A stretch of DNA of 38,191 bases, from the IMG/VR virus record IMGVR_UViG_3300031576_000176, positions 1 to 38,191 of that record, one strand, 5' to 3'. Shown piece after piece: positions 1-38,191 of the stretch (within the stretch, counting starts at the first letter, position 1; each line of letters starts with the position of its first letter). Below the pieces are notes generated by a model. It was not told the DNA's origin, did not search any database, and worked only from the letters and a program-made list of their open reading frames with translations. The position numbers and the translations under genes are program-made. The stretch comes from a virus.

Positions 1-26
1 GATTTCGGTGCTTCTTGCCCCACAAC
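1..26. repeat. Terminal direct repeat, left copy
   Basis: The first 26 bases are identical to 38166-38191. This is either the overlap left when a circular or permuted genome is assembled, or a short true terminal repeat. A minus-strand reading frame continues through the joined ends, which favours a contiguous circle of about 38165 bases. Confidence 0.95.
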
Positions 27-109
27 AGAGCCCCAAGAGTCGAGCAAGTCATCGAGCCACTCTTCAGGTGGTACATAGCCGCACTAATCGCCATTTCCGT
101 CTTGGTCAC
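1..109 (-). CDS. Winged-helix-like DNA-binding protein, N-terminal part (gene crosses the join)
   Basis: This gene starts at a GTG (107-109) and runs through position 1 into the right end, stopping at 38008; the two parts together encode 88 residues. The GTG overlaps the TGA of the upstream gene (GTGA), and AAAGG lies about 6 bases upstream. Residues 1-60 have the spacing of a small winged helix: helix 1 near residues 6-16, a probable helix 2 at 21-30, and a recognition-helix-like stretch at 38-52 (SYARPAGKLLHLMKRKG). This suggests a phage DNA-binding regulator. The fold is inferred from pattern only and no named family was recognised. Confidence 0.65.
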   Translation of the reverse strand, partial: MTKTEMAISAAMYHLKSGSMTCSTLGALLWGKKHRN

Positions 110-309
110 GTGCGCCTTTCTTGGGAACAGCGCTTCCGGGCCAGTGACCCTTTGATCTTGGGCCAGGAAAAGAACGCCAGCGCAGTATCCCGACCCTGCT
201 CATAATGACAGACGCGGATTCCGTCCTTGTCCTCGTACCACCACCACTCGCCCCAGCCCTTAACCTCGGTTGGCTTCTGAGGCTTGAGCCTGAGCTTCAT
301 CGATGTCAT
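106..309 (-). CDS. Small Trp-rich hypothetical protein
   Basis: This 67-residue product is joined to both neighbours by four-base overlaps (ATGA upstream, GTGA downstream), which indicates translational coupling. Residues 18-30 are rich in tryptophan (GWGEWWWYEDKDG), suggesting a small beta-sheet fold, and the C-terminus is basic. No membrane segment or metal site is visible and no family was recognised. A second ATG at codon 4 could be the true start. Confidence 0.7.
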   Translation of the reverse strand: MTSMKLRLKPQKPTEVKGWGEWWWYEDKDGIRVCHYEQGRDTALAFFSWPKIKGSLARKRCSQERRT

Positions 310-476
310 GGCTTCGTCCCTTGGGATTGGTGTAGCAGACGAGGTGGATGTACCATCGCCTCGATTCCCTTCCGATACAGCTTCTTATCCTCCTCGGCTA
401 GCTCTGCGTACTTTTCAAGGTAGAGCCTGAGGATCTCAAGCATCGTCTGATTCGGGGGCACGTAGTCAAAAGTCAT
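306..476 (-). CDS. Small helical hypothetical protein
   Basis: This 56-codon frame is flanked by ATGA overlaps on both sides. The product is mostly helical: residues 11-45 form an amphipathic stretch (MLEILRLYLEKYAELAEE) followed by a charged helix. The C-terminal ten residues look disordered. No family was recognised. Coding status rests on the perfect tiling with its neighbours and the protein-like composition. Confidence 0.7.
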   Translation of the reverse strand: MTFDYVPPNQTMLEILRLYLEKYAELAEEDKKLYRKGIEAMVHPPRLLHQSQGTKP

Positions 477-589
477 GGTCTGTACCTGACCTGTTTAGCG
501 ATACACGTGCCCCGCTGACAGAACCGTATCTCCCCGCCGACACACCACTCCCATGGACTCCACCGATGCTTGTGTTTCTCTATCTTCAT
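473..589 (-). CDS. 38-residue Cys/Trp-rich mini-protein
   Basis: The ATG overlaps the TGA of the upstream gene and its own TGA overlaps the next ATG. The product is basic, with three Trp and three Cys (Cys16, Cys24, Cys29), enough for a small metal site or disulfide. The function is unknown. Its place in an unbroken chain of coupled genes is the main support. Confidence 0.6.
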   Translation of the reverse strand: MKIEKHKHRWSPWEWCVGGEIRFCQRGTCIAKQVRYRP

Positions 590-855
590 GATCTACGAAT
601 CTCCTTAGCGATCTCGGCATACTCGCCCCAGCAGATGCAAGAACACCCATCCTTCGCCGGGCAACGCCCTTCGTGGTGCGCCTCCGCAATCTTGGCGCAC
701 CGCTCGCGCTCCTCGGTGATGGCCGCAGCAATGACCTCTTCGCCGTTCTTGATCCTCCATCCCGTGATAGCGCTGGTAGCGGTCTTGGCCCCATCTGAGA
801 CTTGTATTTCAACTGGTGCGATTTCTAGGGCGGCGGCCCATTCTTTCGGCGTCAT
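586..855 (-). CDS. Small protein with EERERCAKIAE-type helix and Cys-rich tail
   Basis: The start at 855 is chosen because AAGGAG lies 7 bases upstream; an in-frame ATG at 945 has no such site. The 89-residue product has a charged helix (ITEERERCAKIAEAH), a pattern seen in many phage proteins of unknown role. It is followed by a Cys-rich stretch (CPAKDGCSCICW) that may bind zinc. It ends in an ATGA overlap with the next gene. Confidence 0.75.
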   Translation of the reverse strand: MTPKEWAAALEIAPVEIQVSDGAKTATSAITGWRIKNGEEVIAAAITEERERCAKIAEAHHEGRCPAKDGCSCICWGEYAEIAKEIRRS

Positions 856-883
856 GCTGATTCTCCTTCTCGCTTTATGATGC

Positions 884-1336
884 CTAGCTTTTCTCTCGCC
901 TCCGTTCCAGCAGGAATTCATCCTTGTACTCCGGAACTTTCCCATCTTCGTGAAACTTATAGCACTCGAACTCCGGTTCGGGAATCGAGGTCATCGTTAC
1001 GCCCATGCATACCGTGTTCCAGCCGCCTTCCCACCACCCGGGGGTCCACTGGGTCGGATGTGTCGGGGGGTCGCCGTAGTGCCAGTCCCTAGGAAGTTTT
1101 CCCGAGAAGCGGATATGATCATAAATTCCTTGCCCATAAGACCTGTAAACATCATCGACAAGGCAGACCATGAACATCTGCCCACAGGCCTGACACCGGA
1201 TGGGTTTCACAAACTTCTTCAGATCTTCTTCTGGCTCTTTCCATCGAGGGCATCCATTAAGATCATACCAAAGAGGCTTGGCCGGAAGCCCCAGCTTCTT
1301 TGCCATTCCCCAGATTTCTTCATACCCATCAAGCAT
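884..1336 (-). CDS. 150-residue hypothetical protein with CxxC motif
   Basis: The ATG follows GGGAGG at a spacing of 4. The product has a CQACGQMF motif at residues 48-55, preceded by CPRW near 29, suggesting a zinc-ribbon-like element. A Trp/Pro-rich centre (PTHPTQWTPGWWEGGW) and a highly charged C-terminus follow. It starts about 60 bases after the preceding 32-residue frame, and 28 bases separate its stop from the next start. No family was recognised. Confidence 0.75.
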   Translation of the reverse strand: MLDGYEEIWGMAKKLGLPAKPLWYDLNGCPRWKEPEEDLKKFVKPIRCQACGQMFMVCLVDDVYRSYGQGIYDHIRFSGKLPRDWHYGDPPTHPTQWTPGWWEGGWNTVCMGVTMTSIPEPEFECYKFHEDGKVPEYKDEFLLERRREKS

Positions 1337-1394
1337 ATGGCCTCCCTAATATTAAAAGGGGCCCGCATTACGACGTAAGGGCCAACGTAGCGGG

Positions 1395-1493
1395 CTACAC
1401 GGAGGAAGTATATTCCCAGCATCTAGTTGAGCTAGTTGATGCTGGGCTGTACCCTTGTTTTGCGACACGGCTCAACTCGCCCCTTCTTTTCAT
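1395..1493 (-). CDS. 32-residue basic mini-protein
   Basis: This ORF is coupled to the upstream gene by an ATGA overlap. The product begins MKRRGELSRVAKQGYSP and is basic and Ser/Thr-rich. Nothing else identifies it, and it could be a chance frame. The overlap geometry, identical to that of its neighbours, is the main argument. Confidence 0.4.
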   Translation of the reverse strand: MKRRGELSRVAKQGYSPASTSSTRCWEYTSSV

Positions 1494-1669
1494 GCGGATA
1501 CCATTTCAAAAAACTCATAAAACGTCTCTAGCTTTATATCATAGGACACAGAAGGATTGTCAGAGGCCCGTATCAGGATGCGCAGCGTAGATAAGTTCAT
1601 TTGCTCAACAACCCACAAGGACTTATCCTCTAGGCTTCTATACGTCTGACCCACATGAACAGGAATCAT
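1490..1669 (-). CDS. Small hypothetical protein, SH3-like beta pattern
   Basis: The start at 1669 (ATGA overlap with the upstream stop) is preferred to an ATG at 1738 that would intrude far into the preceding gene. The 59-residue product (MIPVHVGQTYRSLEDKSLW) reads like a five-strand small beta-barrel, as in many phage proteins that start VGQ.Y. This is a fold guess only. Confidence 0.7.
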   Translation of the reverse strand: MIPVHVGQTYRSLEDKSLWVVEQMNLSTLRILIRASDNPSVSYDIKLETFYEFFEMVSA

Positions 1670-1866
1670 TGGTGTCTGATTTCTTCCTCTCTCCAGTATT
1701 CCCACTCGTCGTAAAACTCGTCTCGCCATTGCCGCCACTTCTTTAGTTTTTCCTTATCCAGGCGGATCTCTTTCGGTGGTTTCATCTTCTTCTCTATGGG
1801 ATACAGAGAGTTATTAGGAGGATCTACCCAATCCTGGCTATGGGGCTGCTCTACTATGTCTTTCAT
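1666..1866 (-). CDS. Trp-rich helical small protein, paralogue of the gene at 11324-11569
   Basis: The 66-residue product has a Pro-rich N-terminus and a charged C-terminal helix with W44-R45 and an EWEYW motif at 54-58. The pattern L-x2-E-x4-WR-x8-EWEYW occurs with identical spacing in the product of 11324-11569, so the two are probably duplicated. The start overlaps the end of the primase gene by 29 bases. The stop sits in an ATGA junction. The role is unknown; the aromatic helix could form a protein-protein interface. Confidence 0.75.
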   Translation of the reverse strand: MKDIVEQPHSQDWVDPPNNSLYPIEKKMKPPKEIRLDKEKLKKWRQWRDEFYDEWEYWREEEIRHQ

Positions 1867-2749
1867 GGGTCACTTTTATAGAGTTATAAATGGACACGAC
1901 TTCATCCCATTCAAGAGGAGGATTGTTCATGGAGTTTCTATATCGAAGCAGCTCTAGAATACGGGTTTCGGGCACACTCTTCCACACCAGCCGACCTACG
2001 TAACGGGCCATATCGTTGTTTCTCGTGCCCTCACTACTGGCTAGGATTGGCGTCATCCTCTTTGAGCGTCTTTTCAATATATTGCTTGATCCTCTCAAGC
2101 GAGGCTCCTGGGTCAGTATTAAAGCTAGCAAGGAAGGTGTGCAAATCTTTAAGAGGAAAGACCGTGTTAATGTTGTAGGTAGGCCCACTGAGTTCAATGG
2201 AGAGCCCAGAGGCCCCAAAAAGAAGGGATAAGCGATGGTCGCTGATGCCGGTGGAAAAGAGGTTGGGCACTCCAGAGGAGTAAGTATATGTCGGTTGAAT
2301 AGGTAGGGCAGGCTGTTGGGCAGGTGCGTTGGCGGACATACTATAAACCCTCCATCGGCTCGAATATCGATCCCTGGTCTAAGCCCAGCAGAGCTAGGTA
2401 TGTGTTGTACATGGTCGGGGTATTGAAAATAAAAATGGTATCCACCGCCCCCGGTTCTAACGGTCGCTTCCTCACTCCGAAGGCCGAGTTCAGCAAGCGA
2501 TGCTGTTCCCCCGTGACGGGGGTCACAATCCAAGACCACAAGTCCAGAGGCTCGTCCTGTGATAAGACCAATCCCACTAACCTTGTCGTCTTCATGGAAC
2601 CATTCCCATAAATTCTCTAATGAAGGGATGGAGTCCTGAAGGCCCTTCCACGGTATCAAAGGCCTTTTTGACCCAGGAGCAACGGGAACAGGCACGAGAT
2701 TCAATGAATGGTATATCTCGGATATCTTCAGCCAGTTGAACGAATTCAT
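1838..2749 (-). CDS. Prim-pol type DNA primase (bifunctional primase/polymerase)
   Basis: This 303-residue protein probably makes primers for replication. The N-terminus has the typical prim-pol opening (PVPVAPGSKRPLIPWKGLQ, residues 20-38). The metal-binding pair is D74/D76 in VVLDCDP, followed by TGGGGYHFYF (H105) and GIDIRADGGFIVCPP (126-140). The C-terminal residues 236-295 match a primase C-terminal (PriCT-1) domain: SSEGTRNNDMARYVG, then PPLEWDEVVSI. Between these domains, residues about 155-235 are of odd composition, rich in Pro/Leu/Ser, and a second convincing frame (2034-2339) lies here. That is either genuine dual coding or two compensating frameshifts. No good ribosome site precedes the ATG. 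Its 5' end overlaps another gene by 158 bases. Confidence 0.85.
   Translation of the reverse strand: MNSFNWLKISEIYHSLNLVPVPVAPGSKRPLIPWKGLQDSIPSLENLWEWFHEDDKVSGIGLITGRASGLVVLDCDPRHGGTASLAELGLRSEEATVRTGGGGYHFYFQYPDHVQHIPSSAGLRPGIDIRADGGFIVCPPTHLPNSLPYLFNRHILTPLECPTSFPPASATIAYPFFLGPLGSPLNSVGLPTTLTRSFLLKICTPSLLALILTQEPRLRGSSNILKRRSKRMTPILASSEGTRNNDMARYVGRLVWKSVPETRILELLRYRNSMNNPPLEWDEVVSIYNSIKVTHERHSRAAP
2034..2339 (-). CDS. Nested 101-residue protein inside the primase gene
   Basis: This ORF lies wholly inside the primase gene in another frame. GGAGGG precedes its ATG by about 8 bases. The product is protein-like throughout: a Pro/Gln-rich N-terminus, beta-type centre (LSLLFGASGLSIELSG) and amphipathic C-terminal helix (SLERIKQYIEKTLKEDD). 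The primase frame in the same stretch looks like a poor linker. It may be an overprinted gene, or the true middle of the primase if two indels are present. The function is unknown. Confidence 0.6.
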   Translation of the reverse strand: MSANAPAQQPALPIQPTYTYSSGVPNLFSTGISDHRLSLLFGASGLSIELSGPTYNINTVFPLKDLHTFLASFNTDPGASLERIKQYIEKTLKEDDANPSQ

Positions 2750-2891
2750 AATATTTGTAAAAGGACTGGTTATCCGCCATAAAGCGACGGGAATCGTACC
2801 AATACCAAACGGAACCCTCGTCCTCGTATTCCACTAGGACAGGATGCCCCATAGGGCTTACGGCACAGACTTTGAATTCTTTTCTAACCAT
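2592..2891 (-). CDS. 99-residue hypothetical protein overlapping the primase start
   Basis: Residues 1-55 look like a compact beta-rich domain (VCAVSPMGHPVLVEYEDEG, VWYWYDSRRF). The C-terminal half is read in a different frame from the primase N-terminus. It overlaps the upstream Nmad1-like gene by 34 bases. A CSRC motif at about 69-72 may be incidental. No family was recognised, and the long 3' overlap leaves the true C-terminus uncertain. Confidence 0.6.
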   Translation of the reverse strand: MVRKEFKVCAVSPMGHPVLVEYEDEGSVWYWYDSRRFMADNQSFYKYYEFVQLAEDIRDIPFIESRACSRCSWVKKAFDTVEGPSGLHPFIREFMGMVP

Positions 2892-3184
2892 AGATGATAC
2901 AGGATAGCCATATAATTTCGTATATCCATGATGGTGTCTTTAACACTCTCCTCTACGCGAGCCTCTTGACGCCGTACCATAAGATTACCGAGACGACACA
3001 GCTTATCAGAGACCCTAACAAGGACCCCTTGTTCCGCGCTGGCTACACCAAAGGCTTCGCACGCCTTGAGATTCTTATTGCAATCATCCTCCGTGGCGTA
3101 GTCAGATGCCTTACGTTCCATGATAGCCCGCTCTTCTTCACACAGCCCCTCTAAAATCTTCAGTCGTTCGCTGATCTTTGCCAT
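2858..3184 (-). CDS. Nucleotide modification associated domain 1 (DUF1599-like) protein
   Basis: The start at 3184 follows GGAG at a spacing of 6-7; an ATG at 3196 is the alternative. The 108-residue product matches the DUF1599/Nmad1 pattern: K25ASDYA, DDCNKN, GVLVRVSDKLCRL (53-65), and ESVKDTIMDIRNY (79-91). These families were named from gene neighbourhoods linked to modified nucleotides in phages. It neighbours DUF6899- and DUF4406-like genes, so a role in nucleotide pools or base modification is plausible but inferred. Confidence 0.75.
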   Translation of the reverse strand: MAKISERLKILEGLCEEERAIMERKASDYATEDDCNKNLKACEAFGVASAEQGVLVRVSDKLCRLGNLMVRRQEARVEESVKDTIMDIRNYMAILYHLWLEKNSKSVP

Positions 3185-3422
3185 AGATATCTCCATTTGC
3201 TCTTATCTTGATGTCCTCGTACGGGCCCACAAGACGCCTATAGAACTCTAACTTTGCGCATTCCAAGGCCCCAATAACGGCATTATAGTCCGTGTAGTTA
3301 TGCCCGTATTGGTCTAAAAAGTTCAAGCATTGTGTGGTAATAGCATAATTTAGCTCGCCCGGACTCATGGGCCTGTGTCCTCCATCAACGGCTTTTCTTT
3401 GTTCTTTGGTTATGTAGGGCAT
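3138..3422 (-). CDS. DUF6899-like conserved phage protein
   Basis: This 94-residue product matches a small protein common in phages. It opens MPYITKEQRKAVDGG, continues ELNYAITTQCLNFLDQYG, then DYNAVIGALECAKLEFYRR (67-73 carry the ALECAKLE core) and closes VGPYEDIKIRANGDIY. The recognisable domain ends near residue 79. The last 15 residues are read in the overlap with the next gene. The biochemical role is unknown. It overlaps the DUF4406-like gene by 38 bases. Confidence 0.85.
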   Translation of the reverse strand: MPYITKEQRKAVDGGHRPMSPGELNYAITTQCLNFLDQYGHNYTDYNAVIGALECAKLEFYRRLVGPYEDIKIRANGDIYGKDQRTTEDFRGAV

Positions 3423-3747
3423 AGTGCCTCCAAAGACTCTTATAGTTACAAGTCACAAACTTCCCTAGTTTCTTGGCTAGCCTGCACTCCCTGTCGGCTC
3501 CTTTAGACTCACCTCTTAGTCTAAAGACAGCATCGCACTTGTCCAACCATGCTTCGTCGTACTGAAGATTCTCTTCCCATGTCATAGGATGGACCAAGTT
3601 CCACAATTCATTTACGTGGGGAACAAACGGAAAGAAGCCAAGTTGTCGTAGCTTATGACCCGCATCAATGGCTTTCCTGACATTTTGTGTAAGGTTACCA
3701 CTAGAGGTAATAGGCCCTGCTACGTAGACGTAGATATTTTTCTTCAT
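3385..3747 (-). CDS. DUF4406 / nucleoside deoxyribosyltransferase-like protein
   Basis: This is a 120-residue protein of the nucleoside 2-deoxyribosyltransferase-like superfamily. Visible motifs are YVAGPITSSG (8-17), a middle NELW, AWLDKCDAVFRL (66-77) and SKGADRECRLAKKLGK (81-96), where E87 takes the place of the catalytic glutamate. Family members act on, or bind, nucleosides and nucleotides. The ATG overlaps the upstream TGA (ATGA). With Nmad1 and DUF6899 next door it probably serves nucleotide metabolism in infected cells. Confidence 0.8.
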   Translation of the reverse strand: MKKNIYVYVAGPITSSGNLTQNVRKAIDAGHKLRQLGFFPFVPHVNELWNLVHPMTWEENLQYDEAWLDKCDAVFRLRGESKGADRECRLAKKLGKFVTCNYKSLWRHYALHNQRTKKSR

Positions 3748-3872
3748 CGGAGGGCCATGTCACAGGCCTTCAAGATTATTCGTTTTGAAACGCGCACAGG
3801 CGTACGGTCATCACAACGAGAGCTAGCTGCTTTATATCTGAACCTTGGATGGTCGTTAATAAACTCCAGCAA
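3744..3872 (-). CDS. Small basic protein, probable TTG start, frame open further upstream
   Basis: AGGAGG at 3878-3883 sits five bases before a TTG, giving a 42-residue product (LLEFINDHPRFRYKAASSRC...). The same frame stays open and protein-like for 19 more codons, back to the TGA that ends the preceding 44-residue gene. The two could therefore be halves of one gene split by an in-frame stop. The function is unknown. Confidence 0.5.
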   Translation of the reverse strand: MLEFINDHPRFRYKAASSRCDDRTPVRVSKRIILKACDMALR

Positions 3873-3929
3873 CAGAACCTCCTGGTCGCGCGTTAATTGG
3901 GGCGTCCAGCCTGCCGCGTAAGTAATCGG

Positions 3930-4064
3930 TCAACCCTTTGTGCCATGTCTGTTAAACCACCGATCAAAAATAACACCATGTTTAGTAACGCCTTTCTTCA
4001 CTAACCGTACTCGATTTTTTCCCCAACGACGAAAATCAGCAGCCAATCGTTGGACGATAGTCAT
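3930..4064 (-). CDS. 44-residue basic hypothetical protein
   Basis: GGAG lies 7-8 bases upstream of the ATG, just after the RusA-like stop. The product (MTIVQRLAADFRRWGKNRV...) is strongly basic and ends in TGA. The downstream frame continues in phase for another 61 codons (see 3744-3872), so this may be the N-terminal half of an interrupted gene. Confidence 0.55.
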   Translation of the reverse strand: MTIVQRLAADFRRWGKNRVRLVKKGVTKHGVIFDRWFNRHGTKG

Positions 4065-4068
4065 ACAC

Positions 4069-4452
4069 TCACTCCTTTTTATGGTAGACGACAGAAATCT
4101 CTACGCCTTCATCTCGTTTCGTACCTACGTATATCCGATCCATTCCGTAAGATCCGGCCCACTCCTTATCGTCCAAACCCAGCGCATCCTTAGACAGCGC
4201 ATCCTGAACGGAATGAGTCAGGCTGTCCAGGTCCGCGTGATCGAGCGAGGCAAATTTATAAATAATACCGGAGACCACATACTCGTTCTTCTCGGGTTCC
4301 CGTCCACCGGCTTTTAGAAAAGCCTTTGCGATGCGTCTCCTCCATCTCTTCAGATCATCGGGCACGTAAGGTCGTCCTCTATACCCCCTTCTATAGGGAG
4401 CGTAGCGAGGAACTGGCCCATGAACGCTAAAGACAACCTCTGTCTGCCCCAC
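4069..4452 (-). CDS. RusA-like Holliday junction resolvase
   Basis: This 127-residue protein has the RusA length and core motif D71HADLDSLTHSVQDAL followed by GLDDKEW. By comparison with E. coli RusA, D74, D76 and one of D94/D95 take the places of the catalytic aspartates D70, D72 and D91. The lysine K76 of the E. coli enzyme is replaced by H80. RusA enzymes cut four-way DNA junctions and would resolve replication or packaging intermediates. The start is a GTG with GAGGGA about 6 bases upstream. The gene overlaps the preceding membrane-protein ORF by 103 bases. Confidence 0.85.
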   Translation of the reverse strand: MGQTEVVFSVHGPVPRYAPYRRGYRGRPYVPDDLKRWRRRIAKAFLKAGGREPEKNEYVVSGIIYKFASLDHADLDSLTHSVQDALSKDALGLDDKEWAGSYGMDRIYVGTKRDEGVEISVVYHKKE

Positions 4453-4571
4453 GGATATTCCCTCTCTATTCTCTTAGCATGATGCCACAAGGACACTAAC
4501 AAGGAAGCCAACAAGAAACCAAGTAATGCCCACAAAAACACCAGGAAGGCAACCCGAAGAACGGTTTTCAT
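4350..4571 (-). CDS. Small membrane protein, one N-terminal membrane segment
   Basis: Residues 4-29 form a single hydrophobic segment (VLRVAFLVFLWALLGFLLAS) followed by a basic region. The last third overlaps the RusA-like gene in another frame, so the C-terminal end may be incidental. The ATG lies three bases after the preceding TGA. No strong ribosome site is seen; expression may be coupled to the exonuclease gene. Confidence 0.55.
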   Translation of the reverse strand: MKTVLRVAFLVFLWALLGFLLASLLVSLWHHAKRIEREYPWGRQRLSLAFMGQFLATLPIEGGIEDDLTCPMI

Positions 4572-4574
4572 GGC

Positions 4575-5291
4575 TCATCGAATAATAACCCCCTTCACCA
4601 TCTCTGCTTTTCCTATAGACCACCCACCACACTTTTGACACTGGTAACGCTGGACTCTGTGTGTTCTCCTGATGGACATACCTTCCTTTCGCAGCTTCCC
4701 CGCCGTCCCACAAATAGGGCACCCTGGTCTCGTAGGATCGGCGGCAGTCAGGTGGACGTTAGGATGTGTTGAAGAAAGAGGCCGAATCCGTTCATAGGCC
4801 TGCTCGAGAACCTTCACATCCTGCCGACAATGGTTCATGACGTATCTCAAGGAGGACATTCTTCCCGCCGATGCGTCGACCCAATGCTGGCCTTTAATCA
4901 TCGTCTTTTCGTCCAGGCCCAGAAACGCGGACACGGATGCCAGCCTATTGCTGTGCAGTTTTAGTTTCTCCCTGGCAATACGCCATCCGTCGACGTGCGG
5001 AATGGGTGGAAGAGGCTTATACCTGTAATGAATAAGCCTGCTGTTAAGAAAAGGAACGTCGAATCTAGAACCATACCATGTAACCCAAAGATCCGCCGTA
5101 CTCAGCACGCTAGATAAATGAGCTACAAGGGCTTTATCGTTAGTCGGTCTCTCTTCGTAGCCACGAAAGTCCGCAAGGCTAGCAATCTCTATCTTTGGTT
5201 TTCCGTAGACTTTCCATCCTCCACACAGGATGTACCCAAAATTACTGTTGAGGTTGCTTGTTTCCAGATCCCAGCACATGATTTTTGCCAT
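4575..5291 (-). CDS. DEDD-family 3'-5' exonuclease (YprB/RNase H-like) with zinc ribbon
   Basis: This 238-residue protein has exonuclease motif I WDLET (D8, E10), motif II YGSRFDVPFL (D78) and a motif III-like HCRQDV (H154, D158), as in YprB/RNase_H_2 proteins. A C-terminal zinc ribbon uses CPIC (191-194) and CQKC (218-221). It probably trims nucleic acid 3' ends during replication or repair. The ATG overlaps the previous gene's stop by one base. The fused ribbon suggests nucleic-acid binding. Confidence 0.8.
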   Translation of the reverse strand: MAKIMCWDLETSNLNSNFGYILCGGWKVYGKPKIEIASLADFRGYEERPTNDKALVAHLSSVLSTADLWVTWYGSRFDVPFLNSRLIHYRYKPLPPIPHVDGWRIAREKLKLHSNRLASVSAFLGLDEKTMIKGQHWVDASAGRMSSLRYVMNHCRQDVKVLEQAYERIRPLSSTHPNVHLTAADPTRPGCPICGTAGKLRKEGMSIRRTHRVQRYQCQKCGGWSIGKAEMVKGVIIR

Positions 5292-5719
5292 TATAGCTCC
5301 TTTACCCCAAACATACGCAATCGTTCGATATAAGGGATGAGCACAATATCTCCCGTCTCAAACGATCTTACGGCTTCTTCGTGCGCCGTGGCCGCATCGT
5401 CCTCTGTCGAGGACAGCCTTCTGTAAAGGTCAGTTCCGACCACGTCCCGCATAAGATTAGTGCCCTCGTACGTTAGCCTGTCTAAATCTTTGACTTCTAG
5501 GTCCGATACCTTTGATATCGGTTTAGCCGCATAGATAACGGTTTCATAATTGTATCGCGTGGTGTCGAAGTCATAACGGGGGTGTGGCGTAGGCCCAAAG
5601 TTGATTCGGCTGATGATATTGGTAACCACTTCATAACTAGTCTTCCTGAGTGTCGTGACCAAGGTTCTTGAGAAGTGAATTTCGTTCATGGGTAAGGCGG
5701 TTATCTTTAATGTCGTCAT
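5291..5719 (-). CDS. 142-residue hypothetical protein
   Basis: The product is soluble, mixed alpha/beta, with an acidic C-terminal half (SSTEDDAATAHEEAVRSFE) and no metal-binding Cys. It overlaps the upstream zinc-ribbon gene by 83 bases if the first ATG is used, or 53 bases if codon 11 is used. Neither has a clear ribosome site. It sits between replication genes, but no family was recognised. Confidence 0.65.
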   Translation of the reverse strand: MTTLKITALPMNEIHFSRTLVTTLRKTSYEVVTNIISRINFGPTPHPRYDFDTTRYNYETVIYAAKPISKVSDLEVKDLDRLTYEGTNLMRDVVGTDLYRRLSSTEDDAATAHEEAVRSFETGDIVLIPYIERLRMFGVKEL

Positions 5720-5906
5720 TGGGTTTATCCGAAAGTTCAGAAGAGTATTCCTTGTTCAGTCTAACAGACATGACACAAGAGGACGAGTAGCGATAGCCAC
5801 AGGACGGGCAGGATATCTCGACAGTTTGGTGCAGCGTATTGTTGCTCTTGAATTCCTTGCTGCTCACGCTGGCCTTAGCCCCGCATTGGACGCACTTACT
5901 GGTCAT
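5637..5906 (-). CDS. Small zinc-ribbon protein
   Basis: The 89-residue product has CVQC (5-8) and CPSC (33-36) spaced as in a classical zinc ribbon, followed by a hydrophilic, probably disordered tail. It overlaps the previous gene by 11 bases. A nucleic-acid or protein-binding adaptor role is typical of such proteins, but there is no specific evidence here. Confidence 0.7.
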   Translation of the reverse strand: MTSKCVQCGAKASVSSKEFKSNNTLHQTVEISCPSCGYRYSSSCVMSVRLNKEYSSELSDKPNDDIKDNRLTHERNSLLKNLGHDTQED

Positions 5907-6156
5907 GGATCACGCTCCTAATCTCAGAAAAGGAAAGGGCCTTCGGATTCATCACGTCCACCGCCGCAAGCATGGCCCATCTCTCACTAGGGGAGGATTC
6001 CTTGAACCTACTGATCCACTCACCCGACACCCCCTGAATCCAAAGATCCATAAGAACACTCAATGACCCCTTCCAAGAAGGATGGCAGGCACACCCACAC
6101 AAAGTATCGGCACAATACCCATGATTTCCTGCGCCGCATGGGGTCGATCTATTCAT
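5896..6156 (-). CDS. Small protein with CxxGxHxxCxxxxCxCxCH N-terminus
   Basis: The N-terminus CGAGNHGYCADTLCGCACH (7-25) is a compact Cys/His cluster, probably a zinc site. It is followed by a 60-residue helical region (SVLMDLWIQGVSGEWISRF). The ATG overlaps the helicase TGA (ATGA), so it is translated with the helicase. The function is unknown. Confidence 0.75.
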   Translation of the reverse strand: MNRSTPCGAGNHGYCADTLCGCACHPSWKGSLSVLMDLWIQGVSGEWISRFKESSPSERWAMLAAVDVMNPKALSFSEIRSVIHDQ

Positions 6157-7430
6157 GGCCTCTTCTCCGTAAGCCGCAAAGTTTCAATATCGATAAAAGC
6201 CTTCTGCTCCAAGCGTGGCCCTAGCTTATTCTTATCCAAAAGGATCAGATAGTCTGTCGGTTGCTTTCGTCCGTCGTCCCTCCATTGCCACCAGAGGAGG
6301 ATGACCGCGTCCGAGAGAAACTCTATATCCCCGCTTTCCTTCAAATCTTCTAGCTGCGGCCTACGGAAACGGTGCTCCTCGGAGCGTCGGGAGAACTGAG
6401 AGAGAAGAACAACGGCCACTCGCTTGTCTATGGCTAAATCCTGTAGATCCGATACCGCCTTGCCGATCTCATGGGATAGGCGACCCTCATCCGCAAGATT
6501 AAACTTATGGGCATACCGTTGGAGGTAGTCTACAATCACAATGTCGGGCTTCATTTCATCGCATATCCCCCTCATCCTCGCACAGGAGACACCGCCCACA
6601 ATCCTCAGCCTATCGTTGTGCTTCCCCTCCTCCATCAGCTTTTGCTTGAGAATAACGTAATCAGATTCCGGTAACGTCTCTGGGTTAAGAAACCATTCCA
6701 GCTTAACCCCTGCTTCCAGTGCTGTCAGCCGATAAGGTATCTGGTCGATATCTTCAAATGCGTTGTACAAAACCTTTGTCTTAGGGTTTGCTAAGAGATT
6801 ATGAAGGGCTAGGTTTAAGGCGAACGTGGTCTTTCCATGCGAGGTTTTTCCTCCAATCGTATAAAGTTTCCCACGTCGAAGTCCTCCCAATGCTAGGTCC
6901 AGTTGCTTGAATCCAGAGAGTAAGTCCTTTCCGCTAGTCCTGATATCATCTAGCTCCGTCACGCTCGAATTCAGGAGAACCGTCAGGTCTTTGTGATCGC
7001 CAATATTAGACACCGCTTTGATGTTATCCGCTATTCTATAAACCTCCTCTAGCGTGGTTCCGGCGTCAGACTTGTCAACGATTTCTTGGGCCAGCTTATA
7101 GGCCTGCCTAAGTTTCCATTTGTTGAACACCGTATTCAGATAAGGCTCATAGATTGAAAGGTCCGGTGCGTTCTCTATAATTGAAGCTAGGTACCCATAT
7201 CCCCCTACCTCCAAAATACGCTGGCCTAGCTCGTCCTTGATAAGAACTAGGTCAACCTTCTTCAGCTTATTATAAACATCACAGATTGTGGTGTAGAGCA
7301 ACCTATGATGAGGATTATGGAAGGCATCGTCCGTAAGCCCCGCCTGTATTTTCTCTATGCTGGCGTTGTTCTCTATCATCGACGCCAACAAGCAGGCTTC
7401 GCTATCGATGCTGGAAGGAATAGGGGGCAT
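6153..7430 (-). CDS. DnaB-like replicative DNA helicase
   Basis: This 425-residue protein unwinds DNA at the fork. Residues 5-100 form a DnaB-type N-terminal helical domain (SSIDSEACLLASMIE, FHNPHHRLLY). The RecA-like motor has Walker A GKTSHGKT (194-201, K200), the FED segment after the H1a strand (NAFEDID, 223-229), Walker B IVIVDYLQR (D301) and motif H3 VVLLSQFSRRSEE. It lies in one operon with the OB-like protein (one-base TAATG overlap) and upstream of exonuclease and primase genes. It is slightly shorter than chromosomal DnaB, as is usual for phage versions. Confidence 0.93.
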   Translation of the reverse strand: MPPIPSSIDSEACLLASMIENNASIEKIQAGLTDDAFHNPHHRLLYTTICDVYNKLKKVDLVLIKDELGQRILEVGGYGYLASIIENAPDLSIYEPYLNTVFNKWKLRQAYKLAQEIVDKSDAGTTLEEVYRIADNIKAVSNIGDHKDLTVLLNSSVTELDDIRTSGKDLLSGFKQLDLALGGLRRGKLYTIGGKTSHGKTTFALNLALHNLLANPKTKVLYNAFEDIDQIPYRLTALEAGVKLEWFLNPETLPESDYVILKQKLMEEGKHNDRLRIVGGVSCARMRGICDEMKPDIVIVDYLQRYAHKFNLADEGRLSHEIGKAVSDLQDLAIDKRVAVVLLSQFSRRSEEHRFRRPQLEDLKESGDIEFLSDAVILLWWQWRDDGRKQPTDYLILLDKNKLGPRLEQKAFIDIETLRLTEKRP

Positions 7431-8068
7431 TACTTTTTCACCTGCACAAAAGCAATCCTACCGTCCGTGCTGATCTTAACCTCTTTGTCTCCGCGCTCTA
7501 CGGCGTCCATATCTTCCTGCAAAGAGCCGAGATCCGTTTGACGGCTGGCAAAGAGATCGGTCCAAGGCTTGCTTTCCGTATTGATGTTATTCCGTCGGGC
7601 CGACCGTTCCACGGAGATACGCTGAATGGCGTCCTTAGCTACCTCATCCTCCTCGTTGATGTTGCCCGCATCTACCCAAGATTCCAGTACCCTCTTATAG
7701 GCTTCCTCTCGGGTAACCTCTCCCTTGATATTAAGGTTACGAGTATCGAGAATGTACCGAGTGAACATCGAACGGTCCCGTGCGTTGGTCTTAATGGCGT
7801 CCGGTTTTGCAGGTAGGGCGGCGTACTTATCAAGAACATTTGTAGACACAATTTTAGTAAGAGTTTTTCCTCGTGCTCCATTTCGCACCATCGCAGTTAG
7901 CTTATCTCCCTGAGAGTATTGACCAATAATGGACTTCGCCACGTCGCTCCACGCAAAGTAGGAATCCCCATTAGACCGCACGATAGCGTAGCTGCTCCCC
8001 GACGTGGGACCACTCTTCACCGTTCTCTCTTCGACCGCATCCACCGTGATTTCACTCAGAACGTCCAT
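7430..8068 (-). CDS. Probable single-stranded DNA-binding protein (OB-like N-terminus)
   Basis: The 212-residue product opens with a strand-rich region (DVLSEITVDAVEERTVKSG, YAIVRSNGDSYFAWS, GDKLTAMVRNGARGKTLTKIV) that fits an OB-fold with basic and aromatic residues. A helical middle and acidic tail follow. Its stop overlaps the helicase start by one base. The position next to the helicase supports a DNA-binding or helicase-loading role. This is an inference from pattern and context only. Confidence 0.6.
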   Translation of the reverse strand: MDVLSEITVDAVEERTVKSGPTSGSSYAIVRSNGDSYFAWSDVAKSIIGQYSQGDKLTAMVRNGARGKTLTKIVSTNVLDKYAALPAKPDAIKTNARDRSMFTRYILDTRNLNIKGEVTREEAYKRVLESWVDAGNINEEDEVAKDAIQRISVERSARRNNINTESKPWTDLFASRQTDLGSLQEDMDAVERGDKEVKISTDGRIAFVQVKK

Positions 8069-8204
8069 TCGTCAGCCTCCTAATAAGTTCCTCTAAGTGC
8101 AATATACGGTTTCCTAGGCTCCATGTCAAGTACAAAAGCGAATACACGCCGATATTGACGAGACATAGCACAAACAGCAGGCCAGTCTCACTGAGTAAGG
8201 ACAT
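8052..8204 (-). CDS. 50-residue single-pass membrane protein
   Basis: The start at 8204 follows GGAG at a spacing of 8. Residues 6-31 form one membrane segment (GLLFVLCLVNIGVYSLLYL), followed by an amphipathic, basic C-terminal helix (ILHLEELIRRL). It overlaps the nuclease gene by 17 bases and the OB-like gene by 17 bases. The role is unknown. Confidence 0.7.
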   Translation of the reverse strand: MSLLSETGLLFVLCLVNIGVYSLLYLTWSLGNRILHLEELIRRLTNGRSE

Positions 8205-8940
8205 ACTTGTGTCTCCATATCTTCTTAGGGCTCTGCTTCTCGTAGCAACGCAGGACAAACGGGCAGTAATTACACTGCCACGGCAAGGCCCCCTTGGAGT
8301 TCGGCGTGTGCTCCGTTGGGATTTCCTCCGGGTTGTGGGACTCGAAGATTTGCCGGTGTAATTCTAAACGTGCTTTTAGCCTGTCCTTATCTAGCGTCCG
8401 TATTTCCTCGTGTATTTCTCCGGTGTTTTTATTCAGGCCTAGGAACAGAACCTCAGTCAAGCCAAGGCCGTCTAAGTAGCCATACACCTGATCCAAGTAA
8501 GACTGCTCGATTTCTCCATTAACAAATCTACGGTAACTAAACTCGCTCATGGTCTTAACTTCAAGTAACTTGTCCTTGTGTCCAGGTTTCGTACAGTGGC
8601 CTATGTGCTTCAAAATACCGTCCGCGTGTCCAGGTATCGTATATGGACCTACGTGTACTTCAGCTACAATCTCTTTAGGGAAGCCCCACAAACGATAACA
8701 GGAACCCTTTAGGGCCGCACGTATTTTTCGTCTAATATCGTGATGAAGAACGGTCCCCGTATCCAGCGTAATTATAGAACGGGCATCCAAGGATAGGCCG
8801 GGTTGTCCGTGGTATCTATAAGCCAGTTGCCTCCCGCAATGGCCTAACGATGATATAGTTAGTTCTCTCTTATCTCTAGTAGGAGGAAGAGTCTCAAGAT
8901 ATGTTGTTAACTTATCTGTAAGCATTAGAGCCCTCGTCAT
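8188..8940 (-). CDS. Cas4/RecB-like PD-(D/E)XK nuclease with probable Fe-S cluster
   Basis: The 250-residue product has nuclease motifs GHADGIL (D107), LLEVKT (E127, K129) and YLDQVYGYL (Q151, Y153). Four cysteines are placed as in Cas4 and AddB-type exonucleases: C35 in GHCGRQ, and C223, C226, C232 in WQCNYCPFVLRC. Such enzymes degrade or process DNA ends, and the four Cys usually bind a 4Fe-4S cluster. In this replication block it most likely serves recombination or end processing. No cas1 or array is present, so a CRISPR role is not supported. The ATG overlaps the preceding TGA. Confidence 0.88.
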   Translation of the reverse strand: MTRALMLTDKLTTYLETLPPTRDKRELTISSLGHCGRQLAYRYHGQPGLSLDARSIITLDTGTVLHHDIRRKIRAALKGSCYRLWGFPKEIVAEVHVGPYTIPGHADGILKHIGHCTKPGHKDKLLEVKTMSEFSYRRFVNGEIEQSYLDQVYGYLDGLGLTEVLFLGLNKNTGEIHEEIRTLDKDRLKARLELHRQIFESHNPEEIPTEHTPNSKGALPWQCNYCPFVLRCYEKQSPKKIWRHKYVLTQ

Positions 8941-9164
8941 AGATATCTTTCGCAGTAGTTTATTATAGGCGATATAGCTGCTACAAATCTATCCATATTC
9001 CACCCGCCGCAAGGAGTCATGCCACATTCTCGTGAACATTTATATAGATTAACGTTGTCCTCCGCGCTGTAGGCTACTTTATATACTGCACCTAGTATTA
9101 AATGAGGATGGATGTTGTGCGAATCTGGCCAAATAACTTTAACATATGACCCCGGAGTAAACAT
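8937..9164 (-). CDS. 75-residue hypothetical protein, SH3-like beta pattern
   Basis: The N-terminus FTPGSYVKVIWPDSH and the later GAVYKVAYS resemble small beta-barrel proteins common in phages. Three Cys occur (43, 47, 52) but without a standard zinc spacing. It starts two bases after the DUF2201-like gene ends and stops in an ATGA junction with the nuclease gene. The function is unknown. Confidence 0.65.
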   Translation of the reverse strand: MFTPGSYVKVIWPDSHNIHPHLILGAVYKVAYSAEDNVNLYKCSRECGMTPCGGWNMDRFVAAISPIINYCERYL

Positions 9165-9166
9165 AT

Positions 9167-10261
9167 CTAGAAAAGGGCGATCTTTCGACCAAAGGGCGGA
9201 TCACCGGCGTCCTTGGGAACAATCCAAATTACATTATGCGATGTAGACGGAAAGGTCCCTTCAAGGTCGGTGAAGTAAAGGATTCTCCTGCATCCCATAC
9301 TCTCCGCTTTCGTAATTGCAGGTATAAAACTGGTTCCCCCTCCTCCATACAACGTACCATCAAATTCTTTCATCGGCTGAACCTTATGAACCGCACTATC
9401 TGCATGAATGACGTAACCCACAACGTCATTAGATCGGATAAGACCCGCCACGGTGTCAACAAACTGCTTGGCTAAGGGACCTTTAGTACTCCCGCTGGTA
9501 TCGATACAAATAGCAATCTTCGCCTTCTCCCGTTGACGGGAAGGCAGATAGACCCCGTGACTATACAGCCGCCTGTTGGGTTGTCTCCAAGTAGTCTCTC
9601 GTTCCGACTTATCTAGAATTAGGGACGCCAGTAACGCGCTATTCTCTCGTTTAGTTATCTGATAGCCCATTTCGCTGTCTCCTGGTTTAAGTCCGTGCGC
9701 CCTTGTTGCTTTGTTTTCTTTTTGAATGGCTTCCTTAACAAAGGATTTCTCAGTTTCGTCTAAGGACGCCACTAGTTTTTTAATAGCTTCTTTGTAGGAT
9801 TCTGTCTGAGCAACGGACCATTGGCTATGGTCGTCTAAGGTGGTTTGATTGCCTGTATTTTTGTCTTGCATTAGCCGTTCATACAGCGTCTCTGTAGAGT
9901 AGGGAGCATAGTCCTCATTGTACAAAACCCCTAAATCCTTCGGAAGCCTAAAACCAAATTCTTTGACCAGTGTTAAATTAACATTATAATCAGCGGCCAC
10001 ATTCCAATAAAAGGGGTCCCGCCCCCGACACCGTTCAATGTGGCTTGAAATAATGTGCTCACATTCATGGGCAATAATAAAAGCCCTATCCTCATCCGAT
10101 GCTAGGCTTTCGAGGAAAGCCTTGTTATACATCATCCCTCCGGGACCCACCCCAGCCGTAGGACACCGGTTGTCTTGACGCGGAGGAAAAACGGCTAAGA
10201 TTTTACTGAATACCGTACTCTTGTGAAGAAGGATCTTCTCTATGTTATCCCAGTCCATCAC
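9167..10261 (-). CDS. DUF2201-type zincin plus VWA-like protein, partner of MoxR ATPase
   Basis: This 364-residue protein combines two domains. The N-terminal part has a zincin motif HECEH (65-69), and the following ADYNVN (D91) is a candidate third ligand. The C-terminal part is a VWA-like domain with MIDAS motifs DTSGS (254-258), GGGGTSF (T310) and TDLEG (D332). This is the architecture of DUF2201 family proteins, which are found next to MoxR-type ATPases. Here the ATPase gene overlaps it by 4 bases. The pair probably works as a chaperone or remodelling unit; whether the zincin cuts protein is unknown. A GTG (10261) or the next ATG (10258) could start it. Confidence 0.88.
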   Translation of the reverse strand: MMDWDNIEKILLHKSTVFSKILAVFPPRQDNRCPTAGVGPGGMMYNKAFLESLASDEDRAFIIAHECEHIISSHIERCRGRDPFYWNVAADYNVNLTLVKEFGFRLPKDLGVLYNEDYAPYSTETLYERLMQDKNTGNQTTLDDHSQWSVAQTESYKEAIKKLVASLDETEKSFVKEAIQKENKATRAHGLKPGDSEMGYQITKRENSALLASLILDKSERETTWRQPNRRLYSHGVYLPSRQREKAKIAICIDTSGSTKGPLAKQFVDTVAGLIRSNDVVGYVIHADSAVHKVQPMKEFDGTLYGGGGTSFIPAITKAESMGCRRILYFTDLEGTFPSTSHNVIWIVPKDAGDPPFGRKIALF

Positions 10262-11310
10262 TTGTCTGTCCCTTTTTCCAAAGATAGAATCAAGTCCTTA
10301 CAAAGTCTAATCTCGCTTTGCCAAGTTACGTCTTTAGGAACCCCGGCAAAGGGATCACGGTCATTGAATACCTCAAAAGCAATCGCAATCTTTTCAGGAG
10401 TTAGCGACCTTGTGTAGCGAAGGATTTTTGTTGCGATTTGTGGGGACGGCTCTTCCTTCAAGGCCGCACAAAGCAATTCATAGACCGGACGGATATCCTC
10501 AGTAGTCAAGGGGGCTAGGCGAACCCCCTTCAGGATATCCAGTACCTTTTCGGTATACACCGTGTCGTTAGTCAAAAACTTCACATAGTCGTCTGCGACC
10601 TTTCCGATACATCCGAAGAGCGCGTCACGGAGCAACGGGTCCGTTTTAGGAATGGCGGCACAAATCTTCTTAACTCGTTCCCATGACCTAGCCGTTGCAA
10701 AACAGTACTCGTCTACGGACCCCCGAAAATTAGCAGGATTCATTTTAAGGAATTTTACCGTAGCATCCGACTTGTCTTTGATGTAGTCGCTATAGTCTTG
10801 AATGGTGTTGCTCACAAACAAAATCTGAAACCTGTTGCGAAGAGCTGCCGGGAGTTCATCAATATCGCATTTATCTTCGGCCCTGTTAGTAGCCGCCACG
10901 ATAAGCCAATCCGGTTTAATCTTATGGTCCCCAATACACCGATCCAGAATTAACTGATAACAACAAGCCCTGACGAGACGGTCCCCTAGCGTAACCTCAT
11001 CCAAGAAGAGGATACCCCGTTTAGGATGGTTTGTATTGGTCGTAAAGGGGAGCAGGTTCGGCGGGTTAAAGGCGGTATGTCCGTTGACTACGGTAGGAAT
11101 ACCCCGGAAGTCTACCGAGTCTAGTTGAGAGATCCTCAAGTCAATGAGCCCAACGGGTTCCTGGTAGTGCGCCTCCAAGTCATTTCTGACTTGACGCACG
11201 ATAGAGGACTTTCCTTCACCAATAGGACCTACCAGGAGGATAGGTATCTCTTGATGAAGCCCCGCCATATAATGCTTCACCAGATACTGGCCACAATCGG
11301 GAATTCGCAT
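10258..11310 (-). CDS. MoxR-type AAA+ ATPase
   Basis: The 350-residue protein has Walker A GPIGEGKS (28-35), Walker B GILFLDEV (D104, E105), sensor 1 WLIVAATNR (135-143) and a probable arginine finger in ELPAALRNRF (R158/R160). This is the MoxR layout, in which a ring ATPase acts with a VWA-domain partner to remodel a metal or protein complex. The partner gene follows immediately with overlapping ends. The target in the infected cell is not known. Confidence 0.9.
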   Translation of the reverse strand: MRIPDCGQYLVKHYMAGLHQEIPILLVGPIGEGKSSIVRQVRNDLEAHYQEPVGLIDLRISQLDSVDFRGIPTVVNGHTAFNPPNLLPFTTNTNHPKRGILFLDEVTLGDRLVRACCYQLILDRCIGDHKIKPDWLIVAATNRAEDKCDIDELPAALRNRFQILFVSNTIQDYSDYIKDKSDATVKFLKMNPANFRGSVDEYCFATARSWERVKKICAAIPKTDPLLRDALFGCIGKVADDYVKFLTNDTVYTEKVLDILKGVRLAPLTTEDIRPVYELLCAALKEEPSPQIATKILRYTRSLTPEKIAIAFEVFNDRDPFAGVPKDVTWQSEIRLCKDLILSLEKGTDK

Positions 11311-11323
11311 GATCTTCTCTCCT

Positions 11324-11569
11324 CTAGTGAACTACATTCTCTAGCGTATACTCAGACGGTCCGGCGTTATAATGGGGTTCCGTCCGGGCATAATGTTGTT
11401 CCCAGTATTCCCACTCCCTTGCTACATTGTGCCAGTATTCCCGCCATTGCTGGTAGTTTTCTTGGGTTAGCTTGTGAGACGCGTGTAAGCTAGCCCACTT
11501 AGGCGCATGGCCCAAGTAGGTACGATGACTCCAGAACGGACGATAACCTAAGACGGCGCGGTGTCTCAT
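11324..11569 (-). CDS. Trp-rich helical small protein, paralogue of the gene at 1666-1866
   Basis: The start at 11569 has AAGG about 6 bases upstream. Of its 81 residues, 34-56 carry L-x2-E-x4-WR-x8-EWEYW, shared residue for residue in spacing with the product of 1666-1866. The N-terminal half is basic and aromatic (AVLGYRPFWSHRTYLG). The duplication suggests the tryptophan helix matters, perhaps as an interaction surface. No known family. Confidence 0.75.
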   Translation of the reverse strand: MRHRAVLGYRPFWSHRTYLGHAPKWASLHASHKLTQENYQQWREYWHNVAREWEYWEQHYARTEPHYNAGPSEYTLENVVH

Positions 11570-11570
11570 G

Positions 11571-11771
11571 CTACACCTTGGCCCGTTGAATCTCGACCTT
11601 ATACCCGTCTGCAATCATCGCCACTACGTCGCCCTCCAAGACTACTTCATCAATATGTGGCTTAAGAGTGTTGACCGTCTTGACTACATGGTAGTGACAC
11701 TCCTCCCCACGATTGATTTGCCGAAGATAAATCGACCCTGCCCTCTTCGCTGATCCTTCAATACCCTTCAT
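11571..11771 (-). CDS. 66-residue hypothetical protein
   Basis: AGGAGG five bases before the ATG at 11771 fixes the start; a longer frame to 11870 exists but lacks this. The product has an early basic region (GSAKRAGSIYLRQINRG) and a beta-rich end (EVVLEGDVVAMIADGYKVEI). It stops one base before the next start region. The function is unknown. Confidence 0.7.
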   Translation of the reverse strand: MKGIEGSAKRAGSIYLRQINRGEECHYHVVKTVNTLKPHIDEVVLEGDVVAMIADGYKVEIQRAKV

Positions 11772-11796
11772 GTCATCCTCCTTACAAGTAAGCCTA

Positions 11797-11901
11797 CTAC
11801 CGCAACCCTCGTGCCAATCGAAACCAGTGTTTTTTCCACGGATTCTCAGCCCATGCTTTACGTGTGACAAAATCTGTATACATTTTGTAGCTTACTGACA
11901 T
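11797..11901 (-). CDS. 34-residue basic aromatic mini-protein
   Basis: This small frame lies in the gap between the polymerase and the next gene. The product (MSVSYKMYTDFVTRKAW...) is rich in Lys, Arg and Trp. No clear ribosome site precedes the ATG, and a second ATG at codon 7 is possible. Coding is plausible because otherwise the gap would be unusually long for this block. Confidence 0.4.
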   Translation of the reverse strand: MSVSYKMYTDFVTRKAWAENPWKKHWFRLARGLR

Positions 11902-11907
11902 TTTTTG

Positions 11908-13650
11908 TCATGGGCTTGGCCAAGGTGTCTTAGTTGCCCAAGTAACTCCGGTTTGTGTGTCTACTGTTATAGGCAGACTAAAATCCTTTTTATTTTCCAT
12001 TAGTTGTTTTATAATAGGAATATAAAGGGGTAAACATAAATTAGGAAACTCAAGAATTAGTTCATCATGGACGGTATTCACTAGCGTAGGTCTAATTGTA
12101 GTAAGTTGGTTGGTCCACTCATATACTCTTACTAGGCCTTGTTTCATTATCTCCGCTGCCGTTCCTTGAATCAAGTAGTTACAGGCCTTATAAGACTCTG
12201 TTACCGGACAACGGTATTCTTTGCCAAATACATCGACTACAAAACCCTTACTTCTTATTTCATTTTGAATAGAATCTAAAAAGGTTTTTACAGAAGGATA
12301 GATCTTATTGTATAGTCCTATTAAGCGTTCTCCAGACTGCATATCACATATTAGGTTATTATCCGCGAACAATTTAGTTGTTTGTTCCTCTATCTTTCGT
12401 GGACCAGCCCCATAAATCATAGCGAAGTTAATTGTTTTAGCAATTTGCCTAAGAGCTTTTTGATTAGACGTATCTTTATAGGTTATCGGAAACAACCTTT
12501 TTGCCGTCAAATCATGACAATCTTCTCCATTAATAATAGCATTAATTAAAGAATCTGTTTTAGAGTAATGCGCAAACAGTCTCATCTCAATTTGGGAATA
12601 ATCAAAGAAAACAAAAATATGGTTTGGCGGTGCCATGATGCTCCCTTTAACGGATATTCCCTTTCGTGGTAGATTTTGAAAGTTAGGTTCAGCGCAAGAT
12701 AAACGGCCAGTGGTCGTACCCGCTTGTCGAAAGGAAGGGTGAATCCTATTACTAGAGTCCATAGAATCGGCCATAGGCTTCAAGTAAGTCTCAAGTAGTT
12801 TATGGGTTGTCCTAGCGCCAAGGATTAGATCGGTTATAGGGTTCGGATAGTCTTTGATCGATTCACTATCAAAACTAGGACTTCCCTTCTTAGTTCGATG
12901 TTTAATAGGAAACCCTAGCGTAGTATGATATAACTCTCTTAATTGCTTATTAGAACGCCAGTTAAAGTCTTTATTATTAGTTAGCGTAATGATTGCATTG
13001 TCTAGTCTTTGTAATGCCTGCGTGCTTTCGGTGATTGTAACTTTTAAGTGGACCTTGTCAATTCGTATACCGAGTCGTTCCATGTCTATTAATGCAGGGA
13101 TTAATCGTAATTCGGTATCTAGACAAGGGTGATTCTCTACCATCGGCCATATGTGCTTATATAAGGCTAAGGTATGCCGTAGATCATCAACTAGGTAGGG
13201 CTCTAGTATGGTAACAGGAACATCAGCATATGTCAAGGCCCTACCTTGCTTCTTAGACTCTACCTTGAGATAATCCTTTAAGGTAGTGTTGGTGCTCGTA
13301 TTTGCACTAAGAAGGGTTCTAGCTAAATCCTTTAGCTTGTACGAAAGTAGGGTTGGGTTCCACAGATGGGTTAGGATCATGGTATCGTGCAGCGTGCCTT
13401 GAACCCCTACACCCATCTTAGCTAAATGGTGTACGTCGAATTTGATATTATGACCTACTTTAATCGTGTCCGGGTTTCCTAGACGTAAGCACAAGGAAAC
13501 ATAATCAAGATCAAGATTATCCCATGTCTTAGGTTTGTAGAGGGTGTAATCTCCATTGGGTTCCATAAGACCTACCATAAAGGGGGAGGAACCCTTCCAG
13601 GGGTTAAGGCCGGTGGTTTCACAGTCTATAACTAAGAAGTTATTGTTCAT
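11908..13650 (-). CDS. Family A DNA polymerase with 3'-5' exonuclease (T7-type)
   Basis: This is the phage replicative polymerase, 580 residues. The exonuclease domain has IDCETTGL (D9, E11), HNIKFD (D72) and YLVDD (Y152, D156), giving proofreading. The polymerase domain has TTTGRLS (312-318), motif A FFDYSQIEMR (D350), the O-helix R401...K405...F409...Y413 and motif C VHDE (527-530). The residue matching E. coli F762 is Phe. No 5' nuclease domain is present. It is compact compared with T7 gp5 (about 700 residues). The upstream clamp-like gene overlaps it in an ATGA junction. Codon use is visibly AT-richer than in the capsid genes. Confidence 0.95.
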   Translation of the reverse strand: MNNNFLVIDCETTGLNPWKGSSPFMVGLMEPNGDYTLYKPKTWDNLDLDYVSLCLRLGNPDTIKVGHNIKFDVHHLAKMGVGVQGTLHDTMILTHLWNPTLLSYKLKDLARTLLSANTSTNTTLKDYLKVESKKQGRALTYADVPVTILEPYLVDDLRHTLALYKHIWPMVENHPCLDTELRLIPALIDMERLGIRIDKVHLKVTITESTQALQRLDNAIITLTNNKDFNWRSNKQLRELYHTTLGFPIKHRTKKGSPSFDSESIKDYPNPITDLILGARTTHKLLETYLKPMADSMDSSNRIHPSFRQAGTTTGRLSCAEPNFQNLPRKGISVKGSIMAPPNHIFVFFDYSQIEMRLFAHYSKTDSLINAIINGEDCHDLTAKRLFPITYKDTSNQKALRQIAKTINFAMIYGAGPRKIEEQTTKLFADNNLICDMQSGERLIGLYNKIYPSVKTFLDSIQNEIRSKGFVVDVFGKEYRCPVTESYKACNYLIQGTAAEIMKQGLVRVYEWTNQLTTIRPTLVNTVHDELILEFPNLCLPLYIPIIKQLMENKKDFSLPITVDTQTGVTWATKTPWPSP

Positions 13651-14108
13651 TTTCTTAACTCTGCAATATACCCATAGGATTTATTGTTTTTATCGTATGA
13701 TGTTACGTAACATGTATCTTCGAGTAAGGTTAGGGTTACTCTGCTCTTAGTGTCTAAAATCCGTGCTAAGGTATACAGCAGTCTTGCATCAAGACTAAGA
13801 GTAATATTGTGTCCTAAAGGCGCATGCTTTTCTTTATAAGTGGGGAATATGCTTCTTAGTCTGTCTATACTCCCGTTTCCCATCATGGGTTGTACAAGGG
13901 TATGCTCACTCGCGGCACGGAATTCGGTCGGGGTAAAGATGGCTTCTTTATAATCCTGTTGGCTAAAGACTGTAGGTACAGCCGCTAAGATCTTTCCATT
14001 AGACGCATACGTATACCCTGACGTTTTATCGGTATAAACGTAATGGAGACACGACATTTTATGCCTTGGCATGATGGCCAGCTCTATCTTTTCTTTAGGC
14101 GTCTGCAT
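13647..14108 (-). CDS. Putative sliding-clamp-like (DnaN-type) protein
   Basis: The 153-residue product has patterns of a beta-clamp domain: YTYASNGKILAAVP (an 'asdgk.LA..p' strand turn), IDRLRSIFPTYKE, and NITLSLDARLLYTLARIL followed by SRVTLTLLED. It is far shorter than bacterial DnaN, so it could be a partial clamp or a polymerase accessory factor that multimerises. Its ATGA junction with the polymerase gene supports a processivity role. This is an inference; no catalytic residue can confirm it. Confidence 0.5.
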   Translation of the reverse strand: MQTPKEKIELAIMPRHKMSCLHYVYTDKTSGYTYASNGKILAAVPTVFSQQDYKEAIFTPTEFRAASEHTLVQPMMGNGSIDRLRSIFPTYKEKHAPLGHNITLSLDARLLYTLARILDTKSRVTLTLLEDTCYVTSYDKNNKSYGYIAELRK

Positions 14109-14289
14109 ACGAGTCCCCCGTATCCTTGGGTTGTGACGATGCTCCCTCTAGTTCACACACGTAGCAGATACCCCTTGTCTCGGTGTAGCAACGGACACAA
14201 AGGGGGCAAGGTTCCCTGGTGTCATGACAACGTTGGGTCGCGCAAGAGTAGGTCGTATCGCATTGTTTCCCGCAATTAGTGCAGAACAT
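14095..14289 (-). CDS. Cys-rich double zinc-finger mini-protein
   Basis: The 64-residue product holds CTNC (3-6), two single Cys, CPLCVRC (28-34) and CYVC (42-45), enough for two zinc sites. GGAGG lies 6 bases before the ATG. It overlaps the clamp-like gene start by 14 bases. Such phage mini-proteins often bind host proteins or nucleic acid, but nothing here shows which. Confidence 0.75.
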   Translation of the reverse strand: MFCTNCGKQCDTTYSCATQRCHDTREPCPLCVRCYTETRGICYVCELEGASSQPKDTGDSYADA

Positions 14290-14292
14290 AGG

Positions 14293-14535
14293 CTACCTCC
14301 GAAACGTAAATTCCTGACATATCGCACCATTCTTGGACATTACACGCAAGGCTAGTGTGTTCTCATTTTTGACAACCCCCTGGACGTTCAGAACGTTGTG
14401 CACAATCTCTCCCCGTTGCCGTACATGAATCATCAGATGCATCCCGCCCGTCGGAGACTTTGGGCCCCCAGCAATGGCGGTACGTCGACCGTCAATCGTT
14501 CCTGAAACCCAGAAATTCCTAACGTTCCTTGGCAT
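14293..14535 (-). CDS. 80-residue hypothetical protein, beta-rich
   Basis: The start at 14535 (GGGGG about 7 bases upstream) is preferred to an in-frame ATG at 14577 that runs through the preceding membrane mini-gene. The product is basic and beta-rich (VSGTIDGRRTAIAGGPKSP, MHLMIHVRQRG). No family was recognised. It follows a 28-residue membrane protein gene with an overlap of 17 bases. Confidence 0.7.
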   Translation of the reverse strand: MPRNVRNFWVSGTIDGRRTAIAGGPKSPTGGMHLMIHVRQRGEIVHNVLNVQGVVKNENTLALRVMSKNGAICQEFTFRR

Positions 14536-14605
14536 AGCAGTACCCCCAAAATAAACCACACACAATAATAACAACAATCCATATGACCACTAGATCTAGG
14601 ACCAT
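14519..14605 (-). CDS. 28-residue single-pass membrane mini-protein
   Basis: GGAGG four bases before the ATG is one of the best ribosome sites in the block. The product (MVLDLVVIWIVVIIVCGLFW...) is almost only a membrane segment, ending in a basic KER. It overlaps the upstream gene's stop by 10 bases and the next gene's start by 17 bases. Confidence 0.65.
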   Translation of the reverse strand: MVLDLVVIWIVVIIVCGLFWGYCYAKER

Positions 14606-14778
14606 GTTTCCTCCGCGAGTAACAGCACAAGCTCTTCCGGAGACACAGAGAGATAGTCCAAGGGGACATCATGAGACATGAGATAGCTTAACCATTCTAA
14701 CTCTTCTTTTGTTAATTCTTCTCTCATACGTTTCTTGCCTATGATACACTCAGGTAGTCCTAGAGTTTCAAGATACAT
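14596..14778 (-). CDS. 60-residue acidic helical protein
   Basis: The product is acidic and helical, with ELTKEELEWLSYLMS and SPEELVLLLAEE as two amphipathic helices. An alternative start at codon 18 would leave just these helices. The ribosome site is weak for both. It is the second gene of the minus-strand block. The function is unknown; small acidic early proteins often bind host proteins, but that is only a general analogy. Confidence 0.65.
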   Translation of the reverse strand: MYLETLGLPECIIGKKRMREELTKEELEWLSYLMSHDVPLDYLSVSPEELVLLLAEETWS

Positions 14779-14790
14779 AAAAATGGGCGT

Positions 14791-15009
14791 CTACCATTCT
14801 ATCTTATATAGATTAGCAAAGAACGTCTTGTAGATGTTGTTTCCAAAGCCCTTGTCTGCCTCACTAAGCGGGTATCCCCAGTCTGTTACGTACATGGGGT
14901 GAAGTTGTGAGGGTCCGGTAGACGACCGTCTGGCTTGGATTCCCTGCGTCCGTAGATCCCTTGCCCTTGCGTCCCTCTTGGCTTTGTCCTGGTAATATTC
15001 CCGCATCAT
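14791..15009 (-). CDS. First gene of the minus-strand block; small basic protein
   Basis: The start at 15009 follows GGAG at a spacing of 8; an ATG at 15030 is less favoured. The 72-residue product begins with a basic charged helix (YYQDKAKRDARARDLR). It continues with the GIQARRSSTGPSQLHPMYV pattern, familiar from small conserved proteins of phages and mobile elements with unknown function. As the promoter-proximal gene it is probably expressed earliest. Confidence 0.75.
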   Translation of the reverse strand: MMREYYQDKAKRDARARDLRTQGIQARRSSTGPSQLHPMYVTDWGYPLSEADKGFGNNIYKTFFANLYKIEW

Positions 15010-15098
15010 ACTCAAGTCTCCATGCCACAATCGGCAACGGCCAGTGGTGAAAACACCGTGCCAAGCAAAAAACGCTAAAAACGCTGTTTTCGGTGCCA

Positions 15099-15130
15099 GA
15101 ATGTCCCAAAGGGGTGTGCAGACTGGGACA
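15099..15130. repeat. Inverted repeat TGTCCCA / TGGGACA
   Basis: Seven-base perfect arms separated by about 15 bases lie some 90 bases upstream of the first minus-strand gene. The position suits an operator or leader structure for that transcript. Positions are approximate to one or two bases. Confidence 0.5.
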
Positions 15131-15179
15131 AAATGTCACACTACTCAAGTATTGCGCGATAGATGATAAAGATTGAGCA

Positions 15180-15226
15180 GATAGTGATCGATTACTCTAT
15201 CTAATAATCATAATATGATCACTGTC
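15180..15226. repeat. Inverted repeat GATAGTGATC / GATCACTGTC around an AT-rich centre
   Basis: Ten-base arms at 15180-15189 and 15217-15226 match at nine positions and flank 27 AT-rich bases. This could be a protein-binding dyad or an unwinding element of an origin. Confidence 0.6.
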
Positions 15227-15232
15227 TACTTC

Positions 15233-15290
15233 CTATACACTCTCTGTATACTTTCTATACACTCCCTTGTGTAAACCCTCCTTTACACTC
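15233..15290. repeat. Three direct repeats CTATACACTC
   Basis: CTATACACTC occurs at 15233-15242 and 15255-15264, with a nine-of-ten match (CTTTACACTC) at 15281-15290. Spacing is 22 and 26 bases, two to two-and-a-half helical turns, as for iterons or operators. The third copy is also one arm of an inverted repeat GTGTAAA / TTTACAC (15269-15288). Confidence 0.6.
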
Positions 15291-15292
15291 TA

Positions 15293-15314
15293 GGTGCCAA
15301 GGATTGTTGGCACC
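15293..15314. other. Hairpin GGTGCCAA / TTGGCACC
   Basis: A perfect eight-base stem with a six-base loop. No T run follows on either strand, so it is not an ordinary terminator. It may be a dyad binding site or a structured leader. Confidence 0.6.
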
Positions 15315-15549
15315 CCTCCTTGTGTGACATACTGTCTCAGGTGTGTAGCAGACTCCGCGCATTGTGTCGCCACAGATGGGGGGTGGCTATTTAGCCTTAC
15401 AAGCCCCACATAAATTTCTTACCCCCTTAGATTGCGCTGGTGCTGATTTAAGACACTCAAAGCAAGAGGTTGGTACCTTAGTACCTTCCTACCCCTTTGG
15501 TCTCGTTAAATCGAATCCTACGCAGTCCTAGGCCTATTGTAGAAACCTT

Positions 15550-15572
15550 GGACCCCCCTCTTTTAGGGGTCC
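15550..15572. other. Hairpin GGACCCC / GGGGTCC
   Basis: A perfect seven-base GC-rich stem with a nine-base loop upstream of the plus-strand block. No T run follows on either strand. Confidence 0.5.
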
Positions 15573-15600
15573 CCGGATGGGTACTGGCCAGTCTATTCCT

Positions 15601-15618
15601 ATATACTATATAGTATAT
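15601..15618. promoter_or_regulatory. Perfect 18-base palindrome (ATATACTAT and its complement)
   Basis: An uninterrupted 9+9 palindrome lies about 120 bases upstream of the protease gene. It contains TATACT/TATAGT elements on both strands and could be an operator or a symmetric promoter core. A seven-base hairpin CCCTTCC/GGAAGGG follows at 15624-15641. Confidence 0.5.
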
Positions 15619-15675
15619 TAAGACCCTTCCTTTAGGAAGGGGATTAAGATAAGATAAGAATATAAGAGTATACTT

Positions 15676-15721
15676 TATAATTAAGATATATACTTGACTT
15701 CTTTATATTATGTGTTAAACT
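15676..15721 (+). promoter_or_regulatory. Candidate plus-strand promoter region for the late block
   Basis: A perfect TATAAT lies at 15676-15681, without a good -35 at the proper spacing. A second candidate is TTGACT (15694-15699), 16 bases, TAAACT (15716-15721). If the second is used, the transcript would begin a few bases before the ATG at 15736, which would exclude an upstream TTG start at 15694. This is a sequence match only. Confidence 0.4.
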
Positions 15722-15735
15722 ATACATGGTGGTTT

Positions 15736-16413
15736 ATGTATAGATCTATAGCACTTCTTATATTCCTGGTTACTTCTTGTACAGGTCTTTCTAGTTCTCG
15801 TTATATTGTCTTATATACCCAACATAACTATAAGACCTCTGTATGTAAAGTAAGCATATGGAAGGGGGGTCATGGAAGTGGTGTAGCTTTTAAGACAAAC
15901 GGAAATAAGACGTATATACTTACCGCTGGTCATGTGGTAGAGGGTCAGGAAAAGCATCCCTTTATACTCCATTATGCTAAGAAGGGCAAAGATTATACCG
16001 AGATCTCCTTCTTTGTACGAAAGTCCTATAGGGATGATCTGGCTCTACTCGAAGTCTCTGATTCACAACTAGATACGTTGGACCTTGGGCCTAAGGATTT
16101 CTCCTACCTGGATGACCCCGGTAATCCTAAGTCTGGAAAGAACGTGATTGCTGTAGGATACATGGGTCCTATATACCCCCCGATCATGAGCATGGGCCGC
16201 GTTCTTGAAGTGCGTCCAAGGATGTTCCTTCATACCTCGGGCTCCTACTTTGGGTCGTCAGGCGGGCCTGTGATCGATGCCGAAAGCGGGGCCATTGTAG
16301 GGATCACGGTGGCCCTTTATGTGTACGATGACGTAGCCCGAAGCGATAGGATCTTAGCGGTGAATCTGGAGGCCATTCATGAGTTTCTCGCAGAAAACGA
16401 AAGATCTCGTTAA
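15736..16413 (+). CDS. Secreted trypsin-like (HtrA-type) serine protease, probable lipoprotein
   Basis: The 225-residue product has a short signal peptide with lipobox LVTSC (Cys15). A chymotrypsin-fold protease domain follows with the full triad: H66 in LTAGHV, D101 in RDDLALLEV, and S175 in GSSGGPV. The oxyanion-forming GSSGGP motif is intact. No PDZ domain follows. A start at 15736 is chosen because it directly precedes the hydrophobic segment; a TTG at 15694 is an alternative. It leads the late block and should be exported, so it acts on envelope or surface proteins (of host or competitor), or matures a membrane protein. Secreted proteases are rare in phage genomes. Confidence 0.85.
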   Translation: MYRSIALLIFLVTSCTGLSSSRYIVLYTQHNYKTSVCKVSIWKGGHGSGVAFKTNGNKTYILTAGHVVEGQEKHPFILHYAKKGKDYTEISFFVRKSYRDDLALLEVSDSQLDTLDLGPKDFSYLDDPGNPKSGKNVIAVGYMGPIYPPIMSMGRVLEVRPRMFLHTSGSYFGSSGGPVIDAESGAIVGITVALYVYDDVARSDRILAVNLEAIHEFLAENERSR

Positions 16414-16591
16414 GGTTCAGCCTCTGTGTCAAAGCTGCTTTGATGAAGTGGTTCAATCCACCGTTCATGTGTGTTGCCCGGATTGTAAAGCGGGGATTCA
16501 TAGTGGAGGGGGTAGCTTTGGGGATACCCCTGAGTTCTATGCGTCGTGTCAGGCCGAAGCGGATCATCGCCATGCGAAGGAGCATCAGTAA
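16379..16591 (+). CDS. Small Cys-rich zinc-binding-type protein
   Basis: The 70-residue product has CQSC (17-20), CCPDC (32-36) and later His/Cys (CQAEADHRHAKEH). GGAGG lies six bases before the ATG, inside the end of the protease gene. The role is unknown. Confidence 0.75.
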   Translation: MSFSQKTKDLVKVQPLCQSCFDEVVQSTVHVCCPDCKAGIHSGGGSFGDTPEFYASCQAEADHRHAKEHQ

Positions 16592-16842
16592 TGGACCTCC
16601 TCCTTAATTTGGGAATGTTTCTTCTTGGCGCGATTCTTACGGCTGCGTCGATCTACGTGGGGGCCTCCATCTATGCCAAGGCCAGTGGACTACGAGCCCC
16701 TATAGGCGAGAAGAAGATTCTTCCCTTCGTCATGAGAACGGACGAAGATGAAGTGATGATTGAAAAGGCCTACGAGGATCTCCAGCGGAAGAAGTATGAG
16801 GACCGGGTTTTGGATGAAGTAGAAGGACTAGGAAAAACTTAG
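16591..16842 (+). CDS. Small membrane protein with charged cytosolic tail
   Basis: The ATG overlaps the preceding TAA, and AAGGAG lies 8 bases upstream. Of 83 residues, 3-30 form one membrane segment (LLLNLGMFLLGAILTAASIY) and the C-terminal half is charged and helical. It sits with two further tiny membrane proteins, so one of them may be a holin, but none shows a diagnostic motif. Confidence 0.75.
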   Translation: MDLLLNLGMFLLGAILTAASIYVGASIYAKASGLRAPIGEKKILPFVMRTDEDEVMIEKAYEDLQRKKYEDRVLDEVEGLGKT

Positions 16843-16897
16843 GGGTCCACCAATAGGTGAGTAAAGTTCCGTACAACGGACGCCCCTTCTTAATATT

Positions 16898-17170
16898 ATG
16901 AAAAACACGGATTGGGAAGAAGCGGAGTTTCTTACTGAACCTTATATTATCACGTCCCATAAAGGATGGACCCCCGTGGTCAACTACAAGACCAGCGCGG
17001 GGGAAACAAAGGTATTTTATATCGGTCCCTTTTCTTTATACAAAGGGCTCAAACCCTTGTGGGAACAAAACGGGCAGAAGTTTACGGGTATGAAATTCTC
17101 ATTTAAGAAAGCCTATGACAAGCGGTCTGCGCCGTATGAGGTTAAGTATGATCCCCTTCACGCTGTATAA
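16898..17170 (+). CDS. 90-residue hypothetical protein
   Basis: The product is soluble and basic, rich in Lys, Phe and Tyr (VFYIGPFSLYKGLKPLWEQNG), with no membrane segment. The 55 bases upstream hold no clear ribosome site. No family was recognised. Confidence 0.65.
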   Translation: MKNTDWEEAEFLTEPYIITSHKGWTPVVNYKTSAGETKVFYIGPFSLYKGLKPLWEQNGQKFTGMKFSFKKAYDKRSAPYEVKYDPLHAV

Positions 17171-17246
17171 CTTTTGTATGACGGTAGGCCTCGCATTCGT
17201 GATCTTCTTCTTGTACCGAATCGACAAGAACACGCGGGGCTATTAG
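17148..17246 (+). CDS. 32-residue single-pass membrane mini-protein
   Basis: GAGG lies six bases before the ATG. The product (MIPFTLYNFCMTVGLAFVIF...) is one membrane segment followed by a basic tail, overlapping the previous gene by 23 bases. It is a candidate small holin or antiholin by size only. Confidence 0.55.
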   Translation: MIPFTLYNFCMTVGLAFVIFFLYRIDKNTRGY

Positions 17247-17260
17247 TGTATCGGGAAAGG

Positions 17261-17353
17261 ATGGCTGACTTGTCCGCTTTGTTTTATTTTATTCTTCTTC
17301 CTTCCGTGGTTTTGTTCTTGCTTTACATTTATGCCAAACGATCCGAACGATAA
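17261..17353 (+). CDS. 30-residue single-pass membrane mini-protein
   Basis: The product (MADLSALFYFILLPSVVLF...) is a membrane segment with a basic AKRSER end. AAAGG abuts the ATG. It overlaps the putative small terminase gene by 23 bases. The function is unknown. Confidence 0.5.
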   Translation: MADLSALFYFILLPSVVLFLLYIYAKRSER

Positions 17354-17642
17354 GCCGGAAGAGGGCCTTGGGCTGACGGACCAGGAACTTGCAGAGCATG
17401 AGTATAAGCTGGATAAGAAGTTTGCCAAGGCACGCAAGTACATCAGCCAGGGTATTCCCATTAAAGGCTTTTCCGATCTCTTAAATGAAGAGGTGTGGTT
17501 GCGCGAGATTCTTAAAGATATAGAAAACGGCTCAGCCTCTATTCGCTCTCGCGCTTTAATCATGCTGGGCCAGTATCTGGGTATCTTGAGCGACAAGAGA
17601 AAGAAATCCCATCGCCCAGTTATTGAGATCAACGAAGATTAA
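17331..17642 (+). CDS. Putative terminase small subunit
   Basis: The 103-residue helical, charged protein lies directly upstream of the large terminase and touches it (TAATG). Size and position fit a small terminase that recognises the packaging start. The centre (KARKYISQGIPIKGFSDLL) could be a helix-turn-helix, but no family signature is certain. Confidence 0.55.
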   Translation: MPNDPNDKPEEGLGLTDQELAEHEYKLDKKFAKARKYISQGIPIKGFSDLLNEEVWLREILKDIENGSASIRSRALIMLGQYLGILSDKRKKSHRPVIEINED

Positions 17643-19120
17643 TGTTGCCGGATACGCCTAATGTCGGAGATGTGCCCCTTCCTGCATCGAATACTCTGGA
17701 AAGCCAGATCCCGAAGAAGAAACCGTCTCGTACGAGGAAAACGTCAAAGCATCTGCACAACGTCCAAAGTAAAACTGCCTCTAAAATCTCGGTGAACTAC
17801 GCTCCTTACCCGCATCAAAAGGAATTTGCTCGGATGTTTGAGCAAGGAAAGAGGGTGGTTCTTTTCTTAGGAGGCATCAGGAGTGGAAAGACCACGGCAG
17901 GGGCCTATGAGTCCTTGAAACAAATTTACAAGTATCACCGCCTTCCTAATTTAGGTTGGATTGTCTCGCCTACTTATCCGATGTCCTTGGTTACGGAACG
18001 AGCCTTTGAGGAAGCGGCGGGAGATTTAATCATTAAGAAGTATAGAGGAGAGAGGGCCTACCTGCTCTTTCCTCATGCGCGGTCGAATACGCCGTTTCGC
18101 GTGGAGGTTAAGTCAGCCGACAGTCCTGATCGTTTGCGGGGAGCCGGACTTGGCTTCATTTGGGCCGATGAAGCGGCCATGTTTACCGAAGACACCTGGA
18201 AAATCCTCTTGGGACGTGTCTTGGATACTCAAGGGATCATCTTCCTGACGACTACGCCACGAGGCAAGAACTGGCTTTACAGCCGAGTTTATGAAGAGTC
18301 GCTTCATAACGTGCAATATGGCGTAGTCAAGGCCAAGTCGGAAGATAACCAATCTCTTAAGCCAGAAGATGTGGCGGCTCTCCGCTTACAGTATTCGCAA
18401 GCCTTTGCCGACCAAGAACTTAATGCTGAGTTTGTTGCCTTTGAGGGTCTGGTATATAGAGGCTTTGATTTCCGGCGTCATGTTGTTCCTCCGTTCACGC
18501 AGCTTCCCGAAGATTCTGAGCTGCTCGGCGGGATTGACATGGGCTATGCCGATCCATTTGTGCATCTTTGGGTTGTACGTACAAAGGATCGTTTTTATGT
18601 GGTTGACGAATATTACGAAAAATTCCGTACGATGGAGACTCATTCCCAAGCCATAAAGACGGCTCGATGGGACAAGCAAGTCATTCGTCGTTGGGCTGAT
18701 CCTTCGGGGGCACAAGAATCTGCCGACCTCCTTCGCTATGGAATCGGAAGCAATCCTGCCCGAAACGATCTCAAAGCCGGAATTGATACCGTGGAGCGGC
18801 TGTTTGAGCAGAATAAACTCTTTATCACATCCAATTGTTTGAATGTTTTGAAGGAATTGGCGGAATACCACTACGTAAATAAGGACGGAAAGAATAGCGG
18901 AGAGGAGCCCATCGACTATGCCAATCATACGATGGACGCTCTTCGCTATGTTCTCTTTAGTGAGGTCGAATACTCTCAGGCGCATCCCTATATCACGGTT
19001 GGAGACGATGGAGTCTTACAAGTACATGAAGGAACACAGAATCCGTTTTCTAATCGTCTAGATGATTGGATTAAGACTCCAGATATTGCCCAACCTTATG
19101 TGGATGATGGGGGCTATTAG
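17642..19120 (+). CDS. terL: Terminase large subunit (packaging ATPase-nuclease)
   Basis: The 492-residue protein powers DNA packaging and cuts the concatemer. The ATPase domain has Walker A GGIRSGKT (77-84), Walker B FIWADEA (D176, E177) and the coupling motif TTTPRGKNW (203-211). The RNase H-fold nuclease domain has D299 in GGIDMGYADPF, D353 in RRWADPSG and D432 in NHTMDALRY, the usual acidic triad. It follows the putative small subunit and precedes the portal, the standard order. Confidence 0.95.
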   Translation: MLPDTPNVGDVPLPASNTLESQIPKKKPSRTRKTSKHLHNVQSKTASKISVNYAPYPHQKEFARMFEQGKRVVLFLGGIRSGKTTAGAYESLKQIYKYHRLPNLGWIVSPTYPMSLVTERAFEEAAGDLIIKKYRGERAYLLFPHARSNTPFRVEVKSADSPDRLRGAGLGFIWADEAAMFTEDTWKILLGRVLDTQGIIFLTTTPRGKNWLYSRVYEESLHNVQYGVVKAKSEDNQSLKPEDVAALRLQYSQAFADQELNAEFVAFEGLVYRGFDFRRHVVPPFTQLPEDSELLGGIDMGYADPFVHLWVVRTKDRFYVVDEYYEKFRTMETHSQAIKTARWDKQVIRRWADPSGAQESADLLRYGIGSNPARNDLKAGIDTVERLFEQNKLFITSNCLNVLKELAEYHYVNKDGKNSGEEPIDYANHTMDALRYVLFSEVEYSQAHPYITVGDDGVLQVHEGTQNPFSNRLDDWIKTPDIAQPYVDDGGY

Positions 19121-19419
19121 TGCCAAATTATACGTTTGTCTGTAAAGATAACCATGAAAATCTCTTCTATTCGTCTTTCGATCATGCGCCACCGCTAGGA
19201 CATTACATTTTATGTAACCTTTGCACAAAACCGGCTTACAGGTGGCTTTCGTCCCCTAATTTTGTAGGGGGTCTTAAGTTTTCAGGGTTTGAATCGTTAA
19301 AAATGCCTCTGGGCCAAGACTTTACATCATCTAAAGAAGTAGATAAGTTTTTGAAAACGAAGAATATAGGATTTGCTGGAGAAAGCAAAAATGGCCGAAA
19401 TCGTTCAAAGCCCAGTTAA
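19120..19419 (+). CDS. FmdB-like zinc-ribbon small protein
   Basis: The GTG start overlaps the terminase TAG. The product (MPNYTFVCKDNHENLFYSS...) has the opening of FmdB-type ribbons, with Cys8 and a CNLC pair at 32-35. Phage versions lie near terminase and portal genes, with unknown function. The last 10 codons overlap the portal start. Confidence 0.7.
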   Translation: MPNYTFVCKDNHENLFYSSFDHAPPLGHYILCNLCTKPAYRWLSSPNFVGGLKFSGFESLKMPLGQDFTSSKEVDKFLKTKNIGFAGESKNGRNRSKPS

Positions 19420-21238
19420 TAGTTCGAGAGATCCTATTCAGGTGGATATGCCTGAAGGAGAGGAAAAACTCGCCTCGATGGTTTTTAAGGCGTATACGGA
19501 AGCCAAGGCCTTCAAGAAAAACTATGATAAGGACTGGGAACTGTGGTATCGCTACTACGCCGGTCAGCACTGGCAGCATCCCGTAGCGGCGTGGAGAAGC
19601 ACGCCTGTAGTCAACTTTATTTTCTCCACGATTGAGACCATCATTCCCATCATGACGGATAATCGTCCTCAGATTGTCGTCCTTCCTATGGAGCCTTCTG
19701 ATACCAACATTTCTGAAGTCATTCAGAACATTATAAAAAAGATTTGGGTCGAGCAAGACACGGACTTGAAACTTCCGATGGTGATTAAGAACACGCTGAA
19801 GTATGGAACTGGGTTTGCAAAGGTGTGGTGGAACCCTCTTTTGGCTCAAGGTCGTGGAGACGTAGCTATTAGTGTTGTCGATCCGCGTCATATGTATCCC
19901 TCGCCAGGGGCCTTGGATATGGAGGACGCAAAATATATCGTCTTTGCAGCTAATGTGCCTTTGAGTAATGTTGAACGTGATTATCCGCACGTTAAGGGAA
20001 AGCTGGTGGGCGGTATATGGGACGAGGATCTAACGATCAGCAAAACCATTACCTCTCAGGGCACTTCTCTTGGCTTAGAGTCTCTTGGGCCTACACCCAC
20101 GACAGATAATACGAGCCAGACATGGCATAAAGATACGTCTGGTACTCAAGCGACGGCAGAGCGTAAGGGCCTCGTCACGCTTGTTGAAATGTGGCACCGA
20201 GACGAGTCGGATCGTGTCATGGTTACGATCATGGCGAATTCCAAATTACTTCGTCATGGGCCCTCTCCTTTCAAGCATAATAGTTTTCCGTTTATCAAAT
20301 TTGTGGACTACATGGTTCCGGGTACTTTTTGGGGAATGGGTGAAATTCAGCAACTTCATCGCCTACAGGACGACATCAACAGACGTAGGGGGCAGATTCA
20401 CGATATTTTGCGCCTTACGGCTAATCCTCCCTTTGTTGTGGATGCGGACTCGGGCATTCATCCTAAAGCCATGACCAACAGACCCGGAACTATCCTCTAT
20501 AAGAACCGAGGTTCCGATGTCCGATGGCTGCAACCACCCATTTTGCCAGCGGCTTTGTTCAGCCTACAAGAACTGGATAAGCGAGACTTCGACTCAATAT
20601 CCGGCGTTCTCGATGTCACCCAAGGCCGCCGCCCAGTTGGTGTCGAGGCTGCTTCTGCAATCATTGAGCTACAGGAAGCCGCGCAGACTCGTATTAGAGC
20701 AAAAGTGCGAAACATGGAAGCGGGTCTTAGGCGAATGGGGCAACAGATCATTGCTCTTGTCCAACAGTTCTATACCGAACCCCGCGTCATTCGCTTGGTC
20801 GAAGGACGAGGCACCGGACAAAACTTCATAGCTATTAATTCACCCGGCTTGACACCAGAGGGAAAGTATGCTATAATTAATGATGTGTCAGTGGGACAAT
20901 ATGACCTCGAAATTGGCGTCGGAAGCACCATGCCGGTAAGCAAGACACGTCAATTCGCCCAAATGTTGCAGCTACGGCAAGCTGGCGTTGTGGATGACAG
21001 GGCCGTTTTGGAGCACTCTGGCCTGAGCACCGAAGAGGTCGAGGCCATTCTTTCCAGAATGAAAAAGCTGGAACAAGAAGTTATCCAGGCCCAGACGGGC
21101 GGGGGTGCGCCGCCTCCCGCTCCCGAAAGTGAACAACAGATTCTTGAAGAGCAAGCCGTCCCGCCAACGGAAGAGGAACTTAACGAACTTGAAGAGGAAA
21201 TGGGAAATACGCAGTTAGGAAACGTGGAAGGAGCATAA
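19391..21238 (+). CDS. Portal protein
   Basis: The 615-residue protein forms the dodecameric DNA channel at one capsid vertex. Recognisable parts are WELWYRYYAGQHW (residues 46-58), VVNFIFSTIETIIPIMTDNRP, the WGMGEIQQLHRLQDDINRRR clip-like helix, SDVRWLQPPILPAALF and the ISGVLDVTQGRRPVGVEAAS stem loop typical of podovirus-type portals. The C-terminus is acidic and Glu-rich. GGAG nine bases before the ATG at 19391 supports that start over a TTG at 19373. Confidence 0.9.
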   Translation: MAEIVQSPVNSSRDPIQVDMPEGEEKLASMVFKAYTEAKAFKKNYDKDWELWYRYYAGQHWQHPVAAWRSTPVVNFIFSTIETIIPIMTDNRPQIVVLPMEPSDTNISEVIQNIIKKIWVEQDTDLKLPMVIKNTLKYGTGFAKVWWNPLLAQGRGDVAISVVDPRHMYPSPGALDMEDAKYIVFAANVPLSNVERDYPHVKGKLVGGIWDEDLTISKTITSQGTSLGLESLGPTPTTDNTSQTWHKDTSGTQATAERKGLVTLVEMWHRDESDRVMVTIMANSKLLRHGPSPFKHNSFPFIKFVDYMVPGTFWGMGEIQQLHRLQDDINRRRGQIHDILRLTANPPFVVDADSGIHPKAMTNRPGTILYKNRGSDVRWLQPPILPAALFSLQELDKRDFDSISGVLDVTQGRRPVGVEAASAIIELQEAAQTRIRAKVRNMEAGLRRMGQQIIALVQQFYTEPRVIRLVEGRGTGQNFIAINSPGLTPEGKYAIINDVSVGQYDLEIGVGSTMPVSKTRQFAQMLQLRQAGVVDDRAVLEHSGLSTEEVEAILSRMKKLEQEVIQAQTGGGAPPPAPESEQQILEEQAVPPTEEELNELEEEMGNTQLGNVEGA

Positions 21239-21239
21239 G

Positions 21240-21413
21240 ATGCCAAAGGGTTACAAGGAAGGATCAAAGTTTCAGTCGCCTAGCTACATGGGAGACATGG
21301 GCAATAAGAACGGGGGTAAGCCCGAATCTTCGGAATTCAAGGGTAAACTGGAGTCTCCTGCTTATGGCTCGGTCTCCAAGGGAGAAAAGAACGAGCATAA
21401 GAACGGACGGTAG
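21240..21413 (+). CDS. 57-residue hydrophilic protein
   Basis: AAGGAG lies six bases before the ATG. The product is Gly/Lys/Ser-rich with two related repeats ([17 protein letters not shown] and [18 protein letters not shown]), so it is probably disordered. It lies between portal and scaffold genes. No family was recognised. Confidence 0.7.
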
Positions 21414-21415
21414 AT

Positions 21416-21568
21416 ATGCCGTTGAAGCTGGGCTCTAGTCAGGCCGCAATCTCAGGTAACATTAAAGAATTGGCGCATTCGGGCAGGCCCCAAAAGCAAG
21501 CTGTGGCGATTGCCTACTCGAAAGCGGGTCGTTCTAGGGCTATTAAAAGGAAACTATCTCGTGGCTAG
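21416..21568 (+). CDS. Conserved 50-residue phage protein (MPLKxGxSQ type)
   Basis: The product ([20 protein letters not shown]..., then [16 protein letters not shown]) matches a small protein often found beside phage portal or capsid genes. It is basic, and its function is unknown. It starts two bases after the preceding stop and overlaps the next gene by 8 bases. Confidence 0.8.
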
Positions 21569-21875
21569 ATTTGATGATGAGGCTCGATTCAAAGCCCTTT
21601 CGCGTAAGTCGGCACCTTTGGCCGGTGAACCCGAAGAGCTAGATATCCAACGATTGGTCATGCCGGGACCTGATCCTATTGAAGAAATTGCCTCAACTCT
21701 CGAAGCGATCATGCCTAATATTGATCCCGAGAAGAGGCCTTTAGTAGAAAAAGCCCTTGATCTCCTTCGTCAAGCGGCTTCGGGTGGACCTCCTCCCCAA
21801 GAGGAGACACGCCGTGTAAACCTGGAGGATGTGTTGGGCGCGGTTCCCGCCCGTGAAGAGGAACAGAGAGGTTAG
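21561..21875 (+). CDS. 104-residue acidic protein near the scaffold gene
   Basis: A GTG at 21561 with AAGG upstream is chosen over a TTG at 21510. The product is acidic, helical in the middle ([15 protein letters not shown]) with a Gly/Pro-rich hinge, and could assist scaffolding. No family was recognised. Confidence 0.65.
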
Positions 21876-21881
21876 GAGGAT

Positions 21882-22625
21882 ATGGCAGGCGACATCGAAA
21901 ACTTTGAAGCGGAGTTGGAACCTACGGTGGAAACGGGAGAGCCTTCCTCGCCGGAAGCAACCTCATCCCCGTCCCCCGAGGCGACCCCTTCTGCTGCGAC
22001 GTTTATCGAAGCCGGGGGCCGTAAGTTCAAGGATGTGACCGAGTTGGCGAAGTCTTACGATGGTCTGCTGAAAGACTATACGAAGACCAAGCAGAACTTT
22101 GGTCGTGCCCAGGAGTGGTTGGATTTTGACACGTATCTTCGTCAGAATCCCGATCTTCGGGCGTCCTTGAAGGGTCAGATCGATTCGTATGTGGGAAGAC
22201 GTGGTGCGGGACAATCGCAGAATAAAGCGGAAGCTGCGACAGGCCTTCCTTCCCAGGTGGCGGAAAGAATAGAGGCTCTGGAGTCTCAGCTTGAGGACTT
22301 TACGTTGAACCGGGAGATTGAGACTCTTCAAAGCAAGTACAGCCTAGACGCCACGGCACTCGATAAGGTATTGCGTACGGCCCTGAAGTATAAAGGCCTC
22401 CCCCTGGATGCGGCGTATCAGATCGAAATGGGACAAAAGAATCTTGTTGATGCCAAGGCTACGGCGGAAAAAGAGGCGCAAGCCCGCCTTGCCCAGAAAC
22501 AAAACGCCAATGTAGGTTCTTCCTCTGTTCCTAATGTTACGCCGTCAGGAAAAAACCCCTCTCAGATGAATGAGGTAGAGTATCGCTCGGCTATCATGAA
22601 AGAGCTAGAGCAATACGGAGTATAG
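21882..22625 (+). CDS. Putative capsid scaffolding protein
   Basis: AGGAGG lies just before the ATG. The 247-residue product has an acidic Pro/Ser/Glu-rich N-terminus, a coiled-coil-prone centre (AERIEALESQLEDFTLNREI) and a Lys/Gln-rich end. It sits immediately before the major capsid gene, the classic scaffold position. No protease motif is seen. Confidence 0.75.
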   Translation: MAGDIENFEAELEPTVETGEPSSPEATSSPSPEATPSAATFIEAGGRKFKDVTELAKSYDGLLKDYTKTKQNFGRAQEWLDFDTYLRQNPDLRASLKGQIDSYVGRRGAGQSQNKAEAATGLPSQVAERIEALESQLEDFTLNREIETLQSKYSLDATALDKVLRTALKYKGLPLDAAYQIEMGQKNLVDAKATAEKEAQARLAQKQNANVGSSSVPNVTPSGKNPSQMNEVEYRSAIMKELEQYGV

Positions 22626-22636
22626 GATAAAATAAA

Positions 22637-23587
22637 ATGGCACTTTCGGTTTCTCAGATTGCTTCGATCACCCACCGACTCATTCTTCCTAAGATGGTTG
22701 AGAACATCTTTGGAAGTAATCCTGTCTTGTTCCGGTTGAAGGACAAGGGGATCAAGTATAGCGGTGGACGAGTGATTCAACAGCCGTTGGTATACAAGAA
22801 GACCGATGCCGTGGGTTCGTTTGAAGGCGCGGAAATCTTGTCCACCACGTTGAACGATAACCTTACCAATGCCGAGTTTGCATGGAGGCAGTATTACGGC
22901 ACCATCGGTATTACGGGTCGTGATGAGTTGCTGAATAGCGGTAAGGAAGGCATTCTTAATCTCTTGGAAGCCAAGCGTCTTGTCACGGAACTTACGCTGA
23001 TGGACACGATGGGGACGGATCTCCAGGGGTCCAATTCGAGCGGGAAGGCTCTGGACGGGCTTGGTTCGGTCTTGAGCGACACGACCACGTACGCGGGCAT
23101 CGCTACGGCGGATTTCTCGGACTGGAAAGCGAAGGTCCGAACGCTGTCTGTGGCTGGGACTTTGACGCTGATCGAAATGCAGAAGGCCTACGGCGCGACG
23201 GTGGTCGGATCGGATCATCCGTCTGTGATCGTGACGAGGCAGAGCGTGTTCGACAAGCTGTGGACGCTGTATCAGCCCGATCAAAGGTTTACCGATTCGA
23301 AGATGGCATCGGCTGGATTTTCGACGCTCATGTTCAACGGTATTCCTATCGTGGTTGACTCTCACGTCACGGGAACCGATGGCGGAAATCAGGACAACTG
23401 GATTCAGTTTCTGAACGAGCGTTACCTCTGGCTGGCAACGCACTCGGACAGCAACTTTAAGGTTGTGGCTATTCCTCCGCTGAAGGACCAGGATGTAAAG
23501 ATCGTCCGTATCCTGTGGGCCGGTAATCTGCTTTGCTCCAATCGTAGGATGCAGGGCGTCATCAAGACAGTCGATCCCAACCTGTAA
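22637..23587 (+). CDS. Major capsid protein (HK97-type fold expected)
   Basis: The 316-residue protein forms the shell. Its N-terminus (SVSQIASITHRLILPKMVEN...) and the GRVIQQPLVYKKTDAV, FAWRQYYGTIGITGRDELLN and LTLMDTMGTDL segments match phage capsid proteins of podo- and siphovirus type. It lies between scaffold and decoration genes. GC-rich codons are prominent, as expected for a highly expressed gene. Confidence 0.88.
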   Translation: MALSVSQIASITHRLILPKMVENIFGSNPVLFRLKDKGIKYSGGRVIQQPLVYKKTDAVGSFEGAEILSTTLNDNLTNAEFAWRQYYGTIGITGRDELLNSGKEGILNLLEAKRLVTELTLMDTMGTDLQGSNSSGKALDGLGSVLSDTTTYAGIATADFSDWKAKVRTLSVAGTLTLIEMQKAYGATVVGSDHPSVIVTRQSVFDKLWTLYQPDQRFTDSKMASAGFSTLMFNGIPIVVDSHVTGTDGGNQDNWIQFLNERYLWLATHSDSNFKVVAIPPLKDQDVKIVRILWAGNLLCSNRRMQGVIKTVDPNL

Positions 23588-23602
23588 AGAAAGGAACGTA
23601 GA

Positions 23603-24100
23603 ATGCCTGAAGTCAAAAACACAAACGTTCCTGCTGTTTGGACCGACGCGGTTGCTGACACAGGAACGACCCTGCTTTATTCGCTGGGTATGGTTCGACA
23701 CGAGGACGGGAAGATTTATCGCTACCGCCAGTTTGATAACGGCTCGGGAGATGTGGCCGCGGTGAGCGGAAATCTGGCCTACTTCATCGATAATGGGCTA
23801 AAGGTCACGATGGACGTGTCGGACACGGATCGTAACCTTGTCGCAGGTGTCTTTATCTCGGTTCCTGCGGACGCGGCTTATTGTTGGGTGCAGACAGGGG
23901 GTCGTCATGCTACGGTGAAAACCAACGGCGATGACGACGTGGCTAAGGGCGATGCCATCATCGCCTCGGCTGCGGGTGACGGTACGGCGGACTCTACGGC
24001 TCAGGACACGGCCCCGACTAATCATGTGGTGGGCTGGGCTCTTGCGGCTGACGTCGACGCTAACAATACCGTGGACACCTATCTGACGCTGGATGCGTAG
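23603..24100 (+). CDS. Putative capsid decoration or stabilising protein (DUF2190-like)
   Basis: The 165-residue product is beta-rich, Gly/Ala/Thr-rich, with no Cys except one. The pattern VTMDVSDTDRNLVAGVFIS, then KGDAIIASAAGDG and VVGWALAADVD, resembles DUF2190-like decoration proteins that follow capsid genes. A strong terminator lies just downstream. Confidence 0.65.
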   Translation: MPEVKNTNVPAVWTDAVADTGTTLLYSLGMVRHEDGKIYRYRQFDNGSGDVAAVSGNLAYFIDNGLKVTMDVSDTDRNLVAGVFISVPADAAYCWVQTGGRHATVKTNGDDDVAKGDAIIASAAGDGTADSTAQDTAPTNHVVGWALAADVDANNTVDTYLTLDA

Positions 24101-24109
24101 TTAACTCCG

Positions 24110-24145
24110 GGGGAGAGGGGCTATTGTGGCCCTTCTCCCCTTTTT
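24110..24145 (+). terminator. Intrinsic terminator after the capsid genes
   Basis: A 12-base-pair stem (24110-24121 with 24129-24140, one G-U pair) and a seven-base loop are followed by TTTTT. It would end or dampen transcription after the capsid and decoration genes and so set the ratio of capsid to tail proteins. Confidence 0.9.
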
Positions 24146-24212
24146 AATAGTCGGAATGCGGTAGGGGCTAACCGACGCCCGAAGAGGGAATTTAATGCCG
24201 ACAGGATGATCC

Positions 24213-24668
24213 ATGACTATTCATGCAAAAAACATTGCTGATAATGCCGCTATTAAGGCGTCCCAACTGAAATCTAACGATCTTTTGGGAACACAGGTCG
24301 CTAATACGGCTGACGGAAATGCGATTGGCGGCCTTCAAGTAATCCACCGCTATGACGTTGCGGCGGGCGTTACGGCGAACTTGGATAAGACGCTCACGCA
24401 TAAGGAACGAATTATCGATATGCACTTGGTCAAGACGGTGGCCGCCGGGGGCGGGGCGGGCACGATTGCCCTTCAGACGAGCGCAGGAACGGCTATCACG
24501 GATGCGGTGTCTATCGATATTGCGGATAAGACAATTGGTCGAGTGACCACGATTGACGATGCACAGCATGAGATTGCCGCCGGTGGGACGCTTCGGATTC
24601 GTCGTGTTCGCACCGCGTCTACGGATGAGTCGTGCATCGTCTATGTTTCGTGCTTGAGGGTTGTATAG
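24213..24668 (+). CDS. Beta-rich virion-associated protein
   Basis: The 151-residue product (KNIADNAAIKASQLKSNDLL..., then TVAAGGGAGTIALQTSAGTA) is a Gly/Ala/Thr-rich beta protein of the kind found in head-fibre or tail accessory genes. AGGA lies upstream of the ATG. No specific family is certain. Confidence 0.65.
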   Translation: MTIHAKNIADNAAIKASQLKSNDLLGTQVANTADGNAIGGLQVIHRYDVAAGVTANLDKTLTHKERIIDMHLVKTVAAGGGAGTIALQTSAGTAITDAVSIDIADKTIGRVTTIDDAQHEIAAGGTLRIRRVRTASTDESCIVYVSCLRVV

Positions 24669-24680
24669 AAAGGAATATCC

Positions 24681-25019
24681 ATGCCCGCTGATGCCATTAT
24701 CTCGCAGCGACGGGGATTTAACATCGCAGCCCCGGGTGCTAATGCCAACATTTTTGCTACGACCATTACGCCAAGCTATCCGGTGAGCGCATTACGGGTG
24801 ACGGTAGTTCTAGCTGTAGCTGCTGTGCTCAACTTCACGGTAACGAACTCCGGGACGACTTTTACCTGTGGGTTGAATCAGTCTTTGGCCCTTAACTCGG
24901 GGGATGCTTATACGTTTGTCTTTGGCGTTAATGGAAGCAATACGTATAACTTCCAGGTCGAGACAGACGGCATTATTCGGGTTCTTCAGGTTGATGAGGT
25001 ACCTGAAGGAGTTGTGTAA
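24681..25019 (+). CDS. Small beta-rich structural protein
   Basis: The 112-residue product is hydrophobic-alternating and Thr/Asn-rich (FATTITPSYPVSALRVTVV), suggesting a beta sandwich. AAAGGA lies upstream of the ATG, and the end touches the next ATG (TAATG). It is probably a virion or fibre component; no family was recognised. Confidence 0.65.
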   Translation: MPADAIISQRRGFNIAAPGANANIFATTITPSYPVSALRVTVVLAVAAVLNFTVTNSGTTFTCGLNQSLALNSGDAYTFVFGVNGSNTYNFQVETDGIIRVLQVDEVPEGVV

Positions 25020-25543
25020 TGGGCTTCACCGGAGCACAGGGTCTTTTTCCTACTGTTATTCCGGCAGGAATTTCTGGAAGCAGCGCCACGATTGTTGGCA
25101 CGCTCAGTGTTCAGACTGCCACAGTAGGCACGGGAGCAGATACTAACGAAACCGATCTCATCACATACGCCGTTCCGGCTAATACGCTGGCTAAGGACGG
25201 TCAAGCCTTGATGGTCACCGTGTGGGGTCGCTTTGGAGCGAACGCAAACGCTAAGACAGTAAAGATTTATTGGGGCACAACGACGCGAACCATCCATAGC
25301 GGAAGCAACCAAAACGATAATGGATGGATGGCTGTATTCTACGTGACCCGAACGAGTGCCACGGCTCAACGCCTCTTTGGATGGGGTGTTCGCCATACGG
25401 GAAACGTGTCGTCGGTGCCCGCTACAACCAACTCCCTTCAAGACACCACAACGGCTGTTACGGTCAAAGTCACCGGAACTAATGGCACGGCTGTTGCAAA
25501 CGATATTCAGCAAGACGGGATGATTGTACAATATATCGGATAA
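25019..25543 (+). CDS. Beta-sandwich fibre or decoration-type protein
   Basis: The 174-residue product has a pattern shared by many phage fibre and decoration domains: DLITYAVPANTLAKDGQALM, GANANAKTVKIYWG and NGWMAVFYVTRTSATAQ. A jelly-roll-like domain that exposes a binding surface is likely. Confidence 0.65.
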   Translation: MGFTGAQGLFPTVIPAGISGSSATIVGTLSVQTATVGTGADTNETDLITYAVPANTLAKDGQALMVTVWGRFGANANAKTVKIYWGTTTRTIHSGSNQNDNGWMAVFYVTRTSATAQRLFGWGVRHTGNVSSVPATTNSLQDTTTAVTVKVTGTNGTAVANDIQQDGMIVQYIG

Positions 25544-25547
25544 CTAA

Positions 25548-26762
25548 ATGGGCTATGCAGGTTTTGCCCCTGCCCAAGGAAGTTCCGCAGGGGCCATCAC
25601 GACAGAGACTGGCGATGTCAACGAAGTAGCCTTTTTCAATGGGGCTACGACGCTGGACGGAGTTCCACAGTTTACATGGTCTGGAACTACCCTTACCGTG
25701 GATGGTACCATCTCCGGCGATACGGGACTTACGGTTCGAGGGGGCACTGCGGCCAGTAATTCGCTTACCTTACGCGCGACTTCTCATGCCACGGATGGAA
25801 ATATCATTTTCCAGACGGACCCCACTACGGAAAGTGGCAGATTCGTTTCGACCGGACAACTCCTTGCTGGCCGTACCACTACCGTATTTGCGAGCGATGT
25901 GGCCGACTTCCAGAAAGATCAAAATGGAACCACGTCTTTTGGAATTATCAATGAATCGACGGCCACTGACACAAGCACCGAAATTTACTTTGCCCAGCAG
26001 GGTTCGGCTTCAGCGAGTCGTGGATGCCGTCTCGTGGACACGGGAACGACCTTTACGGCCACAGGTCTTTTGATCGCGAATACGTTTCATATCCTCTCTG
26101 GGAATAATTTTGCCGGGCACCGGCTACGTCTTTCATCTTCCGGCACTATGGATTTTTTCCCCGGTGGGGGTCTTCAAGGAACATGGTTCACTAGCGGAAC
26201 TTTGCGTTTAGAGCAGGATCTTCAGGCTTTTCAGATCAACTCATATCCAGGCTTTGGTCTTGCATTGAGAAGCAGTGGAACGAGTTTCACCCTTGAAACG
26301 ACTACGGCTCTTTCTATAGTTACCAAAATCAACAGCGTCGAGAAGGGCCGATTCGCCTCGACTGGAGAATGGCAGACTCGGAATCATACGGGCTTTAGCG
26401 GTGCCGACTGGATTAGAAATACAGGGGCCGTTCAGACCACGAACGCAGTTCAGACGACGCTTCTCGTAACAACGCTCACGGATAACCGGCTCTACTGGTT
26501 AGAGGCGCACGTTGTGGGCCGTGATGAGGCAGGAACCGAACGAGCGGCCTATGTCATCAGGGTTCGGGCGCATCGGCAGGGTGGAGGCGGTGCGACAGTT
26601 TCTACCGTTCAGGCGGATTGGACGGAAGAGACGAACGCGGGGCTCGATGCGACCTTTACCGTGTCGGGGAACGATGTCCGTGTGTCGGTAACAGGGCTCG
26701 CCGGGACGACCATCGACTGGGTCTGCACTCTTGGTTATCAGGGGGTTTCGACAAGTGCCTAA
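25548..26762 (+). CDS. Tail or head fibre protein
   Basis: The 404-residue product is Thr/Gly/Ser-rich. Its first third carries fibre-shaft-type elements (TTLTVDGTISGDTGLTVRGG, TSHATDGNIIFQTD). Two related turns with SGTTFTATG and SGTSFTLETTT follow. The C-terminal 110 residues form a distinct beta-rich domain (TLTDNRLYWLEAHVVGRDE), like that of collar and fibre proteins. No peptidase or lyase motif is seen. Confidence 0.75.
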   Translation: MGYAGFAPAQGSSAGAITTETGDVNEVAFFNGATTLDGVPQFTWSGTTLTVDGTISGDTGLTVRGGTAASNSLTLRATSHATDGNIIFQTDPTTESGRFVSTGQLLAGRTTTVFASDVADFQKDQNGTTSFGIINESTATDTSTEIYFAQQGSASASRGCRLVDTGTTFTATGLLIANTFHILSGNNFAGHRLRLSSSGTMDFFPGGGLQGTWFTSGTLRLEQDLQAFQINSYPGFGLALRSSGTSFTLETTTALSIVTKINSVEKGRFASTGEWQTRNHTGFSGADWIRNTGAVQTTNAVQTTLLVTTLTDNRLYWLEAHVVGRDEAGTERAAYVIRVRAHRQGGGGATVSTVQADWTEETNAGLDATFTVSGNDVRVSVTGLAGTTIDWVCTLGYQGVSTSA

Positions 26763-26774
26763 GAGGGTAAGATA

Positions 26775-26930
26775 ATGACACCAGAAGAGACGAAACTTAT
26801 TCTTGGCCTCATCCATATCTCATGGACGAATGGGCTTGTGCGCTCAGATCATGATGGGCTGCTCTTGATTAATCTAAAAAACAAATTGTTAGTGGGTCTT
26901 AAAGGAGAGAACGATGTCCCGACTGCTTAG
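26775..26930 (+). CDS. 51-residue hypothetical protein
   Basis: The product (MTPEETKLILGLIHISWTNG..., KNKLLVGLKGE) is short and helical. It starts 12 bases after the fibre stop and overlaps the next gene by 17 bases. The function is unknown. Confidence 0.6.
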   Translation: MTPEETKLILGLIHISWTNGLVRSDHDGLLLINLKNKLLVGLKGENDVPTA

Positions 26931-27123
26931 AAAAACTATTGTGTGCTCCTATCGCCCAGAGACCAAAGCGTGGATGCTTACAGCAACCTGCCACGTTCAG
27001 GACAGTAACGTGGACCCGATGTCGTACGGTGAGGCCGTTCACAGTTTGACGGCTTCTCCAGAGGTTCAGGCGTGGCTGGATAAAGAGTTTCTGGCTTGTA
27101 AGGCACAGCATAAGACAGACTAA
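26914..27123 (+). CDS. 69-residue hypothetical protein
   Basis: AAAGGAG lies seven bases before the ATG. The product is small and alpha/beta, with two Cys in the N-terminal half and a helical end (SPEVQAWLDKEFLACKAQH). It touches the adaptor gene start (TAATG). No family was recognised. Confidence 0.65.
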   Translation: MSRLLRKTIVCSYRPETKAWMLTATCHVQDSNVDPMSYGEAVHSLTASPEVQAWLDKEFLACKAQHKTD

Positions 27124-27992
27124 TGGTTACTTTTGTAAACCTGCAAACGGATGTTCGCTCTAGGCTGGTGGAGCCTACGGCGCGGTATTTTACAGACGCC
27201 GAAATAAAGCGGTGGATCAACTTCGGCTACCACGACTTTATTAGCCGTACTCATTGGGCCGAGAAAATCGTCGGTCGGAAGATTGTGGCTAAGCAGTTTG
27301 AGTACGACATACCAACCGATATTGTTCAAGTACAAGATATTTCCTTCGATGACAAATACAAGTTGATCAAGAACGACTACGTGGACTTGAATGCCAACAT
27401 GGGCTTGAACCCCACGCAGAAATCGAACAGGCCTCGCCTCTATTTCGATTATCCGTGGGACAAGAAAGTTAAGTTGTATCCAGCGCCTGACGCTAATGGG
27501 GCCTCTACAGCCATTAATGTTGGAGGTGGCATAAGCTCGTCTACCACCACCATTACCGTAGACGCCACCGCGGGGTTTCCCACTGTAGGACGTATCCTAA
27601 TTGACTCGGAACAAATCTTGTACCAGGATGCGAGCGCAACGGCCTTTCTTCAGTGTGTACGGGGGGATGGGTTTACGACCGCCGCTACTCACGCCGACGA
27701 CGCGGTTGTGGACCTTGCAAAATTGCAGATTTATTGCACGTATGATCCTCCCGATCTTTCTGCCGATGGAGATACGCCTAGGATCAATACGGCTTATCAT
27801 GAGGCACTCATTCACTATGGCGCACACATTGGGTTCCAAAAGAAAATGAAGTTTCAGGAAGCGGGTCTCTTGTTTCAGGAGTATATCCGAATCGTGGATA
27901 AGGCTAATCTGGACAGAGTCAGACAGACGCAAGACCGTAATCCATATATTCGAGACGAGGATGATTACGCTTTTTATGGGAATGGGTTCTAG
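27123..27992 (+). CDS. Head-to-tail adaptor (connector) protein
   Basis: The 289-residue protein begins with the helical adaptor pattern VTFVNLQTDVRSRLVEPT...FTDAEIKRWINFGYHDF and closes with a helical end (YHEALIHYGAHIGFQKKMK). Between these lies a beta insert (STTTITVDATAGFPTVG) common in phage tail-ring proteins. It would sit below the portal and receive the tail. Position before the long beta-rich tail gene agrees. Confidence 0.75.
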   Translation: MVTFVNLQTDVRSRLVEPTARYFTDAEIKRWINFGYHDFISRTHWAEKIVGRKIVAKQFEYDIPTDIVQVQDISFDDKYKLIKNDYVDLNANMGLNPTQKSNRPRLYFDYPWDKKVKLYPAPDANGASTAINVGGGISSSTTTITVDATAGFPTVGRILIDSEQILYQDASATAFLQCVRGDGFTTAATHADDAVVDLAKLQIYCTYDPPDLSADGDTPRINTAYHEALIHYGAHIGFQKKMKFQEAGLLFQEYIRIVDKANLDRVRQTQDRNPYIRDEDDYAFYGNGF

Positions 27993-29419
27993 TGCCTAAA
28001 GGCATCATTAAAATACAGGATTTTGCGGGAGGCTTGGTTACAGTCCAGCCAGCCCATCGGATTCCCGATAACGCCTCTCCGTCCATGCAGAACGTGGACG
28101 TGTCAACTGAGACGGGCACGCTCATTAAACGAAAAGGAATCGCCATCGAGTTTACCGAGAAGGTTGTGGTGGCTAATCCTTTTGTGGCCGGGCTTTTTGA
28201 GTATGTTCAGGCCGATGGTGACAAATTCATTCTCTGCGCCGCTGATGATGATGTCTTCAACGTGACCGGCGCAGGAACCTACACATCGATTTTTACCTCT
28301 GGCACCATGAACGGGGCGGAAACAAACTTCACCACGTTTGACGATCTCGCCATCTTCGGGAATACTAATATAACGACGCAGAAGTGGACCGGAGCGGGAG
28401 CCTCCTCCGCGCTTCTAGGAACACCCCCCTCAAACGTCAAATACATTGTGGTTCATCGAAGCAGGGCCTTTGCCGCCAACTCCTCGGCGGGGACATCTAG
28501 GTTGCACTATTCTTCGTTGGATAATCCTGAAAACTGGACGGCTACAGGCGACACGGGGGCTGGCTTTATTGACATTGCTCCGGAAGATGGGGATGTCATT
28601 ACAGGTATTTCCCCTATGGGACCTTATCTGCTGGTTTTCAAACAGAATTCTACTTTTATCCTTCGGGGTTATAAGCCCTCAAACTTTGTCGTTCAGCAAC
28701 TGAGTTCTAATATCGGCTGTTTATCAAATAGGTCTATTGTAAAAGCAGACGCCTTTGTTATTTTCCTCTCAAAGAGCGGGGTTTTCACGGTCTCCATCAA
28801 TGGCCTGACGCTTGTGTCGTTTAATATCAAGCAAACCATTGAGGACATTGCGTCATCAGGCGTAGCGGCGGGAAGGCTCAAGACCCAGTATTGGTTGGCT
28901 TATGACAGCGATGCAGACACTAAGAACGATTCGGCTTACGTTTTGGATTATGTGACGGGTATTTGGACCAAGTACAGCAATATCAATGTGCGGGTTTTTC
29001 TTACTAAGCAAGATGGGACATTCCTCTCTGGGGGTTCGGATAAAGTAATCATCCGTAAGCACGACACCACAGACAATGACGAGGGGTCTGCCATCACGAT
29101 GACGTGGGAAAGTAAATCATTGGACTTTAGCGACTGGGCTAAAGACAAGCAACTGGACATTATTTATCTCTTTACTGAAGGGCTCACGGGAAAGAACCTC
29201 CTGGTCGATACCATCATCAATGGTAAAGATCAAGCGGACCAACAGACGTTCTCATTGACTCCTGCTACGGGAGAAGATAAGGTTTTTGACAGCGTGGATT
29301 TCAAACAGAGCAGTCAAGGGCGTTTAATCCGAATTAAACTGACAAATAATGAAACAAGCGCACGGGTTCGTGTGTATGGGATTGAGGTTCATGCGGAAGT
29401 CTGGGAACATCAGGATTAA
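27992..29419 (+). CDS. Large beta-rich tail protein (tail tube or nozzle-like)
   Basis: The 475-residue product starts at a GTG overlapping the adaptor TAG. It has a propeller-like alternation of strands (DFAGGLVTVQPAHRIPDNA, FKQNSTFILRGYKPS, LDIIYLFTEGLTGKN) as seen in short-tail nozzle proteins. It directly follows the adaptor, the expected order for a podovirus tail. No enzyme motif is seen. Confidence 0.7.
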   Translation: MPKGIIKIQDFAGGLVTVQPAHRIPDNASPSMQNVDVSTETGTLIKRKGIAIEFTEKVVVANPFVAGLFEYVQADGDKFILCAADDDVFNVTGAGTYTSIFTSGTMNGAETNFTTFDDLAIFGNTNITTQKWTGAGASSALLGTPPSNVKYIVVHRSRAFAANSSAGTSRLHYSSLDNPENWTATGDTGAGFIDIAPEDGDVITGISPMGPYLLVFKQNSTFILRGYKPSNFVVQQLSSNIGCLSNRSIVKADAFVIFLSKSGVFTVSINGLTLVSFNIKQTIEDIASSGVAAGRLKTQYWLAYDSDADTKNDSAYVLDYVTGIWTKYSNINVRVFLTKQDGTFLSGGSDKVIIRKHDTTDNDEGSAITMTWESKSLDFSDWAKDKQLDIIYLFTEGLTGKNLLVDTIINGKDQADQQTFSLTPATGEDKVFDSVDFKQSSQGRLIRIKLTNNETSARVRVYGIEVHAEVWEHQD

Positions 29420-29429
29420 GGAATAGGCT

Positions 29430-29897
29430 ATGGGTTTTTCATGGAAGAAAGTGGCGCAAGTGGCTCTTCCCATCGTAGGGAGCATCGTTCCTGGCATAGG
29501 AACGGCAGCGGGACTGGCTGCGTCGGCCTACATTGGGCAAAAAGAAAAACAAAAGAAAGCGAAGCGCAAGGCGGCCATCGCCGCCGCTATCGCCCAACAG
29601 GAAGCCGCAGGCGGAGGAAAGGGAACGCCTGAAGAGCGTCAGCCTTACGAAGCTGGGCGCACAGAACTTGAAATTGCTCAGAGCGAGTTAGAAAGCCTTC
29701 CTCGTACGGTACGTGAACAGGTCATCGCCGCCGCGAAGCGAGCAGGAACGTTTGCCGAGACGCCCGAATTCGCTCGGGGTGCGGAGAGCGAGATTGAGGC
29801 CCAGCTTAGGGGGGCCCGCTTTGCCACAGAGGAACGAATTCGAGCCCTCCGACGTAAGCTTGGGCTGGCAGAAGAAGGTCCGGCACTAGGGGCATAG
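29430..29897 (+). CDS. Putative internal/ejection protein with hydrophobic N-terminus
   Basis: Residues 8-34 are Ala/Gly-rich and hydrophobic (VALPIVGSIVPGIGTAAGLA), followed by basic and long Glu/Arg/Ala-rich helices. Such proteins are stored in the particle and released into the host envelope. It is the first of three helical genes before the 1033-residue protein. Confidence 0.6.
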   Translation: MGFSWKKVAQVALPIVGSIVPGIGTAAGLAASAYIGQKEKQKKAKRKAAIAAAIAQQEAAGGGKGTPEERQPYEAGRTELEIAQSELESLPRTVREQVIAAAKRAGTFAETPEFARGAESEIEAQLRGARFATEERIRALRRKLGLAEEGPALGA

Positions 29898-29903
29898 GAG
29901 CCT

Positions 29904-30551
29904 ATGGTTACCTACGGCGGATTTTATACGCCCTTCTCGGCTTATGGGGGAGGACAACAGGCCCAGAGCCTTTCTTCCGCCCCACCCGCACAACAGGGCT
30001 TTGGGGGAGGCGGAACGGCCAGTGCGGCAGAGACCGCAGGGGCCTCCGGAGCCATGGGACTAGCCGGGTTGGTCGGTGCCATTCCAGGGATGATTTCGGA
30101 GCGGCACATTCGGCGCAAGAGTAAGAAGCAACAGGCCATATACAGCGAGGACATGGCTCGTCGCTACCGGCAAAGGCTGGCTGAGTTGGCAGCGATGGAG
30201 CAGGAACTCAAGGAAGGAACCTTTGGCAAGGAACTCTATGGCGTCGGTTCTGAACGAGGTATTCCAGAGGGGGGTATTGCTGCGGACGTGGCTGCGGAAG
30301 ATATCGCTCGTCTAGGTACAAGAAGTGCAACACCCTATCAGGCTAATCAGGCCCGTATTCAGGAAGGCTTCAAACGCCGTAGGGCGGCGATTCTGCGGGC
30401 TCGTCTTGGGGAACACGCAGGAGAACGCGCTAGACTCACCTATGATCGTGTTGGAGAAGCACTGGAAGAAACAAAGAGAAAAGCAAAAAGAACCCAAGAC
30501 TGGATCAACTTAGGCTTGTCAGCGGTTCAAACAGGGGCTATCTTGCTTTAA
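29904..30551 (+). CDS. Putative internal/ejection protein
   Basis: The 215-residue product has a Gly/Gln/Ala-rich N-terminus with a hydrophobic Gly-rich segment (GAMGLAGLVGAIPGMIS, about 50-66). A long charged helical region follows and a hydrophobic end (INLGLSAVQTGAILL). The design resembles ejection proteins of short-tailed phages. Confidence 0.6.
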   Translation: MVTYGGFYTPFSAYGGGQQAQSLSSAPPAQQGFGGGGTASAAETAGASGAMGLAGLVGAIPGMISERHIRRKSKKQQAIYSEDMARRYRQRLAELAAMEQELKEGTFGKELYGVGSERGIPEGGIAADVAAEDIARLGTRSATPYQANQARIQEGFKRRRAAILRARLGEHAGERARLTYDRVGEALEETKRKAKRTQDWINLGLSAVQTGAILL

Positions 30552-30554
30552 CCT

Positions 30555-31919
30555 ATGGTAGACCTTAGAAAACTGCATAACCTTCTTGTAAAGACTCAAG
30601 GTTCTCTTGAGCAACTTTCTAACGCGGAGCCTACGCCCGAGAACCTACAAGAGATGGAGCGCGTTACGGGGATCTCGGAACGGCTGGGAGCCATCGCAGA
30701 AAAAGCGGCAACGGCTATTCAAGCCCAAGAGCCAAAGACGGTTACCACTCCTCCGCCAATGGCTCCTCCTAGTGGGCTACCTTTGGGTGGACAGGAGCAA
30801 GCCCCTATCCCATCACCGGCGGCTCAGCCTCGTCATACCCCCGTAGGGCCTCCGGGCGCAGGGCAAGTCGAACTGCCTATCCAGGCCACGCTTCCTGAGC
30901 CGGGTAAGCCTTCTATCCCCAGAACCCTTTCGCAGCAATACGAAGATCAAAGAAATGTTGTTGCCGAAACTTCCCGTGCCGCGCTAAAGGGACTTTCTGG
31001 GCTGGTAGACCCGGAAGTTTTAGCTAATACTTCGTTACAGGATGTTGGAAAGATTCAGTCCTTATTGTTTGAAGCTAAAACTGCTGCTAGAGCCCCGATT
31101 TTTGGTCGTGGTGACGCGGGGGTTCGAGGTGATCCTGAGGAGCTTGGCAAGCTATCCCTCGCACTATTCACGGATAAACGACAGTTGGATAAGATCGGCG
31201 AAGCCCTTGAGGCTACAAAACTTCCGCAAGGACCGACCTTTGAACAGGCTGGTATTACTACAAAACCTCCTTCGGAAGATCTGGATGCCGCACGAGAAAA
31301 GGCATTGGCTAAGTATAAAGACGATATTCTAGGGCTTTTCAAAGAGCTTCGGGCGAGGTCAGACGAGCCTGAAATCCCCGATCCTGAAAAAGCCTTTGTT
31401 CAGCGATTGGAATTGTTGGGGCTTAAGGAGCCCAGGCTGTTCTCCATTGAAAATCTTATCTTTGCCATCTTCTTTGGTGCGCCTACGGTTTTTCAAAACT
31501 TCATGGCGGAAAAGAGGGCGTTCCAAGCGGCTAAGATAGGCGTGGCCAGGGACATTCAGACTGAACAAGCTGGTCTCCGTGCTGGCGCGGCCAGACAGGA
31601 ACGGATTGGTGCCCAGGCTACCGAGGCACGACGAAAATTCAGGACCATGCGAAAAGAAGCTGGAATTGGCCGAGAAGATGCACGACTTCGTGCGGAGTTA
31701 AATGCGGTGAATAGTGACCTTTATCGTCTGGAGCAACGAACGGATATCCCTCCAGCCGAGAAGAATACGCGAAGAGCCCAGCTAGAAGGGCACAGAAACA
31801 CCCTATTGACAACTCTCCGCAAGCAGCCCTCAACGGCGCTAGAAAAAGCCGATAGAGAAGGAGAGGACGAGTTGAACGCCATCTTAGACGAACTCTACAG
31901 GAGCAATCTTGCCCGATAA
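30555..31919 (+). CDS. Putative virion-associated helical protein, Pro-rich linker
   Basis: The 454-residue product has an N-terminal helical part, a Pro/Gln-rich linker (residues about 58-130), and long charged helices after that. One short hydrophobic segment near 300-315 (FAIFFGAPTVFQNFM) could touch a membrane. It overlaps the next gene start by 11 bases. Position and composition suggest an ejection protein; no enzyme motif was found. Confidence 0.6.
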   Translation: MVDLRKLHNLLVKTQGSLEQLSNAEPTPENLQEMERVTGISERLGAIAEKAATAIQAQEPKTVTTPPPMAPPSGLPLGGQEQAPIPSPAAQPRHTPVGPPGAGQVELPIQATLPEPGKPSIPRTLSQQYEDQRNVVAETSRAALKGLSGLVDPEVLANTSLQDVGKIQSLLFEAKTAARAPIFGRGDAGVRGDPEELGKLSLALFTDKRQLDKIGEALEATKLPQGPTFEQAGITTKPPSEDLDAAREKALAKYKDDILGLFKELRARSDEPEIPDPEKAFVQRLELLGLKEPRLFSIENLIFAIFFGAPTVFQNFMAEKRAFQAAKIGVARDIQTEQAGLRAGAARQERIGAQATEARRKFRTMRKEAGIGREDARLRAELNAVNSDLYRLEQRTDIPPAEKNTRRAQLEGHRNTLLTTLRKQPSTALEKADREGEDELNAILDELYRSNLAR

Positions 31920-34900
31920 TCTTCAAGAACAACCAACCGAAGAACAAAGAAGGGGCCGTCGAAAGCCCCTTTCTTCTTTACCCCCATACCCTACTTTTGA
32001 AGCAGCGGCTCCGCAAGAACCTATAGCTCCTCCTGAAAAGGAGTTCTTTGGGGATCTTGCTAAGAACGCCATCCCTTCGGTGGTCAATCTGGCCAAGGGT
32101 ATCTTTGTAGATTTTCCTGCTTACTTGGTTCAGCGCACGCGAGAGATTGCCGCCGATCCTAAAGACTATGTAGATGCTGTTAAGCAAATATATGATCCTG
32201 AAAATAATGATTTTGAACCCCTTAAACGAACCTATGGTCAATTCTGGGGCCATTTGACGGATAGATATAGGGATAAAGAAGGTAATTTTTCGTTTGGTAG
32301 CCTAGCGGATGCCTTCTCTCAAGATCCTGCCGGTGTTACGGCTGATGCGACGGGTTTGGCCGCCCTCACAGGCGGCGGAATGAAGGCCTTGGGGAAGCTG
32401 GGACGGCTTAGAGCCCTCGAAACGGCAGGGACAGCCTTGGTTGGCGACGTAGCGGCCCAGAAAGCGGGTTTAATAGCCAAGATCGACCCCATACTGCTCT
32501 CCGGTCGGCTGGCTGGGAAGCTTCTTTCAGGTACGCTAGGACGAGCCCTAGGTATCACGCCAAGGGTGAAGCGTCTTAACAACTTGATAGCCAATGAGTT
32601 AGCATCTGAGAGAGGACAAAACTTTAGAGAGACGCAACTTCTTATTGAGCATGGACTTACAGAACCAGAGAAACTGCAATTACGTAAGGCCTTGATTCCG
32701 GGTAAGATAGAAGATATTAATGCCTTAACCGGAGGAGCTAAGAGTGCCTATGAACTGGCCCAGGAAATAGTTAAGTTTGCTCGTGAACCTTATATTGATG
32801 AGTTGGGCATCTTTAAGAAAACAGCCGGTCTTAGAGCCGATATTCGGCGGGCCGCATATTTCTTGTCTGGGGACACATCTAAAGAATCTGTTAGATCGGC
32901 TATGGCGTTATTTCGAGAAGGTCGAATAAAGCCCACTTATTTTCAAATGATTGCGCTGGAGCACGACCTAACGCCCAGCCTTTTTGAGAGGATGAACCCC
33001 GGACTCAAGAGGCAGGGGTCTTTGAATTGGCTTCGTAAGTTCAAAGGAACGGCCCAGGCCTATGAGACTGACCCCATCAAAGTATTAGCCCGTTCCAATC
33101 GTCAGTTCCACAGCCTCAAAGGAAAGATTAGGGCCTTAGACCTGATTCAACGGGACCTACAAAAGACCGGAGAAATAAGGGCTATATCCCGTGCCACGGC
33201 CATTCCCAAAGGGTGGGCGGTGCTCCCGCTAGAGCATATCAGCAAGTATCTAAAGATAGAACAACGGGCAAGAGGCCTAACGCTGGAGCGGGCCTTGGCA
33301 GGAAAAGGACCACAAGCCACCTATGATGAGCTGATCGACACGTTACTAAGCAAGGAAACTTTACGAGATTTCAAAGCTAGTAAAGTAGTCATCGTTCCCG
33401 AAGATGTGGCCGCTTATGTGAAGAGGAAATGGGATCTTCCGCATCCTTTCTTGCAATGGTATGATGACAACCTTGGGGTCTTTAAGTCGCTCGTTACGGT
33501 ATTCAACCCTGCTTATTGGATCAATGTTCCTGTAGCCAATGCGGTCCTTGGTATTTTTTATGGCCTAGGTCTCCGCGAGGCGAGATTAGCTCGGGCCATC
33601 GGAGATGTTCTTCCTCCTGAGTCTTTGGGCACGCTGGCGGCGGATCTTATTTCCGACAACCCTTCACTTTTCAAAACCGTTCGGGATAAGTTTGGGCGTG
33701 GGGCCTCTAAGCTGGACGACATCCTCCGGGGTGCGGCCTATGTTAAGACAGTGAGCGAAGAAACGGCATCGCACCTTCGTTTAGCGGCTCAAATAGGCTC
33801 CACCAATGAGGCTACGGTCATCAATGCGCTGCGGCGGATCTCACGGAGCCCTGAGCAGACGGCTCGAATCGAACAGCGTATCTTACGGTTACAGGAACAA
33901 GCTGCCTTGCAAGTGCCTGAAATTAGGGCGTTACAGAAACGAGCCGATTTGTTCCATAAAAGACTTCAGACTCAGACGTTTGCCGATCAAATGGCTATTG
34001 ACGAGGCTCGTTTCGCTGCGCTACAGGCCAGCTTACGTGTGGGCGAGGCCAAGGGCGCCCTCCTTGACACGCTGGCTCGAACGGGCCGTCTAGAGAAGGC
34101 AGTCCCAGGGCTTAGGCAAATTCGAGAGATTGCCGATAAAGGTATTGTGGCCGCCAACAATATCACCGGCTCGTACTGGCGCATGATGCCTCAGGAAATG
34201 AGTCTGGCCAGAAGGCTCATTCCTTTCTATACCTACACCAAGATGATCACGGCGTTGGCCTTCAGGCTCCCGTTTCTCTTCCCGCGTCAGACATTCATGT
34301 GGCACCAACTGGCCAAGATGGCTCAGTCGCTGGTGTGGGACCCAGATACCCCTGAGTGGGTCAAGCAGTATGCGCCCGTAGGAACTTTTTCAGATGGTAG
34401 TCTCCTCATGGTGCGGATTGGGTCTCTTTCGGCTTTTGCCGGACTTCGCACGGCTCAGGTCGGAGACGCCAACTATCCTGGCATTATCGACATCCTCCAG
34501 CAGAATCCTCTGGCTAAATTTGTGTGGGACATCAGCGGAGGAATTCCTCGCTGGAGCAAGAAACCCGTCACACCCGGAGAGCGCGTGGTCAGGCTCTCGG
34601 ATGGGACGGCTTATGAGACCCAAACCGACGGAACGCTTCGTGTCGTGATTCCCTCGGTTCCTGTCCTTCGGGCCTTGTGGGGCGTGTTTCCACAGACACA
34701 AATCATCGACGCCCTTCTACGCCCATATGTGCAAACGGATAGGGGCTGGCTTCTTTCACCCGATCCCATACGCTCACCCAGCGGTGAAGTGATGTACCCC
34801 ATTGAAACTTGGATGGGCGTGGCTAGGCTACTGGGCCTGCCTCGCTTCTCTAAGGTTAACATGGATGAGCTAAAAATGCATCAACGACGAAAAATTGAAG

Positions 34901-35010
34901 CGGTACGAAAGGCTTTCGCCAGAGAGTTGCGCTACGCCGATCCTCCAAGGCGGAATGCCATCATCGGCATTCTCTCCCAATGGGACGCGGATCAGGCTAT
35001 TAAACAGTAG
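31909..35010 (+). CDS. 1033-residue probable DNA-ejection/internal virion protein
   Basis: The start is a TTG with AGGAG five bases upstream, overlapping the previous stop. The product is largely helical, with hydrophobic patches near residues 140-160 and 525-560 (FNPAYWINVPVANAVLGIF) and 755-790 (IPFYTYTKMITALAF). Its C-terminal 250 residues are mixed. Its size and place at the end of the tail genes fit an ejection protein. No transglycosylase, peptidase or polymerase motif is evident. Confidence 0.6.
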   Translation: MPDNLQEQPTEEQRRGRRKPLSSLPPYPTFEAAAPQEPIAPPEKEFFGDLAKNAIPSVVNLAKGIFVDFPAYLVQRTREIAADPKDYVDAVKQIYDPENNDFEPLKRTYGQFWGHLTDRYRDKEGNFSFGSLADAFSQDPAGVTADATGLAALTGGGMKALGKLGRLRALETAGTALVGDVAAQKAGLIAKIDPILLSGRLAGKLLSGTLGRALGITPRVKRLNNLIANELASERGQNFRETQLLIEHGLTEPEKLQLRKALIPGKIEDINALTGGAKSAYELAQEIVKFAREPYIDELGIFKKTAGLRADIRRAAYFLSGDTSKESVRSAMALFREGRIKPTYFQMIALEHDLTPSLFERMNPGLKRQGSLNWLRKFKGTAQAYETDPIKVLARSNRQFHSLKGKIRALDLIQRDLQKTGEIRAISRATAIPKGWAVLPLEHISKYLKIEQRARGLTLERALAGKGPQATYDELIDTLLSKETLRDFKASKVVIVPEDVAAYVKRKWDLPHPFLQWYDDNLGVFKSLVTVFNPAYWINVPVANAVLGIFYGLGLREARLARAIGDVLPPESLGTLAADLISDNPSLFKTVRDKFGRGASKLDDILRGAAYVKTVSEETASHLRLAAQIGSTNEATVINALRRISRSPEQTARIEQRILRLQEQAALQVPEIRALQKRADLFHKRLQTQTFADQMAIDEARFAALQASLRVGEAKGALLDTLARTGRLEKAVPGLRQIREIADKGIVAANNITGSYWRMMPQEMSLARRLIPFYTYTKMITALAFRLPFLFPRQTFMWHQLAKMAQSLVWDPDTPEWVKQYAPVGTFSDGSLLMVRIGSLSAFAGLRTAQVGDANYPGIIDILQQNPLAKFVWDISGGIPRWSKKPVTPGERVVRLSDGTAYETQTDGTLRVVIPSVPVLRALWGVFPQTQIIDALLRPYVQTDRGWLLSPDPIRSPSGEVMYPIETWMGVARLLGLPRFSKVNMDELKMHQRRKIEAVRKAFARELRYADPPRRNAIIGILSQWDADQAIKQ
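31950..31971 (+). terminator. Intragenic hairpin with T-rich tail
   Basis: AAGGGGC pairs with GCCCCTT (seven bases, eight-base loop) and is followed by TCTTCTTT. It lies 40 bases inside the 1033-residue gene and could act as a weak attenuator. The tail is interrupted by C, so strength is doubtful. Confidence 0.3.
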
Positions 35011-35016
35011 GGCCTT

Positions 35017-35604
35017 ATGCCAGAAGAAACAAAACCATCAGCCGAGCCCTACCGCCGGATGAACGGCTTGGCCTCTGAGGGTATTCCCGTGAACTACCCC
35101 GAACTTCTCCGTCAAGGCCCGTCCCTAGATGAACGCCTTGACGATGGAAGCCTTGGGGAAGGCCTCCTTGCAGACGAGTCTATTTCCTTTAGCAAGTTTC
35201 TTTCCTCGGTGTTTGCCACCAAAACGGACATGGAGGATGAAACTGCTAATAAAATAGTGTTGGCAGACAAGGCACGACATAGTCCCGGAACAGCAAAGAT
35301 GTGGGCTAATTGGACGCTTTCGTTGGGAGTTGTGACCCTTCAAAATAGCTACAATGTCAGCAGTCTGACAGATAATGGCGTAGGAGACTTCACGATCAAC
35401 TACACCACTGCTTTTTCTAATGATGATTATGCCTTAGTGGGTACGACCCAGCGGGATACCGCCGTAGGAAACGCCCTACTCATCTTTGCGCTAAAAAACG
35501 GCGTAGCGCCTGCCACTGCTTCCGCACGAGTCGTTACCGTCAACGCCAACGCGCAGTTGGAAGATCCTGAACGTGTCGGTGTGGGTGCTTGGGGCGATCT
35601 CTAA
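35017..35604 (+). CDS. Tail/receptor-binding-type protein with NYNVSS domain
   Basis: The 195-residue product has a helical, charged N-terminal third and a C-terminal beta domain (residues about 95-190). That domain has the pattern W.NWTLSLG..TLQNSYNVSSLTDNG then GDFTINYTTAFSNDDY, shared by many phage tail-fibre tip or accessory proteins. It is the best candidate for a receptor-binding part of the particle. It overlaps the next gene by one base. Confidence 0.75.
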   Translation: MPEETKPSAEPYRRMNGLASEGIPVNYPELLRQGPSLDERLDDGSLGEGLLADESISFSKFLSSVFATKTDMEDETANKIVLADKARHSPGTAKMWANWTLSLGVVTLQNSYNVSSLTDNGVGDFTINYTTAFSNDDYALVGTTQRDTAVGNALLIFALKNGVAPATASARVVTVNANAQLEDPERVGVGAWGDL

Positions 35605-36047
35605 TGAAGTCTATGGTTTGGGTACGTCCTGACGGTGCGGTATCCGTCTCGTATCTTAGCGAAACACTAAGAGCACGGGAAACGGAAACCCAGTTCTATA
35701 ATCGTATAGCCAAGAAGATGAAGGATGACGGGGCCATTCCTTTAACGTGGTTTCGGGCCGCTGAGATAGAGCCTAGCTTGCTTCCATCAGATAGAAAATT
35801 CAGGGACGCATGGAAATGGACCGGAAATGCTATCGAAGTGGATCTACCAAAAGCCAAAACTCTTTGTCTGTCCCGACTCATTCAGGACGTGAATAAGAAG
35901 TTTAGTTCGTTCGATCTTCTTCGTACACCTACGGCTGATCTTGAGGCACAGAAACAAGCCCTTCTCAATCAGGAATTGGCTTTTACGGCGAAGATTAATG
36001 AGGCCAAGACGGTCCAAGAGCTAAAGGATGTCGTATGGACTCTCTAG
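35604..36047 (+). CDS. Conserved tail-associated protein (LPSDRKFRDAWKW type)
   Basis: The 147-residue product has the SDRKFRDAWKWTGNAIEVDL motif (58-77) found in many phage proteins downstream of fibre genes. Helical segments follow (LEAQKQALLNQELAFTAKI). The start at 35604 (TAATG) is chosen over an upstream in-frame codon. The function is unknown, possibly fibre assembly. Confidence 0.7.
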   Translation: MKSMVWVRPDGAVSVSYLSETLRARETETQFYNRIAKKMKDDGAIPLTWFRAAEIEPSLLPSDRKFRDAWKWTGNAIEVDLPKAKTLCLSRLIQDVNKKFSSFDLLRTPTADLEAQKQALLNQELAFTAKINEAKTVQELKDVVWTL

Positions 36048-36214
36048 AAGAAATTAGGTTGACGGTGACACGACTAGAGGGGAAGGTAGATGGGCTCACG
36101 CAGCTCGTGGTCCACTATCAAACCCAAGTGACAAAGATAGAGGGCCGCCTGTGGGGGCTTGCCGTAGGGTTTTTAGGTACGCTGGTGGCTACCATCGTTG
36201 GACTTCTGAAATAG
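36035..36214 (+). CDS. 59-residue coiled-coil plus C-terminal membrane segment, holin-like (XhlA-type)
   Basis: The N-terminal half is a heptad-type coil (SLEEIRLTVTRLEGKVDGL) and residues 39-57 form one membrane segment (LWGLAVGFLGTLVATIVGLL). This is the layout of XhlA/hemolysin-type and other holin-like proteins. It overlaps the tail gene by 13 bases and precedes a lipoprotein, so it is the best lysis candidate. Family membership is a guess from layout. Confidence 0.6.
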   Translation: MDSLEEIRLTVTRLEGKVDGLTQLVVHYQTQVTKIEGRLWGLAVGFLGTLVATIVGLLK

Positions 36215-36224
36215 GAGATATGGT

Positions 36225-36611
36225 ATGCGTACGTTGATGTGGGTTCTTCTCCCTGGGCTCTTAATCCTCAGCGGGTGTGCCGCGCTGGACTGGGCCTTTG
36301 GCGTTGACCCCGTAACCGGACAGGATAAACCCGGTCCTGCGCCTGTGGAGACCGGATCGGGGCTGCTCTCGACGCTCTTTCCGTGGGCCGTAGCCGCTGG
36401 GTCGGCCTTAACCAATATCTACCAAGAACTCCGTAAGAGGCGGTATTATGCCGCGCTCAAATCCACGGTCAGTGGCGTGGAGGCGGTGTTTGACCGGGAT
36501 GGGGACGGAAATATCACGAAGGCAGAGTTGGAAACCACACTATCCCAGCAGCATCAGAAGGACGGCGTACAGCCTCTTGTACAGGCCGTTTTAGACGTGC
36601 TAAAAAAGTAA
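36225..36611 (+). CDS. Lipoprotein with EF-hand calcium-binding loop
   Basis: The signal peptide ends in the lipobox LSGC (Cys18). A hydrophobic stretch (residues about 48-62) and a basic segment follow. Residues 89-100 form an EF-hand loop (DRDGDGNITKAE) with Asp at positions 1, 3 and 5 and Glu at 12. Being next to a holin-like gene at the end of the late block, it may be a lysis lipoprotein (outer-spanin-like) or an envelope factor. It ends in a convergent 12-base overlap with the minus-strand gene at 36600. Confidence 0.75.
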   Translation: MRTLMWVLLPGLLILSGCAALDWAFGVDPVTGQDKPGPAPVETGSGLLSTLFPWAVAAGSALTNIYQELRKRRYYAALKSTVSGVEAVFDRDGDGNITKAELETTLSQQHQKDGVQPLVQAVLDVLKK

Positions 36612-36812
36612 ACCCTTCTTCCCTGGCCGATAGACCCACCAGTGGTGATAGATAACTCTTAGTCTATCCTTATGTGGGTAGTGCCTAAGACAGGATAGAG
36701 CCCGTTTTCTAATCTGGCGTGGTACTTTCTTCGTAAGGCGGGGGTTTATAAGGGCATCTAAGAAGTCCTCTGTCTGGTGTAGAGCCCTCAACTCCTCACT
36801 AGGTAAAGTCAT
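36600..36812 (-). CDS. BPSL0761-like conserved small protein
   Basis: GGAG about 8 bases before the ATG at 36812 fixes the start over an ATG at 36854. The 70-residue product (TLPSEELRALHQTEDFLDAL..., then PRQIRKRALSCLRHYP) matches a small basic protein seen in phages and Proteobacteria. Function unknown. It is the last gene of the minus-strand block, ending within the lipoprotein gene. Confidence 0.75.
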   Translation of the reverse strand: MTLPSEELRALHQTEDFLDALINPRLTKKVPRQIRKRALSCLRHYPHKDRLRVIYHHWWVYRPGKKGLLF

Positions 36813-36840
36813 TACTTTCTCCTCTATAAGCGTCCGTAGA

Positions 36841-37020
36841 CTAGAGTTCCTCAACTTTTACCCACTCCGGTTCAACGGGCGTTAACTTGGACTCATCCTC
36901 TCCTGTCTTTACGCTAGTGCTGTTCTCACATCCCTTGCCTACGCACACCCACTCTACAGGGGCTACGCCATGAGCCACGACAAGCTGCCAGCACTTAGGA
37001 CACCTTGGGAGTAGAATCAC
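36841..37020 (-). CDS. 59-residue zinc-ribbon-type protein, GTG start
   Basis: AAGGAGG lies six bases before the GTG at 37020. The product has CPKC (7-10) and CVGKGC (26-31), a short zinc ribbon, then an acidic tail (VEPEWVKVEEL). It overlaps the preceding gene by 26 bases. Function unknown. Confidence 0.7.
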   Translation of the reverse strand: MILLPRCPKCWQLVVAHGVAPVEWVCVGKGCENSTSVKTGEDESKLTPVEPEWVKVEEL

Positions 37021-37186
37021 CTTTCACCTCCTTATTCTCGTACTTTTCACAATACAGAATGGCTTTATTGTATGGTAGCCACCATGGCCCGTGAGCCTGG
37101 AAGGACGCTGGGGGAAAGAGATTAGCAGTCAGAGGCTGTATAAGGTGCTTTGTGAGTTCCTCTAGGTTTTTTAGGCTAAGGGCCAT
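36995..37186 (-). CDS. 63-residue hypothetical protein
   Basis: The product begins with an amphipathic helix (ALSLKNLEELTKHLIQPLT), has an aromatic Pro-rich middle (AHGPWWLPYNKAILYCEKY) and a charged end. The start overlaps the previous stop. No family was recognised. Confidence 0.65.
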   Translation of the reverse strand: MALSLKNLEELTKHLIQPLTANLFPPASFQAHGPWWLPYNKAILYCEKYENKEVKGDSTPKVS

Positions 37187-37385
37187 CTTTCTTCACCTTC
37201 TTAGTATCGTAGTCTACCGCGTAAGTCTCTGAGAGAATACTAAACACTAGGGCGGTCTCCATGCACCACAGAAGCCTGTGCTCGGAGTTACCAGAAACCC
37301 AAGCCATGATCCCAGAAACGATTAAAAATAATACGGAGAGCCCGGCGAGGGCCTCTCTAACAGGTTGTGGTACTTTTATAATCAC
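37176..37385 (-). CDS. Small protein with two hydrophobic segments
   Basis: A GTG at 37385 overlapping the preceding TGA (GTGA) is preferred; an ATG at 37406 is the alternative. The 69-residue product has one clear membrane segment (LSVLFLIVSGIMAWVSG) and a second weaker one (METALVFSILSETYAV), then a charged tail. A small membrane protein of unknown role. Confidence 0.65.
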   Translation of the reverse strand: MIIKVPQPVREALAGLSVLFLIVSGIMAWVSGNSEHRLLWCMETALVFSILSETYAVDYDTKKVKKDGP

Positions 37386-37567
37386 TTGTTTGCCTTTGTG
37401 ATCCATTCACGGAAGCCTTCTCCATCCACGACAATGAGCACTCCTCCAATGGTTAGGTGCATAAACCCGGCCTCTGGGCGTGGCTCGTCATTGACAGCTT
37501 GCCACAGGTCGTCATAGGTTTCCTGCTTCACCGGCAAGAATACTTGACCGTCTCGCGCGAGATACAT
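37382..37567 (-). CDS. 61-residue beta-rich hypothetical protein
   Basis: GGAGG lies four bases before the ATG. The product (FLPVKQETYDDLWQAVNDE, then HLTIGGVLIVVDGEG) is a small alpha/beta fold with no metal site. It is coupled to the next gene by a four-base overlap. No family was recognised. Confidence 0.7.
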   Translation of the reverse strand: MYLARDGQVFLPVKQETYDDLWQAVNDEPRPEAGFMHLTIGGVLIVVDGEGFREWITKANK

Positions 37568-37588
37568 TGAGCCTCCTTCATCGTCTCT

Positions 37589-37792
37589 CTATTTAGCGAT
37601 TAAGTCTTTCGGAATCCTGACACGAGACCCCACCTTTACGATCTGGCTCCGTTCGACTGAGGCGATCCCCCAATCGGTAAAGCACAGAACTTGATAGCCA
37701 CGGCCATTCTTACCTAAGAAGAGACCATCCTCCTCTGGGACATCCTTCCACCAGATCCTCACGAATCTTCCCGGCTCTAGCTTTGTTTTCAT
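37589..37792 (-). CDS. 67-residue SH3-like hypothetical protein
   Basis: GGAGG five bases before the ATG at 37792 fixes the start. The product (LEPGRFVRIWWKDVPEEDG, LFLGKNGRGYQVLCFTDWG, then VGSRVRIPKDLI) reads as a small beta barrel. Phages carry many such proteins, but the role here is unknown. Confidence 0.7.
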   Translation of the reverse strand: MKTKLEPGRFVRIWWKDVPEEDGLFLGKNGRGYQVLCFTDWGIASVERSQIVKVGSRVRIPKDLIAK

Positions 37793-37804
37793 CTGATCCT
37801 CCAT

Positions 37805-38014
37805 TCATTTTCCGTCAGGTCTGCAACTCTCCGGCTTCTTGATCCGCTCGTCTAATGAATGAAATCGTTGGTCATGTTCCCATCCGTAGCCGCCGCAGAT
37901 CGGGCATTGAGGATGTGGAGCGGTAACCATTTCGGGGAGGCGATGGACAGGGCATCCCTGCCTTCCCACCGTTTTCCTACAACCATCGCACCCATCAACA
38001 GGAGCTATCAGCAT
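37805..38014 (-). CDS. 69-residue zinc-binding-type protein
   Basis: GAGG lies five bases before the ATG at 38014, which overlaps the winged-helix gene's TGA. The product has CDGC (9-12), CPVH (21-24) and CPIC (37-40), enough for one or two zinc sites. A longer frame open through the join was set aside because it would run over the winged-helix gene. Confidence 0.75.
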   Translation of the reverse strand: MLIAPVDGCDGCRKTVGRQGCPVHRLPEMVTAPHPQCPICGGYGWEHDQRFHSLDERIKKPESCRPDGK

Positions 38015-38191
38015 TCGGACCTCGTGCTTAGATCCCTGGCTCTGCGCCACTCCGCCACCAATTTCCACATAAATTTCTTGTAGAACTTGTCGAAGTACGT
38101 ATTGACTATCCCCTTTCGCTTCATCAGGTGAAGGAGCTTTCCGGCAGGACGGGCATAGCTCTGCGGATTTCGGTGCTTCTTGCCCCACAAC
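38008..38191 (-). CDS. Winged-helix-like DNA-binding protein, C-terminal part (gene crosses the join)
   Basis: This is the continuation of the frame that starts at 109; both parts together give 88 residues and a TGA at 38008-38010. This part carries the recognition-helix-like segment and a basic C-terminus (FDKFYKKFMWKLVAEWRRAR). The frame keeps phase through the 26-base repeat, which supports joining the ends. Confidence 0.65.
   Translation of the reverse strand, partial: LWGKKHRNPQSYARPAGKLLHLMKRKGIVNTYFDKFYKKFMWKLVAEWRRARDLSTRSEC
38166..38191. repeat. Terminal direct repeat, right copy
   Basis: Identical to positions 1-26; see that entry. Confidence 0.95.

Follow-up and report, generated by a model that had tools for sequence, protein, structure and literature searches.

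Fully nested phage genes are best known from lysis cassettes and from very small genomes, and overprinting is usually pictured as the rise of a small gene within a large one. In the Rz/Rz1 spanins of phage lambda and its relatives, a short gene is embedded, in a shifted frame, where the outer gene encodes a tolerant part of its protein (PMC6139136). Overprinted genes can be dated by their codon usage, the frame that resembles the rest of the genome being taken as the ancestral one (Pavesi et al. 2013, PMC3744397). The locus described here resembles Rz/Rz1 by architecture only, in that a short phage gene would lie wholly inside another in a shifted frame. The spanins, however, are lysis proteins shown by experiment to work as a pair, whereas the outer gene in our case encodes a replication primase and both products are predicted from sequence. 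As in overprinted viral genes generally, two frames share one stretch, one of them genome-like in codon usage and the other not. Dated in this way, however, the nested frame would be the older of the two and the outer primase linker would be derived, the opposite of the usual case. The outer protein has the same domains and catalytic residues as the Prim-Pol/PriCT-1 primases ORF904 of pRN1, NrS-1 and the replication proteins of Streptococcus phages. It differs from them by a distance of about 100 instead of 52-58 residues between its PP and ExxRN motifs and by a complete coding ORF in another frame, with none at that place in the relatives examined. Gene nesting is a known viral trick; the linker of a primase is an unusual place for it.

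The DNA that we analyzed, referred to as the window, comprises the 38,191 bases of an uncultured-virus record (IMG/VR). It belongs to a virus of bacteria or archaea and carries a tailed-phage gene set with terminase, portal, DnaB helicase and family A polymerase. The outer ORF (1838..2749, complement strand) encodes 303 residues, of which 21-162 match Pfam Prim-Pol (PF09250, E 3e-25) and 240-291 match PriCT_1 (PF08708, E 1.5e-6). Both matches lie in one ORF and above the Pfam gathering cut-offs, which identifies a Prim-Pol/PriCT-1 primase. The catalytic acids and histidine D74, D76 and H105 are invariant in alignments of 14 and 19 sequences, and the catalytic D128 is invariant in an alignment of eight. 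When the AF2 model of the Prim-Pol part was compared with solved structures, VIA-align placed primase residues 3-218 onto ORF904 of pRN1 (1rni) with Z 12.8, and the NrS-1 primase-polymerase gave Z 7.5. The PriCT-1 domain (residues 239-303; 1841..2035, complement strand) follows the nested stop. PriCT-1 domains are alpha-helical, bind DNA and are found alongside primase domains (PMC5862659); here, residues 238-303 of the model align with the DNA-binding domain of ColE2 Rep (Z 6.4).

A first, sequence-only reading of this DNA had noticed a 101-codon frame with a good ribosome site wholly inside the prim-pol gene, and our analysis confirms it in detail. The nested ORF (2339..2034, complement strand) starts with ATG, encodes 101 residues and is closed by two consecutive stops (TAG TGA). 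It is fully contained in the primase ORF 2749..1838 on the same strand, with a frame shift of -1/+2. Its start sits inside the conserved primase motif GGFIVCPP and its end falls short of EGTRN, the PriCT-1 motif, by one to two codons, so that it coincides almost exactly with the non-conserved part that separates GGFIV, the last core motif, from EGTRN. The Shine-Dalgarno-like GGAGGG (2348..2353, complement strand) pairs with the anti-Shine-Dalgarno sequence at -9.8 kcal/mol, which ranks in the top three of 40 starts in the window; the primase start at 2749, in comparison, has no Shine-Dalgarno match. The same six bases encode the conserved Gly133-Gly134 of the primase and are partly forced by them (GGA accounts for 31% of Gly codons), so that the ribosome site is not an independent line of evidence for the nested start. 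A programmed frameshift in place of this start was rejected, as no X XXY YYZ sequence lies near either edge and the sole such site of the primase gene is at codon 178.

The nested frame had been said to read as a proper protein, and with codon statistics trained on 20 larger genes of the window it indeed has the coding score of a true gene. It reaches +0.24 bits/codon, compared with +0.21 +/- 0.10 for true-gene windows of 101 codons, while the primase frame over the same stretch falls to -0.29 bits/codon, compared with -0.24 +/- 0.10 for off-frame windows. At this length, off-frame windows never rise above -0.04 and true-gene windows never drop below -0.02. The nested score lies 4.7 SD over the off-frame mean and exceeds all 128 off-frame windows of its length; the primase frame at codons 138-238 has a lower score than any of the 64 true-gene windows of that length. 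The two components of the score, amino-acid composition and synonymous choice, agree for this stretch. In the 20 control genes, none of the 45 alternative-frame open runs of at least 80 codons outscores its host frame. A blind change-point scan, which ignores start and stop codons, finds primase codon 136 (133-139 within 3 bits) as the point of entry into the nested frame and codon 236 (232-238) as the point of return, with 52 bits in total. These change-points coincide with the nested ATG at primase codon 137/138 and the nested stop at 238/239. The primase frame had been called odd between residues 150 and 236; the oddness is real, but it sets in earlier than at residue 150, the codon statistics placing its onset at 133-139. 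Given the primase protein, a nested frame open over 101 codons has a probability of p = 0.004-0.02, depending on the null. The converse, a primase frame open given the nested protein, is modestly unlikely (p 0.015-0.15). Both the coding statistics and the position of the frame switch at its start and stop give good support to a real nested gene in the linker region of the primase.

We also asked whether the primase frame is real through the overlap. At the double-coded edge, primase residues 138-151 (CPPTHLPNSLPYLF, the last Prim-Pol strand; 2297..2338, complement strand) lie over nested residues 1-14. P140 and Y149 are invariant in alignments with 13 and 18 relatives, and inside the overlap the family features P139, P140, Y149 and the last Prim-Pol strand are all retained in the primase frame. 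Scored against a profile built from 17 relatives, the primase sequence that follows GGFIV reaches 28 bits. This is more than expected when the nested protein is kept (P 0.005) or the nested codons are permuted (P < 0.0005); with the first nested codons fixed, the two nulls give P 0.075 and 0.0005, respectively. The motif is nevertheless weaker than in the relatives, 16 of which score 42-75 bits and the remaining one 25. The nested ORF avoids those Leu, Val and Ile codons that end in TA or TG and can give rise to a stop in the primase frame (4 of 20 vs 708 of 1611, p 0.024). The AF2 model of the primase, built with 13 relatives, is confident through strand 148-151 and very unsure at 155-192 and 218-235. 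In between it shows a helix at 205-213, which aligns with the end of solved Prim-Pol folds and may be favoured by the alignment fed to the predictor. This linker helix, TPSLLALIL, compares to the AP-WLL-LL helix of the family with P 0.10-0.16 by score and 0.02-0.04 when position is included, which is suggestive only of a remnant of the family helix. The outer frame in the overlap is open, keeps its motif residues and avoids stop-forming codons, yet it lacks coding composition. We regard the evidence that the primase frame is real through the overlap as moderate.

The same observations bear on the possibility that two compensating indels, introduced by sequencing or assembly errors, hide one single protein, in which the nested residues would form an inserted linker domain between Prim-Pol and PriCT-1. 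Such errors would produce just the order of coding signals that we see, from frame 1 to the nested frame and back to frame 1, and they would fit the weak primase-frame motif in the overlap and the source of the DNA, an uncultured-virus record of IMG/VR. The merged protein, however, would drop P139, P140 and Y149, which are conserved in relatives, and the nested frame offers no Prim-Pol tail motif in their place: continuing into it gives 21.5 bits, less than the 24.1 bits of the head alone. The outer frame open over 101 codons, the strong Shine-Dalgarno sequence with ATG at one change-point and the double stop at the other would all have to be coincidences. In addition, 1991-2420 contains a single homopolymer of at least five bases, an A5 at 2217, which lies within the nested gene and away from its edges. 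Because the primase residues in the overlap keep family features, true double coding is favoured over two indels, and we consider the latter improbable.

We give about the same low standing to a second alternative, in which the insertion of a real nested gene has left the primase split or decaying and the primase frame runs open through the insert by luck. The middle of the primase frame without coding character would agree with this, as would the degraded Prim-Pol tail motif and the p of up to 0.15 with which the primase frame would be open given the nested protein. A separate PriCT-1 piece could begin at the in-frame ATGs 2056 and 2011, but their ribosome sites are poor (-0.2 and -3.0 kcal/mol). 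Furthermore, the flanking Prim-Pol and PriCT-1 parts are intact, in one frame and with the catalytic residues present; stop-forming codons are avoided; and the last Prim-Pol strand and a helix can be modelled inside the overlap. That the nested ORF is a chance open frame with the primase as sole product is very improbable. In its favour, open runs of at least 114 codons appear in 6% of synonymous reshufflings of the primase in either shifted frame (0.9% in the nested frame), and the Shine-Dalgarno sequence shares its bases with the conserved Gly-Gly codons. Against it, the nested frame scores like a true gene where the primase frame does not, and the frame switch meets the nested start and stop.

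The explanation that we prefer, and hold to be probable, is a genuine nested gene, with one mRNA read in two frames to give the primase and a separate 101-residue protein. Ribosomes starting at 2749 would make the 303-residue primase with its catalytic Prim-Pol part, a long unstructured linker and the DNA-binding PriCT-1 domain. Other ribosomes would begin at the internal GGAGGG...ATG (2339) and make the 101-residue protein, which would end just before PriCT-1. We infer that both products are made. The primase linker would then be a shadow of the nested gene, its sequence dictated by the latter provided that no stop arises. Against this explanation count the modest improbability of an open primase frame given the nested protein, the weakened Prim-Pol tail motif, the part that Gly133-Gly134 play in shaping the Shine-Dalgarno sequence, and the negative homologue searches and low-confidence fold of the nested protein described below. 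If true, the arrangement would mean that a core enzyme can have its interdomain linker dictated by a second gene, and a nested gene of this kind would escape gene callers that keep one ORF per stretch.

The linker proper consists of primase residues 152-238 (2036..2296, complement strand) over nested residues 15-101 and is largely disordered in the model. Since the distance from PP to ExxRN is about 100 residues here and 52-58 in relatives, some 45 residues appear to have been gained in this lineage. The best relative of the primase in viral contigs (L015) shares 42% identity with it over the Prim-Pol part. The frame that matches the nested ORF closes 9-62 codons after the motif in 22 relatives, with the exception of L030 (189 codons). 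An ATG beside the motif is present among them in L022 only, where the frame closes after 19 codons. We also considered Cys138 as a special helper of the nested ATG and rejected the idea, because three other VCPP primases, found by pattern search, have no ATG at that place and their frame closes within 10-12 codons. Searches with the primase and other proteins of the virus as queries returned no close relative of the virus. Relatives that conserve the primase frame but have stops in the nested one had been named beforehand as evidence against the nested gene. This pattern is what we find, but it has no refuting force here, as relatives with at most 42% identity only show that the nesting, judged from these comparisons, is not ancestral to the primase family.

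As to which frame is older, overprinting on the linker of the primase had been proposed as a compact way to add a function. The part of this proposal that stands is the nested gene itself, with its coding statistics and the frame switch at start and stop; a new gene born on an old linker is not what the data suggest. The nested frame is the genome-like one, the opposite of what codon-usage dating (PMC3744397) expects of an inner gene that arose de novo, with the caveat that codon usage can adapt after the event, and the linker is about 45 residues longer than in relatives. Together, the genome-like nested frame and the longer linker make it more likely that the primase linker took in an existing gene, or the greater part of one, than that a new gene was born there. 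The overlap would have arisen by linker lengthening in this lineage, through insertion or recombination. In its full form, the proposal would be that an established gene with normal coding character was captured in a replicative primase, which uses the shadow frame as its interdomain linker, and that one mRNA yields the primase and a small partner protein. We put this forward tentatively, as a possibility that falls somewhat short of an even chance.

Homologues of the nested protein were not found in Pfam, PHROGs, NCBIfam, phages or viral contigs, nor among PDB sequences, where the best matches were unrelated chains (E 0.05). Plasmids gave four weak matches only, within amidohydrolases (E 0.5), and no paralogue is present in the window or in the fetched loci. 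A match in the Peptoclostridium locus L033 was rejected as chance: it falls in a segment of a 936-aa penicillin-binding-protein-like protein, with an exact seed PNLFSTGI and about 30% identity outside of it. The first 25 residues of the nested protein are rich in Pro, Ala and Gln. A single-sequence model of low confidence (pLDDT 57) shows these residues as disordered, together with four strands and two helices. Foldseek of this model listed MoSub1, a PC4-like ssDNA-binding protein, and Pur-alpha, at a non-significant E of about 1. A shape loosely like the PC4/Pur-alpha ssDNA-binding proteins would be an unlikely, though conceivable, reading of the model. Because the protein would be made from the primase message, we guess that its most likely role is that of an accessory replication protein.

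Several further observations were made in the window. Upstream of the primase, a 99-aa ORF (2592..2891, complement strand) shares its frame with the nested ORF; it extends 158 nt past the primase start and covers the first 53 primase codons. The coding score in this overlap is slightly positive for the 99-aa ORF and negative for the primase frame. The primase may therefore be double-coded at both ends, and its start, without a ribosome site, may depend on the 99-aa ORF. The surrounding region 1666-6156 (complement strand) is a run of small ORFs, many with head-to-tail overlaps of tens of bases. A 3'-5' exonuclease-like protein of the polymerase exonuclease subunit family with a possible zinc ribbon (4575-5291, complement strand) is separate from the family A polymerase at 11908-13650. 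Elsewhere, a 316-aa gene (22637-23587, forward strand) is open over its full length on the opposite strand, in a 379-aa antisense ORF (22562-23701, complement strand) with a codon score of 0.15, which is positive but lower than the 0.31 of the sense frame. Finally, at 9167-11310 (complement strand) an ATPase adjoins a VWA/metallopeptidase-like DUF2201 protein, a pair that is also found in three IMG/VR contigs (L034-L036).
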